NCBI RefSeq assembly: GCF_000186345.1
Contig: NC_014962.1
Location: forward strand, 434,001-498,000
DNA length: 64,000 bases
Source of the DNA: Isosphaera pallida ATCC 43644
Lineage (GTDB): Bacteria; Planctomycetota; Planctomycetia; Isosphaerales; Isosphaeraceae
Direction of reading: 5' to 3'
The notes beneath the pieces were generated by a model. The model had not been told where the DNA came from, ran no database searches, and worked only from the letters and a program-made list of their open reading frames with translations. Below, in pieces: positions 1 to 64,000 of this stretch (position 1 is its first letter; each line of letters opens with the position of its first letter). The position numbers and the translations under genes are program-made.

Positions 1-85
1 GGATGCTGGACGTGTCGGACGCGGTGGGAAGGGAGGACGGCGTGGAGGCGGGCGAATCGGATTCGGGCGATTCAGGCACATTCAT
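1..85 (-). CDS. 5' end of an unidentified leftward gene, cut by the window edge
   Basis: Reading leftward from an ATG at 85-83, an open frame runs to the edge of the window without a stop, giving 28 residues. They begin MNVPESPESDSPAS and continue Ser/Pro/Thr-rich, typical of a disordered N-terminal tail of a planctomycete protein. No domain is visible and no function can be given. There is no clear Shine-Dalgarno sequence before the ATG. It could also be a chance open frame, since the stretch is short and GC-rich. Confidence 0.4.
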   Translation of the reverse strand, partial: MNVPESPESDSPASTPSSLPTASDTSSI

Positions 86-411
86 GACGACAGCACCGGG
101 GGAATCGAATCGTGGTGGGCCAGGGGCGGGCGCATGGTTGAACGACGTTGCGCGGTTGGAACGGCCCGCGACCACCCTTCCCGATTGTAGCCCATGTCGA
201 TTCCAGGCGGGATCTGCCCAATCGAAGCAGCCCGCGCCGATGGAGTGCCTTGGCGTAGCAGACCATCGGCGCGGGCCGCAGTGGGACCACAGCGTGTGTC
301 AGTCGTGGGGGGGGGGGCGTCGCGGTCGGACCAGGGTTGGGTCCGATCGGGCAGGTTGGGATTAGGATTGGATTGCGCGTCGCGTCGCGTCGCGTCGCGC
401 GTTCAATCGGC
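86..411. other. Intergenic region with a G11 run and a CGCGT tandem repeat
   Basis: No convincing gene is seen. The stretch contains an uninterrupted run of 11 G at 307-317 and nearly five tandem copies of the pentamer CGCGT at 375-401. It separates the 3' end of the leftward isomerase gene from the start of the partial leftward gene, so it probably holds that gene's promoter. Confidence 0.6.
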
Positions 412-1761
412 TCAGTTGTTGGACGGCTTGACGCTTTGGGCCTCCTTGCGGATTTGCTCGCGGAGGCGTTCGCGTTCGCGGATCATTTCGGGGGTGACTC
501 CGGCGGGGACCGGTAGCTTCAATTTGGGGGATTGGGCCCCTGGGCCGTCCGCGACGGGCGGCGGTGTGATGGTCTTGGGAGCCGGCGCGGTTTGGGGGGG
601 GGCGGACTGTTCTTGGTCGTTGTTGGAGGCGCGACGAATTGCCGCGTCCACGCCGGTGGCGGGATCGGGGTCCTCGTTAGCCATCTTGATATGGCCGGTC
701 AAGCGATTTTCGATCTGCGCCCGCTTCATCAGAGCGTTGAACACCTCGCCCATCTTCTCTTTGATCTTGGTGTCGCGCACCAGTTCCTCAAGTTGGGCGG
801 CAATGGCCGGATCGTTGGGATCCTTAGCCTGAGCCGGGATGACCGCTTCGCGCTTGAGAATGATCCAGGAGGTTTCCGAGACCTGGATTGGGCCGGTGAT
901 GTCGCCATCCTTGGGCTTGTGACTGGGATCCTTGTCGTTGGGATTGCCATCGACGAGTTGGGCAAACGCGGCCGCCGAAACGGTTTCGGGAGCGGCGTGC
1001 CGCGAGATCGGCTCGGCGATCAGACCACCCAGCGAGCGGGTGTTCAGATCCATTGACCGCTCCATGGCGATCTTCTCGAATCCACCGGGGTTGGCCTTAA
1101 GCTCTTGCCAGATTTCCTGGGCAACCCGTAGCTTGTCCACCATGATCATCCGGCAGCGCAGCTTGTCGCCGTAGGTCGCGTCGAAGGCGATCTGAAGATC
1201 CTTGGGGGTGATCTGAACCAGCGGCTCGGCCAACTTGCGTAGCGCCAGGGTGGGATAAATGATGTCGCGGGCGTATTGTTCGGGGCTGATGCCGCGCTCC
1301 TTGTAGAGGGTTTTGAGCCAAGCTTCGCGGGAAAGACCGGCCATGCGTTGCGCGACTGAATCAATCTCGGCATTGATCTCCTCGGCGGTCACGCTCAGAC
1401 CTTGCGCTTGGATCGCCTGGTCGATCAGCACGCGGGCAATCAACGTCTCCAAAATCTCGACACCCCGACGGGCCACGCACTCGTCCGAGAGCATCTGGCG
1501 AGTGATCACCTGGCCGTTGATCACCGCCACCGGATCGCTGGGATTGACGGGAATTGCCACCGGCTTGAGTTTGGGTGTGGTGGTGTCGGTTGGTCCCGAA
1601 GGAGACGGCAGCGCGGTTGGGGCCGGAGGGGGAGTGTTGGCGTTTCTTCCCTCGCGGGTTTGTCCCAGTACGGGAACCGCCGCGCTCAGGCTGACAACGG
1701 CCACCAGCGACGGTCGCCAGACCGTCGAATCCAAAACCATGCGAATGCGGGTCGTGATCAT
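412..1761 (-). CDS. Secreted SurA/PpiC-like peptidyl-prolyl isomerase
   Basis: A 449-residue protein with an N-terminal signal sequence (hydrophobic VVSLSAAVPVLG) followed by a Pro/Thr-rich linker. A SurA-type chaperone region follows (VAVINGQVITRQML, then helical), and then a parvulin-like segment (RCRMIMVDKLRVAQEIW ... SLGGLIAEPI ... SWIILKRE). The C-terminus is Pro-rich and charged. It presumably assists folding of exported or outer-membrane proteins. The first parvulin strand has Met where the family often has His, so isomerase activity may be weak. I chose the ATG at 1761 because GGGAG lies 11 bases upstream and a signal peptide follows. The frame stays open to 2028, but that extension is low-complexity and includes a tandem pentamer. 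Confidence 0.8.
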   Translation of the reverse strand: MITTRIRMVLDSTVWRPSLVAVVSLSAAVPVLGQTREGRNANTPPPAPTALPSPSGPTDTTTPKLKPVAIPVNPSDPVAVINGQVITRQMLSDECVARRGVEILETLIARVLIDQAIQAQGLSVTAEEINAEIDSVAQRMAGLSREAWLKTLYKERGISPEQYARDIIYPTLALRKLAEPLVQITPKDLQIAFDATYGDKLRCRMIMVDKLRVAQEIWQELKANPGGFEKIAMERSMDLNTRSLGGLIAEPISRHAAPETVSAAAFAQLVDGNPNDKDPSHKPKDGDITGPIQVSETSWIILKREAVIPAQAKDPNDPAIAAQLEELVRDTKIKEKMGEVFNALMKRAQIENRLTGHIKMANEDPDPATGVDAAIRRASNNDQEQSAPPQTAPAPKTITPPPVADGPGAQSPKLKLPVPAGVTPEMIRERERLREQIRKEAQSVKPSNN

Positions 1762-2141
1762 GCGCTGGGGACTCCCTTCCCTTTGGGTCATCGTCTGATC
1801 TGATCTGATCTGATCTAGGCTCGTCTGGTCGAGGCTCTGCTGACAACCATGCCTAGAGTGGTCGAAGTGTGAATGGTCGCCTTTGGATTCCACGATCGGG
1901 CCGGGGGGTCGCGGGCGACGGTCTGGACGATTGCAGCGCGATGCCCGGCCTTGGCTTGACGTCTTCCTCGGCGGGACTTTAGGGTTTTCCGACAAACCGG
2001 TCAATCGCAATCGTCGGGCGTTCGCCATCGACTAACCTGTGGACCGCCGCGCATCGTGGAGCCTTGTCCAAGCGGGATCACGCAACATACGCTGGAGTTC
2101 GCCCCCTGGCCTTTCACTGGACACTGAGGTGACAACGCACC
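1762..2141. promoter_or_regulatory. Divergent intergenic region between the isomerase and ggt
   Basis: These 380 bases separate two divergent secreted-protein genes and must hold both promoters. No convincing -35/-10 pair could be picked by eye. A TCTGA pentamer repeat lies next to the isomerase start. Confidence 0.4.
1794..1816. repeat. TCTGA pentanucleotide tandem repeat (4.6 copies)
   Basis: Perfect tandem copies of TCTGA lie 33 bases upstream of the proposed start of the leftward isomerase. They fall in its leader or promoter region. Five-base repeats upstream of a start can change length by slippage. Confidence 0.85.
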
Positions 2142-3998
2142 ATGACAACGACCATAACCAAAACGACGCAACGACGGATCGGCCCACATGGTGAGGGCCA
2201 CTCGCGCGGGATGGGTTGCCGCAGGGTGGGAGTGGGGTTGGCTTTGGTGGCCTGGCTCGTGGGATCAACCCCGCCGGTGCGGGCACAGGAGACGGCGGTT
2301 GTCGTCTCCGCCTCCGCGGCGGTCTTTCAACGCGAGGCGGTGGTTTGCAACGACGAGCCGTCCGCCCGGGTTGGAGCGACGATCTTGGCCCAGGGCGGCA
2401 ACGCCATCGACGCGGCTGTGGCGACCGCTCTGGCGCTAGCCGTGACCCACCCGGCTGCGGGCAATCTGGGAGGCGGTGGGTTTCTCGTGGCCTTTCTACC
2501 GGAGCGTGGCCAGGTGGTCGCCTACGACTTTCGTGAGACGGCTCCGGCGGCTTCGACTCCCACGATGTATCTTGACGAACAGGGTCGGTTGCGGCCGCGT
2601 CACCGGGTGGGTCCCCGCGCCGCGGGGGTTCCCGGCACGCCTCGGGGTCTGGAACTGGCGCATCGCCATCACGGCCAGTTGCCCTGGGCTCAGGTGGTCG
2701 CGCCGGCGATCGCGCTAGCACGCGACGGCTTTCCCGTGACCAAGGTGTTGGCCGACTCGCTCAACGCCCAGTTGCAGTTGCGGTCCGGGACGCAACCACT
2801 GGAGGTGGACGACGAGAATCCCGGCGATGCCCAAGCGCGGATGGCCGACTTCCCTTCCTCAACGGCGGCCTTCGCCAAACCTGACGGCACCCCCTGGCGG
2901 GCAGGCGATCTACTCAAGCAACCCGACCTGGCCAGCACCCTTCAGCGTCTGGCCGACCGCGGGGCGGATGACTTCTATCGAGGCCAGACCGCCCATTTGA
3001 TCGTGGAGGCGATGGCCCGCGACGGCGGCATCATCACCCTCAAGGACTTGGAATCCTATCAAGCCAAGTCCCGCCCCCCGATTCGCTTCACCTATCGCGG
3101 CTATGAGATTTACGGCATGTCGCCCCCCTCCTCGGGAGGTCTGACGATGGGCATGATGTTCCGGATGCTGGAGCGATTCGACCTGGCCGCCGACGGACCC
3201 GAGTCGCCCCAAACCTTGCATCGGGTCACCGAGGCTATGAAACGCGCCTACATGATCCGCGCCCGGGACCTGGGTGATCCCGACTTCAACAACCGCGATT
3301 GGGAAACCCTGTTGGAATCAAAGGAGGTGGAACGGTTGGCTGCCTCGATCGGGCCCCGCGCTACCCCCAGCCGCGATCTGGCCGGCGATGCCTGGATCAT
3401 CGCCCCCGAGGGAACCGACACCACCCATCTTTCCGTGATCGACGCCCAGGGAGCAGCAGTGGCCCTCACCTACACGCTCGAGGAATCCTATGGGTCGAAG
3501 TATGTGGTTCCCGGCGCGGGTTTCTTGCTCAACAACGAGATGGGTGATTTCAACCTCATTCCCGGACTCACCGACGAACGCGGCCACATCGGCACCACGC
3601 CCAATCTGATCGCGCCTGGCAAACGAATGCTGAGTTCGATGTCGCCCACCCTGGTGCTACGCGAGGGACGGGTCCGGGTGGTGACCGGATCACCGGGCGG
3701 TCGTACCATCCCCAACACGACTTTGTGGGTGCTGTTGCGTCTGATTGACTTCAACGCCTCGCCTGCCGAGGCGGTCGCCGCGCCTCGAACCCACCACGCC
3801 TGGTTCCCCGACCTCCTGTCGTTGGAAGGACGGGAGTGGCCCAAAGCCACGTTGGACACCTTGGTATCCCAGGGACATCGGCTCCAAGTCGGGGGTGTTC
3901 AGGGCGACGCCCATACGATTGTGGTCGATCCCGTCACGGCAGCCCGTCACGGCGTACCTGATCCGCGTCGCGGAATCGCCCACGCCGCGGGGCGGTGA
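2142..3998 (+). CDS. ggt: Gamma-glutamyltranspeptidase
   Basis: A 618-residue secreted or periplasmic member of the N-terminal nucleophile hydrolases that cleaves gamma-glutamyl bonds of glutathione and transfers the glutamyl group. The N-terminus has an export signal (LALVAWLVGSTPPVRAQ). The large-subunit signature GGNAIDAAVATALAL is present, followed by NLGGGGF. The autoprocessing site is DTTHLSVID, where Thr427 would become the small-subunit N-terminal nucleophile. Later conserved segments are LLNNEMGDFN, LSSMSPTLVL and GSPGGRTIPN. The length matches the family. GAGGTG sits 10 bases before the ATG. A second ATG at residue 24 would also keep the signal peptide. Confidence 0.93.
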   Translation: MTTTITKTTQRRIGPHGEGHSRGMGCRRVGVGLALVAWLVGSTPPVRAQETAVVVSASAAVFQREAVVCNDEPSARVGATILAQGGNAIDAAVATALALAVTHPAAGNLGGGGFLVAFLPERGQVVAYDFRETAPAASTPTMYLDEQGRLRPRHRVGPRAAGVPGTPRGLELAHRHHGQLPWAQVVAPAIALARDGFPVTKVLADSLNAQLQLRSGTQPLEVDDENPGDAQARMADFPSSTAAFAKPDGTPWRAGDLLKQPDLASTLQRLADRGADDFYRGQTAHLIVEAMARDGGIITLKDLESYQAKSRPPIRFTYRGYEIYGMSPPSSGGLTMGMMFRMLERFDLAADGPESPQTLHRVTEAMKRAYMIRARDLGDPDFNNRDWETLLESKEVERLAASIGPRATPSRDLAGDAWIIAPEGTDTTHLSVIDAQGAAVALTYTLEESYGSKYVVPGAGFLLNNEMGDFNLIPGLTDERGHIGTTPNLIAPGKRMLSSMSPTLVLREGRVRVVTGSPGGRTIPNTTLWVLLRLIDFNASPAEAVAAPRTHHAWFPDLLSLEGREWPKATLDTLVSQGHRLQVGGVQGDAHTIVVDPVTAARHGVPDPRRGIAHAAGR

Positions 3999-4009
3999 GT
4001 CGCCCGCGG
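3985..4009 (+). terminator. Hairpin overlapping the ggt stop codon
   Basis: CCGCGGGGCG pairs with CGCCCGCGG across a six-base loop, giving a nine-pair stem with one bulged G. The stop codon lies inside it. No T-run follows, so it may stabilise the 3' end rather than act as a classic terminator. Confidence 0.4.
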
Positions 4010-4333
4010 TCCTTGAGGAGGGTTGCTCTAATCTGTTGTGATACCAAGGGTTATGATGGGAAGATCGGCGAACGTCTTGGGTGATTTGTGAATCGACGCA
4101 TCGGAGAATGTTTTGGGTGCGTGTCGGTTCGGTGCGGAAAACAAGGGGTTTTGGCGGATCGCTTCGCGCCGAACCGCGATTTTTCCTGTATATTTCAGCC
4201 GAAGCCGTCGATCAGGATTGCCAGAACCCAGGTGGATGCTGGCGTTCGGGTCGCCGCCGCCGCGGGTCGTTACGAACCAGTCCCTTGTTGCTTCGACGTC
4301 GTTCCCGTCCCGTGATCCCGAGGTCTCCCCCAC
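3999..4333. other. Intergenic region upstream of the HU-like gene
   Basis: No gene is seen. The sequence is less GC-rich than its surroundings, with T-rich stretches and a TATATT motif near 4190 that could be a -10 element for the HU-like gene, although no matching -35 element stands out. Confidence 0.45.
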
Positions 4334-4726
4334 ATGGCTAAGAAAGTTCCCGCCAAGCCGGCCCCCAAGGCCGCCGCCAACGGTCCCAAAGCCAAAGCCG
4401 CTCCCAAGGCCACTCCCAAGGCCAAACCCCCCACCAAAAACGAAGTGTTCGGCAAGCTGGCGGAAAGCACCCAGCTGACCAAGAAGCAGGTCGCCGCGGT
4501 CTTCGAGCAACTCGAGAAGATGATTATCGAAGAACTCGGCCCCAAGGGATCCCAGGTCTTCCAGATTCCCAACCTGGTCAAGCTGAGCGTCACCGTTCGC
4601 CCGGCCACTGCCGAGAAGATGGGCCGCAACCCTGCTACCGGCGAACCGATGAAAATCGCGGCCAAGCCGGCCCGCAAGGCGGTCAAAGTCCGTGTCCTCA
4701 AGATGCTCAAGGAAGCCGTCGAGTGA
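4334..4726 (+). CDS. HU/IHF-family DNA-binding protein with basic N-terminal tail
   Basis: A 130-residue nucleoid protein. Residues 1-35 are almost entirely Lys, Ala and Pro (repeated KAAPKATPKAK-type units), resembling a histone H1 tail. Residues 36-130 match the HU fold: KNEVFGKLAESTQLTKKQV helix, then the family signature around GRNPATGEPMKI in the DNA-binding arm, and a basic C-terminal helix. It should bend and compact DNA. GAGG lies 10 bases upstream of the ATG. The gene stands alone between long intergenic stretches. Confidence 0.92.
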   Translation: MAKKVPAKPAPKAAANGPKAKAAPKATPKAKPPTKNEVFGKLAESTQLTKKQVAAVFEQLEKMIIEELGPKGSQVFQIPNLVKLSVTVRPATAEKMGRNPATGEPMKIAAKPARKAVKVRVLKMLKEAVE

Positions 4727-5320
4727 CGCCAGATCCGCCGACCGCGCTGGGATTGCGAAACGGAATCTGTTCGGATGTTACCCTCCCGCCGATCAACGCC
4801 CGAATCGGGAACCCCTCCTCCGATCACGCGACGCCGTTGGACTCTCAGGTGACCTGACTCACGTCCTTGAAAGAACAGCTGACGGCTGTTTCCAAGGGCG
4901 GAAATCGGCGGGAGCCATCAAGCATTCCAAGCCTGGACGGTGGATTGTCGAGACACGCGGCAATCCACCTCGAAGACCCCCGGCGCAACCTGGTGACCAT
5001 TCAAGTCAATCGTGTCGCCAACGGTGGTCCTTTTCAAAAGCAAAAGTCCACCAACCCGTTGCCCTGTCGTTCTCCGCCGATCTCCAAACCAATCACACGG
5101 CCTCCATCTAATTGATCCAGGACCTTCCTCTCCGTCGCGCAGAAGGATTCCCGCGCCGACCGTATGCATCTATCGTGGGGCGTTCATCGTGCCCACGCCC
5201 GCCCATTGTTCCGCCGGAAGGAATTCGATACACTCGCCCAACGCTCGTGTAACACCGACAAATGGTCTCGCTTCGTCCGGCATTCCGGTCCCAATCGCCT
5301 CGGGCGGAAGGTTGGCTCCG
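4727..5320. other. Long intergenic region without a recognised gene
   Basis: About 590 bases between the HU-like gene and the cupin gene. The open frames here have no family resemblance and an amino-acid make-up typical of non-coding GC-rich DNA. No RNA gene or strong hairpin was recognised. Confidence 0.5.
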
Positions 5321-5755
5321 ATGTCCACCGTCGATCCTTCGCAACCTCGAGTCCAAGACCCCCCGCCTACCTCGGTGGGCGTTCGCGCCGACCGTCCCCG
5401 ATTCCTGGTACGCCGTCTGGCCGACGCCCCCGTAGTCGAGTGTCACTGCGGTCCCAGCGCTCGGTTGTTGACCTACCCCGAAGCGGATCAAATCAATGTC
5501 CACGTCACCACCATCGTGGACGCCACCGAACATTACCATAAAATCACAACTGAGTATTATTATATTCTTGAGGGTAATGGGACGTTATATCTCGATCACC
5601 AACCGATTGAGGTGGAGCCGGGAACCCTGGTCGTGATTGAGCCGGGGGTACGTCATCGTTTAGTCAGCGTCACGGGGGTTAAGACGCTGGTGATGGGGGT
5701 TCCCGCTTTGGATCCGGCCGACGAATATTTCGACGAGGACGCATCTCGGACGTGA
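5321..5755 (+). CDS. Cupin-domain protein
   Basis: A 144-residue single-domain protein. The cupin barrel spans about residues 35-130: the first motif is EHYHKITTEYYYILEG (His, His and Glu metal ligands) and the second is PGTLVVIEPGVRHRLV (His ligand). Cupin_2 proteins bind a metal and act as isomerases, dioxygenases or sugar-modifying enzymes, and the substrate here is unknown. GGAAGG lies about 10 bases before the ATG at 5321. The frame stays open to 5012, but the upstream part looks non-coding. The bases from 5530 to 5595 use AT-rich codons unlike the rest of the gene. Confidence 0.85.
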   Translation: MSTVDPSQPRVQDPPPTSVGVRADRPRFLVRRLADAPVVECHCGPSARLLTYPEADQINVHVTTIVDATEHYHKITTEYYYILEGNGTLYLDHQPIEVEPGTLVVIEPGVRHRLVSVTGVKTLVMGVPALDPADEYFDEDASRT

Positions 5756-5811
5756 CGCAATCAGGGGCGTGTTCGCTTCTCGGAGCAGTTGTGAGGAAGG
5801 AGCGACTGAGG

Positions 5812-5896
5812 GCCGGCGTGGCGGAATGGCAGACGCCGTGGACTTAAAATCCACTGGGGGGCAACTCCCGTGCGGGTTCGAATCCCGCCGCCGGCA
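5812..5896 (+). tRNA. tRNA-Leu (anticodon UAA)
   Basis: A complete cloverleaf can be drawn. The 7-bp acceptor stem is GCCGGCG with CGCCGGC at 5889-5895, and the discriminator A is at 5896. The anticodon stem GTGGA/TCCAC encloses the loop CTTAAAA, with anticodon TAA at 5845-5847. A long variable arm follows, as expected for leucine. The T-arm is GCGGG-TTCGAAT-CCCGC. The CCA end is not encoded. Confidence 0.97.
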
Positions 5897-5945
5897 TTCC
5901 GATGGGAGTGATCGTCTCTTGACGCGCCGGGTTGATGTCGGCGGC

Positions 5946-7421
5946 TCAGGGGAGGTTGACGGCGTGAATCGGTTGGCCGTCGCTCAGCGTGGCCGGATCG
6001 ACGACAATGATCCGGTCGGATACGTCAAGCCCGGCGAGGACTTCGACTCGTTCATCATCGGCCAGGCCGGTTCGGATCCTCCGTAAGCGGGCCAGTCCGT
6101 CTTCGGCGACGAAGCAGAAGGCCGACTCGCCCCGCCCAGCTACTGCCACGCGAGGTAGGGTCGGCACATCGGTTCGCTCGTCGAGAATCACTGTGACTGA
6201 GACAACCTGGCCGGGTTGGAGCAGGTGGTCGGGGTTGGCCAGGTCAATCTCGACCCGCCAGGTGGGGTTGATCGGGTCGAGCGGCCCGGACAACCGGCTG
6301 ACTTTGCCCGCGACGTAGCGCTCCTCGACCGTTGGTGGGCGGATTTCGGCCTCCTGGCCGACGTTCATCAAAGCGGCGACATCCTCCGGCACGACGACCA
6401 CGGCCCGCACGCGGTCGTTTCGCGCCAGAATGAACAAAGGCTCGCCCGTGTCGCCGGGAAGAGTTGTTTGACCCGGCTCCACTCGCCGCTCCAGAAGGAT
6501 TCCATCGTGAGGCGCGACGATGCGTCGATGGCGTTCAAGCACCTGGGCGCGGGCGATTTCGGCCTCGGCCACCGTGATGTCGGCCTGAGCGGCGGCGAGG
6601 TCGGCTTGGGCCTTGTCGCGTTCGGCCCGAGCTTGAGCCAATGCTGCCTCGGCCGAGGACAGACGTGCGTCGATCTCCCGACGCGCTGCTTGAGCCAACA
6701 TGTAGCGATTCAACGACTCGTCACGCAACCCGGCGGTGAGGACCGACTCCTTCGCCAGTTGATCGATGCGTTGGAACTGGGTTCGTCCCCGTTCGACTTC
6801 GGCGTCGGCTCGACGGATTGAGGCACGGACCTGGGCGAGTTCGGCTTGGGCCCGGTGGATCGCCGCCTCGGCCACCGCCAACGCCGCCTCCGCCTGACGA
6901 GTTCGCGCCCGCGCCCGATCGACTTCGGCCCGACGGTATTGAAGATCGGCATCCAGTTCGGGGGCTTCGAGTTCGGCCAGCACGGTCCCGGCGCGGACCG
7001 ACTCGCCCGCCTCATGGGACGCCACCCGCACCAGACCCGCAATTCGAGCGTGGAGCGAAGTGAGTTGAGACGCCTGAATTTCCCCCCTCCGGGTGACCAC
7101 TCGGCGGATGGTGCCCGGACGCAGGCCAACGACAGGCACATGGAGACGGGATTCGCCGGGTTGCGGCTCAGGCGGCGGGGAAGCGGAAACCTCCTCCTTC
7201 GCATCGACCACCGCCACGTCGGATCGAAACGCGCTGGCCTCCTCTGCGTCTTCTCTGGCGTCGCCCTTCGACGAGGGAGTCGGCTCCAAGTCGGGAGTTC
7301 GAGCCTCGGTCGTCCCGGTTGGTTCCGAAGGAAGATCGGAGATTAAGCCATCATTGCATCCGATTGAAGTCAGCCAGACTCCCAGCGCTAAGCATCCCCC
7401 CACCCAACGCAGCCACGTCAT
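5946..7421 (-). CDS. Lipoprotein efflux adaptor (HlyD/RND membrane-fusion family)
   Basis: A 491-residue periplasmic adaptor for a tripartite efflux system. The N-terminus is a lipoprotein signal with lipobox LTSIGC, then an acidic low-complexity linker. The first lipoyl half-motif (HARIAGLVRVASHEAGESV) leads into a very long Ala/Glu/Arg coiled-coil hairpin of about 150 residues. The second half-motif (IVAPHDGILLERRVEPGQ) and the beta-barrel and membrane-proximal domains follow. I chose the ATG at 7421, which has AGAGG nine bases upstream; another ATG at 7430 abuts that motif. No pump gene is adjacent, so its partner must be elsewhere or beyond the neighbours. Confidence 0.85.
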   Translation of the reverse strand: MTWLRWVGGCLALGVWLTSIGCNDGLISDLPSEPTGTTEARTPDLEPTPSSKGDAREDAEEASAFRSDVAVVDAKEEVSASPPPEPQPGESRLHVPVVGLRPGTIRRVVTRRGEIQASQLTSLHARIAGLVRVASHEAGESVRAGTVLAELEAPELDADLQYRRAEVDRARARTRQAEAALAVAEAAIHRAQAELAQVRASIRRADAEVERGRTQFQRIDQLAKESVLTAGLRDESLNRYMLAQAARREIDARLSSAEAALAQARAERDKAQADLAAAQADITVAEAEIARAQVLERHRRIVAPHDGILLERRVEPGQTTLPGDTGEPLFILARNDRVRAVVVVPEDVAALMNVGQEAEIRPPTVEERYVAGKVSRLSGPLDPINPTWRVEIDLANPDHLLQPGQVVSVTVILDERTDVPTLPRVAVAGRGESAFCFVAEDGLARLRRIRTGLADDERVEVLAGLDVSDRIIVVDPATLSDGQPIHAVNLP

Positions 7422-7748
7422 CAGTTCCATCCTCTGAGGCCTGAAGATCACGGATTGGTCGGCGGGGTTCGTCCAAGACGGACGCGCCGCCGCCATCTCC
7501 TCCCTTAGGAATGGCCGACTCAATCGCCACCCTCTCTCTGGTTGGAGGAGGAGCGCTTGCTTGGGCGCGCCGCGTGGGAACCGACTCCCGTACCGCCTTC
7601 ACGGAGGGTCGAGCCACCCAAGTCGGCCGCGACCTCTCAGCTCACCCACGACGCGAAGGCGAGACAAACCCGGCAAAGCCACCTGTGCGATGCATATCAC
7701 GCCATTCAGAATGACAAAATCGGGAGAGAAGGTCAACCAAATGAATCG

Positions 7749-9191
7749 TCAGTCCCGCGACACGGTGCCATTGAGACGTCGCAGACCGGGTGAACCTTCC
7801 TGGCCAAGTTTGGCGTGGAGGTTGCGCAACGCCGTCCGTAGACCTTCTTCGATGACCGGATGATAGAAGGGGCGTTCCAGCATGTCCGCAACCGTCAGGT
7901 TCGACTGAAGCGACCAGGCCAGCAGGTGGGCGAGATGTTCGGCGCGGGGACCGACCATCTCCGCCCCCAAGAAGCGTCCGGTGACTGGTTCGCCGTAGAC
8001 GTGGAGCAAGCCCCGGTTTTCGCCAAGGATCCGACTGCGGCCCTGATCGCCGAAATCGACCGCTCCGGTGACAACCGGCGTGGCTCGCTGGCTCAAGGCG
8101 CGGTGACCGGGGCCGACGATCATGAGCTGAGGGTCGGTGAAGATCACAGTGATCGGCGCACGTTTGGCGTAGCGATGAACCTCGGGGTAATGGACCGCGT
8201 TGAGTCCGGCGACCTGGCCTTCGTCGGAGGCTTCATGGAGCAACGGCAGCTCATGGGTGGCGTCGCCGGCGATGAAGATGGGCGAGTCACCGCATTGACC
8301 GGTGAGCGGGTCGTGATGAGGCACGCCGCGGTCGTCGCACGTTAGCGAAGTGTTTTCCAGGCCGAGGCGATCGACGTTGGGCATCCGTCCGGTCGCTGCT
8401 AGCACCAGCTCGAACGTCTCGATGTGTTCGCGGTTGTCGCCGTCGAAGTAATGTAGAATCAGGCCGTTGTCGGCTCGTTCGACCCGTTCGACCCGCGCGC
8501 GGGTGTCGATCGGAGTTTCAGTGGCGAAGATCCGGTTGGCCTCCGCCACCACCGCTGGATCGGTCAGACCGCCGACTCGACCGTTGCGCCCGAAGATTTT
8601 GACCCGGACGCCCAGGCGATGAAGCGCCTGGCCCAGTTCCAAGCCGATGACCCCCGAACCCAGCACCGCGACCGACTTGGGGAGATCCTCCCACTCGAAC
8701 AGGTCGTCGCTGGTGATGACCCGGTCCTCCAGACCTTGGAGCAGCGGTGGGACCGTCGGCCGCGAGCCCGTGGCGATCACCACCCGCTCGGCTTTGAGGA
8801 TCCGCCCGTCGCTGAGTTTCAGGGTGTGGTTGTCGAGAAAGCGGGCGAACGCCTGGATGCGGTGCTCCTCCTTGAAGCCGTGAACCGTTTCGACGACGAA
8901 CCCCACGAACCGGTCGCGCTCTGATCGAACCCGCTTCATGACCGCCCGTCCGTCAATCTGGACCTCAGGCACCCGCACGCCGAATAGGTCGGCGTGACGA
9001 ACCTGATGGGCACGCTCGGCCGCGGCGATCAACAGCTTGGAGGGCATGCAGCCAACCCGCGCGCAGGTGGTGCCGTAGCGTCCTCCTTCGATTAGACGGA
9101 TCGAATCGCTGTGGCGGGCGATCTCGCGGTAAGCCCTCATTCCGGCGGTTCCCGCACCGATGATGGCGAATGTGACCGATTCCTGATTCAT
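7749..9191 (-). CDS. Dihydrolipoamide-dehydrogenase-like flavoprotein
   Basis: A 480-residue class I pyridine nucleotide-disulfide oxidoreductase. It has an FAD-binding IIGAGTAGMRAY motif, the redox-active disulfide in GTTCARVGCMPSK, an NAD(P)-binding AVLGSGVIGLELGQ motif, a second FAD motif (IFIAGDATHELPLLHEA) and the C-terminal dimerisation domain with the catalytic FYHPVIEEGL (His-Glu). The sequence resembles the subgroup annotated as dihydrolipoyl dehydrogenase but not tied to a 2-oxoacid dehydrogenase operon, and no E1 or E2 gene is nearby. Mercuric or another disulfide reductase activity is an alternative, but no extra metal-binding Cys pair is seen. Confidence 0.85.
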   Translation of the reverse strand: MNQESVTFAIIGAGTAGMRAYREIARHSDSIRLIEGGRYGTTCARVGCMPSKLLIAAAERAHQVRHADLFGVRVPEVQIDGRAVMKRVRSERDRFVGFVVETVHGFKEEHRIQAFARFLDNHTLKLSDGRILKAERVVIATGSRPTVPPLLQGLEDRVITSDDLFEWEDLPKSVAVLGSGVIGLELGQALHRLGVRVKIFGRNGRVGGLTDPAVVAEANRIFATETPIDTRARVERVERADNGLILHYFDGDNREHIETFELVLAATGRMPNVDRLGLENTSLTCDDRGVPHHDPLTGQCGDSPIFIAGDATHELPLLHEASDEGQVAGLNAVHYPEVHRYAKRAPITVIFTDPQLMIVGPGHRALSQRATPVVTGAVDFGDQGRSRILGENRGLLHVYGEPVTGRFLGAEMVGPRAEHLAHLLAWSLQSNLTVADMLERPFYHPVIEEGLRTALRNLHAKLGQEGSPGLRRLNGTVSRD

Positions 9192-9237
9192 GCTGGATCG
9201 CCTCGATGGTGGGGACCGCGCCGGCGAGCAGACCCGC

Positions 9238-10719
9238 TCACGCCAGCATCTTCTGCACGATCGTACCGTGAACGTCGGTCAGGCGAAAGTCGCGTCCCTG
9301 GGAGCGGAACGTCAAGCGGGTGTGGTCGAAGCCCAACAGATGCAGCAAGGTGGCGTGGAGATCATGCACATGAACCCGATCCTCGACCACGTTGAAGCCG
9401 AGGTCGTCGGAGCGTCCCAGGGTCAGACCCGGTTTCAAGCCGCCGCCGGCCAACCACATCGTGAAAGCGTTGGGGTGGTGGTCCCGCCCGTCGTCCCCGC
9501 CCCCCTGGACCATCGGAGTCCGGCCGAATTCGCCTCCCCAGATCACCAGGGTATCCTCCAACAGACCACGCTGCTTGAGGTCTTTGACCAAGGCGGCACA
9601 CGCTTGGTCCGTGTCTTTGCAGTTCTTGGCTAAGTCTTTGCGGAGGTTGCCGTGTTGATCCCAGGCTTCATGGAAGAGTTGGACGAACCGGACGCCTCGT
9701 TCCAACAAACGGCGGGCTAGCAAGCAGTTGTTAGCGAACGACGCCTTGCCCGGCTCGGCTCCGTAGAGGTCGAGGATGTGTTGGGGTTCGTTGCGCACGT
9801 CCATCAATTCCGGCACGCTGACCTGCATTCGATAGGCCATTTCGAAGGCGTTGATCCGGGTGGCGATTTCGGGGTCGCCGGTGACGTCGCGTCGCAGGTC
9901 GTTGAGTCGATTGATCGCGTCCAGGGTGGTTCGCTGGGAACGTTCGTCCACCCCCGGGGGGTTGGAGAGGGCCAACACGGGATCGCCCGCTGTGCGGAAC
10001 GGCACCCCTTGATACACCGTGGGCAGGAAACCCGAACCCCAGTTGGCGTTGCCGCCGGAGGGACCCTTAGTCCCCGAGTTCAGCACCACGAAGGCCGGAA
10101 GGTCGCGGGTCTCGCTGCCCAGGCCATAGGTGGTCCAGGCTCCGAAGCTGGGACGGCCAAACTGTTGCGAGCCAGTGTTCATGAGAATCTGAGCCGGCGC
10201 GTGGTTGAAGGCGTCGGTCGTCATTCCTTTGACGATCGTGAGGTCGTCCACGATCGAGGCCAAATGGGGCAGAAGCTCCGAAATCTCCGCGCCGCATTGG
10301 CCATGACGGGCGAACTTGAACCGGGGACCTAGCAGCCGCGAATTGGGGTTGATGAAGGCGGCGCGATAGCCCTCCAGCAGTTCGGCTGGCGGCAGCGATC
10401 CATCGAGCCGAGCTAGTTCCGGTTTGTAATCGAAGAGTTCCAAATGACTGGGCGCGCCGGCCATGAACAGGAAGACGACCCGTTTGGCCTTGGGGGGGGA
10501 ATGAGGCGCGCGGGGCGCGAGGGGATCGCGGCGAGCTGACTTGGGGGCGTCGGAATCCGCGGCGGTCGCGCGGGCGGAGTCGCCGCTCAATAGCAAATCC
10601 CGCAGAGCGATTGCACCCAAGGCGACGCCACAATCGCGCACGAACCAACGACGCGACACATCGACCGGCGAGGCGATTGGGTCACTGGACGACACCGGGG
10701 AGGAGTGGGGGCCATTCAT
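9238..10719 (-). CDS. DUF1501 secreted protein (sulfatase-like fold)
   Basis: A 493-residue exported protein. The N-terminus carries a twin-arginine-like signal ([22 protein letters not shown]). The body matches DUF1501, a family expanded in planctomycetes and related to the alkaline-phosphatase/sulfatase fold. Conserved segments are [30 protein letters not shown] and [17 protein letters not shown]. It follows the DUF1553 gene on the same strand after 108 bases, the usual pairing in this phylum. The biochemical role of the pair is unproven; polymer degradation at the cell surface has been proposed. Confidence 0.9.
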
Positions 10720-10827
10720 GGAGGGGTCATCCTATCTACTCTGGGAGAGGAGAGTGGTGAGCGTTGGAACGTGGAGTGGACGCATAGCTGGGTCGCTGGG
10801 TTGGTCGGGGCGGCCGTTTCGGGTTAT

Positions 10828-13800
10828 TCATTCGCGGACGATCGCCTCGTCGAGATTGAGCAAGGCGCGGGCGACGGCGACCCAGGAGGCGGCCTCGATG
10901 GGATCGACTTGATTGGGCAGGTCGGGGCGGCGCTCCGGGTGATTGGCCGCTTCGGGACCGGCTAAGAGGGTCCAGGCGGTCGCTTGGGGATCCTTCTGAG
11001 CAGCGAGACGTTCGTGTTCGGCCCTGCGGAGCGCGCCGAGGATCGCCAGTTCCTCTGGGACGGGGTAACGAGTCAACACTCGTCGGAAGGCGTGAGTGAG
11101 GCGGTCGGTTTCGTTGGGGGCGGCCTGCTTGAGGGTGGCCAGGGCCAGGCTGCGGGCCGCTTCGACGAAGACCGGCTCATTGAGGCTGGTCAATGCTTGC
11201 AAAGGCGTGTTAGACCGCGAGCGTCGCACGCAGGCGACCTCGCCGGGCGGAGCGTCGAAGACCTCCAACGCCGGGTAGGGCAGCGAGCGGTAGCGGAAGA
11301 TATAGAGCGAGCGGCGGCGTTGCTCCTCCGGGGGCGACACCGGCCAGGACTTGGGACCGTAACTGACTGGGGGTTGGAGCAGGAACTCCGGCAGCGGAGG
11401 AAAGACGCTAGGGCCGCCCACCCGACGGTTGAGCAGGCCGGAGGCGGCCAGCGCCGCGTCGCGGATCACCTCAGCCTCCAAACGCAGTCGGGGCATTCGC
11501 GCTAGCAAACGGTTGTTGGGGTCGCGTTCGGCCAGTTGCGGCGTTAGGCGGGAACTCTGGCGGTAGGTGGCCGAGGTCAGGATCAGGCGTTGCAAATGGT
11601 TCAAGTCCCAGCCGGACTCCATCAGTTCGACCGCCAGCCAGTCGAGCAATTCGGGGTGAGAGGGCGGTGGGCTTTGGACGCCGAGGTCCTCTGGCGTCTC
11701 CACCAATCCGACGCCGAACAACCGCTGCCAGACCCGGTTGACGATTGCGCGGGCGGTGGTGGGGGAGCGGCGATCGACGACCCAACGCGCGAAGGTCAGA
11801 CGATTCAGCGGAGTTCCCTCCGTTGTCTCCAGAGGGTGCAGGAAGGCCGGCGTGCCGGGTTGGACCGGATCGCCCGGCTTGAGGAAGTCGCCCCGCTTGA
11901 GGATCTGGGTGGTTCGCGGTTGAGCTCGGGCTTGAAGCACGAGTTGCGGGGTTCCTTCGGGGAGTTCGGCCAAGAGGGCGTCGATGCGTTGGTTGGCTTC
12001 GTGCCATTGCGGCACGGTGGTCCGCCAGTGGGCGAAGATTCGTTCAAGATCGTCGGGGGTTCGTTGCTCGGGGGCGATCTTCAGGGAGGCGCGCACGTCG
12101 AGCGGCACGGGGTCGGCCTGGGCGGTGGTTTCGTCGGTTACCGAAAGGCGGAATCGGCCTAGGTTATGGTTCTGATTGTCGTCGGAATTCCAACCGCCGT
12201 GGTTTTGAACCAGACGGATCGTCACCAGGAACCCCCGGCCGCCGGGATCGACCAAAGGGCGTTTGGCCAGGAAGACCGCTTCGACTGGACGGTTGCGCCG
12301 GCCCGGACCGAGGTTGTCGCTCCAAGCGGTCTGGTCGCGTCCGTCGATGGCAAACTCGACGGGGCCAGTGACGCGGCGGCGGTCGGTCTTGTCGAAGAAG
12401 ATCGGGTCGAGTTCCCGCTCCGGAGGGTTGACCGTCGCGGTGGCGCGGACGAATTCCACCGGTGTCGGCTTGGCGTTCGGAACGCCTAGCGGGGTGACTT
12501 CGGCCTTGAACTCGGTCAGAGCGAAGGTGCCTTTAATGGAGCGTCCCGGCCCGTTCAGCGGCAGGTCGGGATGGGGCAATGCCTCCAGACGGAAGGCGGT
12601 CAGCACCGGCCGATCCACTTGGGCCGTGAGCATCACGGTATGTTTGGTTGGGGCGTAACCCTGGCAGAGGAACGAGCCGTCCTCTTGAAGCAAATACTTC
12701 TGGCCGCCGGTCGAGTTGGCCTCGGCCTCGGGACGGATGACGCTCCAGGAAAACGCCTGCGATGGGTCCAGCAGCGCTGCCTCCCACGCCGCCAGACGCT
12801 CCCTCCAGTCAGGGGCCGACGCCTTGAGCTCGGCCTCGATCGCCCGAACCCGGCTGAGAATCTCCTCGCGTCGGGATTCCTGCTCGGGCGTGAACACTTC
12901 GATCGACGCCTCGTGATCGTTGTTCAGGAAGGCAAACATCTGATAATATTCGGATTGCTTGAGAGGGTCGTATTTATGGTCGTGGCACTGGGCGCATTGA
13001 ATGGTCAGACCCAGCAGACTTTTGCCCACGGCATCCATACGGTCGAACATCGCCTCCATGCGGAACTGTTCGGGATCGACCCCGCCCTCCTCGTTGATCA
13101 TTGAGTTGCGCAAAAAGCCGGTGGCGATCTTTTGAGCCGGAGTCGCGTTGGGCAGCCAATCGCCGGCGAGTTGCTCAATCACGAAGCGGTCGTAGGGCAG
13201 ATTGGCGTTGAAGGCGTTGATGACGTAGTCGCGGTAGTTCCAAACCGAGCGCGGCTTGTCCTTCTCGAAGCCGTCGGAATCGGCGTAGCGGGCCGCGTCC
13301 AGCCACCACCGCGCCCAGTGCTCGCCGTAGTGGGGCGAGCGCAGGTGACTTTCAATGTAGCGCGCCAGCGCCTGGTCGTCGGGATCGGGATCGTGAGCCA
13401 GGGCGTCGGCTTGTTCGATTGAGGGAGGGAGACCGGTCAGATCCAGCGCGATGCGGCGGGCCAAAGTCAGACGGTCCGCTGCGGGCGACGGTTCCAGACC
13501 CTCAGCGGCTAACCGGGCGGCCACGAAATGATCGATTGGGTTGCGGACCCAACCAGCCAAGCGGTGGTGACCCTTCAGGTCAGGCAACGCGGGACGATTC
13601 GGGGGGCGAAAGGCCCAATGATCCCGCGCCGGGTCGTGGTCGTTAGCCAGCGCGTCTGGCCAGGTCGCTCCCTGCTCGATCCAGAGCCGCAACACCCCGA
13701 TCTCCTCGGGCGTCAGAGGTGGGCCTTTGGGCGGCATCCGCTCGAACTCCTCCTGGCTCTCGACCCGCAAAATGAGTTCGCTCTCGTCGGGCTGGCCAGG

Positions 13801-14133
13801 GACAATCGAGGCGAGGCCCGACTCGCCTCCGGCGAAGGCGCGGCTCCGCGCATCCAAACGCAACCCGGCGGTCTGTTTGCGGGCGTCGTGGCACTCGAAG
13901 CAGCGGGTGGTGAGAATCGGCAACACCTGTCGCTCGAAATCCACTGAGTCGATGCCGTGAAGGGTAGCGACGCTCGTTTCGCCGACGCGGACCCCCCCAG
14001 CCAACGCGCGCTCGACCGGACCACCTAACCAACCTATCATGCCAATCAAAGCAATTGATCCCCACCTCTCAATCCATCCAACCACATGCCGGCGACAGCT
14101 CACGGATCGTGTCATTATCATTTTTGTCATCAT
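10828..14133 (-). CDS. DUF1553/PSD1 protein with planctomycete cytochrome c domain
   Basis: An 1101-residue secreted protein. After a signal peptide comes a planctomycete cytochrome domain with a haem-c motif, CFECH at residues 78-82. A DUF1549 region follows (GEHWARWWLDAARYADS), then a middle carbohydrate-binding-like part, and a C-terminal DUF1553 region (ARWVVDRRSPTTARAIVNRVWQRLFG; RRSLYIFRYRSLPYPAL). These proteins are nearly always encoded beside a DUF1501 gene, as here. GAGGGGG lies nine bases before the ATG. Haem attachment is inferred from the motif. Confidence 0.92.
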   Translation of the reverse strand: MMTKMIMTRSVSCRRHVVGWIERWGSIALIGMIGWLGGPVERALAGGVRVGETSVATLHGIDSVDFERQVLPILTTRCFECHDARKQTAGLRLDARSRAFAGGESGLASIVPGQPDESELILRVESQEEFERMPPKGPPLTPEEIGVLRLWIEQGATWPDALANDHDPARDHWAFRPPNRPALPDLKGHHRLAGWVRNPIDHFVAARLAAEGLEPSPAADRLTLARRIALDLTGLPPSIEQADALAHDPDPDDQALARYIESHLRSPHYGEHWARWWLDAARYADSDGFEKDKPRSVWNYRDYVINAFNANLPYDRFVIEQLAGDWLPNATPAQKIATGFLRNSMINEEGGVDPEQFRMEAMFDRMDAVGKSLLGLTIQCAQCHDHKYDPLKQSEYYQMFAFLNNDHEASIEVFTPEQESRREEILSRVRAIEAELKASAPDWRERLAAWEAALLDPSQAFSWSVIRPEAEANSTGGQKYLLQEDGSFLCQGYAPTKHTVMLTAQVDRPVLTAFRLEALPHPDLPLNGPGRSIKGTFALTEFKAEVTPLGVPNAKPTPVEFVRATATVNPPERELDPIFFDKTDRRRVTGPVEFAIDGRDQTAWSDNLGPGRRNRPVEAVFLAKRPLVDPGGRGFLVTIRLVQNHGGWNSDDNQNHNLGRFRLSVTDETTAQADPVPLDVRASLKIAPEQRTPDDLERIFAHWRTTVPQWHEANQRIDALLAELPEGTPQLVLQARAQPRTTQILKRGDFLKPGDPVQPGTPAFLHPLETTEGTPLNRLTFARWVVDRRSPTTARAIVNRVWQRLFGVGLVETPEDLGVQSPPPSHPELLDWLAVELMESGWDLNHLQRLILTSATYRQSSRLTPQLAERDPNNRLLARMPRLRLEAEVIRDAALAASGLLNRRVGGPSVFPPLPEFLLQPPVSYGPKSWPVSPPEEQRRRSLYIFRYRSLPYPALEVFDAPPGEVACVRRSRSNTPLQALTSLNEPVFVEAARSLALATLKQAAPNETDRLTHAFRRVLTRYPVPEELAILGALRRAEHERLAAQKDPQATAWTLLAGPEAANHPERRPDLPNQVDPIEAASWVAVARALLNLDEAIVRE

Positions 14134-14676
14134 CGTTCAGATCCCCCTCGTGAATCGTGGTCGTCACCGGCGACGGGCACGACACAAGCAGCGCGGTTCG
14201 CAATCCCAAAAATCCTCGTTTGGATTATTGTAACGAATGTTGAACAGGCTCACCATCGCCTAAGACAGTCCCAAAAGACTCAGGAGTGGTTGCGGAAATT
14301 CATCAAAAATAACGAAATTCGCAAAAACCAGTGAGTCGCGTCTCCGCGATGGCCGAAACAAATCGCGTGGAAAATCCAAGTTCTCCCTTGTCCCCAAGTT
14401 TCCGCGTTTGAGAGAATCACTTCGATTCACCAACCCGTTGCGATTCGTTTGAAGCGCGCGGTCGGTGTCACGCCACTCCCCGAGTGGGGTAGGACATAGT
14501 GCATGCGTGCAATCACGGACGACTGGGTGAAGGGGGAGGGATGACCTACAGGGGTTCGATCGCGGTTGGGTCGGCGCGTGTGCGTCGTAGCGGGATCGGC
14601 CGGTAGTCAAGGCGTATTGGAACGGTGGATGATAAGTCCACGGGTTCGACACGCTCGGAACACGAGGTGAAACACC
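14134..14676. other. Divergent intergenic region between DUF1553 and the surface protein
   Basis: About 540 bases without a convincing gene. The part near 14190-14340 is AT-richer than its surroundings and probably holds promoters for the two divergent genes. A small hairpin (CCACTC-CCC-GAGTGG) lies near 14473-14487. Long open frames on the minus strand here run antisense into the next gene and look spurious. Confidence 0.5.
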
Positions 14677-17265
14677 ATGAGGATGCGACGCGAAGAACCG
14701 GGTGGGACGACCGAAGCGGGCATTCTTCCTTTGCCGGGCCACCATGTTCGAATTCAGGCTCGGTTGACGACGCGGTTGACGGAACTGCGCCGTTGTTTGA
14801 CGGCCTGTTCCCCTGGGTCGAGCGATCTGGTAGGCCCCCTTGGACCGGACTGGCCGGAGCGAACGCTGCTGATCCAGGCGTGCGCTCGCTTGGAGTCCGA
14901 TCTGGCGGCCTCGGCGCGGTTGTGCGAGGGGTTGGCCCGATCGTGGGCCGCGACCTGGAGCGGCGACGGCAAGGACGCGGCCGGCGTTTCTGGGCAACTG
15001 GCCCAACTCCGGGCGGCCCATGCCGAGATTGAGGCCCGATTGGTGGATTTGGAGCGGCGGTTGGGGCGTCCCGACGTTGCGGATCGGCCTGACAATCTTC
15101 TCGTCGCGCCAACGCGCCAAGGCGAAACGGTCCATCCGGCCCGCACGCCCAAGAGCGAACGCCGCCGCTCCACCTTCCGGCTCAAGCCCACGATGTTCGA
15201 GGGGTTGGAACCTCGGGTGGTGCCGGCCCTGGCTGCAACGCCGTTGCCAGTCGATCCGGTTCTGGCGATTGTCAGTACCCCGACCAACCGGGACAATCTG
15301 CCCAACAACGACATCGTGGCCCGCTTCCAATTCACCGGCCCGGTGAATGCCGCCCAACTGCTCGCCGAGGTCGGTTTCGGCGACGGCACCTCGACCACCT
15401 TCGGCACCGTGACCGTCACCCCCGGCGCGACCACGCCGGTCGATTTGACCGGGGCCACCGCCTTCACCCTACCGGCCATCCCGCCCGGCTCGCAAGACCC
15501 CGGCTTCCTCACGCCTCCCGCAGGCGCATCGATCAGCTTCTTCCAGGAACTCTCAGCTCAAACGGCGGTGGCCTCGGGCATCTTCAACTTCTCCTCGACC
15601 ACCTCGCAATTCGACCCCGGCTCCCCTGGCCAGCCGTTTGACTCGACCCTGCTGCTGGGACGGTTGGCAGGCAGCACTGGGGCCAACCAGCCCTTCGTCA
15701 CCATCGGCGGCCAACTCGATCCAAACACTGGCGCGATCCCCCGGGGTTTCCTGACCTTGACCTTTGGCGCGGGGCGATCCATCGTCAACAATCCGGGCGA
15801 CGATCTGTTCCTCTTCGAACTCGCCTCGGTCGAGTCGTTCGGCGTGCGGGCCACCTGGATCGATCCGGTGACCGGAGTGCAAAACACCACCGGGTTCTTC
15901 AGCACCCCGACCGACCCCTTCCAGTACGACTCGGCACCTAACTCCAACCTGCCCGACTTCTTCCTGAGACGCACTAACCTGGCGCGAATCGACTTCAGCG
16001 ACCTAGGGATTCCCAACGGGGCCCTTGTCCAGTCGGTCGAAGTGGTCAACCTGTTCCCTCAATTCGACTTCGTGACAACCGGCGGCCAGCAGGATACTCG
16101 CCAGGCGATCCTCCGTACTGACTTCAACCAGACCGCGCCTCCCGGATTTGAGACTCTGCCTCTGCCGCCAGGCTTCAACCAGAACCCGGCGGTTTCCGGT
16201 CCCGACCTCCAATTCGCGGTCGCCTCGAATCTCGTCCAGACCGCCGGGGCGATCGTGACCGTCCGAGCTCCTCACGACTTCCCCCGCGACGGCGTGTTCA
16301 ACGGCGTGGTCGAACTGAGGGACGCCAGCGGTCATTCGGCGTTTTCCACCTTCACCAGTCAGGTTTCGACCCTCGACCTGCAACCCCCCTTCGTCCTGGC
16401 TCCTCAGACCACCGGAGTTCCCGTAGTTTTCCCTGGCGGGGTGCTGACCACCGCCTTGCCGGTCCCCGCCAACGGAGTCAATCCCGAGGCTCAATCCTAT
16501 CGCGCCTTCATCGACTGGGGCGACGGCACCCCAATCACCCAAGGGGTCGTCACCGACGCCAACAACGACGGCGTGCTAGAAATCTCCCCCACGTCGTTCA
16601 CTTACCGCGCGCCGGGAACTTATCAGGTGCGGGTGGATCTTTTCAGCGTCAACAACGTCAAAATCGACTCACAGGTGTATACGATCACCGTGACGGGCGA
16701 TCCCATCTCAGGTCCGGTCGATCCGGTCGCGCCTCAGGTGGTCGAGGTGGTGCGTTACGGCTACCACCGCCAACCCACGGTGGTCGAAGTGCGGTTCAAC
16801 ACCGCGATGAACCCGGCGACCGTCACCAACCCGGCCAATTACCAAATCGTGGGAGCCGGGGCCGACGGCCGGTTTGGCACCCGTGACGACGAGCGGTTTC
16901 CGGTCGGACGGGTCAACTACAACGCCGCGACCAACACGGCGATCCTGTTCCCTAACCGCCAGCTGCGTTTGCTCGGTCGGGTCTATCGCGTGACGGTCTC
17001 CAACCTGCAAAGCGCCGCGGGATTGCCATTGCCGACCACCACAGTGGGATTCCAGGGTTTGGGTCCGGCGGGACTGGGTTCGCCCGGTCCTCTGCCCACC
17101 TCGACGACGCCCCAGGGTGCCATCGCCCCGATACCCGCCAATGTCAACGCCAACACGATTCGCCCGGCCTCCACGCTGGTCAACCGGGTTGCTCTGCCCT
17201 CCGGTTCTCGTTTGCTTGACCCAGCCAACAATGGTTCGGGCTCGAACTTGTGGTGGCGGCGTTGA
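14677..17265 (+). CDS. Large extracellular protein with LEPR motif, PKD and Big_5-like domains
   Basis: An 862-residue protein in four parts. Residues 1-135 form an Arg/Leu/Ala-rich, probably coiled-coil segment. Residues 165-190 carry a basic stretch followed by MFEGLEPRVVPALA, the LEPR/LEDR-type motif found near the N-terminus of many large planctomycete surface proteins. Residues 190-600 are beta-rich and Thr/Asn/Gly-rich. A PKD-type domain follows (FIDWGDGTPITQG ... TYQVRVDLF), then a Big_5/SbsA-like domain (VVEVRFNTAMNPATV). It is probably displayed outside the cell. GAGGTG lies eight bases before the ATG. A start at Met173 (15193) would place the LEPR motif at the N-terminus, but the upstream frame reads as coding. 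Confidence 0.82.
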   Translation: MRMRREEPGGTTEAGILPLPGHHVRIQARLTTRLTELRRCLTACSPGSSDLVGPLGPDWPERTLLIQACARLESDLAASARLCEGLARSWAATWSGDGKDAAGVSGQLAQLRAAHAEIEARLVDLERRLGRPDVADRPDNLLVAPTRQGETVHPARTPKSERRRSTFRLKPTMFEGLEPRVVPALAATPLPVDPVLAIVSTPTNRDNLPNNDIVARFQFTGPVNAAQLLAEVGFGDGTSTTFGTVTVTPGATTPVDLTGATAFTLPAIPPGSQDPGFLTPPAGASISFFQELSAQTAVASGIFNFSSTTSQFDPGSPGQPFDSTLLLGRLAGSTGANQPFVTIGGQLDPNTGAIPRGFLTLTFGAGRSIVNNPGDDLFLFELASVESFGVRATWIDPVTGVQNTTGFFSTPTDPFQYDSAPNSNLPDFFLRRTNLARIDFSDLGIPNGALVQSVEVVNLFPQFDFVTTGGQQDTRQAILRTDFNQTAPPGFETLPLPPGFNQNPAVSGPDLQFAVASNLVQTAGAIVTVRAPHDFPRDGVFNGVVELRDASGHSAFSTFTSQVSTLDLQPPFVLAPQTTGVPVVFPGGVLTTALPVPANGVNPEAQSYRAFIDWGDGTPITQGVVTDANNDGVLEISPTSFTYRAPGTYQVRVDLFSVNNVKIDSQVYTITVTGDPISGPVDPVAPQVVEVVRYGYHRQPTVVEVRFNTAMNPATVTNPANYQIVGAGADGRFGTRDDERFPVGRVNYNAATNTAILFPNRQLRLLGRVYRVTVSNLQSAAGLPLPTTTVGFQGLGPAGLGSPGPLPTSTTPQGAIAPIPANVNANTIRPASTLVNRVALPSGSRLLDPANNGSGSNLWWRR

Positions 17266-17652
17266 GTCCGCGCCCGGTCTCAATCCGACCAGACGGTTCT
17301 CGAGCGATCCGATCCTTCTCGAGCCATCGAGAACGCTTACTCACAGTGGGCGTCGAGTTGGCAATGACCATGTGAAACTCCGATGAACCTTCGTCGGCGT
17401 CATTCGGTCGGGGTTGAAACCCGATCGGGTGACGCCGAGTATGTTGAAGGGACCACCTCGACGGAGAGCGGCGCGACCCTGTGGCGGCTGCGGGTTGAGC
17501 GTGATCACGCCGCGCACCGCGTCCATCCCGCCCGCGACGCCTCGCAGACCTCTGGACCCGTCTAAGAACGACTCGGTCGGACCTGCGCGGCAATTGCCGT
17601 GATGCATCGCGTTCACATCCGTTCACATGCTTCGACCTTTTGGAGATTCGGA
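17266..17652. other. Intergenic region
   Basis: Nearly 390 bases between two rightward genes. No gene, RNA or strong terminator could be recognised. It probably contains the promoter of the redoxin-domain gene. Confidence 0.45.
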
Positions 17653-19788
17653 ATGATCGGCCGTATTTGTAGATGTCGAGTGACGCCGCGTTGGTCCCGA
17701 AGTCTTCCGGTCTCCGCCGGAAGGATCGGTTTGGCCTTGGCGCTGGCGACCTCCGCATTCCTTCAGGCCGCCGAGCCGCCCGCCCAGGACGCCCACGCCA
17801 ATCTCCTGACCGCGCTGGATCGCGGCGTGGGCCAACCGCTGTCGATGAACTTCAAGCTGATCGGTCTGGACGACAAGCCGATCTCGTTTCGTCAGTTCAT
17901 CGGCAAGAAGGCGGTGGTGATTGTCTTCATCGGGACCGACTGCCCGATTGGTAACCTGTACATGCCCACCCTGGTGGAGCTTGCCAAGGAGTACGAGCCT
18001 CGGGGCATCCAGTTCGTCCTGGTTAACTCCAACCAAAGTGAGACCCTCGACGACATGCGCAAGCACGCCGAAGAGTATGGCCTCAACGGCGTGCCCGGCC
18101 TGCTCGTAGCCAAAGACCCCGGCAATGAGCTGGCTGACCTCGCGTTGGCCGAGCGGACCAACGAAGCGATTCTCATCGACGCGACGCTGGATTTCCTCAA
18201 CAAACTGGCCCGCATCCGCTACCGGGGGATGATCGACGACCAATACCACTACAACGCCCGCCGCGACCAACCCAAACGAACCCCGCTCAAAGACGCGCTC
18301 GAGGATTTCCTGGCCGGGCGCGAGGTGCGGGTGGCCGGCACCGAAGTTCAGGGCTGCCTGATCGAACGAGGCGCGCCTAAGGTTTTGGTCGATCGTCAGG
18401 GGGCGATGGTGCGGACCATGCCCGAGGAGATTCGGGCCGAGTTCGCCAAGGCCCGCGCCATGGAACCTATCGCGGTCGGGCCGGTCACCTACCACAAGGA
18501 CGTCGCCCCGATCGTGCAGGCCAAATGTCAGACCTGTCACCGTCCCAACCAGGTCGCTCCCTTCTCGTTGCTCACTTATGAGCAAGCCAAGCGCTGGAAG
18601 GGGATGATCCGCGAAGTCGTCGATGATGGCCGGATGCCCCCTTGGCATGCCAACCCCAATTACGGCGCATTCGCCAACGATCGCAGTCTGACCCCGCTCG
18701 AGCGGGCGATCCTGCTAGCCTGGGTCGATCAAGATGCCCCCGAAGGCAACCCCGCCGACTCCCCCGCGCCTCGGACCTTCGCCGAGGGCTGGACCATCGG
18801 CAAGCCCGACCTGATCATCGAGATGCCCCGGACCCATATCGTGCCGGCCGGCGGCGTGGTCGATTACGTCCGCTACCCAGTGGACTTCGAGGTTAAAGAG
18901 GATTTGTGGATTCAAGCCATCGAAGCCCGTCCCGGTGACCCGGCGGTGGTTCACCACATCATCCTTTACTACGTCCTGCCCGGCGACCCCGCCCCGCGCT
19001 ACCTAGTCGGCTACGCCCCCGGCGACCTGAGCGAGACCTTCCCCGAAGGCACCGCCAAGCGTTTGCCTAAGGGGTCGCGGTTCTTCTTCGAGATGCACTA
19101 CACGCCGATCGGCAAGGTTCGCCAGGACAAGTCGTCGGTCGGCATCGTGCTAGCCAAGACCCCGCCGACCCGCGAAACCATCACCCGACCAATCGCCTCG
19201 CGCGAGCTGGAACAGCGGCTCATCTCCATCCCGCCGGGCCACCCCAACTATCCAATCACCTCGGCGATCGAATTCAAAACGGATGTCGAACTGATCGGCA
19301 TGATGCCCCACATGCACCTGCGGGGCAAGGATTTCCGCTATATCCTGACCGATCCCCAAGGTAAGGAAACCATTCTGTTGGACGTGCCGGCCTACGACTT
19401 TGCCTGGCAGAATTTCTACTGGACCAAGCAACCGATCCCAATTCCTGCCGGCTCGCGGATCGACTGCGTGGCCCACTTCGACAACTCCGAAGACAACCCC
19501 TACAACCCCGACCCCAGCGCCTCGGTGACCTGGGGCGATCAGACCTACGAAGAGATGATGATCGGCTTCATCGAGTACACCGTGCCGCTCGACATCCAGG
19601 GTTCCTGGACCCAGCACGCCAAACGGGTCACCCCTAAGCTGGTGCCCGGCCAGGATCCCCTACCCGAAGCCCGTCCCTCCACGGGCGCGGCTGGTTTGCT
19701 CAACCGACTCCTGGGTGGTCTCAACCCCGCGACGACACCCAAGACCGCGCCAACCACCACCCCCACTAGGTCCGATCCGGGACAGTGA
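17653..19788 (+). CDS. Secreted redoxin, cytochrome-like and copper-monooxygenase-like fusion protein
   Basis: A 711-residue exported protein. After the signal peptide (LALALATSAFLQAA) lies an AhpC/TSA-type redoxin domain with one conserved Cys in GTDCPIGN (Cys97). A single haem-c-type motif, CQTCH at residues 292-296, follows. The C-terminal half resembles copper type II ascorbate-dependent monooxygenases, with His-rich segments VVHHIILYY and PHMHLRGKD (His553, His555). The combination suggests a periplasmic redox enzyme; the substrate is unknown. The ATG at 17653 has TTGGAG upstream and gives a clean signal peptide. A GTG at 17599 has neither. Confidence 0.82.
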   Translation: MIGRICRCRVTPRWSRSLPVSAGRIGLALALATSAFLQAAEPPAQDAHANLLTALDRGVGQPLSMNFKLIGLDDKPISFRQFIGKKAVVIVFIGTDCPIGNLYMPTLVELAKEYEPRGIQFVLVNSNQSETLDDMRKHAEEYGLNGVPGLLVAKDPGNELADLALAERTNEAILIDATLDFLNKLARIRYRGMIDDQYHYNARRDQPKRTPLKDALEDFLAGREVRVAGTEVQGCLIERGAPKVLVDRQGAMVRTMPEEIRAEFAKARAMEPIAVGPVTYHKDVAPIVQAKCQTCHRPNQVAPFSLLTYEQAKRWKGMIREVVDDGRMPPWHANPNYGAFANDRSLTPLERAILLAWVDQDAPEGNPADSPAPRTFAEGWTIGKPDLIIEMPRTHIVPAGGVVDYVRYPVDFEVKEDLWIQAIEARPGDPAVVHHIILYYVLPGDPAPRYLVGYAPGDLSETFPEGTAKRLPKGSRFFFEMHYTPIGKVRQDKSSVGIVLAKTPPTRETITRPIASRELEQRLISIPPGHPNYPITSAIEFKTDVELIGMMPHMHLRGKDFRYILTDPQGKETILLDVPAYDFAWQNFYWTKQPIPIPAGSRIDCVAHFDNSEDNPYNPDPSASVTWGDQTYEEMMIGFIEYTVPLDIQGSWTQHAKRVTPKLVPGQDPLPEARPSTGAAGLLNRLLGGLNPATTPKTAPTTTPTRSDPGQ

Positions 19789-20104
19789 AGCGAGGGACAA
19801 CCCAGAGTCGCGGACTCTCGTGACTGGATCACTCAATCGCTGAGATTGCTCTTGAGCAAAGAGAACCATGCGGGCGGGGAAGACCTCTTTCCGAACGGGA
19901 GAGGGATTCTTCGCCCCCTGTCGTTGAGCGAGGGGCGGTTCCGCGGCGAGGTGGGATTTCCCATCGCGACGTGGGGTTGGTCGGGTACAATGCAGTTGAG
20001 ATAACGGCGAAACGGCCGCTCGACCGCTTCGATCATCCCGGCCAAACCGCTTATCACACCAAGTCAGACCACGCCACGCCACGACGCGCAGGAGCGATCA
20101 CGTC
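19789..20104. other. Intergenic region upstream of the radical SAM gene
   Basis: No gene is seen. A weak hairpin (CGCCCC/GGGGCG, 19912-19937) could end the upstream transcript, and a TACAAT near 19986 could be a -10 element for the downstream gene. Both are tentative. Confidence 0.4.
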
Positions 20105-21901
20105 ATGCTTAACGCCGGACTCAAAGAGTTCCTGGTCGCCCGGATTCTGCCCCGGGTCCGTACCCCCGGCCAGTATCTCGGCGGCGAACGGCAGGCGATT
20201 CGCAAGGATCATCGCGCTGTCAAGGGGACCGTCTGCCTTGCCTTCCCCGATACCTACGCGTTGGGCATGAGTCACCACGGTCTCCAGGTTCTCTACAGCC
20301 TCATCAACGCCCGCGACGATTGGGCTTGCGAACGCGCCTTCACTCCGCTGCCCGACTTCGAGAACGAACTGCGCGACCACGGCCTGCCGCTTTATTCGCT
20401 GGAAACCTTCACGCCCCTCAATCAATTCGATATTCTGGGATTCTCGCTTCAATACGAGATTTGTTACACCAACGTCTTGACGATGATCGACCTGGGTGGG
20501 TTGCCGCTCCACGCCGAGGATCGCGGCCCCGACGACACCCTGGTGATTGCCGGGGGACCAGGGGCTCAGAACCCAGAACTGCTGGCCCCGTTTGTCGATC
20601 TGTTCATCATCGGCGACGGCGAGACGAGTTTGCCGGTGGTCTGCGACCTCTGGATCGAAATGAACGGTTCCGGGATGACCCGCGCTGAGAAACTCGCACG
20701 GATCGTCCGCGAAACCGGCTGGAGTTACGCCCCCTGCTTGTATGAACCAATCTACAAGGAGGACGGGACCCTGCTGGAGATGCGCCCGCTGGCCGACGAT
20801 CTGCCCAGGGAGATTCACGCCTCGGTCATCCGCGAATTCGACGCGATCCCCCTACCGGTCGCGCCGATCATCCCGTTGGTCGAGACCGCGCACGACCGCA
20901 TCGCGCTGGAAATTATGCGCGGCTGCCCCTGGCAGTGCCGGTTTTGTCAAAGCACCGTCATCAAACGGCCGCTACGCGCCCGTTCGGTCGAGACCGTCGT
21001 TCAGGCCGCGCTCGATTCCTATCGCAAGACTGGCTACGACGAAATCAGCCTGCTGTCGCTTTCCTCCAGCGACTATCCCCACTTCGAGGAACTGGTGACC
21101 CGGATGAGCGAGATTTTCACCCCCTTAGGCGTCAAGATCTCGCTGCCTAGTCTGCGGATCACCGAGATGCTCAAGAGGATCCCTGCGCTGTTGCAGGAAG
21201 GGCGGCGAAGCGGCCTGACGTTGGCCCCCGAGGTGGCCCGCGACGACATGCGCGAACAGATTCGCAAACCGATCAACAACCAGGACCTCTACGACGGCGC
21301 GGCTGAGGCGTTCCGTCGGGGCTGGCGGCGGGTCAAACTCTACTTCCTCATCGGTTTGCCCGGCGAGCGTCCCGCCGACCTAGATGGGATCGTCGAACTG
21401 GCCGAACGCCTCTCCCGCCTTGGCAAGGAGACCACGGGACGATTTGCCGAAGTCACCGCCAGCGTCTCCAATTTCGTGCCCAAGCCCCACACCCCCTATC
21501 AATGGAACGGCCAGCGCGATCGCAACTACTTCGAGTGGGCCCACCGCTATTTGAAAAGCAAGGTCAAGCTGCCTCACGTCAAAATCAAATGCCACGACAT
21601 TGAAACCAGCTTGCTTGAAGGGATTCTCACCCGCGGCGACCGCCGGGTCGCCCCAGCGCTGGAGGAAGCCTGGCGTCGCGGAGCGCGGCTTGACGCCTGG
21701 CGAGAATATCATCGTCCCGAAATTTGGGAGGCGACCTTCCGTGATTTGGGGATCGACGTGGCGTTCTTCTCCCAGCGCGAGCGTCCGCTGGATGAGGTGC
21801 TGCCGTGGGATCATATCCAGGTTAAGAAGGGACGAACCTATCTGGCCAAAGAGCAAACCCGGTCGCTGGCACAACTAGAAGCGATGGCCGCGGCGGTCTG
21901 A
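20105..21901 (+). CDS. B12-binding-domain radical SAM protein (TIGR03960-like)
   Basis: A 598-residue enzyme. The N-terminal third resembles a cobalamin-binding domain (FPDTYALGMSHHGLQVLY ... VIAGGPGAQNPELLAPFVD ... IIGDGE). The radical SAM core starts at CPWQCRFCQ, giving the CxxxCxxC cluster ligands Cys274, Cys278 and Cys281. Further conserved segments are LSLSSSDYPHFEEL and LTLAPEVARDDMR. It ends after about 600 residues without the DUF2344 domain that is fused or adjacent in many relatives. The substrate is unknown; relatives are thought to modify RNA or protein. AGGAG lies 10 bases before the ATG. Confidence 0.9.
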   Translation: MLNAGLKEFLVARILPRVRTPGQYLGGERQAIRKDHRAVKGTVCLAFPDTYALGMSHHGLQVLYSLINARDDWACERAFTPLPDFENELRDHGLPLYSLETFTPLNQFDILGFSLQYEICYTNVLTMIDLGGLPLHAEDRGPDDTLVIAGGPGAQNPELLAPFVDLFIIGDGETSLPVVCDLWIEMNGSGMTRAEKLARIVRETGWSYAPCLYEPIYKEDGTLLEMRPLADDLPREIHASVIREFDAIPLPVAPIIPLVETAHDRIALEIMRGCPWQCRFCQSTVIKRPLRARSVETVVQAALDSYRKTGYDEISLLSLSSSDYPHFEELVTRMSEIFTPLGVKISLPSLRITEMLKRIPALLQEGRRSGLTLAPEVARDDMREQIRKPINNQDLYDGAAEAFRRGWRRVKLYFLIGLPGERPADLDGIVELAERLSRLGKETTGRFAEVTASVSNFVPKPHTPYQWNGQRDRNYFEWAHRYLKSKVKLPHVKIKCHDIETSLLEGILTRGDRRVAPALEEAWRRGARLDAWREYHRPEIWEATFRDLGIDVAFFSQRERPLDEVLPWDHIQVKKGRTYLAKEQTRSLAQLEAMAAAV

Positions 21902-21920
21902 TCCGCGCAGAGCCGACGGA

Positions 21921-21956
21921 ATCGGGTTGGATCGAATTCGGTTGGATTCGGTTGAG
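21921..21956. repeat. Imperfect direct repeats of a TTCGGTTGGAT unit
   Basis: Three partial copies of TCGGTTGGAT(T) follow each other in the short gap between the radical SAM gene and the Uma2 gene. Function unknown, possibly simple slippage. Confidence 0.5.
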
Positions 21957-22076
21957 GGCGTATAGTCGCGTGAAAGTGGCTCTCGGGGAAGAATCCACTA
22001 TGGTATGATGAGCCGGCAAGCCTGCTGGGATCAGGGAGGATCATCCTCGGATTCGCACCCCAACCCCCGCGATGGC

Positions 22077-22637
22077 ATGAGCGAGCACGTGATTCCGACC
22101 TGGACGGCCGCCGACCTTTACCGGCTCGACTTGGGTGGACGGCTTCACGAATTGGTCCAGGGCGTTCTGGTGGCCGTCCCGTCCCCCACTCCCGCTCAGG
22201 CTCGGGCCCGTCAGGCCACCCGCCGCCTTCTGGAGCGTCACGGGCGGCGAACCGGGGGCGGTTTGGTGCTGCCGGAGGGGTCCGGTCTGCTCACCCAGCG
22301 CCAACCTGACACCGTGCGGACCGCCGATCTCGCCTTCCATCCCAACCCGCGTTGGTGGTTCGACCCCGGCGACGCTCCCCAACTCATTCCCGAACCACCT
22401 GACCTCGTGGTCCTCGTTCCTCCCGAAGGCCGATCCCAGGACGAGATGATCCGCCGTCGTGTTCACGAATATCTAGACGCCGGGGTGTTGATAGTTTGGA
22501 CCGTTCACCTCGACCAACAGCTTTTGACGATCGACCGCGACGACGAACCGACACTCCATCTGGAGCGTCATCGTCAGATCGCCGACCTGGATGAACTCCC
22601 CGGCTTTGCCGAACCCGTCTTGGCCCTCTTTGGATAA
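22077..22637 (+). CDS. Uma2-family (DUF820) putative restriction-like endonuclease
   Basis: A 186-residue protein of the Uma2 family, a PD-(D/E)XK-type nuclease fold that is abundant in cyanobacteria and planctomycetes. The N-terminal YRLDLGGRLHELVQGVLV segment carries the conserved Glu. TADLAF is the catalytic Asp segment, and PDLVVLVPPEGRSQDEMIRRRVHEYLDAGVLIVW (read in two parts: PDLVVLVPP and YLDAGVLIVW) holds the remaining signature. Biological role unproven. The start is uncertain: ATG at 22077 gives the usual length, and ATG at 22005 adds 24 residues. It ends two bases before ubiE. Confidence 0.82.
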   Translation: MSEHVIPTWTAADLYRLDLGGRLHELVQGVLVAVPSPTPAQARARQATRRLLERHGRRTGGGLVLPEGSGLLTQRQPDTVRTADLAFHPNPRWWFDPGDAPQLIPEPPDLVVLVPPEGRSQDEMIRRRVHEYLDAGVLIVWTVHLDQQLLTIDRDDEPTLHLERHRQIADLDELPGFAEPVLALFG

Positions 22638-22639
22638 CC

Positions 22640-23431
22640 ATGACCTCCGCCGTGAATTCCACCGACACGCGCGACCTTGAACCCTCACCCTTATCTTCAT
22701 CCGCCACGGTGGACAAGTCCGCCGCGCAGGTCCGCTCGATGTTCGCCGCGATCGCCAGGCGTTACGATCTGCTCAACCATCTCTTGAGCCTCAACATCGA
22801 TCGCTTCTGGCGTGTCCGCGCAGCGCAACGCTTACGCGACCGCCTAGCTGACGGCCCCGCCGGACCGATCCTAGATTGCTGCACCGGCACTTGTGACCTC
22901 GCCTTGGCGTTCGATCGGGTGGCGCGAGGATCGCGACCGATCGTGGGGATCGACTTCACGCCGGAGCTGCTGAGCTTGGGGGCGGTCAAACTGAAACGCC
23001 GCGGCTGTGCTGAGCGGATCAGCTTGGGGCAGGGGGACGCCCTGCGGCTGCCGTTTGCCTCCAACACCTTCGCCGCCTCGATGGTGGCGTTTGGTTTGCG
23101 CAACGTGGCTGACACCACGCAGGGCATTGACGAACTCATGCGTGTGGTCCAGCCCGGCGGCGCAGTGGCGATCCTGGAGTTTTCCCGACCCCGTGGTCCA
23201 GTGTTGGGCCGGGCCTACCTGAGCTTTTTCCGCGCCGTCTTGCCTCGGATCGGGCAAACCATAGCGCCCAACACCCAAAATGCGTATGGTTATTTGCCCC
23301 AAAGCGTGTTGGAGTTTCCCGATGGCCCCGACATGGTCGCTCTGCTGGAACAGCGCGGCCTGACCGATGTGACCGCCGAACCGCTTACGGCGGGGATCGC
23401 CACGTTGTACCTTGGGGTCAAGCCGTGTTGA
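22640..23431 (+). CDS. ubiE: Demethylmenaquinone methyltransferase (UbiE/MenG)
   Basis: A 263-residue SAM-dependent methyltransferase that adds the ring methyl group in the last step of menaquinone synthesis. Family signatures are RYDLLNHLLSLNIDRFWR near the N-terminus, the SAM-binding LDCCTGTCDLALAF motif, FGLRNV, and the C-terminal ILEFSRP and NTQNAYGYLPQSV segments. It starts two bases after the Uma2 gene, so the two may share a transcript. It converges on lpxI with seven bases between the stop codons. Confidence 0.95.
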   Translation: MTSAVNSTDTRDLEPSPLSSSATVDKSAAQVRSMFAAIARRYDLLNHLLSLNIDRFWRVRAAQRLRDRLADGPAGPILDCCTGTCDLALAFDRVARGSRPIVGIDFTPELLSLGAVKLKRRGCAERISLGQGDALRLPFASNTFAASMVAFGLRNVADTTQGIDELMRVVQPGGAVAILEFSRPRGPVLGRAYLSFFRAVLPRIGQTIAPNTQNAYGYLPQSVLEFPDGPDMVALLEQRGLTDVTAEPLTAGIATLYLGVKPC

Positions 23432-23438
23432 GCATGGG

Positions 23439-24446
23439 TCAGCCGTTGGGCTTGGCCGCGGCGGTTGCCTCAGCCTCCATCGCCTCGGCCTCGGCGTTGG
23501 TCAACGCGATGAGGGTGATCCCGTAGTGATTGGCCCGCGCGATTACGAGATCCCGATCGATCAGAATCGTCTTCTGCGCTTCGACGGCCAGGACCCTGGC
23601 CCTCGCGCGGGCAAGGTTCTCAATGGTCGAAAGACCAATAGTGGGCACGTCGAACCGCATGTCCTGCTGAGGCTTGGCGACCTTCACCAGGGTCCAGCCC
23701 CCCGCTTTGCAAAGCTGGCCGGCCCGTTCGATGCAACGGTCGGTCCCCTCGATCGCTTCGACCGCCAGCGCGGCCCGCTCTTTGACCGCGACCGATTGGC
23801 CAACGTCCAACCCCCCCATTGCTTTAGCCAATCGCCAGCCGAAGGCCACGTCGCCACGCTCCAACGGGCTGAGCGGGCGACAGCTGAGCAGTCCGTGGTC
23901 CACGAGCAACTCCGGGCAATAATCCAGGGCCGAGGTGAAACGAATCCCATCGCGGGCGAACTCGTCGATCAAACTCAGTAAGACGGTGTCGTCCTTGCGA
24001 TCCGGCAAGTTGCGCCACCAGCGCACCGTGCGGCGATCCGGCCAGAGTCTTAAAATCCGCCAGGGGGTGTACATCACATTTTTGATGACCTTGCCCGCCA
24101 TCACCACCTCGTCGATCCCCATTCGTTGAAAGGCCTGGATCATGCTGTTCATCCGGGTCACGCTTACCCACTCGAAACGCGCGCACAACGGAACGAGCTC
24201 GTCGGCCGCTTCGTAGCGAATCCCGACGCAATACACCTCCAGCCCTTGGCGGCGGGCGGCCTCAGCGAAGAGAATAGGGAATCGTCCGCTTCCGGCCAGT
24301 AGGCCGATCTTGCGGCGCGGCGCGATGGGGAGCAATCGGGGGTGGCCTTCGTGCGGACGCCCCAGGGGGCGTGGCGACGGGGCGGTGGTCGAGGTCGAGG
24401 CGGAGGAGGAAACCGTTGAGAACACGGGACGCGCTCCTTGCGTCAC
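23439..24446 (-). CDS. lpxI: UDP-2,3-diacylglucosamine pyrophosphatase LpxI
   Basis: A 335-residue protein that hydrolyses UDP-2,3-diacylglucosamine to lipid X, the fourth step of lipid A synthesis, in organisms lacking LpxH. Conserved parts are [22 protein letters not shown], the central DEVVMAGKV segment, and the C-terminal [15 protein letters not shown] and [14 protein letters not shown]. About 45 extra Ser/Thr/Pro-rich residues precede the first family motif, so the true start may be internal. Its ATG overlaps the lpxD stop codon (ATGA), indicating translational coupling. Confidence 0.92.
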
Positions 24447-25663
24447 GCTGGTTGCGATTCGGCGGGGGGATCGTCCTGAGAACCGGCGTCAGCATCACCA
24501 TTTCGATTCACATCGGCATGGATCTTGCTGGAGAGGCTGGACGCCTCTAGACGATCAAGCCGCTCGAAAATCTCGCGAAGCTGGTTGGGCAGGCGGGGAA
24601 GCCGCAACGAGGCGGCATAGATCGCCTTGAACTCTTTGTCCGGGATCGCCGGACTGCCGACGACCGAGGCGTCCGGCTTGATGTCGCGCGAGACGCCCGC
24701 CTGCGCGCCGATCACTGCCCGAGAGCCGATCGTGATATGATCGCGCAGCCCAACCTGACCGGCCAACACCACATGGTCGCCGGTGGCGCAACTACCCGCG
24801 ATGCCCACGAGGCCGCAAATTAGGTTGTGTCGGCCAATCGAGGTGTTGTGGCCAATTTGCACCAGGTTGTCGATCTTGGTGCCCGCGCCGATTTTGGTGT
24901 CGCCGAAGGTGCCGCGGTCGATGGTGGTGTTGCAGCCGATTTCCACGTCGTCGCCTACGACCAAACCGCCAAGTTGAGGAACTTTGAGGTGGCGACCCTG
25001 GTGGAAGCGATAGCCGAAGCCGTCGCCGCCTAAAACCGCCCCAGCGTGGACTACGACGCGGTCGCCCAGAATCACGCCGGGATAAAGCACCGCGCGGGGA
25101 TGAATCACGCAGTCGCGGCCGAGTTTGCAATCGTCTTGAACCACCGCGCCGGGGTGAATGACCACATTCTCACCTAGTTCGACCCGCTCGCCGATCACCG
25201 CGCCGGGATGGATAGTGACATTTTCGCCTAGCCGGGCCGATTGGGCCACAATCGCCTGGGGATGGATGCCCTGGAACGAGGCGGGCGGGGGACGTCGGAA
25301 CAGCAGGACCGCCTCGGCGAAGGCCATCAGGGGATCGTCCACTTCAAGCCGCGGGATGGCGCGGCATCCTTCGGGAGGGATGAAGCGGGGGTTAACTAGA
25401 ACTGCTGCCGCCCGGCAGCTTTTCCAGAGGGGTAGGTTCTTGTCGCCGTCAAGGAAGGTCAACTCGCCGGGACCGGCCTCGTGGATGGGTTTGGCCCCAA
25501 CCAGCGGGACCGACGCGGTTTGGGTGTCCACAAGGCGGCCTCCCAGCCGATCGGCCAACTCACCCAACGTCATCGCGGGCAGCGCAGCGGTGGGAAGGGC
25601 GGTGGTTTGTTCGGCGACCGGATGAGAGGTACCCGCGGCGAGGGTGGAGGAGTCGGGGATCAC
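24443..25663 (-). CDS. lpxD: UDP-3-O-acylglucosamine N-acyltransferase LpxD
   Basis: A 406-residue enzyme that N-acylates UDP-3-O-acylglucosamine, the third step of lipid A synthesis. The N-terminal uridine-binding domain ([17 protein letters not shown]) precedes a left-handed beta helix of hexapeptide repeats ([16 protein letters not shown] and following). The catalytic His is expected in [10 protein letters not shown]. The C-terminal helix includes [17 protein letters not shown]. About 60 acidic or polar residues lie beyond the usual ends. AAAGGA lies 11 bases before the ATG. It forms an operon with lpxI and indicates that the organism makes lipid A. Confidence 0.95.
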
Positions 25664-25756
25664 GAACGGCGTCCTTTCCGAGACCGACTGGGGCCAACCG
25701 GGTCCGGGCGAGGAAGGAGACTTTGCGAGGCATCCTAACCCTCATCGGACCAACGC

Positions 25757-28700
25757 TCAACCCGAGTTGAATCCGGCGCGCGGTTGATTGACGCTCCGAT
25801 CAAAATTGGTCGCGCGGGATCCGGTTTCCACCAATTTGGTCGCGGCGGGTTCGGCCTGTCCCGAGGCATTTCCAGCGGAGCGCGTTCGGCAGGCGGCCAG
25901 ACGTTGACGGATCGCCTGGTTCAAGCGATCCGGCGAGATCGGTTTGGTCAGGTAATCGTCGAACCCCAAGCCGATGCAGGTTTCCCGCTGAGCCGTCAGG
26001 GAGTCAGCCGTCAGCGCCACGATCGCGCCGGAGTACCCTTGGCTTCGGAGGTTCCGCATCGCCGAAACGCCGTCGAGATGGGGCATGTGAAGATCCATCA
26101 GGATCAAGTCGTAGAGGGTCTGCTGAGCCGCCTCGATCGCTTTGATTCCATCCTCGACCGCGGTGATCTCAAGCGGTGGACGGGCGCGCTTGAGATAGTG
26201 GATCAAAATGCGCCGGATCGACGGGTTATCCTCCACGATCAACACACGGGCGCTGGGAGGATCGGAAGGGGAAGGGTCGGAGTGTTGGGTCGTCGATGCC
26301 GTGATCCGGTTGGTTGAATGCGCGATGTCGGCGGCAGGCCGGATCGGGAACGAACCATTCCCATTCACGAGGGACGCCGGGGGTCTGGACAAGGAGGGAA
26401 CCATAGAATCATCCGGATTCCAAGCCGAATCGAAATCTGAATTTTTTGAATTTTCTGAAGGAGAGATGGAGGGCTCAAAGGCGGACGCTTCCTTGGGGCA
26501 GGGCAGGGTGAGGGTGAAGGTCGAACCAACGCCGACTTGGCTACGGACATGGAGCTCGCCGCCAAGCTGTTCGGCCAGGCGGCGGGAGATGGCCAGTCCC
26601 AGCCCGGTGCCGCCGTGGCGTCGTTGGCTGGTCTCGTCCGCCTGGGTGTAGGGGGTGAAAAGGCGTTCGATCTGGTCGGGGGCGATCCCGATCCCCTGAT
26701 CGACCACGTCGATGACCAGCCAACGCGAGTCCTCCTCGATTCGCGGGCCGTAACGAACCGTGACCCGACCGCCACGCTCGGAGAACTTGATCGCGTTGCT
26801 GATCAGGTTGACCAAGATTTGCCGCAATCGCGTCGGGTCGGTGCAGATGCTGGGAGGACTCGGCTCGCTTTGGTCGAGCGGTTCCATCACCAATTCGATC
26901 CCCCGTGCCCGCGCCTGGATCGCCAGAAGATTCAGGGCTGCGCGGATAACCTGACATGGATCGGTTGGCGACCATTCCAGCGTCATCCGTCCCGCCTCGA
27001 TCTTGGAGAGGTCCAGCACGTCGTTGACCATCGACGAGAGATGCTCGGCCGCCAGCCGCAACAACGACGTGGTTTCCTCGCGTTCGGCCTCGCTAAGCTC
27101 GGAGGTCGAAAGCAAGTCGATCAAACCGATCACCGAGGCGATCGGGGTGCGGATCTCGTGGCTGAGGTTGGCCAGAAACTGGCTCTTGACCCGGCTGGCC
27201 TCGATCGCTTCAGCGCGGGCGCGCTGGAGTTCCTGCTCCAAACGCTGGCGTTGGGTGATGTCCAACGAGGTGCCGGCCACCAGTCGAGGACCATTTCCCG
27301 AGGCTTCGGGCGGCAGGGGAAACTTGTGCGAGAGATAGACCCGCTCCTCGCCGTCGGCGGTTGTGATCGTGTTGATGGACTCGAACGGTTGGTTTGTCTC
27401 CAGCAAGTGGCGATTGGCAGCGCGACACGCTTTAGCCTTCTCCTCGCCGAAGACCTCCGCGAGGGTGCGGCCCGCGGGTGAATCGTCCCGCAGGCCGAGA
27501 ATCTGGCGGTATGGGTGGTTCAGATAAAGCAGGCGTTCGTGTTCGTCAGTGATCCATGCCAGGTAGGGAGCGTGGTCCAAAAAGGATTCAAGCCGCTGGT
27601 TGGCTGCTCGCAGTTCTTGTTCCGCGATTTTGCGCGAGGTCAAATCGAACAGAAAACCGTCCCAAAGGGTGGTCCCATCGGCGGATCGGCGAGCTGTGAT
27701 GTGGACCCAAACCCAGTGGAGAGCGCTTTGGGAGTCGTAAACCCGCAGTTCACATCGCACGTCGTTCAGGGTAAGCGCCGATGATCGCAGGGCTTGGAGA
27801 AATCCCGCGCGGTCCTCGGGGTGAATCTTTTCGAGAAGGCATTGGTAGTCATTCAGGCATTGGTCCGGGTTTAGTCCGAGGATCGTTTCGACACCTTGAG
27901 TGAGGTGTGTCAAACGAAATTGACCCTGGGGAGAAGACTCGACCTGAAACAACGCCGTTTCAGGCAGATGGTCGCCGACAGTACGTAAAAGATGGTCGCG
28001 GCGTTCCAGTTTGGACTGGGTGTCCCGAAGTTCGGTATGGTCTTTCAGGACCAAGAACAGACCGGCTCCGAAACGATCGTTCGGGTCGTGGTCGGCGATG
28101 ACGACCAGATCGATCTCCCGCTCGGACCCATCCGATCGCGCCAACCTCACTGCAGCGATGGCCCGGCCCCACTGACGCGCCTGACGGATCGCTTGGTCGA
28201 TCGCGGCCAAATCGTCGCCGCGAAACCAAGATCGCCAGGGGCGTCCGATCGGTGGAGCGGACCTCTCACCAGGAGTCGTCAACACGAGGAACTCGGCGTT
28301 GGCAGTCACCAGTGCCCCGGAATCATCCACATAGGCGATGGGATCGGTCGTCACGCTGAAGACCAGATCAATGCGGGCGTTTCGATCGATTTCGCCATGA
28401 TCCGTGGTGTAGAGCGGGTTCCAGTCCCGGATTCGGGTTGCCGGGCGGGTCGTCACGCTCGTTGAACTTCGCCGACGCCATGATCTAGCCAGTTTGCCGA
28501 TCGCTCCTCCGGGACGGGCGAAGATCGCCGTCGCCAGACCGACCGAAGCGAATAGCGGCAGGTTGAGCTCCTGAAGGGGGGACTCCGATGGCGACTCGTT
28601 CGCATCCATGTGGAGGATCGGTAGACAGGCCACGATGAGCGTGGAAAGCGCGGTGGCGATGATTCCGCCAGTTGCGCCGTGACGCCAGGTCGTCGCCACG

Positions 28701-28822
28701 ATCGCGGGCAGCCAAACCAACGAGGCATTCGTCCAGCCCACGATCGGAATCAGGAGCCAACTCACCAAGGCGGCCCCGGCGAGCATCCCGAGCATCGAGA
28801 GCGATAATAGGATGCGTGACAT
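25757..28822 (-). CDS. Multi-PAS hybrid sensor histidine kinase/response regulator
   Basis: A 1021-residue membrane-bound hybrid kinase. Two to four transmembrane helices occupy about residues 1-90. Three PAS-like domains follow (near TDPIAYVDDSGALV, THLTQGVETILGLN and FLDHAPYLAWITDEHERL). The HisKA domain carries NLSHEIRTP with phospho-acceptor His555. The ATPase domain has NLISNAIKFSERG and GTGLGLAISRRL. A Ser-rich linker leads to a receiver domain (VLIVEDNPSIRR) with acceptor Asp910 in LMDLHMP. No DNA-binding output is present and no cognate regulator is adjacent, so a phosphorelay to an unlinked partner is likely. I chose the ATG at 28822 because a transmembrane helix follows at once; the open frame reaches 29080. 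Confidence 0.92.
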   Translation of the reverse strand: MSRILLSLSMLGMLAGAALVSWLLIPIVGWTNASLVWLPAIVATTWRHGATGGIIATALSTLIVACLPILHMDANESPSESPLQELNLPLFASVGLATAIFARPGGAIGKLARSWRRRSSTSVTTRPATRIRDWNPLYTTDHGEIDRNARIDLVFSVTTDPIAYVDDSGALVTANAEFLVLTTPGERSAPPIGRPWRSWFRGDDLAAIDQAIRQARQWGRAIAAVRLARSDGSEREIDLVVIADHDPNDRFGAGLFLVLKDHTELRDTQSKLERRDHLLRTVGDHLPETALFQVESSPQGQFRLTHLTQGVETILGLNPDQCLNDYQCLLEKIHPEDRAGFLQALRSSALTLNDVRCELRVYDSQSALHWVWVHITARRSADGTTLWDGFLFDLTSRKIAEQELRAANQRLESFLDHAPYLAWITDEHERLLYLNHPYRQILGLRDDSPAGRTLAEVFGEEKAKACRAANRHLLETNQPFESINTITTADGEERVYLSHKFPLPPEASGNGPRLVAGTSLDITQRQRLEQELQRARAEAIEASRVKSQFLANLSHEIRTPIASVIGLIDLLSTSELSEAEREETTSLLRLAAEHLSSMVNDVLDLSKIEAGRMTLEWSPTDPCQVIRAALNLLAIQARARGIELVMEPLDQSEPSPPSICTDPTRLRQILVNLISNAIKFSERGGRVTVRYGPRIEEDSRWLVIDVVDQGIGIAPDQIERLFTPYTQADETSQRRHGGTGLGLAISRRLAEQLGGELHVRSQVGVGSTFTLTLPCPKEASAFEPSISPSENSKNSDFDSAWNPDDSMVPSLSRPPASLVNGNGSFPIRPAADIAHSTNRITASTTQHSDPSPSDPPSARVLIVEDNPSIRRILIHYLKRARPPLEITAVEDGIKAIEAAQQTLYDLILMDLHMPHLDGVSAMRNLRSQGYSGAIVALTADSLTAQRETCIGLGFDDYLTKPISPDRLNQAIRQRLAACRTRSAGNASGQAEPAATKLVETGSRATNFDRSVNQPRAGFNSG

Positions 28823-29276
28823 ATTCGGCACCGTCTCTCCATCGCTCTGAGTCAACTGGACGGTTGGATCTCGATGTCTGCTTACTCGTTGCGTCTCGTT
28901 TGTCTCGTCGAGACGAGTCCACCACGACGATCTCCGTCCAGGATCACCATCGCAAGCCGACGAACAACGAGTCGAACTCCCGCCTTTCGGGGCCTCTCCT
29001 TGCCTTGGGTGTCCTCCCTGGTTGCTGAGCAATTCCAGCCGACCCGATGAAAGGCAGCCCGACGTTCTTGACACGACCACCTTCCCGTCAGTCGATTCAG
29101 GCGACGAGGTCTCAACAGCTGGGAGCGGAAGAGCTGCGTTGTCTCACTATATGGGTGAATTTCCTTTGACGCCAGGTGCAAAATCTGGTTTTCGACCTTT
29201 TTTTCACGATTTCCAAGGCCGTTTCAAGTGCCCGTGATCCAACCGAGGGTGGTGAATGAGAAATTGGGGGGGTTGG
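28823..29276. other. Intergenic region between the hybrid kinase and the HAD gene
   Basis: No real gene is seen. A short AT-richer patch near 29140-29215 includes TATAGT on the minus strand and may be the kinase promoter. The open frames here are GC-driven. Confidence 0.4.
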
Positions 29277-30068
29277 TTAAGCGGGGACGAGTTGATCCAC
29301 GAGATGGCGAAGGTCGCGGACTCGGGGCGCGATGGGGTCGTCGAGATGATCCCTCTCGGCGTGGCGATCGATTTGGACGGTGCGGAAGCCCAGGGCGCGG
29401 GCGGCTTCGCCATCGTTGAGGGGATCGTCGCCCACGAAGAGGATGCGTTCGGGGAGGAGAGCAGCGGTTTCCCGGATCCGATCGAAGAAGCGGCGATCCG
29501 GTTTGCGCGCGCCGACTTCGGAGGAAATGGTCAAACGGGGCGGGCCGGGTGGGTTGGGTGATTCCTTGTTTAGACCCAGTGCGTCGAATTCGGGATGCCC
29601 GCGCAGGACGCGGCGGAGTCGTCCATCGAAGTTGGAGGCGATACCCCAGGCGAGACCGAGTTGATTCAGGCGCGCTAGAGCGTCGCGGGCGTCCTCGGGG
29701 CAGCGCCAGCGATCGGAACGGGCGAACTCGTCCCAAAGCTCTTCAAAGGCGCGGTCGGGATCGGGCAGGGGGCCGAGGGTCTCCTTGACGATCCGCCGCC
29801 AGCGTTCGCGTTCACAGGTTTCATTGGTGGTCCAACCAGGGTGGCTTCCAAGTTGGCGGTCCCGCGCCTCGTCCTGGGCGAAGGCGGTTTGGAACCGGGT
29901 CTTGATTGTTTGTGGGTCCAGGTCCACGCCTTGACGCGCCGCGGCCTCTCGATAGACCTGCCAGACCGGCGGATTGGGGACCAGGACGGTGCCCACCACG
30001 TCGAACAGAATCAAGTCGATCGGTTGGTTCGTGGAGGCGAGTCTAAGGAAAAACCTGGATTGGGGCAT
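29277..30068 (-). CDS. HAD-superfamily hydrolase lacking the second motif I Asp
   Basis: A 263-residue HAD protein most like the HDHD3/DREG-2 subgroup. Motif I is FDVVGTVL: nucleophile Asp23 is present, but the second Asp used by phosphatases as general acid is Val25. Motif II is ASNFDGR, motif III is ARKPDRRFF, and motif IV is FVGDDPLNDGEAARALG. It may be a weak phosphatase, a dehalogenase-like enzyme or a non-catalytic protein. With the ATG at 30068 it overlaps the end of tsaD by 58 bases. A TTG at 30014 overlaps the tsaD stop (TTGA) and would give MILFDVVGT, a plausible coupled start. Confidence 0.83.
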   Translation of the reverse strand: MPQSRFFLRLASTNQPIDLILFDVVGTVLVPNPPVWQVYREAAARQGVDLDPQTIKTRFQTAFAQDEARDRQLGSHPGWTTNETCERERWRRIVKETLGPLPDPDRAFEELWDEFARSDRWRCPEDARDALARLNQLGLAWGIASNFDGRLRRVLRGHPEFDALGLNKESPNPPGPPRLTISSEVGARKPDRRFFDRIRETAALLPERILFVGDDPLNDGEAARALGFRTVQIDRHAERDHLDDPIAPRVRDLRHLVDQLVPA

Positions 30069-31180
30069 GATGCGGAGGTTGGAGGAGTTGAGGAGTGGGG
30101 GGGGGAGGGGCGACTTGGTCGGACAAGTCCCGGGGTCACGTCGATGTCGAGGGGGGCGACCAGGCCGCGTTGGAGTTTGGCGAAGGCGACGCCGGCCATT
30201 GCGGCGTTGTCGGTGCAAAGCGCGGGGGGGGCAATGAGCAGGTCGATCCCTTCGCGGGTCGCCATTTGTTCCAACGCCTCCCGGAAGCGTTGATTGGCCG
30301 CCACGCCGCCACCGACGGCCAGGCGGCGCAGGCCGGTCCTCCGCGTGGCCTGGGCCGCCTTGGTCACCAGCACCTCGACGACCGCCTCCTGAAAGCTCGC
30401 AGCCAAGTCGGCCAGGAAACCTGGTTCGGGCGGCGGGGGTGAGGAGGGTTCGGGAGGATGGCTAGGGGGGCCGGGTTGACCTTGGAGGGTGTACAGCACG
30501 GCGGTTTTGAGGCCGGAGAAGCTGAACTCCAGACGTTCCTCCTCTTTAAGAAACGACCGAGGTAGGGCGAAGCGTCGGGGGTTGCCCGACCGAGCTAGGG
30601 CTTCGATTCGGGGGCCGCCGGGGTAGCCCAGACCTAACAGCGAGGCCACCTTGTCGAATGCTTCGCCCGCTGCGTCGTCGATCGTACCGCCCAGCGGGGT
30701 CGCGTCAATTGGCCCGTCGCAACGGTACAAACTGGTGTGGCCGCCCGACACCACCAGACCCACGCAGGGATACGCCACGCGCTCAGGAAAGGCGAGTTGA
30801 CAGGCAAAAAGATGTCCTTCCAGGTGATCGACCTCGACGAGGGGAACCTCCAGGCTCCACGCCAGGGTCTTGGCCACCGTCAGACCTACCACCAACGCCC
30901 CGACCAGTCCCGGACGGGTCGCTACCGCGACTGCCCCGATCTCCTCCAAACCGACGCCGGATTCCCTCAACGCCTGGCGCAGTACTGGCAGAATCTGCCG
31001 CACATGCGCCCGCGCGGCGATCTCCGGCACCACACCGCCGTAGCGCTGATGGAGGTCGAGTTGCGAGGCCACCACGCTGGAGCGAATCCGCGGGACACGC
31101 CAGGGTTCCTCGGGACTTGGTCCCTCCAATACTGCCACGCCGGTTTCGTCGCAGGTCGTTTCGATCGCCAGCAGCCGCAT
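30011..31180 (-). CDS. tsaD: tRNA N6-threonylcarbamoyladenosine synthase subunit TsaD
   Basis: A 389-residue ASKHA-fold protein that transfers the threonylcarbamoyl group to A37 of tRNAs reading ANN codons, working with TsaB and TsaE. It begins MRLLAIETTCDETGVAV. The metal-binding HLEGHLFA holds His119 and His123. SGGHTSLYRC and the C-terminal CTDNAAMAGVAF complete the family pattern. A Pro/Glu-rich insertion lies near residue 245. The last 19 codons overlap the downstream HAD gene in another frame. GH5 and M24 genes lie upstream on the same strand with gaps near 30 bases, suggesting one transcript. Confidence 0.96.
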   Translation of the reverse strand: MRLLAIETTCDETGVAVLEGPSPEEPWRVPRIRSSVVASQLDLHQRYGGVVPEIAARAHVRQILPVLRQALRESGVGLEEIGAVAVATRPGLVGALVVGLTVAKTLAWSLEVPLVEVDHLEGHLFACQLAFPERVAYPCVGLVVSGGHTSLYRCDGPIDATPLGGTIDDAAGEAFDKVASLLGLGYPGGPRIEALARSGNPRRFALPRSFLKEEERLEFSFSGLKTAVLYTLQGQPGPPSHPPEPSSPPPPEPGFLADLAASFQEAVVEVLVTKAAQATRRTGLRRLAVGGGVAANQRFREALEQMATREGIDLLIAPPALCTDNAAMAGVAFAKLQRGLVAPLDIDVTPGLVRPSRPSPPHSSTPPTSASCPNPGFSLDSPPRTNRST

Positions 31181-31213
31181 GGAAACGGGTCTCGAAAGGC
31201 AAGGCCGCGTCGC

Positions 31214-32293
31214 TCAAGGCCGAGATGGGTTGGTCAAATCAAGCGAGGTTGATTCCAAAAGCGCTTGGCGGAGCGGTTCGCGCCAGGCTTTGCGGTCGTA
31301 ATCATAGGCTCCGAAGCCAGCGCGCAGCTCCCAGTAACACCAGCTGAAGCCACAGCGTTGGCACTGCTCGACGACGAACCGGGTCCAGCGGACGCGGGAC
31401 GCCTCGTCGGCCTTGGAATAGGCTCCAAACTCGCCCACGAAGATGGGGCGGTTCGTGCGTCGGGAGAACTCTAACGCCTGGTCGAACTTCTCAGTGATCA
31501 ACTTGCGTTCCTCTTCGGTGCCGGTCCAAGTGATGCCCAGCCAGTCTTTGGACCCTTCGACCCACTCGGCTCCTTGATGGGTGAAGTGGAACGGTTCGTA
31601 GAAGTGAACGGTGACGATGAGGTTAGGGTCGTCGGGCAGTTTGAGGGAGTTGAGGGCGTGGATGCCGTTCCACTCGGCGGGGCCGACGATCACCGGACGG
31701 TGGGGGTTGGTGGCACGGATGATGCGAAGCAGCTCCGGAATCAGGGCGTTCCAGCGCGCCGCGTCGAGGTTGCCGTGGGGTTCGTTATACAACTCGAAAT
31801 AAACCGAGTCAGGCCGCTTCTTGTAGCGCTCGGCGATTTGTTTCCAGATTGCCTTGAGCCGTTCGGCGTGGTCAGCGGGATTCTCGTCCATCTCGTTGTA
31901 GTGATGGACGTTGATGATGATGTTCAAGCCGTTGGTCGTCGCTTGACCGATCGCCCAATCGACTCGGCGGGCGAAGGCGGGGTCGATCGTGTAGGGGGGG
32001 GTAGTTTTGGCGTTGGCCGACCACTTGATCGGCAAACGCACGGAGTCGAATCCGGCCCGTTTGACGTTTTTGAAGTCGTCGGCTTCCAGAACCACGCCCC
32101 ATTCCCCCTCGACAGGGGCTTCCAGAGCGTTGGCCAGGTTGATTCCCCGCCCCAGCCGCGCGTTGGCTTTGAAAATGTCCGACGGGTTGGTTGGGGTTGG
32201 CGTGACGGTGGCGGAAGCCGGATCGACTCCAACGAGGCAGCATGTCAAAATCCAGATGGCGCTCATGGTGATGACTCTCAAAAGGATATCCAA
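31214..32293 (-). CDS. Secreted glycoside hydrolase family 5 enzyme
   Basis: A 359-residue exported hydrolase. After a signal peptide (LTCCLVGVDPASA) the GH5 barrel has LGRGINLANALEAP, SVRLPIKW, NVHHYNEMD and the acid/base Glu171 in YFELYNEPHG, followed by VTVHFYEPFHFTHQG and the nucleophile Glu288 in IFVGEFGAYS. This pattern fits endoglucanase-type cellulases, although xyloglucan, mannan or other beta-glucans are possible substrates. It points to polysaccharide use. No carbohydrate-binding module is attached. The neighbours are unrelated housekeeping genes. Confidence 0.92.
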   Translation of the reverse strand: MDILLRVITMSAIWILTCCLVGVDPASATVTPTPTNPSDIFKANARLGRGINLANALEAPVEGEWGVVLEADDFKNVKRAGFDSVRLPIKWSANAKTTPPYTIDPAFARRVDWAIGQATTNGLNIIINVHHYNEMDENPADHAERLKAIWKQIAERYKKRPDSVYFELYNEPHGNLDAARWNALIPELLRIIRATNPHRPVIVGPAEWNGIHALNSLKLPDDPNLIVTVHFYEPFHFTHQGAEWVEGSKDWLGITWTGTEEERKLITEKFDQALEFSRRTNRPIFVGEFGAYSKADEASRVRWTRFVVEQCQRCGFSWCYWELRAGFGAYDYDRKAWREPLRQALLESTSLDLTNPSRP

Positions 32294-32323
32294 CGCTCGA
32301 CGTTCACACCCGCGCGGTAGGGC

Positions 32324-33526
32324 TCACACGGGGGGGATCAGTGGGAGGACTTCGGTTTGGACCGGGCCGCCGGTGACATGGACGGTACGCCCATCGGCGT
32401 CAATATACACATTGATCTCGCTGCGGACGCCGAACTCGCCAGGCAGATAGATCCCTGGTTCGATTGAGAAGCAGGTGCGGGGCAGGATGCGGCGCTGGTC
32501 CTGGGTTTCCAGATTGTCGATGTTCGCGCCGTTGCCATGGGTCTCCTGACCGATGTTGTGGCCGGTGCGATGGATGAAGAAGCGGCCATATCCGGCTTGT
32601 TCGATGATGCTGCGGGCCGCGTCGTCCACCTCGGCCCCGGTCAGTGGACGGCCTTCGGCCAGGGTGTCGCGCACCTTGGTCACGGCTTGGTCGCGGGCGC
32701 GGGCCACCACGTCGAAGACTGAGGCAATCTTGGGCGGCACGCTCGAACCGGCGAAGGCTACCCGAGTCAGGTCGGAATAGACGGCGCGGGGTTTCTTCAG
32801 CTTGGCCCAAAGGTCGATCAGCACGAAGTCGCCTGGACGGATCGGTTGATCGGTCGCGGGGGTGTTCTCAAAGTGAGGGTCGGCGCTGTGGGCATTGACC
32901 GCCACGATCGGCGGCGAGTAGGTGGTCATGTCGCAGGCGTCGAAGTGGTCCAGGATCAGTTTTTGCACCTGGCCTTCGGTGATGGTCCGGCCCTCTTTGA
33001 GCGCTTCGGCGATCATGCCGAAGGCGAGGTCGAAGGCCGCGGTGGTGTGGGCTTCGGCCTGGCGATGCATGGCCCACTGGTCGTCGTCCCAGGTCGCCTC
33101 GAACAGTTGGATCAAGTCGCCGGAACTGACCACCTCAACCCCCAGGGCGCGCACGGCCTCGACCGTGCCGGCGTCCACCCGCGAGACATACGGGTTGGAT
33201 AAGCCGGGGGCGTATTCCATCGCCACCTTCGAGGTTCCGGCCAGCGTTTCCTTAAGATGGGTTTCCAGACTCGACCAACGTTCGTAGATCCGTTTGGTCC
33301 CTTCCAGATGGTCGAGCGCGGCCGGTTCGATGGGATGGACGAGTTTGGTGGGTCCAACCGCGTCGTCGGCGGGGATGAAGTAGAAGAAACGCCGCGACCC
33401 GACCGGCTTGTCTTCCAGACCCAACACCCGTCGCGCCAGCACGTTGTTGCCGCGGAAGTCGTAGAGCAGCCAGCCATCTAGGCCGAACTCCCGCAAGGCG
33501 CGGCGGATCGCGTCAAGGTGGGTCAT
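32324..33526 (-). CDS. M24-family metallopeptidase (Xaa-Pro peptidase-like)
   Basis: A 400-residue two-domain peptidase. The N-terminal creatinase-like domain includes GWLLYDFRGNN. The C-terminal pita-bread domain holds the dinuclear metal ligands: Asp in VLIDLWAK, Asp in VYSDLTRVAF, His in HRTGHNIGQETHG, and two Glu in FSIEPGIYLPGEFGVRSEIN (spaced as in the family). It probably removes residues before proline from short peptides in the cytoplasm. GGAGG lies 12 bases before the ATG. GH5 follows after 30 bases. Confidence 0.92.
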   Translation of the reverse strand: MTHLDAIRRALREFGLDGWLLYDFRGNNVLARRVLGLEDKPVGSRRFFYFIPADDAVGPTKLVHPIEPAALDHLEGTKRIYERWSSLETHLKETLAGTSKVAMEYAPGLSNPYVSRVDAGTVEAVRALGVEVVSSGDLIQLFEATWDDDQWAMHRQAEAHTTAAFDLAFGMIAEALKEGRTITEGQVQKLILDHFDACDMTTYSPPIVAVNAHSADPHFENTPATDQPIRPGDFVLIDLWAKLKKPRAVYSDLTRVAFAGSSVPPKIASVFDVVARARDQAVTKVRDTLAEGRPLTGAEVDDAARSIIEQAGYGRFFIHRTGHNIGQETHGNGANIDNLETQDQRRILPRTCFSIEPGIYLPGEFGVRSEINVYIDADGRTVHVTGGPVQTEVLPLIPPV

Positions 33527-33751
33527 GGTTCGATGAAGCCTCCAAAGGACGTGGGGGGAGGGGGGAACCTGTTGCTTGCCGAATCCATTCCGTCCGATGA
33601 GGGAGAGGAGTTGGGATTGGAGTAGTTGGCCACGGTCGCGCCCATGTCGGTGATTGTCCGATCCAAAACGTGGTTTCGCAAGCCGACGCTCCGTTTGGGC
33701 CTCGATCGTCTCGCTGGTTCCCGGACCGAATGCCGGCGTGGTTAGGGAGGG

Positions 33752-34783
33752 TTAGGGGCAGGAAGACTCGAACGATCGTTGAAGAATCTCCAGTTCACCG
33801 CGTCCGAACGAGTGCGAGCGCCCAGTGGTCAGGTTACGGAACCGAACCACCGCCGGGCTGAACAGGGCGGGGTCGATTTTGTAGAAGTTGAACCCGGCTT
33901 GGCGGAAGACCTCCGCGAAGGGCGCGCCGTGGGCGGGCGAAGCGCATGAGGGCACCTGGGGACCGATTTGAGCCAACGAGTCGTCGTCGCCGACGACGTG
34001 AAGCTCGACCGTCGCGCCATAGAGAATCGCGTCGTTAGTGCGGCCGATCGCCGCCAGGTCGTCGCTGGCGACCGGGGGTAAAGGGGCGACGCCGAAGCCG
34101 GCGACCAGGCGGGTGAGGTCGAAGCCCAGGGTTTCCAGTTTGTGGAGGGCGGTCTCGACCGAACGGGCGACCACCTGAATCGTGCCGGCGAGGCTGGCGG
34201 TGGGGGCAACCGCCAGCTTGACCGTCTCGGGGGGCACCCCACAACGTTGGGCAATGATCCCGACAATCTCGGGAGTCGGCAGGGTGCGGGTCTCCAACAC
34301 CCCCACCACGCCGGTTTCAGCGTCGGCCTGCTCGCGGTGGCCGATCTTGTCGAACAACGGTTCCTGGCCCGCGACTGCCCGCATCGGTCCCGAACCCATT
34401 GCGAAGAACTTGGGCGCGGCACCGCTTAGCGCCCAACCGGCGTATTGCGACGCCAAACACGCCGCCACCGGATGATCGGTCCAGACCTGGACCCCCGGCC
34501 AGGGGCCGATTCCAACCGCTCCGGCTGGCACCAGATTGACCTCCCCCAGACCCGCCAGGCCAATCCGCGCTAAATCCCGCCCCGCCGCCAATCCTCCCGG
34601 CGCGGCGATTCCCGCGTCCAAAACGATTCCACCCCCTTCGACACCGTGAACCGCGACCCGCGCTTCCCAAGCCCGACTTCGGAGCAATTCGAATTCACGG
34701 GCGGCTCGCCTGTTCAGACGCGACGACTCGGGTTGAGAATCTGGTTCGGATGAACGTCGGGGCGACGGCGTAGGTGTGGTCAT
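33752..34783 (-). CDS. mch: Methenyltetrahydromethanopterin cyclohydrolase
   Basis: A 343-residue cytoplasmic enzyme that hydrolyses methenyl-H4MPT to formyl-H4MPT in the archaeal-type C1 pathway, also found in methylotrophs and planctomycetes. Family segments seen are the N-terminal LNRRAAREFELL helix, AAPGGLAAGRDLARIGLAGLGEV (seen in parts), VWTDHPVAACLASQYAGW, FFAMGSGPMRA, VLETRTLPTPEIV and FGRTNDAI-like GRTNDAILYGA. About 25 disordered residues precede the family start. It lies 22 bases after fhcC, so the two form a C1-transfer operon. Confidence 0.95.
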   Translation of the reverse strand: MTTPTPSPRRSSEPDSQPESSRLNRRAAREFELLRSRAWEARVAVHGVEGGGIVLDAGIAAPGGLAAGRDLARIGLAGLGEVNLVPAGAVGIGPWPGVQVWTDHPVAACLASQYAGWALSGAAPKFFAMGSGPMRAVAGQEPLFDKIGHREQADAETGVVGVLETRTLPTPEIVGIIAQRCGVPPETVKLAVAPTASLAGTIQVVARSVETALHKLETLGFDLTRLVAGFGVAPLPPVASDDLAAIGRTNDAILYGATVELHVVGDDDSLAQIGPQVPSCASPAHGAPFAEVFRQAGFNFYKIDPALFSPAVVRFRNLTTGRSHSFGRGELEILQRSFESSCP

Positions 34784-34805
34784 AGCAAGCTCGTTTTAGC
34801 AAAGA

Positions 34806-35741
34806 TCAGAGGGGGTCGTGAGGCAGATAGAGTTCGCCGAGGCCGTGGTGGAGCCGGTCGCCGTTGAAGCGAACCCAGCCTCGGCGGGCCAGGTGATCAG
34901 CGAACCCCTCGGGTTGACCCGCGAACGCGCCTCGTTGGGCCAAGTCGCGCAGCAGAATCGTCAGCACCGGAGACCAAAACGGCCCGACGCGGGTGAAGGT
35001 GGGGGGAAGCTGATCGGTGCCCTGCGCGAGCAGCAGGGTTCCGCGTTTCATGCCCGCGCCAGGCAGGGGACCGCAACGCCCCAGAACAACGATCGACCCG
35101 GCGATCATCTCCCAGCCAAGGGCCTGGTCGGCGTCGCCTTGGATGACCAGGTGGCCACGCCTCATGAGCCGTCCGGCCCGCGCGCCGACCCGTCCACCCA
35201 CGAAGACCCAACCGCCGCTCATTCCTTGATCGGCTCCCGGCCAGGCCCCGGCGCAGTCGTCGCCGGCGTTGCCATGAATCCTCAAAGTTCCGCCAGACAT
35301 CCCCGCGCCGGCGAACGACCCGGCGTGTCCCAATACTTCCAAAGTGCCACCGCTCATGTCGGCTCCCACCCCGGCCCCGGCGTCTCCTTCCACGATCAAC
35401 TGACCGCAACGCATGCCGCGACCAATTCCCCGCACCCGCGACCAGTCGCCCCGCAACACCAGACGCGGTTGAGGGGGAGCGCTGGAGGGCGAAGCGGGAA
35501 TCGGTTGGCGTTCCACCTCGACCACTTCGCCCAGGGTCAAACGGCGGCGGCCCAGGATCAGGCTTGGAGATGGTTCACGCGAGTCAGGGGACGCTTTGAA
35601 CGAGGGGGGAGCGGAGCCGCTTGGAACCTCGTTGGCTGTAAAGCTCTCGGGTCGAATTGCCTCGGCCAACAAGGGAAGTTCCGTGAACCCCTCGTGGATC
35701 GTGAGAAACCATTGCCAGGGGGTGGCGGTTGGGTTCACCAT
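34806..35741 (-). CDS. fhcC: Formylmethanofuran dehydrogenase subunit C / formyltransferase-hydrolase FhcC
   Basis: A protein of about 310 residues with the beta-helix of GlxC/FmdC-type subunits. Repeated Gly-rich turns (GAGVGADMSGGTLEV, GAGMSGGTLRI, GLMRRGHLVIQGD-like GRLMRRGHLVIQGD, GAGMKRGTLLL) define it. In bacteria FhcC is part of the FhcABCD complex that converts formyl-H4MPT to formate. No fhcA, B or D is in this window. The start is uncertain. The frame is open to 35885, but no Shine-Dalgarno sequence supports that end; the ATG at 35741 was chosen because it precedes the LTLGEVVEVE segment by a reasonable length. Confidence 0.88.
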   Translation of the reverse strand: MVNPTATPWQWFLTIHEGFTELPLLAEAIRPESFTANEVPSGSAPPSFKASPDSREPSPSLILGRRRLTLGEVVEVERQPIPASPSSAPPQPRLVLRGDWSRVRGIGRGMRCGQLIVEGDAGAGVGADMSGGTLEVLGHAGSFAGAGMSGGTLRIHGNAGDDCAGAWPGADQGMSGGWVFVGGRVGARAGRLMRRGHLVIQGDADQALGWEMIAGSIVVLGRCGPLPGAGMKRGTLLLAQGTDQLPPTFTRVGPFWSPVLTILLRDLAQRGAFAGQPEGFADHLARRGWVRFNGDRLHHGLGELYLPHDPL

Positions 35742-36271
35742 GATGGTTGCGAATTCGCCCAAGGCGAGGCGGCGCAAATGCCGCAGGGGAACCTCAAGCA
35801 AGCGGTCGTGGACCGCTTCAAAGCGATCGTGATTCGAACCGAGAACTCCCCGCGCGCCAAGAGGGCAGGGGCGTGTCCTGTCCAACCAGGTTAGGGTTGC
35901 CGGTCGAGGGAGGCTGGTTGACTGTTAGCGGTAGCGGCGTCCCCACGCTCGCGTTGCCGCCATGCGGATCAATTCCATTCGGCGGTGCTGGCCAATCCGA
36001 TCGTCCCGACGGTTGGTTTCCGGTGATCTTCGATCCAACGGAGTTGTTCCCACGATTGAGACGAGGGGTGAAGGGACGCGAGGAGCAAGAGATGCCCAAG
36101 GTGCTCGCCCACATTGGGGGGCGCTTCCCAAGCCCAGGGTCACGCCCTAGGCTTGGGGAACGACCCGGTTGGGGTCAGAGATGACCGGCCGACCGAATTT
36201 TGACGTTGAGAAGATCGGATCGGCTGTTGAGACGTGAACAATTCGGCTGATTGTCGGCACGGCGTGGTCGG
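35742..36271. other. Intergenic region between fhcC and the acyltransferase operon
   Basis: About 530 bases (or 390 if fhcC starts at 35885) without a convincing gene. It contains a strong hairpin at 36127-36157 and presumably the fhcC-mch promoter. Confidence 0.5.
36127..36157 (-). terminator. Strong hairpin downstream of the ketosynthase-ACP-acyltransferase operon
   Basis: CCCAAGCC pairs with GGCTTGGG, one C/A mismatch follows, then AGGG pairs with CCCT around a five-base loop. It lies 115 bases after the last gene of the leftward operon. There is no long T-run, so Rho-independent termination is not certain. Confidence 0.55.
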
Positions 36272-37228
36272 TCAGTGACGTTCGACGTGTTGCAGCGCGG
36301 CGGCGGAGACCGAGATATCCGGGTCGGAAAGCCAGAAGAAATAATCGTTGCTGTTGAGCGGGGAGGCGGCCACCCGTCGCTCGATTTCGACGAGAGCTAA
36401 ACGCATCCACGGCGTGGGGTTGGCTCGAAGCGCTTCGGGAGGAACGGAAAGGGCCGGAAGGAATTCCAGTCGCGATGCCCCGTCAGGCTCCAAGTGGCTG
36501 AAAACCTGAACAACCGGAGCGCCACTCATCGCCGCCAGAGTTACCCACGTCGTCGAAAACCGGAATCGCTTTCCCAGGAACTCGACCTCGGCGGTGTGCG
36601 AGTCGATCCACTGCACGTCCGAAGCCATCATGACCACCATTCCGGCCCGAAGCGCTTTCGACGCCTTGAGGACCGAGGCGGCCGCCTCCGCCGGCTCCAT
36701 CTTGCGGGAAATGAACATCTTTTTCTGACCCAGTGGTCCATCCTGGTCGAAGTAGTTGCTCATGAGCCGCGACACCCGACGCGGACGCTCCATATACATC
36801 CGCAGGGGATAACCTTCGCGGATCATCCAATGAGCCTGCATGAGATTGCCGCCGTAGTGGTTGCTCAGCAGGATGACACCTCGGCGTTGCGCCAGCGCTT
36901 CGTCGAGATGTTCCCGACCCTCGATCTCAAAGACGCTCCGCGCCCGCTCGTCGTCCAGACCGTCCAGCAGAAGGTCGCGGGTGCGGAACCGGATGTGGTA
37001 GCCCGCCAACTCTCGCGCGGTCTCGACTACGTCCCAGTCGGTTTGGAAGTGGGCTTTGCCCGCCTCGACAGCGCGATCGAATCGCAAACGCACCGACGCG
37101 AGATGGCGATATTCCCAACGCCCAATCGCCGAGAGCGAACGCGATGCTTGCCGTGGCTCCAACCGCTTCAGGAAAGGAAAGGTGAACCGCAACAAAAATT
37201 TACGGAAGTTCAAACCATGACGCCGCAT
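36272..37228 (-). CDS. LpxL/HtrB-like acyltransferase (LABLAT superfamily)
   Basis: A 318-residue protein with an N-terminal basic/hydrophobic anchor (FRKFLLRFTFPFLKRL) and an LpxL-like acyltransferase domain. The motif region is VILLSNHYGGNLMQAHW: His124 is present, but position 129, where the HX4(D/E) motif needs an acid, is Leu. Later segments VVMMASDVQWIDSHTAEVEFLGKRF (seen in parts) and FWLSDP fit the superfamily. In its operon it would take an acyl group from the ACP made by the ketosynthase and attach it to a lipid or other acceptor. GGGAG lies seven bases before the ATG. It follows the ACP after 85 bases. Confidence 0.85.
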   Translation of the reverse strand: MRRHGLNFRKFLLRFTFPFLKRLEPRQASRSLSAIGRWEYRHLASVRLRFDRAVEAGKAHFQTDWDVVETARELAGYHIRFRTRDLLLDGLDDERARSVFEIEGREHLDEALAQRRGVILLSNHYGGNLMQAHWMIREGYPLRMYMERPRRVSRLMSNYFDQDGPLGQKKMFISRKMEPAEAAASVLKASKALRAGMVVMMASDVQWIDSHTAEVEFLGKRFRFSTTWVTLAAMSGAPVVQVFSHLEPDGASRLEFLPALSVPPEALRANPTPWMRLALVEIERRVAASPLNSNDYFFWLSDPDISVSAAALQHVERH

Positions 37229-37313
37229 CGCGGGACTCCCTTCCCGAACGATTCGAGCCGATCTCGAATCCCGTTCATGTCGAAATCGAAGTCGTTCGAT
37301 CGTGGCGAACGGG

Positions 37314-37601
37314 TCACACCTGGGGCAAACGTTGAGCGACGTAGGTGGTCAGCGCCTCCAGAGTGGTCAGCTTCACCACGTCGTCGTCGTCGATTTCAAC
37401 GCCAAAGCGGTCCTGGACTTGAAGCATCACTCCCACCAGGTCCAGCGAGTCGATCCCCAGGTCCTCGACGAGGCGGCTGGAGGGTTGCATGATCCGATCG
37501 GCTGGCAGCTTGGCGGCGCGTCGAACCTCGTCGGCCACCTGAGATAAGAGGTCGTCGGCGACGGCGGAGCCGGAAATCGGGGGCGTGGTCCTCATGGTCA
37601 T
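37314..37601 (-). CDS. Acyl carrier protein (first of two at this locus)
   Basis: A 95-residue acyl carrier protein. The phosphopantetheine attachment site is EDLGIDSLDLVGVMLQVQ with Ser52. Helix IV and the acidic helix III are as in type II fatty-acid carrier proteins. Its ATG overlaps the ketosynthase stop (ATGA), so the two are translationally coupled. The gene lies inside a longer antisense-like open frame and is easily missed. It is probably dedicated to the adjacent ketosynthase rather than to bulk fatty acid synthesis. Confidence 0.93.
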   Translation of the reverse strand: MTMRTTPPISGSAVADDLLSQVADEVRRAAKLPADRIMQPSSRLVEDLGIDSLDLVGVMLQVQDRFGVEIDDDDVVKLTTLEALTTYVAQRLPQV

Positions 37602-38893
37602 GACGCAATCCTTCCGAAGATCAGGGCGTTGTTGGTGCCGCCGAAGCCGAAGGAGGCTGACATCACGGCGGACAGGTCGATTCGACGAGCCTGGTGAGGC
37701 ACGAAATCCAGGTCGAGTTCGGGGTCGGGCTGATAATTCAATGTCGGCGGCACGATCCCCTGGCTGAGCGAACGCACCGCCACGGCGGCTTCGATCGCCG
37801 AGGCCGCCCCCAAAGCGTGACCCAGCGCTCCCTTGATCGACGCGACCGCCAGGTTGGAAACCGCCGAACCGAACACCGCTTTGATCGCTTGGGTTTCGAC
37901 CCGGTCGTTGACCTTGGTGCTGGTGCCGTGGGCGTTGTAATGGCCAATCGCCTCCGGCTCCAGACCAGAACGGTCCAGCGCAGTTCGCAGACAGGCCTCG
38001 ATGCGAGCGCCGTGCGGCATCGCCATGTGGTGGCCGTCGCTGTTGACCGCCCAGGCCAGCAACTCGGCGTGGGGTCGCAAGCCCATCCGCTCGACCGCGG
38101 TTTCGGAAGCCAGTACGATCATGCCGGCCCCTTCGGCCAACACGAATCCGGCCCGATCGCCGCTGAAGGGACGCGACGCCTGCGACGGGTCGGACTCGGC
38201 CCGATCCCCCGGCTTGCCTGCGTAGAGTGCCTTCATGGTGGCAAACCCATTGACGATCATCGGCGTGAGCGCGCTTTCCGACGCGCCGCACAACGCCAGA
38301 TCGATTTCGCCGGCCCGAATCATCATGCCGCCTAACGCAACCGCGTGTCCTCCCGAAGCACAGGCGTTGGCCGGAGCGAATCCCGGCCCGAAGACCCCAA
38401 GCTGCCGCGCGATTTGACCGGCCTCCTGATTGATAATTAGACCGGGGATCAGGTAGGGACTGACCGCCAACGTGGTTCGTTTAGCTGCTTTGGCGACCTC
38501 GTTCTCGAACAGATCCATGCCGCCCAGCGCTGAGCCGACCAGCACGCCGACCCGATCGGGGTCGAAGCTGTCGCGGGATGGGGTCTGGCGCTCGTGCAAA
38601 CCGGCGTCGCGCCAGGCTTCGCGGGCGGCCTCCAGCGCAAAGTGGATCGAGCGGACTTCAAGCTTGGCCGCCTCGCCGATCATCTCGGCAGGACCAGGTT
38701 GAAACGTCTCGACGACTCCGGCGATGTCCTGGAGAAAACGGTCGCGTGGCATCGACTCATGACGCTTGAGGCCAGAGCGTCCGGCAATCAGTCCGGCCCA
38801 GGTCTCCTCCAAAGTGGACCCGAGGCAGGTCACGGCTCCGAGGCCCACCACAAAAACCCGGCCGCCTTGCCCACGTCCCGCCTGATCGCCCAT
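37598..38893 (-). CDS. Beta-ketoacyl-ACP synthase II-like ketosynthase
   Basis: A 431-residue thiolase-fold condensing enzyme that extends acyl-ACP with malonyl-ACP. The Cys-His-His triad is complete: Cys178 in NACASGGHAVALGG, His322 in YNAHGTSTKVND and His359 in KGALGHALGAA. The C-terminal SFGFGGTNNALIF is intact. It leads the operon with a coupled ACP and an LpxL-like acyltransferase, which suggests a specialised acyl chain rather than housekeeping synthesis. I chose the ATG at 38893, which has GGAGG 10 bases upstream and precedes the VFVVGLGAVTCLG strand. The frame is open to 39349 but reads as non-coding there. Confidence 0.92.
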   Translation of the reverse strand: MGDQAGRGQGGRVFVVGLGAVTCLGSTLEETWAGLIAGRSGLKRHESMPRDRFLQDIAGVVETFQPGPAEMIGEAAKLEVRSIHFALEAAREAWRDAGLHERQTPSRDSFDPDRVGVLVGSALGGMDLFENEVAKAAKRTTLAVSPYLIPGLIINQEAGQIARQLGVFGPGFAPANACASGGHAVALGGMMIRAGEIDLALCGASESALTPMIVNGFATMKALYAGKPGDRAESDPSQASRPFSGDRAGFVLAEGAGMIVLASETAVERMGLRPHAELLAWAVNSDGHHMAMPHGARIEACLRTALDRSGLEPEAIGHYNAHGTSTKVNDRVETQAIKAVFGSAVSNLAVASIKGALGHALGAASAIEAAVAVRSLSQGIVPPTLNYQPDPELDLDFVPHQARRIDLSAVMSASFGFGGTNNALIFGRIAS

Positions 38894-39030
38894 GAGTGGC
38901 CCGCCTCCCCAATCCTGGGGTCGTTCCAAATCTTCCGGCTCGCGTTGGCCTGGGTCAACTGGAGCCGGGCGGAAATCCAATCGGCCGTTGTCCATAATCG
39001 GTTGGGCGGCCCGTTGAACTCGATGGATCT

Positions 39031-39918
39031 TTGACCAAGCCGCGGGGATTTGCGAGAATCGCCCCGCTGTTTTTCCCCGTCCGCGAGTCTTCCCGCGTGG
39101 GACCACCGCTTCTGTTTGTTCCCTGGTCTCCCGGTTCCGAGCTTGCCGCCGTGTCCTCCCTGACCCGCTTGCGCCGCTTCCTGGCCACCGCCGACCATCC
39201 CGCCGCCCGCCTGGTACGCTCACTGAGGCGCGGGGTGCGAACGTTCCACCTGCCAGCCCCCCGCCTGGTGGTGGTTCCGTTGGCGAATTTGTATCTAGTG
39301 TGCCGAGAGACGTGGGCGTTTCTTCTGCGGGTGCTGGTGTGCGAGCCATACTTCAAGGCGTTCTGCACCCGCTACGGCCGCAACCTCCGCACTGGGGAGT
39401 TTCTGCACTACGTCACCGGGCGGGGTGTCATCGAGATTGGCGACGATGTTACTTTAGATGGAAAGATCGACATCGCCTTCGCGTCGCGGTTTTCCGATCG
39501 GCCTACTTTGAGGATCGGCGATCGCACCGGTTTGGGTCATCAGTGTCGTCTGGTGATCGCCCGCGCCATTACGATCGGCTCGGATTGCCGCATCGCCGGA
39601 GGGGTCGTCCTGTTCGATTCCAGCGGCCATCCCTCCGACCCCCAACGCCGTCGTGCCGGGGAACCACCTGGTCCCGAGGACGTCAAACCGATCGTGGTGG
39701 AGGACAATGTGTGGATCGGAATGAACGCCACCATCTTCCCGGGCGTCACTTTGGGCGAAGGGAGCGTTGTGGCGACCGGCTCAGTGGTCATGGCCGACGT
39801 TCCCCCTTATACTATGGTCGCGGGGAATCCGGCTCGCAAGGTGGCCAAGCTCGATCCTCCCCCGGATTCCCAGCAGGTCGATCCCACACCGCTTCACGTC
39901 GCCCAACCAGTTCCTTGA
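39031..39918 (+). CDS. Hexapeptide-repeat (left-handed beta helix) acyltransferase
   Basis: A protein of up to 295 residues. The N-terminal 120 residues are basic and include a hydrophobic stretch (LVVVPLANLYLV). Residues about 130-270 form hexapeptide repeats (VIEIGDDVTLDGKIDIAF, LRIGDRTGLGHQCRL, VWIGMNATIFPGVTLGEGSV, VVMADVPPYTMVAGNPARKV), as in CysE/NodL/xenobiotic acetyltransferases. The acceptor is unknown. It heads a rightward operon with a second ACP and an amino acid:carrier-protein ligase. The start is uncertain: the frame opens with TTG at 39031, with GTG at 39097 and 39151 as alternatives, and none has a good Shine-Dalgarno sequence. Confidence 0.85.
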   Translation: MTKPRGFARIAPLFFPVRESSRVGPPLLFVPWSPGSELAAVSSLTRLRRFLATADHPAARLVRSLRRGVRTFHLPAPRLVVVPLANLYLVCRETWAFLLRVLVCEPYFKAFCTRYGRNLRTGEFLHYVTGRGVIEIGDDVTLDGKIDIAFASRFSDRPTLRIGDRTGLGHQCRLVIARAITIGSDCRIAGGVVLFDSSGHPSDPQRRRAGEPPGPEDVKPIVVEDNVWIGMNATIFPGVTLGEGSVVATGSVVMADVPPYTMVAGNPARKVAKLDPPPDSQQVDPTPLHVAQPVP

Positions 39919-39972
39919 CCACCTCGAAGGGACGCGATCCCACCACACTGATCAAACGCCCTCCCTATTGCC

Positions 39973-40218
39973 ATGAACCCAACATCCACCTCTGGAACCC
40001 CGGTCGCCGAGATTGTCGACATGATCAAACGCCTTGGCAAGCTCGAATCCCTTGATCCTTCAGTCGATTTTTACGAGGCTGGGTTTAGCTCGATCAACGC
40101 TCTTCAACTGTTGACCGAACTCGAGGATCGCTTCAAGGTAACCCTCGCCGACGACGACTTCATCGCGGCCCGCACGGCGGTTGCGCTTCGCGACCTGATT
40201 GATGCTCAACGCCGTTGA
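39973..40218 (+). CDS. Acyl carrier protein (second, next to the amino acid:carrier protein ligase)
   Basis: An 81-residue carrier protein. The attachment segment is YEAGFSSINALQLLTELED, with Ser40 as the phosphopantetheine site in place of the usual DSL context. The rest is an ACP helix bundle ending VALRDLIDAQRR. It lies 54 bases after the acyltransferase and 58 bases before the ligase gene. Enzymes of the ligase family are known to aminoacylate the prosthetic group of such a dedicated small carrier protein, so this is the probable partner. Confidence 0.92.
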   Translation: MNPTSTSGTPVAEIVDMIKRLGKLESLDPSVDFYEAGFSSINALQLLTELEDRFKVTLADDDFIAARTAVALRDLIDAQRR

Positions 40219-40276
40219 TGTGGAATCGGATGTCTCCGCTCAAACCGATCCGATCAAATGAAGGGTGGTCCGCGCC

Positions 40277-41530
40277 ATGATGTCGCCCCAGACCTTGACC
40301 ATCACGTTGGCCAAACCTGCCAACGACATGGTGCAGGAGGAAATCCTCAAACAGATTCCCCACCTTTCACCTCGCCTGGCGCGTCCGCGGTTTGCGTCCG
40401 ACGGCCTGACTGTCGAAGTCGATTGGGTTGGTGAACCGGCGGATCAGGGAAAGGCGTCCACCTCGGAAGACCTGTCGGCTCATATTGAGGAGCTTCGCGG
40501 TCGGATCGCCGCGGTTTGCGCCAAGGTGCAACGCGGCCTGCGCAGCCTGGAACGCAAGATTGTCTACACCGCCCAAGCCGAAGCCCAGTTGGGTCAGCCT
40601 GACTTTTTCCGAGGAGCGGCCCACCTCGACCAGCCGCCCGGGGTCCACTTCACCGGACTGGGCCAGGCGATTCTCGAAGGCGCGCCTCTACGTCTGTTTG
40701 AGGCGATCGACCGCCGCATCGTCACCCTTGGCCGCGCCTACCGCGCCGAACCGATGCGAATTTCCACTCTGATTCCCCCCGACACCCTAGCCAAGTGTGA
40801 CTATTTCCGCTCCTTTCCCCACACCGTCACCTTCGCCTCGCACTTGTTGGAGGACGCCGACCGCATCGACGCCTTCCGCAACCGCCACGCCGAAATCAAT
40901 CACTTGGACGACCACGCCGCGGCCGACCTCGACCAACCCAAAGCCTGCCTTTCCCCAGCCGCATGTTATCATGTCTATAAAGTTTACCAAGGCCGGTCGA
41001 TTCCAGCCGAGGGAGTGGTTCGCTCCGTTTGCGGTAAGTGCTTTCGCTATGAGTCGGCCGGTTTGGGTGGACTACGACGGTTGTGGGATTTCACCATGCG
41101 GGAGGTGGTATTTCTCGGGACGGCAGATCATGTGCTGAAACTTCGAGAACAGGCCATTGTCCAGGTTGGCGAGATTCTGGAGGAGTTTGGTCTGGCGGGA
41201 CTGATCCGAACCGCCTCCGATCCATTCTTTATCGCGCCCGACTCGGTGGGCAAAACCTATTTCCAACTCTCCTCGGCCACCAAGTACGAGGTGGCCCTGC
41301 CGTTGCCGGATGGATCGCGGTTGGCGGTGGGTTCGCTCAACTATCACACCGACTTCTTCGGTCGTGCCTTCGACGTGACCAACGCCGGAGGGGGGTTCAT
41401 GCATTCGGTCTGCATCGCCTTTGGGTTAGAGCGATTTGTTCATGCGTTTCTGGCACGGCATGGTTGCGACCCCGATGGTTGGCCCCGTGCCGTGAGGGAT
41501 CATCTAGGCGACGGCCAGGGAGTTTGTTGA
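40277..41530 (+). CDS. Amino acid:[carrier protein] ligase (class II SerRS-like)
   Basis: A 417-residue homologue of the catalytic core of atypical (methanogen-type) seryl-tRNA synthetase. The known bacterial members lack tRNA aminoacylation and instead load glycine or alanine onto a carrier protein. Here the ATP-binding motif 2 is CFRYES ... FTMREVVFLG and motif 3 is CIAFGLERFVHAFLARHG. Probable zinc ligands are Cys230 (PAACYHVY), Glu276 and Cys379, whose spacing fits the family. The N-terminal 130 residues do not resemble the long tRNA-binding domain of SerRS. AAGGGTGG precedes the ATG at 40277; a GTG at 40265 is in frame. GNAT follows after three bases. Confidence 0.9.
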   Translation: MMSPQTLTITLAKPANDMVQEEILKQIPHLSPRLARPRFASDGLTVEVDWVGEPADQGKASTSEDLSAHIEELRGRIAAVCAKVQRGLRSLERKIVYTAQAEAQLGQPDFFRGAAHLDQPPGVHFTGLGQAILEGAPLRLFEAIDRRIVTLGRAYRAEPMRISTLIPPDTLAKCDYFRSFPHTVTFASHLLEDADRIDAFRNRHAEINHLDDHAAADLDQPKACLSPAACYHVYKVYQGRSIPAEGVVRSVCGKCFRYESAGLGGLRRLWDFTMREVVFLGTADHVLKLREQAIVQVGEILEEFGLAGLIRTASDPFFIAPDSVGKTYFQLSSATKYEVALPLPDGSRLAVGSLNYHTDFFGRAFDVTNAGGGFMHSVCIAFGLERFVHAFLARHGCDPDGWPRAVRDHLGDGQGVC

Positions 41531-41533
41531 GCG

Positions 41534-42667
41534 ATGACCTCCCGCGGCGCGACCTCGGATGGACGTATCGAGTTTCCAGCCTGGACGGATGGGATCAAGC
41601 CAATGGCCGCATGTTTGCGAGCCGCTTGGCCGCCACCCCGGTTAGATCAATCGCCAACCTATCTGCGTTGGTGCGGGCGTGACGATCCCCACGCCGCGCT
41701 GGCGTTGGCGAGCGACGCCTCGGGCCGGGTGTTTGGGTCGGTCGGGCTGGTTCCTCGGCGGTTCCGCATCGGTTGCGACCACGAAGCCCAGGAGGGCTGG
41801 CTGTTGTCATTCGTGGCAGTCGATCCCTCGCGGCGTGGCGAGGGCTGGGCCGGTCGCCTTTACGACGCCCTTTTGAATCGCGTCGCTTCCGAGGCCCGCG
41901 TGAGTCGGCGACCGCTCAGGCCGATCCTCGGCTTCGCGCCGGTTGCCACCTCGGGCGAACATCTGTTGCGGTCACGTGTCGTTCGGGCGGGCTACTCTGC
42001 CCACGATCTGGGGTGTCTCCAGACCTACGTTCGCCTCACACGCCCCGAAGACGCACCCCCGCGACTCGATTCAGCGGTTTGGACTCTCGTTTCAGGAGAC
42101 TCTCAAGAACAAACTCACTCCAGCACCGACTGGGTTAGTGAGTATCGTACCTTGATTTATCAAGGAGGTTCGCTAGGGTCCGAATCGCTTTTGACGGAGG
42201 CAGACGATCCGGTGGCGTGGTTGGCTTGGGCCAATGATCCCAGGGGGCGTGTGGTGGTGATCCATCGTCGCCACGACGGCCGATTGGATTGGGCTGCGGG
42301 TTTAGTCTGGGCGGTGGTTGCTGAAGCCGACCAGGTTCGCCGTGTGCTTCAAGTCGAACGAGTGGTGATCACGCCGGATCGCCCTCCCATCTGGGCCGAG
42401 CTTGCCGAGTTGGGCGATTACTTGGCCGCGAATGGATGCGGATCGCGGGGTGAACCTCGCTTCGATCCCAAAGCGCCGCCTCCCATACTGTCGATCGCCT
42501 TCGATCCGACCCGCCCCGCGACCGCTTCAGGACCATGGACCGATCCAAGATCAGCTCGGTTTCGGGCCGTCGGCGCAGCCTTCAGAGCCATTTGGTTCAC
42601 TCCGACTTGCGAGTCGTCAACGCCCAACAGGATGAATCCCACCTGGACGCATCTGGAAATCATTTGA
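41534..42667 (+). CDS. GNAT-family N-acetyltransferase
   Basis: A 377-residue protein. The acetyl-CoA-binding motif A is FVAVDPSRRGEGWAGRLYDAL at about residues 90-112 (quoted here in part: VDPSRRGEGWAGRLYDA). The remainder, from residue 170, shows no clear second GNAT domain and may be a degenerate copy or a substrate-binding extension. The gene begins three bases after the carrier-protein ligase, so they are surely co-transcribed. It could use the aminoacyl-loaded carrier protein as donor instead of acetyl-CoA, as some GNAT-fold aminoacyltransferases do; this is inference. Confidence 0.82.
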   Translation: MTSRGATSDGRIEFPAWTDGIKPMAACLRAAWPPPRLDQSPTYLRWCGRDDPHAALALASDASGRVFGSVGLVPRRFRIGCDHEAQEGWLLSFVAVDPSRRGEGWAGRLYDALLNRVASEARVSRRPLRPILGFAPVATSGEHLLRSRVVRAGYSAHDLGCLQTYVRLTRPEDAPPRLDSAVWTLVSGDSQEQTHSSTDWVSEYRTLIYQGGSLGSESLLTEADDPVAWLAWANDPRGRVVVIHRRHDGRLDWAAGLVWAVVAEADQVRRVLQVERVVITPDRPPIWAELAELGDYLAANGCGSRGEPRFDPKAPPPILSIAFDPTRPATASGPWTDPRSARFRAVGAAFRAIWFTPTCESSTPNRMNPTWTHLEII

Positions 42668-42860
42668 CGTTGCGGCCTCGACGCATCGAGAAACAGCGGC
42701 GAAGCTCCTAGTTCATGCCCCCGAACTGGCGACGAGTTGGTTGGCTCGGATTTGATTTCATTTCCAAGTCGCACGATGGACGCGAACGTCTTGACGACGC
42801 TCAAAATGAAAAGGCGTTCAAAAGTTTGTGAACATCGCGCTTGACTAAGGATATGCTAGT

Positions 42861-44060
42861 ATGTCACAATCTCAATCCATCGTTTTGCCGCGCGTCTCGG
42901 TGGAACCTCCGCCGCCGCCTGTGCCGATTCGAGCGACCCGCGAGCCGGTGCGGGTCGCTCTCATTGGTGTGGGGTTGGTGAGCCGCGACCACCATGAACC
43001 GGGGTTGCGGCTGGATCCCCGCGCCCGTTTGGCGGCGATCGCCGACGCCGACGCCGCGTTGTTGGAGAGACGCCGGGTCGAATGGTCCGACGGCGAACCA
43101 ATCAAGACCTTCACCGTTGAACGTCTGCCCGAGCTGTTCGCCGACCCTGAGATCGACGCCGTGGTGATCGCCACGCCTAACCACACCCACAAGGATTTGG
43201 CGATCGCAGCGGCCCAGGCCGGCAAGCATGTGATGTGTGAAAAACCTCTGGGACTCGACGCCCACCAGGCACGGGCTATGACCGCCGCGGCCGAAGCCGC
43301 CGGAGTGGTGAACATGACCGCGTTCACCTATCGCTTCGCGCCGTCGATGCGGTATTTGCGGCATCTGTTACGCAACGGCGATCTCGGCGAGCCCCGGCAC
43401 TTCCGCTCGCAGAGGTTCCTCGACCTGCCAGAAACCTCCTGGGGCTGGCGACAGTACAAGGCGACCGCCGGTGCGGGCGATCTGTTTGACATGACGATTC
43501 ATCGACTCGATTTCGCCATGGATTTGCTTGGTCCGCTGGCGCGGATTTGCGGCGCGGTGGCGCGGTTCGCGCCCCGAGATCGGGACGCCTCGGGCAATCC
43601 CTGCGCGCCTTCGGAGGTGGACGACTGGTCGGCTTTGATCGGCGAATTCCGTCGCGGGGCAGTCGGGGTTTGGGAAGGAACCACGTTGGCCAAGGGGTAC
43701 CATGTGGGGGGATATGGTCATGAATGGGCAGAGGTCAATGGGTCGGAGGCGTCGGCGGTTTACAGGATGCATGAACCCAACACGCTGCTCCTGGGGCGTC
43801 ACGGCGGTGATCTGGAGCCAATTGCGGTCCCCAACGCCTTTCTCAAGCCATCGGGTAGCCCACGCGATCCGGCCCAGGGTAAACCCGCGACGGTATTTCG
43901 ATATGATCTAATGTGGGAATTTGTGACCGCGATCGTTGAGGGCCGCCCAGCGGTTCCCTCCTTCCGTGCCGGTTTGAACGCTCAGATTGTGGCTGATGCC
44001 GTGTTGGTGTCGCACCAGCGGGGCAGTTGGGTCGAGGTGGAGCCGGTGTCGCTGGCGTGA
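42861..44060 (+). CDS. Gfo/Idh/MocA-family oxidoreductase
   Basis: A 399-residue NAD(P)-dependent oxidoreductase, probably acting on a sugar or inositol derivative. The Rossmann motif is VALIGVGLVSRDHH. The next segments, VVIATPNHTHKDLAIAAAQAGKHVMCEKPLG (read as IATPNHTHKDLA and CEKPLG), hold the catalytic Lys of the EKP motif. The C-terminal domain has the LFDMTIHRLDFAMDLLG dinucleotide-substrate segment. AAGGA lies nine bases before the ATG. A gap of 193 bases separates it from the ligase operon, so a link to that operon is uncertain. It converges on the M16 peptidase gene. Confidence 0.92.
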   Translation: MSQSQSIVLPRVSVEPPPPPVPIRATREPVRVALIGVGLVSRDHHEPGLRLDPRARLAAIADADAALLERRRVEWSDGEPIKTFTVERLPELFADPEIDAVVIATPNHTHKDLAIAAAQAGKHVMCEKPLGLDAHQARAMTAAAEAAGVVNMTAFTYRFAPSMRYLRHLLRNGDLGEPRHFRSQRFLDLPETSWGWRQYKATAGAGDLFDMTIHRLDFAMDLLGPLARICGAVARFAPRDRDASGNPCAPSEVDDWSALIGEFRRGAVGVWEGTTLAKGYHVGGYGHEWAEVNGSEASAVYRMHEPNTLLLGRHGGDLEPIAVPNAFLKPSGSPRDPAQGKPATVFRYDLMWEFVTAIVEGRPAVPSFRAGLNAQIVADAVLVSHQRGSWVEVEPVSLA

Positions 44061-44072
44061 TCGCGTCCGAAA

Positions 44073-44086
44073 GCCAAGGCGTTGGC
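44073..44086. terminator. Small hairpin between convergent genes
   Basis: GCCAA-GGCG-TTGGC forms a five-pair stem in the 29-base gap between the convergent oxidoreductase and M16 peptidase genes. The position is right for a shared terminator, but the stem is short and there is no T-run. Confidence 0.3.
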
Positions 44087-44089
44087 GTC

Positions 44090-46870
44090 TCAGGCGTTCT
44101 CGACCGGAGCGAGCCGTCCTAGCGCCTTGCGAATCGTCTTGTCGGGGGGGGCGGTGACGACAACCACCAAGGCGTTAGGATTGAGGTGAGTCCGCGCAAC
44201 CTGGACACAATCCTCTGGAGTCATAGATGATAAACAGCTCATATGTTGTTCTAAGAAATCCGATCTCAGTCCTCGCGCTTGGGCCAAGGCGATGCCATCG
44301 CCGCGTTCGTGGGGGCCGGCAATGTTGGAGAGAAGGTTGGAGACGAGACGAGCGCGGGTCCAGGTCCATTCCTCCTCGTTGGGAGGTTCGACCCGCAACC
44401 GACGGATCTCGTCGAAGAGGGCGAGGACCGCGTCGGCCGCAGCCGCCGCGGGGCAAATGGTGAACAGCATGAACAGTCCAGCCCCTCTCCAAAAACGGAA
44501 CCCGCCCCCGCCACCCATTGAAATGTCCCGTTGGTACCGCAGGGTGTGCGTCAAACGATCATTTGGAATATGAATCAGATATTCATTGATCGCCAACGAT
44601 TTGGGTACGTCGGGATGATCCACTGGCAACCCCGGTCGGCCCACTGCGACCCAGGCGGCACCATTCTTGGGACCCTGACGTAAGAGAATCCGAGTGGAAG
44701 TTGGCTCAACAAGACTTGGATTGGCAAAGAGGTTGACGTTTTTTGAGTCGCAACCACGCCAGAACCTGAATTGGGTTTGGACGCGTTCCAGGGTCGCGGT
44801 CGGGTTGAAGCCTCCAGAGATGGTCAACGAGGCAGAGCCGGGCCGGCCGTGGCGTTGCCACCAGGTTTGGAGTTCTTGGGGATTGAGGCGGTCGTGCGCC
44901 TGGGCGTCGTCCTTGGCGCGGGGGTCGGGCGTGTAGGGATGCCGCGGGCCGAGAAGGGTGCGTTCGAGGAGCCGCACAGTGGCGTTGCCCTCGACATCGC
45001 CGGGGTTGGTGGCGCGTTGGACCCCAGCGCGGGCGCGAGCGTCCTGGACGGCGGTTTTCTGGAAGCCTTCGCGCTCAGCGCGGTTGATCAGGTTGGCCAG
45101 ACAGTCGATCGCGGCGTCGAGGTGATCAGCCAAGGTGTCGATTGCGATCATGCCATAGTCACAGTCATGTTTCTTGATGATCTGCGACTCGATCGGCGGC
45201 AGCGGGTCGTTACGTTGTTGTCGCTTGGAGTTGAAAGCCCACCCGGATTGGTCAAGCAGAATCTCTTGGACACGATCAATCGTTCCGCGTGGGAAGCCAA
45301 TCGTTCCGCGTGGGAAGCCATTCCGAGGGTCAACCATCTGGGTCAGTCGGGCGCGGATGGTGGGATAGCCCGGCTCGGGGAGGAGTTGGACCGTCAGCCC
45401 ATTGCTCAAAACATGCCGTTCAACCTGTGTCGTAACGCGGGGCGCGGCGAAGATGGGGGCTAACGGCGGCTTTTCTGGGTGGTTTTCGGGACGAACCGCG
45501 CCGGGGCGTTCCGGAGCGGCGGGCACATCCTCCATGGGGGCTATGACTGGCTGGTCCTTGTCATCCGATTTGCGGAACCATTTGCCCCAAAACGATTGAC
45601 GATAGCTTGCGACCAGCCTTCGTTGTGGTATCAGATAGGTTTGAGCACACTGATGAACATCCGCAGCGGTGAGGGTCTGGATCGCGTGCCAGAGATGGTT
45701 GGACGACTCCGGGTTGCCCTGGATAACGCCGCACCAGCCCAGCATGAGGGCTCGACCGTGAGGATTGCAGGAGTCGATGGCCAGATCCCAGCGCAACAGG
45801 TCGTGGGCTTTAGTGAAGTGATCGGCATCGGCGGGGGCCTGGCGCACGCGATCAACAATCTTTTGAATGCAATTGATCAGCTGATCAGCAGAGAACTGGA
45901 AATGCGGCCGCATCGCGAGAATCTGGAAACAGCCGGCTTCCTCTAGGAAGAAGGCATCGCACTTGGTGAAGATGGCTTGCGGGATGTCATTGAGCTTGAT
46001 CCCGAGGAACTGACGAGGTTTGTTCAACGTCTCACGTATGGCTTTGTCGATCACCCGAGCGAGCAACCGCAACGCGGGTTCGTCGGTATGTCCGCTGGGC
46101 ACAGTGGGCCACGAGAGCAGCACTAGGGGCAGCGGAACTTCGTTGTCGGTGAAGGTGTGTTTGCGAGGCTTAGTAGGAAGCGGCTCGACCACGCTAGACT
46201 GAGGGGGGACCCCCCTGGCTGGAATCCATTCGAGGTTCTTACGGGCGGTGGTCATCACTTCCTCGTGGGTAAGTGGACCAACTACCACGAGAGTGGCGTT
46301 GTTAGGCACATAATAATCTTCCCAGAATTCGCGCAACTCCGCCACGGCCGTCGACCTCAAATGGGCGAACTGACCAATCGGGGCGTTTCGGTAGGGATGC
46401 GTCTCGAATTGAAGCGAGTGATATTTCAAACATTGGCGGGTCAGCGGGTCCGACCCGGTGATGGTCCGCTCGACTTCAATTCGTCGCCGCTCGTGGTCGA
46501 GCGCTTTCTGATCGACTTTGAGGAATGCTAGACGTTCGGCCTCCAGCCAGAGCACCAAGTCGAGCTGTTCGGGCGGAATCAACGCATGGTACACCGTTTG
46601 GTCGTAGGTGGTGTAGGCGTTGCAATCCAGACCACCCGCTTTAAACACTTCTTTGAGGTGGTCGGCGTAGCCTATGCGATCCGAACCATTAAACATGATA
46701 TGTTCGAGCATATGGGCGAACCCTTCCCGGCCGGGCGGGTCGTTCTTGGAGCCGACGTGGAACCAGAGTTGGACGGCGGCGACCGCGGCCCAGGGGTCGT
46801 GTTGAGTGATCACGGTCAGGCCGTTGGCGAGACGTTCGGTTCGGGGCGAGTAGAGCGGGGATGAAGACAT
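44090..46870 (-). CDS. M16-family (insulinase-like) zinc metallopeptidase
   Basis: A 926-residue single-chain peptidase with two homologous halves. The N-terminal half has the inverted zinc motif HMLEH (His53, Glu56, His57) and the downstream Glu in ALDHERRRIEVE. The second half starts near residue 480 (VERHVLSNGLTVQLLPEP) and lacks the HxxEH motif, as usual for the inactive half. A segment in it reads GFPRGTI twice in a row, from an exact 21-bp tandem duplication. No signal peptide is evident. GAGG lies seven bases before the ATG. The gene uses more AT-rich codons than its neighbours in several short patches. Confidence 0.92.
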   Translation of the reverse strand: MSSSPLYSPRTERLANGLTVITQHDPWAAVAAVQLWFHVGSKNDPPGREGFAHMLEHIMFNGSDRIGYADHLKEVFKAGGLDCNAYTTYDQTVYHALIPPEQLDLVLWLEAERLAFLKVDQKALDHERRRIEVERTITGSDPLTRQCLKYHSLQFETHPYRNAPIGQFAHLRSTAVAELREFWEDYYVPNNATLVVVGPLTHEEVMTTARKNLEWIPARGVPPQSSVVEPLPTKPRKHTFTDNEVPLPLVLLSWPTVPSGHTDEPALRLLARVIDKAIRETLNKPRQFLGIKLNDIPQAIFTKCDAFFLEEAGCFQILAMRPHFQFSADQLINCIQKIVDRVRQAPADADHFTKAHDLLRWDLAIDSCNPHGRALMLGWCGVIQGNPESSNHLWHAIQTLTAADVHQCAQTYLIPQRRLVASYRQSFWGKWFRKSDDKDQPVIAPMEDVPAAPERPGAVRPENHPEKPPLAPIFAAPRVTTQVERHVLSNGLTVQLLPEPGYPTIRARLTQMVDPRNGFPRGTIGFPRGTIDRVQEILLDQSGWAFNSKRQQRNDPLPPIESQIIKKHDCDYGMIAIDTLADHLDAAIDCLANLINRAEREGFQKTAVQDARARAGVQRATNPGDVEGNATVRLLERTLLGPRHPYTPDPRAKDDAQAHDRLNPQELQTWWQRHGRPGSASLTISGGFNPTATLERVQTQFRFWRGCDSKNVNLFANPSLVEPTSTRILLRQGPKNGAAWVAVGRPGLPVDHPDVPKSLAINEYLIHIPNDRLTHTLRYQRDISMGGGGGFRFWRGAGLFMLFTICPAAAAADAVLALFDEIRRLRVEPPNEEEWTWTRARLVSNLLSNIAGPHERGDGIALAQARGLRSDFLEQHMSCLSSMTPEDCVQVARTHLNPNALVVVVTAPPDKTIRKALGRLAPVENA
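45278..45319. repeat. Exact 21-bp tandem duplication inside the M16 peptidase gene
   Basis: Two perfect, adjacent 21-bp copies (45278-45298 and 45299-45319) add seven in-frame residues to the second half of the peptidase. The identity of the copies suggests a recent event. Confidence 0.95.
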
Positions 46871-47048
46871 GGAGCTTCCTCACGGTTCGAACATGGTTGG
46901 ACGTGGACCGCCAAAATTGATTGGAACGAACCGTTGCGGGTCGCCACTCACCCGTTGGAGCTGGGGGGGACGCGGTCGATGGGAACGGATTTTGTCATCT
47001 GGAATGGGATCGTGCCTTCCTGGAGAGGAGGATAGCTCAAAAAGCCAA

Positions 47049-47738
47049 TCATGGCGGGGGATGGTCTTCGGATTGGGGATTTCCCAGCACGCGCACCCGC
47101 CGGCCCTCGACCAACAGCCGGCCTTGGGCGTGCAGCGTGATCGCTTGGGGCAAGGCGATCCGCTCGGCCTGGATCACCCGCGCCGCCAGGGTCTCGGGGG
47201 TGTCGTCGTCCAGCACGGCAACCGCGCGCTGCAGGATGATTGGGCCGGCGTCGTAGTCGTCGTTGGCGTAATGGACTGTGCAGCCCGTGAGTTTCACTCC
47301 GCGCTCTAAAGCGGCTCGATGGACCGCCAGACCGTGATACCCGCGTCCGCAAAAGGCGGGAATCAGCGAGGGGTGGACATTGATAACCTTGTTGTGATAA
47401 TCGGGTGGGATCGCCAGCAGTTTGAGGAAGCCCGCCAGCACCACCAGGTCGGCTCCGGCGGCGCGGAGGGGGGCGAAGACCTGTTGGGAGTACGCGGCCA
47501 CCGAGTCGTTGGCGGTTTGGCGGACCACTACCGCTTTGATCCCGGCGCGGCGGGCCACTTCCAGGCCACCGATGCCGGGACGGCTGGCGACGACTGCGAC
47601 CACCTGGGCGCGCAGCGCACCGGTTTCGATTCGGTCCAAGAGGTTGGCCAGCGTCGAACCGGCTCCCGAGATGCAGGCGGCCAGACGCAACGGAGGGTCG
47701 TCGGGTCCAATCGGCGGGGTCCGAGGCGCGTGGGACAT
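47049..47738 (-). CDS. purN: Phosphoribosylglycinamide formyltransferase (PurN type)
   Basis: A 229-residue enzyme that transfers the formyl group from 10-formyltetrahydrofolate to GAR in the third step of purine synthesis. Catalytic residues are Asn120 and His122 in VINVHPSLIPAF and Asp160 in HYANDDYDAGPI. The N-terminal phosphate-binding SGAGSTLANLL is present. AAGGA lies 10 bases before its ATG, inside the 3' end of ileS, and only one base separates the two genes, so they are translationally linked. Confidence 0.95.
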   Translation of the reverse strand: MSHAPRTPPIGPDDPPLRLAACISGAGSTLANLLDRIETGALRAQVVAVVASRPGIGGLEVARRAGIKAVVVRQTANDSVAAYSQQVFAPLRAAGADLVVLAGFLKLLAIPPDYHNKVINVHPSLIPAFCGRGYHGLAVHRAALERGVKLTGCTVHYANDDYDAGPIILQRAVAVLDDDTPETLAARVIQAERIALPQAITLHAQGRLLVEGRRVRVLGNPQSEDHPPP

Positions 47739-47739
47739 C

Positions 47740-50658
47740 TCAGGACGATCCTTTCATGGGATCGAGCGACGCGGCGAGGGCCAGACGCTCGACCACCCGC
47801 ACGCAACGAGCGCACAGATCGGGATGACGCGGGTCGGAACCGACGCTCGCGTAATGATTCCAGCAACGCTCGCAACGACGATGGGGACTCTTGGCGGCGA
47901 ACACCCGGATTCGCGGCTCGTCCACGCCGGGGACCGCCTCGGGATGGTCGGCGACGACCTCGACCTCCGAGACGACGCAGACGGTGGCCAATGCGTCGCG
48001 GCTGGATTCCAGCAGGCCGCGCAGTTGAGGGTCGGCGGTGGCGATCGCCAGTCGGCCTTGTTGAGACGAGCCGATGATTTTGGATTGGCGAAGCCGTTCA
48101 AGTTCTCGCAGGCAGTCGCTGCGCACAGCGCGTAGGGTGGTCCACTTGTCGGCAAGGGTTTGGTCGTCGAAGCGGGGGTCAGGTTGTGGGGCCAGGGCCA
48201 GGTGGACGCTCTCGGGCTTGGCGGTCGCGGCGGAGCCGGGTAAACGTTCCCAGAGTTCCTCGCAGGTGTGGACCAGAATAGGCGAAAGCAGACGGGTCAA
48301 CACATCGTGCAGGCGGAACAGGGCGAACTGGGCGGAGCGGCGTTCCGGTCCTTCGGGCAACTCCGCGTAGAGCCGATCCTTGATGGCGTCGAGGTAGAAG
48401 CTGGAGAGATCAACGTTGACGAACTGGGTGATCTTTTGCACGACCCGGTAGAACTCAAAGGCGTTGTAGGAAGCTTCGCAGTCGCGGATCAGGGCGTTGA
48501 GCCGTCCCAAGATCCAGCGATCGAGTTCGACCAGGTCGGACGGTTGGGGGGCGTGGCGTTCCGGGTCGAACCGTTGGTAGTCCTCCAGGTTGGCCAGCAG
48601 GAAGCGGAACGTGTTGCGGATCTTGCGGTAGGCTTCGGACGCCTCCTTGATGCCGGTCTCGCCCACCCGCACGTCGTCGGCGTAGTCCATGCTGGCGACG
48701 TAAAGCCGCAGCACGTCGGCTCCGTAGGTCTCGGTGGCCGGGACGGCCGAGAAGATCACCGGCACTTTGCCCTTGCCGTACTTTTTCTCCATCTCCGACT
48801 TGGAGACCTTTTCACCCTGTTCATCGACAATGAATCCGTGAGTCAACACAGTTTGAAACGGCGCAACGCCCTGAGCGGCCACGGCCGTCAAGATCGAGGA
48901 TTGGAACCAACCGCGGTGCTGGTCGGAGCCTTCCAGATACATCGTCGCCGGGTAGCCCAACCCGAAGCCGTCAGGGGGGGGCTGGGAGAGCACGGCGCGG
49001 TGGCTGGCCCCTGACTCGAACCAGACGTCGAGGATGTCCGAGCCCTTATCAAACTGGTCGTGGCCGCACGCCTCGCAGGTCAGGCCCGGCGGCACGAGTT
49101 CCGAGGCGGGGCGGCTGAACCAGGCGTCGGCTCCGTGTTGGCGGAAGAGGTCGCGTAGGTGGCGGAGCGTGGCGGCGCTCATGTGCCAATGACCACACTT
49201 TTGGCAGCGGAAGGCAGGAATCGGCACGCCCCAAGCGCGTTGGCGGGAGATGCACCAATCGGGGCGTCCCGAGACCATTGCCTCGATCCGCCGCTGTCCC
49301 CAGGAGGGCAGCCAGGTGACTTGGCCGATTTGCTCCAACACCCGTTGCCGCAAGCCGTTGTGGTCCACCTTGATGAACCATTGTTCGGTCGCGCGGAAGA
49401 TGATCGGTTTCTTGCTCCGCCAGCCGTGAGGATAGCTGTGCCTCACGGGGGCGCTATGAAACAGGGTGCCATCTTCTTTGAGCCGCTGGACAACCAAAGG
49501 GTTGGCTTCAAAGACCCCTTTGCCCCGAAGCCAGTCGGGAGCGTCGTCGGTATAGCGGCCCGACTCGTCCACCGGGCAGTAGGCGGGCAGGCCGTAGGCT
49601 AGGCCGGTGCGGTAGTCCTCCGCACCGTGGCCAGGCGCGGTGTGGACCAGGCCGGTGCCGTCCTCGGCTGCGACGTAGTCGGCCAGGACGAACCGACCGG
49701 TGCGGTCGAGAAAGACATGGCGATAGGTGGCGATTTCCAGGTCGGCCCCTTTGCACACGCCGACGATGTCGTATTGGGACACGCTGCGCTCGGCCATGAC
49801 CTTAGCAACTAGGCTTTGGCAGAGAAGAACGCGCCGCTCCGCGCCGGTTTCCGGATCGCGGTAGCGGACCCCGGCGTAGTCGAGGCGGGGATGGACGGCA
49901 ATCGCCAGATTGGCCGGCAGGGTCCACGGGGTGGTCGTCCAGATCATCGCCGACCAGTCTTCCGGTTGGCCGCCCCAGCAGGAGGGGACGCCGGAGGTCA
50001 TGGGGAACAAAACATAGATTGATGGTGAAGTGATGTCTTGATATTCAAGTTCGGCTTCAGCAAGCGCGGTGCGGTCGTGGATGTCCCAATGAATCGCCTT
50101 CTTTTGGCGGAAGACGTACCCTTTTTCCACCAGGTCAGCCAACACATCGACGATGCCAGCCTCGTAGCGGTGATCTAACGTCAGGTAGGGACGTTGCCAG
50201 TCGCCGAGGACGCCCAGGCGTTGAAACTGCGCCGACTGGATATTCACCCATTTCATCGCTTCCTCGTGGCAGAGCTGGCGAATTTGGGAGGCGTCCAGTT
50301 GGCGGGCTTTAGGGCCGAGGTCACGGACGACCTTGTGTTCGATCGGCAGGCCGTGGCAGTCCCAGCCGGGGACGTAGGGGGAGTCGTAGCCTTGGAGGGT
50401 CCACCACCGGACGACGAAATCCTTGAGGACCTTGTTGAGCAGGTGGCCCATGTGAATCTCGCCGTTGGCGTAGGGGGGGCCGTCATGCAAGACCTTCACC
50501 GGAGCGCCTCGGCGGGCTTGACGGATTTGCCCGTAGAGGTCGCGTTGGAGCCATTGGGCCTGGCGCTGCGGCTCGCGCTGGGTGAGGTTGGCCTTCATGT
50601 CGAAGGTGGTTTTGGGCAGGTTGAGCGTGGCCTTGTAACCGGTGGCGTCGGTGGACAT
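47740..50658 (-). CDS. ileS: Isoleucyl-tRNA synthetase
   Basis: A 972-residue class Ia synthetase. The HIGH motif is HMGH at residues 69-72 (YANGEIHMGHLLNKVLKD). The editing domain follows, including WTTTPWTLPANLAIAV. KMSKS is KVSKS at residues 617-621. The C-terminus has the zinc-binding CERCWNHY and CARCVRV cysteine pairs typical of bacterial IleRS. The ATG at 50658 starts the usual MKANL-type region, and no Shine-Dalgarno sequence is seen. The frame is open to 50943 but reads as non-coding upstream. purN follows one base after the stop. Confidence 0.97.
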   Translation of the reverse strand: MSTDATGYKATLNLPKTTFDMKANLTQREPQRQAQWLQRDLYGQIRQARRGAPVKVLHDGPPYANGEIHMGHLLNKVLKDFVVRWWTLQGYDSPYVPGWDCHGLPIEHKVVRDLGPKARQLDASQIRQLCHEEAMKWVNIQSAQFQRLGVLGDWQRPYLTLDHRYEAGIVDVLADLVEKGYVFRQKKAIHWDIHDRTALAEAELEYQDITSPSIYVLFPMTSGVPSCWGGQPEDWSAMIWTTTPWTLPANLAIAVHPRLDYAGVRYRDPETGAERRVLLCQSLVAKVMAERSVSQYDIVGVCKGADLEIATYRHVFLDRTGRFVLADYVAAEDGTGLVHTAPGHGAEDYRTGLAYGLPAYCPVDESGRYTDDAPDWLRGKGVFEANPLVVQRLKEDGTLFHSAPVRHSYPHGWRSKKPIIFRATEQWFIKVDHNGLRQRVLEQIGQVTWLPSWGQRRIEAMVSGRPDWCISRQRAWGVPIPAFRCQKCGHWHMSAATLRHLRDLFRQHGADAWFSRPASELVPPGLTCEACGHDQFDKGSDILDVWFESGASHRAVLSQPPPDGFGLGYPATMYLEGSDQHRGWFQSSILTAVAAQGVAPFQTVLTHGFIVDEQGEKVSKSEMEKKYGKGKVPVIFSAVPATETYGADVLRLYVASMDYADDVRVGETGIKEASEAYRKIRNTFRFLLANLEDYQRFDPERHAPQPSDLVELDRWILGRLNALIRDCEASYNAFEFYRVVQKITQFVNVDLSSFYLDAIKDRLYAELPEGPERRSAQFALFRLHDVLTRLLSPILVHTCEELWERLPGSAATAKPESVHLALAPQPDPRFDDQTLADKWTTLRAVRSDCLRELERLRQSKIIGSSQQGRLAIATADPQLRGLLESSRDALATVCVVSEVEVVADHPEAVPGVDEPRIRVFAAKSPHRRCERCWNHYASVGSDPRHPDLCARCVRVVERLALAASLDPMKGSS

Positions 50659-51089
50659 CGTCGCGTCGCTTTGTTTCCGGTGCGGGAGGAATCGAATGTC
50701 GAAGTTTTGGCCAAGCCGATTCCATCGGGCGGAACCGGGCGAGGTGGTCGGGACCGTCGATCGGCGCGCGTCGTGGGGTGGGGGAGGGCGACGACCGGCG
50801 GGGGATTTCCCATCATAACCGATCGAGTCTTGGTTTGATGGGTTCGGTGGGCGGAGCCTTTCATCCCGAGCGAGTTGGTTGGGATTGTTCGATCGATCAT
50901 CCCAGGCGGGTGTGGCGGGGAGGTGGTGGAGCCGTCGCCACACGCGGGCGGCTTAGGTGGATGTTCCGTCCAATCCCCACCCCATCCGGTCCACCATGCG
51001 ACGCCGTCAACCTTGCTCCATCGGGAAGGGGGTGGAGAGCATCCATCCCCGTCCCGGCGGGTTGATGAGTGGTTGGGGGAGGTTGGCGT
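50659..51089. other. Intergenic region upstream of ileS
   Basis: About 430 bases without a gene, between the leftward efflux operon and ileS. No T-box leader is recognisable. An inverted repeat lies at 50910-50943. Confidence 0.5.
50910..50943 (-). terminator. Inverted repeat downstream of the efflux operon
   Basis: GTGTGGCG pairs with CGCCACAC across an 18-base loop, about 150 bases after the end of the metal-efflux operon. No T-run is present, and the loop is long, so this is a weak candidate. Confidence 0.3.
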
Positions 51090-54000
51090 TTAGACGTTGA
51101 GGGCCGACCCGGCTCCGGCGGGCTCGACCAAGGAGGCGGGGCGAGGCGGGGGCGGATTGGTAGGGGCAGCGGCGACGTGAGGCCGGAAGAGGTCATAGAG
51201 CACCGGTACTACGAACAGGGTCAGCAGCGTTGAACTGAACAGACCCCAGACGATGACGGTGGCCAGAGGGCGTTGCACGTCGGAACCCAGGCCGGTGGCC
51301 AGCGACGCGGGCAGCAGACCGAGGATCGCCACCAGCGAGGCTACCAGTATCGGACGCAGGCAATCCAGCGCACCTTGTTGGATTGCAGCGCGGAGGGATC
51401 GTCCTTCGCGTCGTCGGGCGGTGATTGCCCGCACCATCAGGACCCCGTTCATGATCGACACGCCAAACAGCGCGGCGAAGCCCACCCCGGTGGAGACGTT
51501 GAGGTTCATGCCCCGCGCCCAAAGCGCTGCCACGCCGCCGATGAACGCGAAGGGCACCGAGACCAACAGCAGTAACGCGGCCCGCAACGAGCCGAAAGTG
51601 ACAATCATCAGAGCGAAGATCAGCCCCACGGTGATGGGAATGACCACAATGAAATGGTCGCGGGCCCGCTCGAGGTTCTCAAACATCCCCAGCCAGGCGA
51701 CGCGGTAGCCATTGGGCAGTTTGGGAGCCACGCTCTCCTGGAAGCGACGTTGCGCCTCGGCGACGAACCCGCCTTGATCCCGGCCCACGATGTCGCAACG
51801 CACGGTGATTCGTCGTCGGCTGTTTTCGCGGGCGATGACGGTCTGGCCGTCCACCAGTTCAATTTGAGCCACCTGGGCCAGTGGCACGGGCAGACCCTCG
51901 GCGTTGTGGACGATCAGTCGGCCCACCGCCTGGGGCGAGGTCACGAAGGACCGATCGAGACGCGCGGTGATGTCGAAGCGCCGTTCGTTTTCATACAAAA
52001 CCCCGATTGCTTCACCCCCCAGCGCGATGTTGATGAGCTTGGCGACATCCTCGATTTTGACGTTGTGCCGCGCGCACCACTGACGAACCGGAGTGATGAC
52101 CAGCTGGGGTTGGGGGCCTTCCTGTTCGATCGCCACGTCCCGTGCGCCGGGGACCGCCGAGAGCAATTCGACCGTGGCACGGGCCAGATCCATTAGAATG
52201 TCGGAGTCGGGACCGGAGAACTCCACGGCGAGGTCGGCGGAGGTGCCGTTGGTGTCCTCGGTGACGCTGTCGATGATTGGCTGGGTGAAGTTGAACCGGG
52301 TGGTGGGGAACTCGGCGCGGAGACGACTGCCGAGATGTTCCACCAGTTGGTCCTTGGTTTGGAACTGGGTCCAAAGCTCGCGGGGTTTGGGACCGATCAT
52401 CACTTCCATGCGGCTGGGGGGGAAGGGATCGGTGCCCGAGTCGTTGCGTCCAGCTTGAACCGTGACGAACTGGATGTCGGGACACTCCAGCACGATTTCC
52501 CGAAGACGTTTGCCGTAGGCGCTGGTTTGGTTCAGCGAGGTTCCCTCTGGGAAATTGGCTCGCACCCAAATGACCCCTTCATCCATTCGGGGCAGGAACT
52601 CCAGCCCTAACTGGGGAGCGATCTTCAAGGCGATGGTGGCAAACAGACAAATCGAGCCGGCCACGACCCACCAGCGCAGTTGGAGCAACCGTTGGATCGT
52701 CGCGCCGTAGAGCGGGCGTAACCATCTCAGCAGCGGGTTCTCCCATTCCCGATAGCCGCGTTGAAACACCGCGACGCTCATCACCGGCACTACGAATAGC
52801 GAGAACAGCAACGCGCCGATCATGGCGAAGACCATGGTAAGGGCCATCGGGCGGAACAGCAGACCCTCGATCCGAGTCAGCGACAACAAGGGCAGATAGG
52901 CGACGATGATCATGAGGATCGAGAAGAAGACGGTGCGTTCCACCTCCTGCGCCGCTTTGAGCACGGTGGCGAACGGGTTGAACGGATGGCTCTGGGGATC
53001 GAGGCGGTCAGCGCGGGTGGCTTCGCCCAAACGGCGGGCGAGATGTTCGCCCATAATGATCGCCCCATCGACGATGATGCCGAAGTCGATCGCTCCGATA
53101 GAAAGCAGTCCGATCGGGATGCCAGTCAAGTACATCAGAATGAGTGCGAACAGGAGCGAAAACGGGATGGTCAGCGCCACCAGGAAGGCCATTGCCGGGC
53201 GTCCCAGAAAGAGCAACAAAACGAGGACGACCAGGGTGATTCCCATCAGAACGCTGTGGGAGACGGTGTGTAGGGTGGCTTCTACCAGATGTTGACGATC
53301 GTAGAATGGGACAACCCGGACCCCTTCGGGAAGGTCGTCAGCATTAAGTTCGGCGACGACTTCTTGAACCGCCTCCAACACCCGGGAGGGATTTTCGCCC
53401 CGACGCATCAATACAATTCCTTGTACAGATTCGTCGCGCCGATCTTTGCTGAAGATCCCCGAGGGGGTCAGGTTGTCCAGACCCACCTGCGCTACGTCGC
53501 TGAGGTAAACCGGGATCCCGCCCACCGATTTGACATAGATCCGTTCGAGTTGGTCAAGCGATTGAATGGTTCCGCCCCCCCGGATCACGAACGACATCGA
53601 GCCGCGTTGCAACACGCTGCCCCCGGCCGAGGCGTTGTTGGCCTGGATGGCCTCGACCACGTCGTTGAGGGTCAAGCCGAACCGTTCCAAGTCGGATGGT
53701 CGGAAGGTTACGGCGAACTGCTTTTCCAAGCCGCCGAAGTTGGAGACCTCGGCCACACCCGGGGTTCTCATGAGGCGGGGGATCACCACCCAGTCGTTGA
53801 GGGTGCGCAGCTCCATCAGGTCGAAGGTGCCGTCGGAGACCAGTTCGTAGCGGTACACCTCGCCGTAGGCGGTCGCCAGCGGCCCGAGTTCGGCCGCAGC
53901 TTCTTCGGGAAGCTCGACAGTGCCCAGGTTTTCCTGCACGCGTTGCCGTGCCCAATAGTTTTCCACGCCTTCATGGAACATCAACTGCACAACGGACAGC

Positions 54001-54266
54001 CCGAAGATGGTCCGCGAGCGGATCGTCTCGACCCCAGGTACGCCCCGCAAGGCGATTTCGATGGGGATGGTGACCTGGCGTTCGACCTCTTCGGGAGCGC
54101 GTCCGGGATAAACCGTGATGACCTGCACCATCTGGCCGGAAATGTCCGGGTAGGCGTCGATGGGTTGGTTGCGGAACGCGAACACCCCCGCCGCCACGAT
54201 GACGCCGGTGAGCGTGAGAATCAACCAGCCGGTTCTCATCGACGCTTCGATCAGACGACCGATCAT
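51090..54266 (-). CDS. CusA/CzcA-family heavy-metal efflux RND pump
   Basis: A 1058-residue inner-membrane transporter with the RND layout: one N-terminal helix, a large periplasmic domain, a block of helices, a second periplasmic domain and another block. The start matches the family (QPIDAYPDISGQMVQV, PGRAPEEVERQVTIPIE). The helix LLSIGAIDFGIIVDGAIIMGEHL carries the acidic proton-relay residues (read in part: AIDFGIIVDGA). It would export monovalent or divalent metal ions by proton exchange. The exact metal cannot be told from the sequence. It overlaps the adaptor gene stop by four bases and forms a complete tripartite operon with the two genes upstream. Confidence 0.94.
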   Translation of the reverse strand: MIGRLIEASMRTGWLILTLTGVIVAAGVFAFRNQPIDAYPDISGQMVQVITVYPGRAPEEVERQVTIPIEIALRGVPGVETIRSRTIFGLSVVQLMFHEGVENYWARQRVQENLGTVELPEEAAAELGPLATAYGEVYRYELVSDGTFDLMELRTLNDWVVIPRLMRTPGVAEVSNFGGLEKQFAVTFRPSDLERFGLTLNDVVEAIQANNASAGGSVLQRGSMSFVIRGGGTIQSLDQLERIYVKSVGGIPVYLSDVAQVGLDNLTPSGIFSKDRRDESVQGIVLMRRGENPSRVLEAVQEVVAELNADDLPEGVRVVPFYDRQHLVEATLHTVSHSVLMGITLVVLVLLLFLGRPAMAFLVALTIPFSLLFALILMYLTGIPIGLLSIGAIDFGIIVDGAIIMGEHLARRLGEATRADRLDPQSHPFNPFATVLKAAQEVERTVFFSILMIIVAYLPLLSLTRIEGLLFRPMALTMVFAMIGALLFSLFVVPVMSVAVFQRGYREWENPLLRWLRPLYGATIQRLLQLRWWVVAGSICLFATIALKIAPQLGLEFLPRMDEGVIWVRANFPEGTSLNQTSAYGKRLREIVLECPDIQFVTVQAGRNDSGTDPFPPSRMEVMIGPKPRELWTQFQTKDQLVEHLGSRLRAEFPTTRFNFTQPIIDSVTEDTNGTSADLAVEFSGPDSDILMDLARATVELLSAVPGARDVAIEQEGPQPQLVITPVRQWCARHNVKIEDVAKLINIALGGEAIGVLYENERRFDITARLDRSFVTSPQAVGRLIVHNAEGLPVPLAQVAQIELVDGQTVIARENSRRRITVRCDIVGRDQGGFVAEAQRRFQESVAPKLPNGYRVAWLGMFENLERARDHFIVVIPITVGLIFALMIVTFGSLRAALLLLVSVPFAFIGGVAALWARGMNLNVSTGVGFAALFGVSIMNGVLMVRAITARRREGRSLRAAIQQGALDCLRPILVASLVAILGLLPASLATGLGSDVQRPLATVIVWGLFSSTLLTLFVVPVLYDLFRPHVAAAPTNPPPPRPASLVEPAGAGSALNV

Positions 54267-55660
54267 GGTCGGACCTCCGCGGCTTGGTCAGGCAGCCCGG
54301 CGGAGCCCGGCTCGGGTCCGGTTACGGAATCCGCCTCGTTTTCCAAGGGAACTTCGACCGCAACCTCGTCGTTGGAGGATCCGTTCCGCGCGGTCAGCTG
54401 GAGCGCTTCCCGCATCATCGGTTTGAACAGGATCGCCCCGGAGCCGACCACCCGATCTTGTTGAGACAGACCGGCCAGCACCTCGATGCGACCCTCGCGG
54501 GGTTCTCCGACCACGACTCGTGTGACGTTCCAGACGTGTTCGGTTTGGAGATTGGCCGCCAACACGTAGTCGAAGCGTCCTAAATGCAGCACCGCCTCGG
54601 CGGGAATCAAAAGCGCGTCGTGGAGATCGGTTCCCAGGCCGATCTCGGCGAACATGCCGGGGCGTAGTTCATCGTCGAAATCGTCGATGAGGAACTGGAC
54701 CCGGAGTGAACGACGTTCCGGCGAAAGTACTGGCGCGATGCTTTGGACCCGACCTTGGAATACCCGATCGGGAAGACCGAAAAACACAGCGCTGCATCCC
54801 TGACCGACCCGTACCCGACTGACCATCGCCTCCGGCACGTCGGCGATCACTAGGTCGTAGTTGGGCGAGACCGATTCCAACAGCGTCGGGTCTAGGCCGG
54901 ATTGCTGAAGCTGGCGGATTTGAGCCGCCTCCAAACGACGAGCGATGCGCAACGCGGTCTCGGCTTCATGGATTTCGCGGCGTCCAGTAATCTGGACTTC
55001 GATCAAGGCAGCGCGTTCGGTGGCCAGGTCGCGGGGTGTTTCCGAACCGGCGACGACCAGCTTTTCCAGACGTTCAACCAACTTGCGTTGGGCGTCGATC
55101 CGGGCGGCGGCCAGTTGACGGACCTGGACCAATTGGATTTGGGCGAACTCCACGTCGGCCTTGGCGCGTTCCCACTCGGTGAAGGCGGTCAGGTCCGCGG
55201 GCGAGTCGAACTGCCATTGTGGGGTGCCAGTTCCGTTGAGGGGACGCAAGCTAGCGGCCACCCGTCCGGTCACGGTCAGGATTGGGTCGGCTCGGGTTTC
55301 CCGGGTGACGGAAACCACTTCAATTTTGGAGGCAAATGGTCCGTCCGGCTCGACCCGGATTTGACCTGGACCGATCACCTGAACCAATTCCGAAACAGGA
55401 CGCGGTTCCTCGACCGTCTCAGACGGCGGGGTGGTCGAAGAGGAGACCAGGAGGAATCCTAGAACGCCGAGGGTGACGCTCAAAGCAGCAAGGAATTGCA
55501 GCGTCTCGCCCCATCCCATCCGCTCGTGGTCCGGTTCGGCTCGTCGAGGGGCGAGTCGGCCGGGTTGCCGGGTCGAGGCGGATGACGGAGAGAGGGAGGG
55601 TAAGAGGCTTGGCCCGAGAGGTTGGGAGTCCGTGTCGTTCGTCGTGGAAGGAGACGTCAT
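54263..55660 (-). CDS. CusB-like periplasmic adaptor of the metal-efflux system
   Basis: A 465-residue membrane-fusion protein with an N-terminal anchor helix (LQFLAALSVTLGVLGFLLV), a barrel domain, a helical hairpin (FAQIQLVQVRQLAAARIDAQRKLVERLEKL, seen in parts) and a beta-barrel segment (VFQGRVQSIAPVLSPERRSLRVQF, in parts). An acidic tail ends the protein. It links the pump to the outer-membrane channel. Its stop overlaps the pump ATG (ATGA), and it begins 12 bases after the channel gene, so the three are one operon in the order channel, adaptor, pump. Confidence 0.9.
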   Translation of the reverse strand: MTSPSTTNDTDSQPLGPSLLPSLSPSSASTRQPGRLAPRRAEPDHERMGWGETLQFLAALSVTLGVLGFLLVSSSTTPPSETVEEPRPVSELVQVIGPGQIRVEPDGPFASKIEVVSVTRETRADPILTVTGRVAASLRPLNGTGTPQWQFDSPADLTAFTEWERAKADVEFAQIQLVQVRQLAAARIDAQRKLVERLEKLVVAGSETPRDLATERAALIEVQITGRREIHEAETALRIARRLEAAQIRQLQQSGLDPTLLESVSPNYDLVIADVPEAMVSRVRVGQGCSAVFFGLPDRVFQGRVQSIAPVLSPERRSLRVQFLIDDFDDELRPGMFAEIGLGTDLHDALLIPAEAVLHLGRFDYVLAANLQTEHVWNVTRVVVGEPREGRIEVLAGLSQQDRVVGSGAILFKPMMREALQLTARNGSSNDEVAVEVPLENEADSVTGPEPGSAGLPDQAAEVRP

Positions 55661-55672
55661 CTGAAGCGATCC

Positions 55673-57346
55673 TCAAGGGGACAAACGTGTTCCCAGAGTG
55701 GCGTTGTAGCGAGCCAGAGCGCGGGCGTAATCGGCGCGGCTTTCAATGAAGAGACGGGTGGTTTCGCGGAAGTCGCGTTGGGCGTCTACCACGTCGAGCA
55801 AGGGCCGCCCCCCTTCCTGATAGGCTTGAGTCAAGGTGTCACGCACCCGGGTGGCGAGTTCAAGCTGATCCTGTGCGACGGCCCGGACATTCTCGGCGGC
55901 GGTGCGGAGTGCCTGGTCCGCTTCGACGAGTTCTGCGTACAGCCCCACCAAGGCCGCGCGCAATTCGGCCTGGCTTTGAACCACCACCGAGGCGGCTCGA
56001 GCGCGTTGACCCTGGTTGCGGTTGAACAAGGGCACGGTGAAGTCAAGGCCGACCCCCCAGGAGTCAGCATCGGGAAATCCGATCGCCCGGCGCTGGAATT
56101 GGCGGGTGTAGCCGAACCGTGTGACCAATTCGGGCAGAGCGTTGCGGGTTTCGGCCAGAAGTTCGGCGTCGGCCTGGGTGATTTTCAGACGCGCTGCTTC
56201 CAAGTCCGGTCGCATACGGAACGCCAGCTCGAAACCTTCTCGAACCGAAGGCGGGGTGAGAATCGGTTCGATTGTCTCGAGTGTCCCAGCCAGTTGCAAG
56301 GGAGGCGTATCCTGGGTCGCACCCAGACGTTCGCCTAAGGCGGCTAGCGACGCGACCAACTGTCGCTGGGCTTCGCGGAGGGTCTGTTCGGAACGCAGAC
56401 GCTCCAAACGGACCCGATCGAGTTCCACCCGGGGACGACCGCCGGCTTGAACGGCGCGTCGTGTGATGGTTTCCACGGTTTGGAAGTGGCGAACATCTTG
56501 TCGAGCGAGGTCTCGGAGTGCCTCGGCCTCCAACACGTCGTAATACAAGATCGTCGCGTCCAGCACCCGACGGCGGACCAAGTCGGCGTATTCCGCTTCC
56601 GAGATCTGCGTGTTCAAGGTGGCGGCCTGGAGCGCGGCGGCTCGTTTGCCGAACACGAACCAGTCGATCGGATATTCGACCCCCACGTCGAGTTGAGGGG
56701 GACCACCCTGGCGGTCCTCGGTGAAGGGACGCACCAGAGGCAGGAGGGACTGATTGACGTTGATCGTTGGGTTGGGCGCGAGGAAGGCGGTCAGAGCCTC
56801 GGCGTTGGCCTGATTGATCGCCTCGAAGCCGACTCGGAGCTCGGGATCGGCCAGCAACACGATGTTAATAGTTTGGTCGAGCGTGAGTCCCTTCGCGTTG
56901 CGCTCAAAGGGGACGTCGTCGTTCAAGTCGAGGATCGACGCGGGTGCGGGAGCGCGTGGTTCAAGGTCGGTGGTTCCTCCCTGGCCTTCTTCATCGAGTC
57001 TGATGTCGTCTTGCAGCAGAGGGGCCGGCAGGCTCGTCTCGCTGGACGAGGGATACGCTTCGGTTCCTCCCCGCGCGGGTCCATCCTCCTGGCCCTCGTC
57101 CCGCCACTCCGCCCGCGCTGCTTGCGCGTCCTGCGTGGTCTGAGCCGGTTCGGTGGGCTTGGACTCGGCGGTTGGTTGGCCAGTCTCGACGGCAAGGGTG
57201 GAGTTGGCCTGTTCCCAGCGGTCCAGCAACGCGACCAATCCGTGAGGCGCGACTGGAGCCTCCTTGCGCGACCCGCATCCCAAGAACGCCCACACCATCG
57301 TCAATGCGATTGCAATCGCCTTGGGGTTCCAGATTCGATCCCCCAC
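55673..57346 (-). CDS. TolC-family outer-membrane efflux lipoprotein
   Basis: A 557-residue outer-membrane channel. It starts with a lipoprotein signal (lipobox VWAFLGC), then an acidic, Gln/Glu/Pro-rich linker of about 120 residues. The two outer-membrane-efflux repeats follow, with coiled-coil helices, LTLDQTINIVLLADPELRVGFEAINQ in the first and PEAFELAFRMRPDLEAARLKI-like EGFELAFRMRPDLEAA in the second. I chose the GTG at 57346, which has AAGGGAGG five bases upstream. The frame is open to 57523 but has no such signal. It is the first gene of the metal-efflux operon. Confidence 0.9.
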   Translation of the reverse strand: MGDRIWNPKAIAIALTMVWAFLGCGSRKEAPVAPHGLVALLDRWEQANSTLAVETGQPTAESKPTEPAQTTQDAQAARAEWRDEGQEDGPARGGTEAYPSSSETSLPAPLLQDDIRLDEEGQGGTTDLEPRAPAPASILDLNDDVPFERNAKGLTLDQTINIVLLADPELRVGFEAINQANAEALTAFLAPNPTINVNQSLLPLVRPFTEDRQGGPPQLDVGVEYPIDWFVFGKRAAALQAATLNTQISEAEYADLVRRRVLDATILYYDVLEAEALRDLARQDVRHFQTVETITRRAVQAGGRPRVELDRVRLERLRSEQTLREAQRQLVASLAALGERLGATQDTPPLQLAGTLETIEPILTPPSVREGFELAFRMRPDLEAARLKITQADAELLAETRNALPELVTRFGYTRQFQRRAIGFPDADSWGVGLDFTVPLFNRNQGQRARAASVVVQSQAELRAALVGLYAELVEADQALRTAAENVRAVAQDQLELATRVRDTLTQAYQEGGRPLLDVVDAQRDFRETTRLFIESRADYARALARYNATLGTRLSP

Positions 57347-57706
57347 CTCGACCTCCCTTGGGACTTGCCGGACCTCCCCGTGGCGGGGTGGCGAAGCGAA
57401 TGGCGCTCTCCCAATCAGGGATCGGTTGGGTCGTTTGGTTTTGTTGAATCGATTGATTGGGTTGAAAGGTGCTTGTGGGTGGGAATGGTGGAAGGGTGGA
57501 GCGAAATTCTCCGATGGAACCACGTGTACGAACCAAGAGATTCGCCCACGTCAAGAGGGCGTGTTAGTGGCAGCATCTGGCCTAAGGCCGCGCTCTGGGT
57601 TATCTGACCAACCCCGTCGGGGTTGGTCACCACCGAGAACCAAACAAACCATCGGGGGAATCGGTCCGTCTTCAACTTGAGCGATCTAGGTGATTGGCGG
57701 CAGAGC
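57347..57706. promoter_or_regulatory. Region upstream of the efflux operon
   Basis: About 360 bases between the DUF1552 gene and the efflux operon on the same strand. It holds the hairpin at 57606-57628 and should contain the efflux promoter. No MerR-type operator could be picked out and no regulator gene is adjacent. Confidence 0.45.
57606..57628 (-). terminator. Perfect 10-bp hairpin after the DUF1552 gene
   Basis: GACCAACCCC pairs perfectly with GGGGTTGGTC around a three-base loop, 79 bases after the DUF1552 stop. It is the most stable hairpin noted here and is well placed to end that operon, though no T-run follows. Confidence 0.6.
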
Positions 57707-59134
57707 CTAGACCTCCAAATTGGCCAGGGGCCCCTGGCTGTCGGCGAAATGCTCGACCGGCGCGCCAGCGCGGTCCAACATGGCCACATAGAGGTTGGCT
57801 AGTGGGGTGTCCTTGGGATAGATCAAGTGGCGTCCGGTAGTCAGACGACCGCCCGCGCGTCCACCCACCACGATCGGTAGGTTGTGGGGGTTGTGGGTGT
57901 TACCGTCCCGAAGGGCCGAACCAAATTGGATCATGGCGTGGTCCAGCAGTGTGCCCTCGCCTTCAGAGATGGAACGCAGCTTGTCCAGCAGGTAGGCGTA
58001 TTGCTCGACGTGCCAGGCAGCGATCCGTTCGTAGTGGGCGAGCTTGTCGGCCTGGTTCTCGTGGTGGGAGTTTTCGTGGTGGCCGCCGCTGACTCCCTCT
58101 AGGAAGGAGAAGTTCTTGTTGCTCACGGCGTTGCCGAACATAAAGGTCGCCACTCGGGTGGTGTCGGTCTGGAACGCCAGAGCGATGATGTCCATCATCA
58201 AGCGCACGTGCTCGGTGTGGTCAGCGGTGCGTTCGCGGAGCCGTCCGGGGTCCATCGCGTAGAGATCAACCCGCCCGCCGAGCGATTCGATGTCGGCTCG
58301 CGCTGCCGGATCGTCCCGGTAGCGCGCTGCCCGCTCGGACGCCTCGTGGGCAATCCGCGCCTCGACCGCCCGCACCGATTCGAGATATTCCTCGACTTTG
58401 ACTTGATCGGCCCGTCCGAGGCGCCGCTTGAGGGCGCGGGCGTCCTCTAAAGCCAGGTCAAGCAGGCTGCGGTCCTCCTCGGGGGTGGTGGAGCGTTCGG
58501 CGTTGTGGCGGCGGAACAGGCGATCGAAGGCGAGTTTGGGGTTGATCTCCTTGGCCAGCGGCGTCGTGGGAGTCGCCCAGGAAAGATGAGCGCCATAGAC
58601 CCGAGTGTAGCCGACGACCTGATCGACCCCGGTGGAGGTGGGCTCGCATCCCAGTTCCAGCGAGGGCAGCGGGGTGAGGTGACCGAGGCGTCGGGCGATC
58701 ACTTGATCGACCGAGGTGCCGCCTGAGCAGAGATCGACCCCGGTGGTGCGGGTGATGGTCGTGCCGCAGAGCCAGGCTGCTTCCTTGACGTAGTGGCCGT
58801 CGCCCGAGCGGGTCGCGGCGTTCCAAAGGTTGGACAGGACCAGCACGTCGTCTTTGAGCCCGCGCTCGACCAGAGGCTTGAGGATCGGCGAGGGTTGCCA
58901 ATCGGTCCCTTCGCCTTGGGGAGTCCACGAGTGGGGATTGACCCCGTTGGCCATGTAGAGGAACGCCACACGCACCGGCGGACCCTCCAGCTTGGTTCCC
59001 TCGCCGAGGCTGTGCTCCGCCGCTCGGCCCAAACGGGTCAAGGGACCCATCGCCTCTAACCAGGGTAGCGCGAGGGCCACCCCCGCGCCGCGCAACACGG
59101 TGCGGCGACTGATCCGACGAAACGAGGAACTCAT
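57707..59134 (-). CDS. DUF1552 secreted protein with Tat signal
   Basis: A 475-residue exported protein. The N-terminus is a clear twin-arginine signal (FRRISRRTVLRGAGVALALPWLEAM). The body matches DUF1552, with FLYMANGVNPHSWTP, LDHAMIQFGSALRDGNTHN and LPIVVGGRAGG. It follows the DUF1592 gene after 142 bases, a pairing regularly seen in planctomycetes. The reaction is unknown. The ATG at 59134 has GGAG 10 bases upstream. Confidence 0.92.
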   Translation of the reverse strand: MSSSFRRISRRTVLRGAGVALALPWLEAMGPLTRLGRAAEHSLGEGTKLEGPPVRVAFLYMANGVNPHSWTPQGEGTDWQPSPILKPLVERGLKDDVLVLSNLWNAATRSGDGHYVKEAAWLCGTTITRTTGVDLCSGGTSVDQVIARRLGHLTPLPSLELGCEPTSTGVDQVVGYTRVYGAHLSWATPTTPLAKEINPKLAFDRLFRRHNAERSTTPEEDRSLLDLALEDARALKRRLGRADQVKVEEYLESVRAVEARIAHEASERAARYRDDPAARADIESLGGRVDLYAMDPGRLRERTADHTEHVRLMMDIIALAFQTDTTRVATFMFGNAVSNKNFSFLEGVSGGHHENSHHENQADKLAHYERIAAWHVEQYAYLLDKLRSISEGEGTLLDHAMIQFGSALRDGNTHNPHNLPIVVGGRAGGRLTTGRHLIYPKDTPLANLYVAMLDRAGAPVEHFADSQGPLANLEV

Positions 59135-59276
59135 GGCGATTGGTCTCCGGGATTCGAACGTGCGGTTGAGAACCTGTGTTGGAGAGTCGAAGTCAATGGC
59201 AACAGTCCACGCGAAGCGACGCACCAACCGATAGATCTTCGCCTCCGTGTTGGGGGACGTTGAGTCGATTCGCGGG

Positions 59277-61295
59277 TTAGTCGGAGGACACCCCCACCGC
59301 CTCCAAGGTCGGTGGCTGATCGCGGCGATGTCGGAACGGATACGACCGGGTCACTTCCAGCAAAAGGGTCGAGGCGTGGTGGTCGTTGGCCTCCAGAGCT
59401 TCCACAATGGTTTGAATGGCCGGGGTGTCGTAGGGTTCCAAACCGCGGCGCAGGGCATACGACAAGGCGCGCTTGGCGAGGTTGCGAAGGAACGCCTCGC
59501 GCTTGGTCTTGAGCAGGATCGCCTTGAGTTCGGCCGGCCCGTTGAAGGTTTCGCCGCTGGTCAGCACCCCTTGGGCGTCCACCGGCTCGCCACCGATGTC
59601 GGTTCGGATCCGTCCGATCGGGTCGAAGATTTCCAGGCCAAAGCCCAGGGGATCGAGCTTGGCGTGGCAGGCGGCGCAGTCGGGCTTGGAGCGGTGTTGT
59701 TCGAGACGTTGCCGGAAGGTCAATCCTTCACGGGGCCGGTCGTCCTCCGGCAGCACCCCCACACTGGATGGCGGGGGCGGCGGCGGGGTGCCCAGCAGTT
59801 CTTCCAGCACCCACTTGCCCCGCAGCACCGGACTGGTGCGACGCGGGTACGAGGTGAGCGTCAACACCCCCGCCGTCGTCAATAATCCCCCACGCGACGG
59901 GTCAGGACGCGGTACCGCCCGGAACTCCTCCCCTTCGACTCCCTCAACACCGTAGTGACGAGCAAGACGGGCGTTAACGTAAACATGTTCAGAATCAATC
60001 AATTCAAAAAGTGAGCGATCACTTAGAATCACTTCCGTGAAGGTTACGATGGGTTCTCGGATCATCGCTTCGCGCAGGTCATTGTCGTATTCGGGGAAGC
60101 GTTGGCGATCTGGCTCGACCGATTGGCGAAGGCTGGCGATATTGAGCCATTGGTCGGCGAAGTCCTCGGCGAAGCGTCGTGCTTTGGGGTCGGCGATCAT
60201 GCGTTTGACCTGGGCTTCAAACACCTCGGGATCGCTGAGGCGTCCGGCGTCGGCCAGGGCGTTGAGTTCATCGTCGGGGATCGAGACCCACAAAAAGAAC
60301 GACAGCCGCGCGGCCAGTTCGTGGTCGGAGATTGGATAGGGATTGGACCCGGCGGGGGTGTGGTCGTGATCCTGGCCGTCGTTGGATTGAGGGAATTCGG
60401 CAAAGCGGCGTTGTTCCTGGATGAACAGGAAGCTCGGCGCGATCAGAATGGCTTTGAGCGGCAGCTTGACCGCCTCCTCGAATGGTTTGCCCGCGTCGGC
60501 GGCCTTCTGGTAAAGCGTGAGCAGGCGTTCGAGTTCGGCGTCGTCGATCGGGCGGCGGAATGCTTTGCGGGCGAACCGGGCCAGCACGGCGCGGGCGGCC
60601 TGGCGTGGTTCCAAACCCGAGTCGCCGCCGGGGCGCGCGACCAGGTAGCGGGACGGATCGGCGGTTTCAACGGCTTGCGAGGCGGCGGCAAGGTACTGTT
60701 CCAACAAGATCGGGGGCACGAACAGGGTGGACCCATTGTTTTGGAACCCTTCCCCGCCGGCTCCGTCGGCGGGGAACCGTTTGGAGAGGGGCTCGGTGAT
60801 CCCCAGCAAGTCGAACAGCGCGTAGTCGTATTGGCGATGGGTCAACCGTTGGATGGGTCCAGGTCCAGGGTCGTTGGGCCGTTGGGCCTCGTTGATGAGC
60901 GCCTCTAGGGTGTGAAACGCCGCTTGGCGGGCCTCTTCGGAGGGTTGGGACCGATCGGCTGGGGGCATCGACCGATCCTCCAGCACGTCGGCGACGCGCA
61001 GCCAGAAATCGGCATCGCGGCCTACGGCGTGGTCGTCCACCGGCTGATCCAGGTCAATCCCTCCCTTTTTGCGAACCGCGTTGTGACAGTCTAGACAATG
61101 CTTGACCAGAAGCGGTCGCACCGAGGCTTCGAACCGCGAGGGCGACCCGGCGGACGGTTCGGACTCTTGGGCAACCGGGGTCGCCTCGGCGAACGATCCG
61201 AGGTGGAGTCCGACCAGACACCACGCGGCGAGGGCGGTGGGTCCGATATTTGGACGCTCGTCGGTTGCGGCGGGCGTCAACCTGGCGAATCGCAT
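59277..61295 (-). CDS. DUF1592 secreted protein with cytochrome c-like motifs
   Basis: A 672-residue exported protein with the standard PSD domain series. After the signal comes a CLDCH motif (residues 67-71), then the DUF1587 part (QRLTHRQYDYALFDLLGI), DUF1595 (FARKAFRRPIDDAELERL), DUF1592 (LAARLSFFLWVSIPDDELN), DUF1588 with a second haem-like CAACH (CAACHAKLDPLGFGLEIFDPI in part), and DUF1585. It probably takes part in electron transfer or polymer processing outside the cytoplasm. The start is either ATG at 61295 (chosen, signal peptide) or at 61373. DUF1552 follows. Confidence 0.92.
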   Translation of the reverse strand: MRFARLTPAATDERPNIGPTALAAWCLVGLHLGSFAEATPVAQESEPSAGSPSRFEASVRPLLVKHCLDCHNAVRKKGGIDLDQPVDDHAVGRDADFWLRVADVLEDRSMPPADRSQPSEEARQAAFHTLEALINEAQRPNDPGPGPIQRLTHRQYDYALFDLLGITEPLSKRFPADGAGGEGFQNNGSTLFVPPILLEQYLAAASQAVETADPSRYLVARPGGDSGLEPRQAARAVLARFARKAFRRPIDDAELERLLTLYQKAADAGKPFEEAVKLPLKAILIAPSFLFIQEQRRFAEFPQSNDGQDHDHTPAGSNPYPISDHELAARLSFFLWVSIPDDELNALADAGRLSDPEVFEAQVKRMIADPKARRFAEDFADQWLNIASLRQSVEPDRQRFPEYDNDLREAMIREPIVTFTEVILSDRSLFELIDSEHVYVNARLARHYGVEGVEGEEFRAVPRPDPSRGGLLTTAGVLTLTSYPRRTSPVLRGKWVLEELLGTPPPPPPSSVGVLPEDDRPREGLTFRQRLEQHRSKPDCAACHAKLDPLGFGLEIFDPIGRIRTDIGGEPVDAQGVLTSGETFNGPAELKAILLKTKREAFLRNLAKRALSYALRRGLEPYDTPAIQTIVEALEANDHHASTLLLEVTRSYPFRHRRDQPPTLEAVGVSSD

Positions 61296-61707
61296 GGAGA
61301 GGATTCCACTCGCGTCAAGTTGGGATTTGAAGGGGGAAGGACGAAGGCAAGGCGGGCGGTTGTGGGGTGTCATTGAGCCTGCCGAGCGGGTTCGGCGGAC
61401 AAGGCAGGCGAGGTGGGACGCTATGTCGGTCGAGGGCTTCTAAGGAAGAGGAAGAACTGTCGCGTCCAGTCAGATCCTAAACGCGAATGGATGGTTTGCC
61501 AATTGGGTTGTGGGAGGTTGTTGTGGAGTTTGAGGGGGTAGGTTGATCTTGTCGGTGAGTGAGGATCGGGTTAGGTCTGAACGCGAACCAGGAGATGAGT
61601 TTTGACGGGGGACCGCGCCGAAGTCGCCGAAGTCATTGATGAGAGCGTTTTTGGACGAACTTGGCGAACTTAATGATCGATAGTAGCGTCATGGAGGAAC
61701 CGTAACG
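61296..61707. promoter_or_regulatory. Divergent intergenic region
   Basis: About 410 bases between the divergent DUF1592 and membrane-phosphatase genes. The stretch near 61640-61690 is AT-richer and precedes a good Shine-Dalgarno sequence (GGAGG) for the rightward gene. No defined promoter could be assigned. Confidence 0.45.
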
Positions 61708-63228
61708 ATGTCATTTCAAGGGAACGAGTCGAAGGCCAACGAACAGACTTTAGGGGAGGCTGTCCGGAGCGGGGCGGCGTGCTGTGTCGCTGGCGGCTGG
61801 CGATCGCTTTGGCCGTTCGGGTTCCTTGCCGTGTGGTTGGCCTACGCGATTTTCACCGTGCTGTACTTTCCCAACGAGGCCGACCCCGAGTTTCCCCAGG
61901 TGGTTCGACCGACCCTCAGCCCGTGGCCTCCGGCGGCCTACCGTTTGGCCGAGCCGGGCGACACCATCGACCGCGCCGCGATGTACGCCGCTTCGGTCGC
62001 TTTGATCTATGCGACGGTGGGTCTAATCTGGGCGTTGGCCGAGCGGACCCGGCGACGAACCGAGGGCGCGGCGTGGGGGACCGCATGGGTGGTCTCCTTC
62101 CTGCTCTACTTCGACTCGTGCGCTCCTTACCCAACCTGGGATGGTTGGCATGGCTGGAACTGGCGGGCCGCGTTCGACTCGAAGACACCCACCGCGTTGC
62201 GGATCGCTTTGGGAGGTGGTTTGGTTGGGTTGCTCGGACTGGCGGCGTTGCTGGCAGCCCGCGAGGGTCGGGGCTGGGTCGCGCGGGCGCGACGCGCTGA
62301 GGGGCGGGTCAAGGCGTTGTTGGGGCTGGCCTTGATCCTGGTGGGCCTGCGTTTGGTCGAATGGCCCAACCCCGAACCGATCGGCTATTGGCCACGTTGG
62401 TGCGGCTTTGGGGGGATTGCCTCGTGGGCGGCAGTGCTGTTGCTCAGCTTTCCCCGCCTGACCTTGGGCCGCTGGACCTGGCCGGCGCGAGGGGCGGCGC
62501 TGGGGGGGCTGGGTCTTCTGGTGGCCTTTGGCGGGTTCGGCTTCTGGCACCATCGGCCCCTGGGCCGTTTCAAGGAGGTTGAGGCGGGACGGCTCTACAT
62601 GTCGGCTATGCCGACCGCGGAGGGGCTGGAACTGGCCCACGCCCGCCACGGCTTCAAGACAATCATCAACCTCTTTCCCGAAGCGACCTTGGGTCGGCAC
62701 CCCGACTCCGAGGCCGAGCAACGCTTCGCCCGTACGCACGGCATCCGTTATCTGGAGAGTCCCGGACGAGTAGAACTCAACGGCGCGTTTTTGCGGGAGA
62801 CGCTTGACCTGACCCGCGACCCCGCGGCCTGGCCGATTTTGGTCCACTGCCACGCCTGCATGGATCGGACCCCGGCCTGGGTGGGCTTCTTCCGCTATCG
62901 GGAGAAGGGCTGGGAGTTGAAGGAGGTTTGGAAGGCGATCGAACAACATCGCGGTCTGCGACCCAAGGCGACGGTCTTTTTGCTGTATCACCATGTCATT
63001 CCACGACTTGGAGTGACCTGGCCAGATCCGGCTCCGTTCACGGCGTGGTTGGCGGGGCTGACGCGGGGGGTGCCCGATCCGTATGATGGGATGCTACCCG
63101 ATCCAGTTCCGGCGATTGACCCGATCGGCTCGCCGCCGGCCCGTTTGGCCGCCGATGGCCAGCAACCGCCCGACGCGCTCACGCGATCCGAACCGAACGC
63201 CGCCACCGCCCCTCCGGTTCGACGATGA
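61708..63228 (+). CDS. Membrane protein with a dual-specificity-type cysteine phosphatase domain
   Basis: A 506-residue protein. The N-terminal 290 residues hold about six hydrophobic helices (FGFLAVWLAYAIFTVLYF, ALIYATVGLIWALAE, TAWVVSFLLYFDS and others). The C-terminal part is a phosphatase fold: GRLYMSAMPTAEGLELA and IINLFPEATLG lead to the catalytic HCHACMDRT, with nucleophile Cys381 and Arg387 in the CX5R motif. A conserved Asp acid was not assigned. Substrates could be phosphoprotein or phosphoinositide-like lipids. GGAGG lies 10 bases before the ATG. The last 50 residues are Pro/Ala-rich. Confidence 0.83.
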   Translation: MSFQGNESKANEQTLGEAVRSGAACCVAGGWRSLWPFGFLAVWLAYAIFTVLYFPNEADPEFPQVVRPTLSPWPPAAYRLAEPGDTIDRAAMYAASVALIYATVGLIWALAERTRRRTEGAAWGTAWVVSFLLYFDSCAPYPTWDGWHGWNWRAAFDSKTPTALRIALGGGLVGLLGLAALLAAREGRGWVARARRAEGRVKALLGLALILVGLRLVEWPNPEPIGYWPRWCGFGGIASWAAVLLLSFPRLTLGRWTWPARGAALGGLGLLVAFGGFGFWHHRPLGRFKEVEAGRLYMSAMPTAEGLELAHARHGFKTIINLFPEATLGRHPDSEAEQRFARTHGIRYLESPGRVELNGAFLRETLDLTRDPAAWPILVHCHACMDRTPAWVGFFRYREKGWELKEVWKAIEQHRGLRPKATVFLLYHHVIPRLGVTWPDPAPFTAWLAGLTRGVPDPYDGMLPDPVPAIDPIGSPPARLAADGQQPPDALTRSEPNAATAPPVRR

Positions 63229-63330
63229 ACTACGAGGCAGAGTGTCGGAGTGGTCAGTCTGGATCGATGGTTTGTTATGGTTGGTGGGGTTGCGTGGTTC
63301 GCTGGATTGGTTAGAACGCCCCTCATCCTC

Positions 63331-63370
63331 ATCCTCCACCGCTTCCTGATCTCCTCCGCCGCTTCCTGAT
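63331..63370. repeat. 20-bp imperfect tandem repeat
   Basis: Two adjacent 20-base units (63331-63350 and 63351-63370) differ at two positions. They lie just upstream of the aminotransferase start, so they could influence its promoter or leader. Confidence 0.7.
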
Positions 63371-63392
63371 CACGATGGATGGATCGCCCCCG

Positions 63393-64000
63393 ATGACGAC
63401 TTCGACGCGCTTGGCCGAGTTGGGATTGAGTGACTCTGGACGCCGTACCACCCCGCCGCCGATCAGCACGTTGATGCAGTCGGCCCTTGCCAACCCCAAC
63501 CTGATTTCGTTGGCCGCCGGGTTCGTCGATCCTGAAACCCTGCCCACCGCCCTGGTGGGCGACATCGTGGCCGAATTCGCCCATGATCCGGCGCTGGGAC
63601 GCCAGGCGCTCCAGTATGGTTCGACCGGCGGCTCGCCCGATCTGCGATGGCGGATGCTGGCCGAGATGGAGCGGGAAGATCGGGTGGCGGAGGGAACCTA
63701 CGCCGCGGCCTTCGAGCGGACTCTGCTGACCACCGGCTCCCAACAGCTGCTCTCCCTGGCCGCCGACGCGCTGCTCGACCCCGGCGACATTGTGTTGGTC
63801 GATTCACCCACCTACTTCGTGTTTCTGGGGATGATGGCCTCCCGAGGAGTGCGGACCATCGGAATCGAGACCGACGAGGGGGGACTCAACCCCGAGGCTT
63901 TGGCAGAGAAGCTCGCCGAGTTGGAAGCTACGGGGGAACTCGCCCGGGTCAAGATGGTGTCGGTCGTCAGCGAGCATTCCAACCCGACCGGGGTCAGTCT
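63393..64000 (+). CDS. PLP-dependent aminotransferase (class I/II), 5' part
   Basis: The first 202 residues of a fold-type I aminotransferase, cut by the right edge. Seen are LISLAAGFVDPETLPTALVGDIV near the N-terminus (in part), LQYGSTGGSPDLRWRML, TTGSQQLLSLAADALLDPGDIVLVDSPTYF (in parts), and VVSEHSNPTGVS, the segment before the PLP Asp. The PLP lysine lies beyond the window. The start at 63393 is the second of two in-frame ATGs (the other at 63375), and neither has a strong Shine-Dalgarno sequence. Substrate unknown, possibly an aromatic or 2-aminoadipate-type amino acid. Confidence 0.9.
   Translation, partial: MTTSTRLAELGLSDSGRRTTPPPISTLMQSALANPNLISLAAGFVDPETLPTALVGDIVAEFAHDPALGRQALQYGSTGGSPDLRWRMLAEMEREDRVAEGTYAAAFERTLLTTGSQQLLSLAADALLDPGDIVLVDSPTYFVFLGMMASRGVRTIGIETDEGGLNPEALAEKLAELEATGELARVKMVSVVSEHSNPTGVS

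Follow-up and report, generated by a model that had tools for sequence, protein, structure and literature searches.

The four genes of the right arm of a divergent locus in Isosphaera pallida ATCC 43644 appear, based on sequence comparisons, to form a self-contained, sporadically distributed cassette that is unrelated to the left arm and has probably spread horizontally. We give an even chance to a pathway in which an aminoacyl-ACP2 made by the ligase is N-capped by the GNAT protein and moved to a surface glycan by the hexapeptide enzyme. This model rests on the genes present, their conservation and patchy distribution, invariant residues, and the known folds that predicted models match. The window, i.e. 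the whole stretch of DNA that was analysed, is 64,000 nt long (NC_014962.1, positions 434,001-498,000, assembly GCF_000186345.1); its relevant genes are given in Table 1.

Table 1 Genes of the two arms and of the detached part of the left-arm operon. Positions refer to the window, except for those prefixed C2.
Gene product	Position	Strand	Features
LpxL-like protein, left arm	36272-37228	-	PF03279, E 3.6e-14
ACP1, left arm	37314-37595	-	PF00550; presumed Ppant serine S50 in DLGIDSLDL
FabF-like ketosynthase (KAS), left arm	37598-38893	-	PF00109/PF02801; triad C178-H322-H359
Hexapeptide (left-handed beta helix) acyltransferase, right arm	39151-39918	+	Likely GTG start; His in SSGHPSD
ACP2, dedicated carrier protein, right arm	39973-40218	+	PF00550; presumed Ppant serine S40 in AGFSSINAL
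Class II synthetase-like amino acid:carrier protein ligase, right arm	40265-41530	+	PDB Bll0957, E 6.5e-34
Tandem-GNAT, N-myristoyltransferase-like protein, right arm	41534-42667	+	PF00583, E 1.2e-6; conserved C-terminal end
Y_phosphatase2-like protein, detached left-arm operon part	61708-63228	+	Follows LpxL in relatives
Class I aminotransferase, detached left-arm operon part	63315-63998	+	Match from 63426; cut by window end
LptF/LptG, after aminotransferase	C2:499014 and 500758		Beyond window end

The seven open reading frames at 36272-42667 and the family names given to them in a preliminary description of this DNA were all recovered in Pfam and PDB matches. The distance between the starts of the two arms, previously put at 137 bases, is corrected to approximately 257 bases because the N-termini of homologues favour GTG at 39151 over TTG at 39031 as the start of the hexapeptide gene.

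The Isosphaeraceae carry the left arm as a core operon of its own, tied to LptF/LptG. In relatives the conserved KAS-ACP-LpxL-like operon continues into the phosphatase, aminotransferase and LptF/LptG genes, a part that in I. pallida sits approximately 23 kb away. We infer that the arm serves outer-membrane lipid assembly. The Cys-His-His triad of the KAS, described before as intact, is indeed present, both in this protein and in 28 of 28 aligned homologues; the KAS score is under the TIGR03150 cut-off (390.6 vs 493.75). The LpxL-like protein belongs to the acyltransferase family to which it had been assigned, but its identity as an ordinary LpxL was not accepted and should not be assumed, because the acid of HX4D/E, the catalytic motif of LpxL-type acyltransferases, is missing. 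The histidine is kept (H124-YGGN-L), the acid is replaced by L, M, I or V in this protein and in 30 of 30 aligned homologues, and in the PDB alignment the Leu pairs with the Asp of phosphatidylinositol mannoside acyltransferase.

The comparative evidence is against a link between the arms, which look like separate, unrelated units. None of the 30 fetched left-arm loci, some of which are short contigs, gave a right-arm match (tblastn, E 1e-4). Neither an LpxL-like nor an ACP1 match was found in the four related right-arm loci of the family or in 42 ligase loci taken from public genomes. KAS matches were confined to L016 among the former (28% identity, within a type I PKS protein) and to L096 (the same PKS locus as L016), L118 and L122 among the latter. 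The preliminary description had proposed a joint two-arm pathway, with conservation of the seven-gene neighbourhood in other planctomycetes as the check; the arms are not conserved together, and the joint pathway was rejected as the default. That both arms lead to one product in I. pallida, for example with the GNAT, or a lipid to which the aminoacyl group is added, drawing its acyl chain from KAS/ACP1, is thus very improbable, even though the cassette adjoins the left arm in this genome and the left arm is detached from the rest of its operon. Against it stand, besides the 30 left-arm loci, the absence of LpxL-like and ACP1 genes from all right-arm loci examined and the difference in spread, a homologue of the left-arm LpxL being present in 44 of the 45 family genomes and the ligase in five, I. 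pallida included.

Close relatives of the ligase (17 loci) are found in the Planctomycetota, Acidobacteriota and Gemmatimonadota, where taxa of public genomes are those of the submitters' titles, mostly of metagenome-assembled genomes, which can carry foreign contigs. The scan of public genomes was seeded by two peptide patterns and is a non-exhaustive sample; three loci fetched twice (L012/L084, L015/L093 and L016/L096) were counted once. As the simple gene caller was unreliable (it overlooked the KAS gene and called spurious open reading frames), neighbour counts were taken from tblastn, with the exception of the L090 GNAT, which was assigned by clustering (tblastn E 2e-4). In all 17 close loci the gene immediately upstream of the ligase codes for an ACP2 homologue. 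The hexapeptide transferase is present in 12, with one further weak match, and absent from four, while the GNAT is present in 11 and absent from six; some of the loci lacking one or the other are short contigs. Within the family, the N-myristoyltransferase (NMT)-like GNAT was found in only two of the five ligase-bearing genomes, in a search of at most 49 candidates per genome with a profile that includes both members found and could miss very divergent ones.

The predicted model of the ligase (pLDDT 91.7) has a class II aminoacyl-tRNA synthetase-type catalytic fold like that of Bll0957. Its best PDB match is a glycine:carrier-protein ligase (Z 33.2, rmsd 1.8 over 290 residues; model residues 119-416), and its catalytic part matches both carrier-protein ligase and SerRS structures. 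Residues C234, E280 and C383, which all 39 aligned sequences share, align with C131, E176 and C279 of Bll0957, which we take to be zinc ligands. The score is far below the equivalog cut-off of NCBIfam PRK07080 (164.9 vs 357 bits). The alignment (A4) and the tree were made without L105, L106, L117 and L121 (one near-copy, one uncertain start and two partial sequences). As a family assignment, these results support the earlier statement that an amino acid is probably loaded on a dedicated carrier protein.

For the GNAT, prediction gives two domains and an NMT-like fold. NMT is its top PDB profile match (E 9e-9), with only the first half matching by sequence, and all 50 matches listed in each of two structure searches are NMT (Z 20.1-21.0 in one; E 4e-13 to 1e-11 and TM 0.55-0.60 in the other); FemABX is absent among those listed. 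The tandem GNAT fold is shared over approximately 300 residues at 8-14% identity, in a model of middling pLDDT (76, and below 50 for residues 361-371). The sequence matched acetyltransferase models only, and no NMT model, in Pfam (E up to 0.1) and no model in NCBIfam (E up to 0.01). Model residue 377 is aligned to residue 495 of human NMT1, one short of its end, and all ten complete homologues (aligned without L086) end at the same point, two residues past a conserved E, which would place their end near the catalytic C-terminal carboxylate of NMT. An excerpt of PMC4964394 describes this carboxylate as the base used by NMT.

Uncapped transfer, in which the GNAT or the hexapeptide enzyme would act as aminoacyltransferase from ACP2 onto a sugar amine without N-acylation, in the manner of FemABX or Dlt/Alm, is rather unlikely. 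It would leave the hexapeptide enzyme without a clear role, profile and structure both place the GNAT nearest to NMT, an acyl-CoA enzyme, and R-x-x-G-x-G/A, an acyl-CoA motif, is readable in the GNAT sequence. In its favour, in the Chloroflexota the ligase is directly followed by one short GNAT (10 of 10 loci) with NeuB in nine of the ten, and this single GNAT could be the transferase; an Acetyltransf_6 gene, presumably resembling FemAB, is present in L012/L084. Tandem GNATs of the FemABX kind move aminoacyl groups without acetyl-CoA, according to the same excerpt (PMC4964394).

The hexapeptide transferase subfamily (E up to 1e-25) gave ten matches in nine of the 45 Isosphaeraceae genomes. Four are beside an ACP and a ligase, two are beside FkbH and an ACP, one is near an ACP and an AMP-forming ligase (L125; best model TIGR03098, below its cut-off, 411 vs 592), and for three no carrier-protein module was found nearby. 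Ligase and FkbH occur together in L084 and L085, and in genome G400 the transferase genes and the ligase are on different contigs. As a control, 18 hexapeptide matches (E up to 1e-6) from the nine transferase-bearing genomes were compared, a threshold that omitted the subfamily members of G415, G427 and G428 and one of G400: an ACP lies within approximately 1.5 kb in four of six subfamily loci and in none of the 12 others. The 13 carrier proteins behind the ACP profile include those of L125-L127 and of three of the four positive loci, and the result for the 12 others is independent of the inclusion of positives. That carrier-protein loading genes often adjoin the transferase suggests a carrier-protein donor. 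The catalytic His is not universal (L128 has GY), and approximately 115 N-terminal residues are outside the PDB match. The protein could instead be a plain O-acetyltransferase, since its nearest solved relatives include maltose O-acetyltransferase-type enzymes, which use acetyl-CoA.

Such separate acetylation of a polysaccharide is part of a further alternative, in which ligase, ACP and GNAT would make a free N-acyl amino acid or small lipopeptide signal, and which we regard as unlikely. PKS or NRPS-like genes are near L096 and some actinobacterial loci, and an excerpt of PMC7293339 reports N-acyl amino acid synthases beside PEP-CTERM/exosortase genes, including in a planctomycete. The pathway proposed in that excerpt, however, starts from acyl-ACP and free tyrosine and needs no amino acid ligase (PMC7293339), and the hexapeptide enzyme and ACP2 are side by side in nine of the 17 close loci. 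Some members may feed secondary metabolism: downstream of the G400 ligase (L016/L096) lies a type I PKS/FAAL protein.

Several right-arm loci are exopolysaccharide clusters, and the context in relatives includes Wzy, Wzx, Wzc-like proteins, glycosyltransferases and UDP-GlcNAc 2-epimerase, as well as NeuB in nine of the ten Chloroflexota loci, which supports the surface product suggested previously. No recognised glycan cluster surrounds the I. pallida cassette, and 16 queries (glycan genes, MBOAT, formyltransferase and GNATs; E 1e-8) had no match in the window. Both this result and the fairly long end branch of the ligase in the tree (0.8 vs a median of 0.36) speak for a right arm that is a plain O-acetylation or secondary-metabolite remnant with no joint function; such a remnant is highly improbable, since none of the four frames is interrupted and ligase, ACP2 and transferase retain their key residues.

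In the N-capping pathway, for which we infer the substrates, the order of the steps and the acceptor, the ligase would adenylate an alpha-amino acid, probably a small one (glycine or alanine) held by zinc, and load it on the ACP2 phosphopantetheine. The NMT-like GNAT would then N-acylate the amino group of aminoacyl-ACP2 from acyl-CoA, its own C-terminal carboxylate serving as base, as in NMT with an N-terminal glycine. The hexapeptide enzyme would attach the capped group to a surface-polysaccharide sugar or to its nucleotide-sugar precursor. A wider version is offered more tentatively: a widespread, horizontally moving pathway of bacteria in which a ligase resembling tRNA synthetases would make glycyl- or alanyl-ACP, a bacterial NMT relative would N-acylate it with its C-terminal carboxylate as base, and the hexapeptide enzyme would load the N-acyl-aminoacyl group on exopolysaccharide, taking an amino acid, glycerate or another acyl group according to the adjacent loading module.

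The cassette points to the likely next two enzymes after the ligase and ties the ligase family to surface-glycan genes in several phyla, so that the role of this family becomes directly testable. It is also a concrete bacterial candidate for NMT-like chemistry. The wider version, if true, would assign a biological role to amino acid:carrier protein ligases and mean that NMT chemistry has a counterpart in prokaryotes. Among the titles listed in the open-licence literature, none dealt with a ligase-ACP-hexapeptide-GNAT cassette or with an NMT-like enzyme of bacteria in a locus of this kind, which is a weak indication of absence. A sugar of E. coli O114 bears N-acetylserine, as given in an excerpt of PMC2905691; it was rejected as a direct precedent, the gene tables in that excerpt listing no such ligase, and is a chemical analogy only.

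Among known systems, Bll0957 (PDB 3mey/4h2s; PRK07080) shares with the ligase the class II fold, the zinc ligands and the adjacent carrier protein, while the I. pallida ligase has an N-terminal extension of approximately 115 residues, and its partners in the four-gene cassette include a hexapeptide transferase and an NMT-like GNAT. The GNAT shares its tandem fold with eukaryotic NMT, but is bacterial, and its presumed acceptor is an aminoacyl-ACP and not a protein N-terminus. Hexapeptide repeats and the histidine region GHPxD are common to the transferase and the maltose/galactoside O-acetyltransferase-type enzymes, from which it differs in being often beside carrier-protein loading genes. In DltABCD and AlmEFG, an adenylation-domain ligase loads a small carrier protein and an MBOAT or LpxL-like transferase moves the amino acid to a surface polymer or lipid. 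The route proposed for the cassette is similar, taking an amino acid from a small carrier protein to the surface, but the right arm has a synthetase-like ligase, a hexapeptide enzyme as presumed transferase and a GNAT, and contains neither an adenylation-domain ligase nor an MBOAT/LpxL-like transferase. Distant ligases have MBOAT genes nearby in L017 and L019, and there are weak MBOAT matches close to L106, L113 and L115; a Dlt-like MBOAT partner was rejected, as MBOAT is absent from the cassette. In L125, the same transferase subfamily is found in one short gene run with an exosortase-associated acyl ligase (TIGR03098-like) and an ACP, the AMP-forming acyl ligase there replacing the amino acid ligase of the cassette.

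All seven genes of the two arms were found in the window, with the families named in the preliminary description. The KAS triad of the left arm is intact, both acyl carrier proteins have a presumed carrier serine (S50 in ACP1, S40 in ACP2), and the amino acid:carrier-protein ligase matches Bll0957 in PDB (E 6.5e-34). The starts of the two arms had been placed 137 bases apart; however, the hexapeptide transferase gene probably begins at a GTG codon, because its homologues begin there, which would bring the gap nearer to 257 bases.

Features of the Isosphaera pallida genome (5.53 Mb, 2 contigs; window, contig C2 434001-498000) and of other loci; positions are those of the window, or of the contig or locus named
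Feature	Position	Strand
MCH (methenyl-tetrahydromethanopterin cyclohydrolase) gene and GXGXG-domain gene	33752-35885	
LpxL-like acyltransferase	36272-37228	minus
ACP1	37314-37595	minus
KAS	37598-38893	minus
Hexapeptide transferase (GTG start)	39151-39918	plus
ACP2	39973-40218	plus
Amino acid:carrier-protein ligase	40265-41530	plus
GNAT	41534-42667	plus
Detached left-arm part: phosphatase, aminotransferase (61.7 kb, 63.4 kb)	61708-63998	opposite to KAS-ACP-LpxL
Detached left-arm part: LptF/LptG, just past window end	C2 499014-501879	
FkbH and second ACP	L084 10958-12932	
FkbH and second ACP	L085 10182-12129	
ACP-ligase pair, then FAAL/PKS protein	L096 10228-18669	
MBOAT gene	L017 5918-7036	
MBOAT gene	L019 11879-13072	

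The two arms had been read as making one joint product. Their seven-gene neighbourhood is not kept in relatives: none of the 30 left-arm loci compared (one per genome, 3.3 to 19 kb each) contains the hexapeptide transferase, ACP2, ligase or GNAT (E 1e-4), and no LpxL-like or ACP1 match was found in the four right-arm loci of the family relatives. KAS matches in one of these, L016, are at 28% identity and lie inside a 2813-residue FAAL/PKS protein; the same Singulisphaera-titled locus, also fetched as L096, has an ACP-ligase pair followed by this protein. Judged from gene neighbourhoods, the left arm is an older unit, separate from the right arm. A joint role in Isosphaera pallida alone, where the cassette stands beside the detached left arm, is possible but unsupported.

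An LpxL-like homologue is present in 44 of the 45 Isosphaeraceae genomes compared, the window's own included (best identity at least 41% in 42), with KAS no more than 1.5 kb away in 27 of the 30 left-arm loci (exceptions L072, L074 and L082) and ACP1 detected beside it in 25. LptF and LptG are both present in 21, several of the other loci being short contigs. Relatives usually have the order KAS-ACP-LpxL-phosphatase-aminotransferase-LptF-LptG, preceded by an oppositely oriented FAA hydrolase gene; in Isosphaera pallida this operon is split into two parts about 23 kb apart, the detached part lying on the other strand. The LptF/LptG neighbours suggest a role in outer-membrane lipid assembly. In the HX4D/E motif of the LpxL-like protein the His is kept and the acid is missing, in the window and in 30/30 aligned homologues, so that an ordinary LpxL task cannot be presumed; His-x3-His (e.g. 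HFGAH) replaces the motif in 29 of the 30. The catalytic site of this core family gene is possibly altered or lost. Elsewhere in the window, an MCH gene adjoins a GXGXG-domain gene, possibly for a formylmethanofuran dehydrogenase subunit, a pair that points to C1 metabolism.

By its distribution, the right arm is a sporadic cassette. The ligase is present in 5 of the 45 family genomes and in 7 of 392 genomes sampled from the phylum, namely that of the window and six with 30-35% identity. The order hexapeptide-ACP-ligase is repeated in three of the four family relatives, the fourth (L016) having ACP-ligase. Neighbours in the other three (L012, L014 and L015) include glycosyltransferases, UDP-GlcNAc 2-epimerase and methyltransferases, and L015 additionally has Wzy, Wzx, a Wzc-like kinase and a polysaccharide deacetylase. 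Sixteen queries covering glycan genes, formyltransferase, MBOAT and GNATs gave no match in the window, whose genes were annotated in part.

A scan of public genomes by peptide patterns (one genome per species, 84,980 species) yielded 42 ligase loci. Seventeen of these, titled Planctomycetota, Acidobacteriota and Gemmatimonadota, are close relatives with 44-56% identity across some 400 residues, and in all 17 an ACP2 homologue is immediately upstream of the ligase. Twelve of them have the hexapeptide gene and one more gives a weak match; in nine the gene is immediately upstream of ACP2. The GNAT is present in 11. In the ligase tree, the window's sequence groups with 16 close ones (support 100/100), with phyla intermixed, Planctomycetota and Acidobacteriota each requiring more than one change, although such mixing is no proof of transfer.

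The ligase model (pLDDT 91.7) matches a glycine:carrier-protein ligase (Z 33.2) and Methanosarcina barkeri SerRS (Z 30.9). Residues C234, E280 and C383 are unchanged in 39 aligned sequences and align with C131, E176 and C279 of Bll0957 (numbering assumes removal of a 20-residue tag), which we take to be zinc ligands. Unlike the solved ligases, the window protein has about 115 extra N-terminal residues beyond the matched part; 40 full-length homologues are 383-407 residues long, with starts assigned by script.

Pfam places a GNAT domain in the first half only of the last protein of the cassette. Its homologues are divergent, sharing 22-27% identity with the protein from the window. Searched against PDB sequences, a profile built from 11 of the family ranked eukaryotic N-myristoyltransferase (NMT) first (E 9e-9, with the match confined to the first half); aminoglycoside acetyltransferases ranked lower (E 1.9e-6). 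The model is a tandem GNAT (pLDDT 76, pTM 0.80), and all 50 matches listed were NMT both by VIA-align (Z 20.1-21.0, about 300 aligned residues) and by Foldseek (TM 0.55-0.60). Its last residue, 377, falls opposite residue 495 of human NMT1, which ends at 496, and 10/10 complete homologues stop exactly two residues past a conserved Glu. According to PMC4964394, the C-terminal carboxylate of NMT has been put forward as the group that deprotonates the N-terminal glycine, with mutagenesis in support. The GNAT therefore likely N-acylates the amino group of an aminoacyl-ACP. Among at most 49 candidates per genome, the NMT-like GNAT was recovered in two family genomes, both ligase-bearing and both contained in the search profile, and was not found in the other three ligase-bearing genomes.

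The hexapeptide enzyme, used alone as the query, gave 10 matches (E up to 1e-25) in nine of the 45 family genomes. Four adjoin an ACP and amino acid ligase; L125 has the run hexapeptide-methyltransferase-ACP-AMP-forming ligase, the last nearest TIGR03098 (exosortase A system-associated) with a score below the cut-off; and in L126 and L127 the gene adjoins FkbH (TIGR01686) and an ACP. No loading neighbour was found with the queries used for the remaining three (two in G400, the L016 genome, and one in G395). As a control, 18 hexapeptide matches (E up to 1e-6) from these nine genomes were checked for a nearby ACP, and one lies within about 1.5 kb for 4/6 of the subfamily versus 0/12 others. The simplest reading is that a carrier protein supplies the acyl group that the transferase moves, the loading enzyme being exchangeable. 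L084 and L085 each have two loading modules, one with the amino acid ligase and one with FkbH, and each module has its own ACP; FkbH and the second ACP lie shortly past the amino acid ligase.

In the proposed route, the ligase would charge ACP2, the GNAT would N-acylate the resulting aminoacyl-ACP2, and the hexapeptide enzyme would transfer the N-capped aminoacyl group onto a sugar, the putative acceptor. We consider the chances of the complete route to be evenly balanced; loading of ACP2 is well supported on family grounds, and capping and transfer are inferred.

Other ligase loci fit capping of the amino group. Those of the Chloroflexota have a short GNAT directly after the ligase in 10/10 and NeuB, a nonulosonic acid gene, within the retrieved locus in 9/10; L100, L101, L102, L105, L108, L109, L110, L112 and L123 combine the ligase with NeuB, a NeuA-like cytidylyltransferase and the short GNAT, hinting at aminoacylated sialic-acid-like sugars. 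A short GNAT of this kind is also found in the Acidobacteriota (L113, L115 and L121). Formyltransferase-like genes, just downstream of the ligase in L104 and L124 and on the opposite strand in L091, fit capping and are only suggestive, as a sugar N-formyltransferase would look alike. Myxococcota L103 and L107 have hexapeptide genes directly after the ligase. The ligase family is not restricted to glycans, since of four actinobacterial loci (L116, L118, L119 and L122) L118 and L122 show KAS domains and L116 adenylation-type and large multidomain genes.

In L017 and L019, from other genomes of the phylum, an MBOAT gene lies near a distantly related amino acid ligase, an arrangement reminiscent of Dlt-type transfer. 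Among the open-licence papers listed, none describes the cassette. Each cassette enzyme belongs to a known superfamily; what is, to our knowledge, new is the gene combination, the apparently exchangeable loading modules round one transferase, and the link of a bacterial NMT-like enzyme with a carrier protein.
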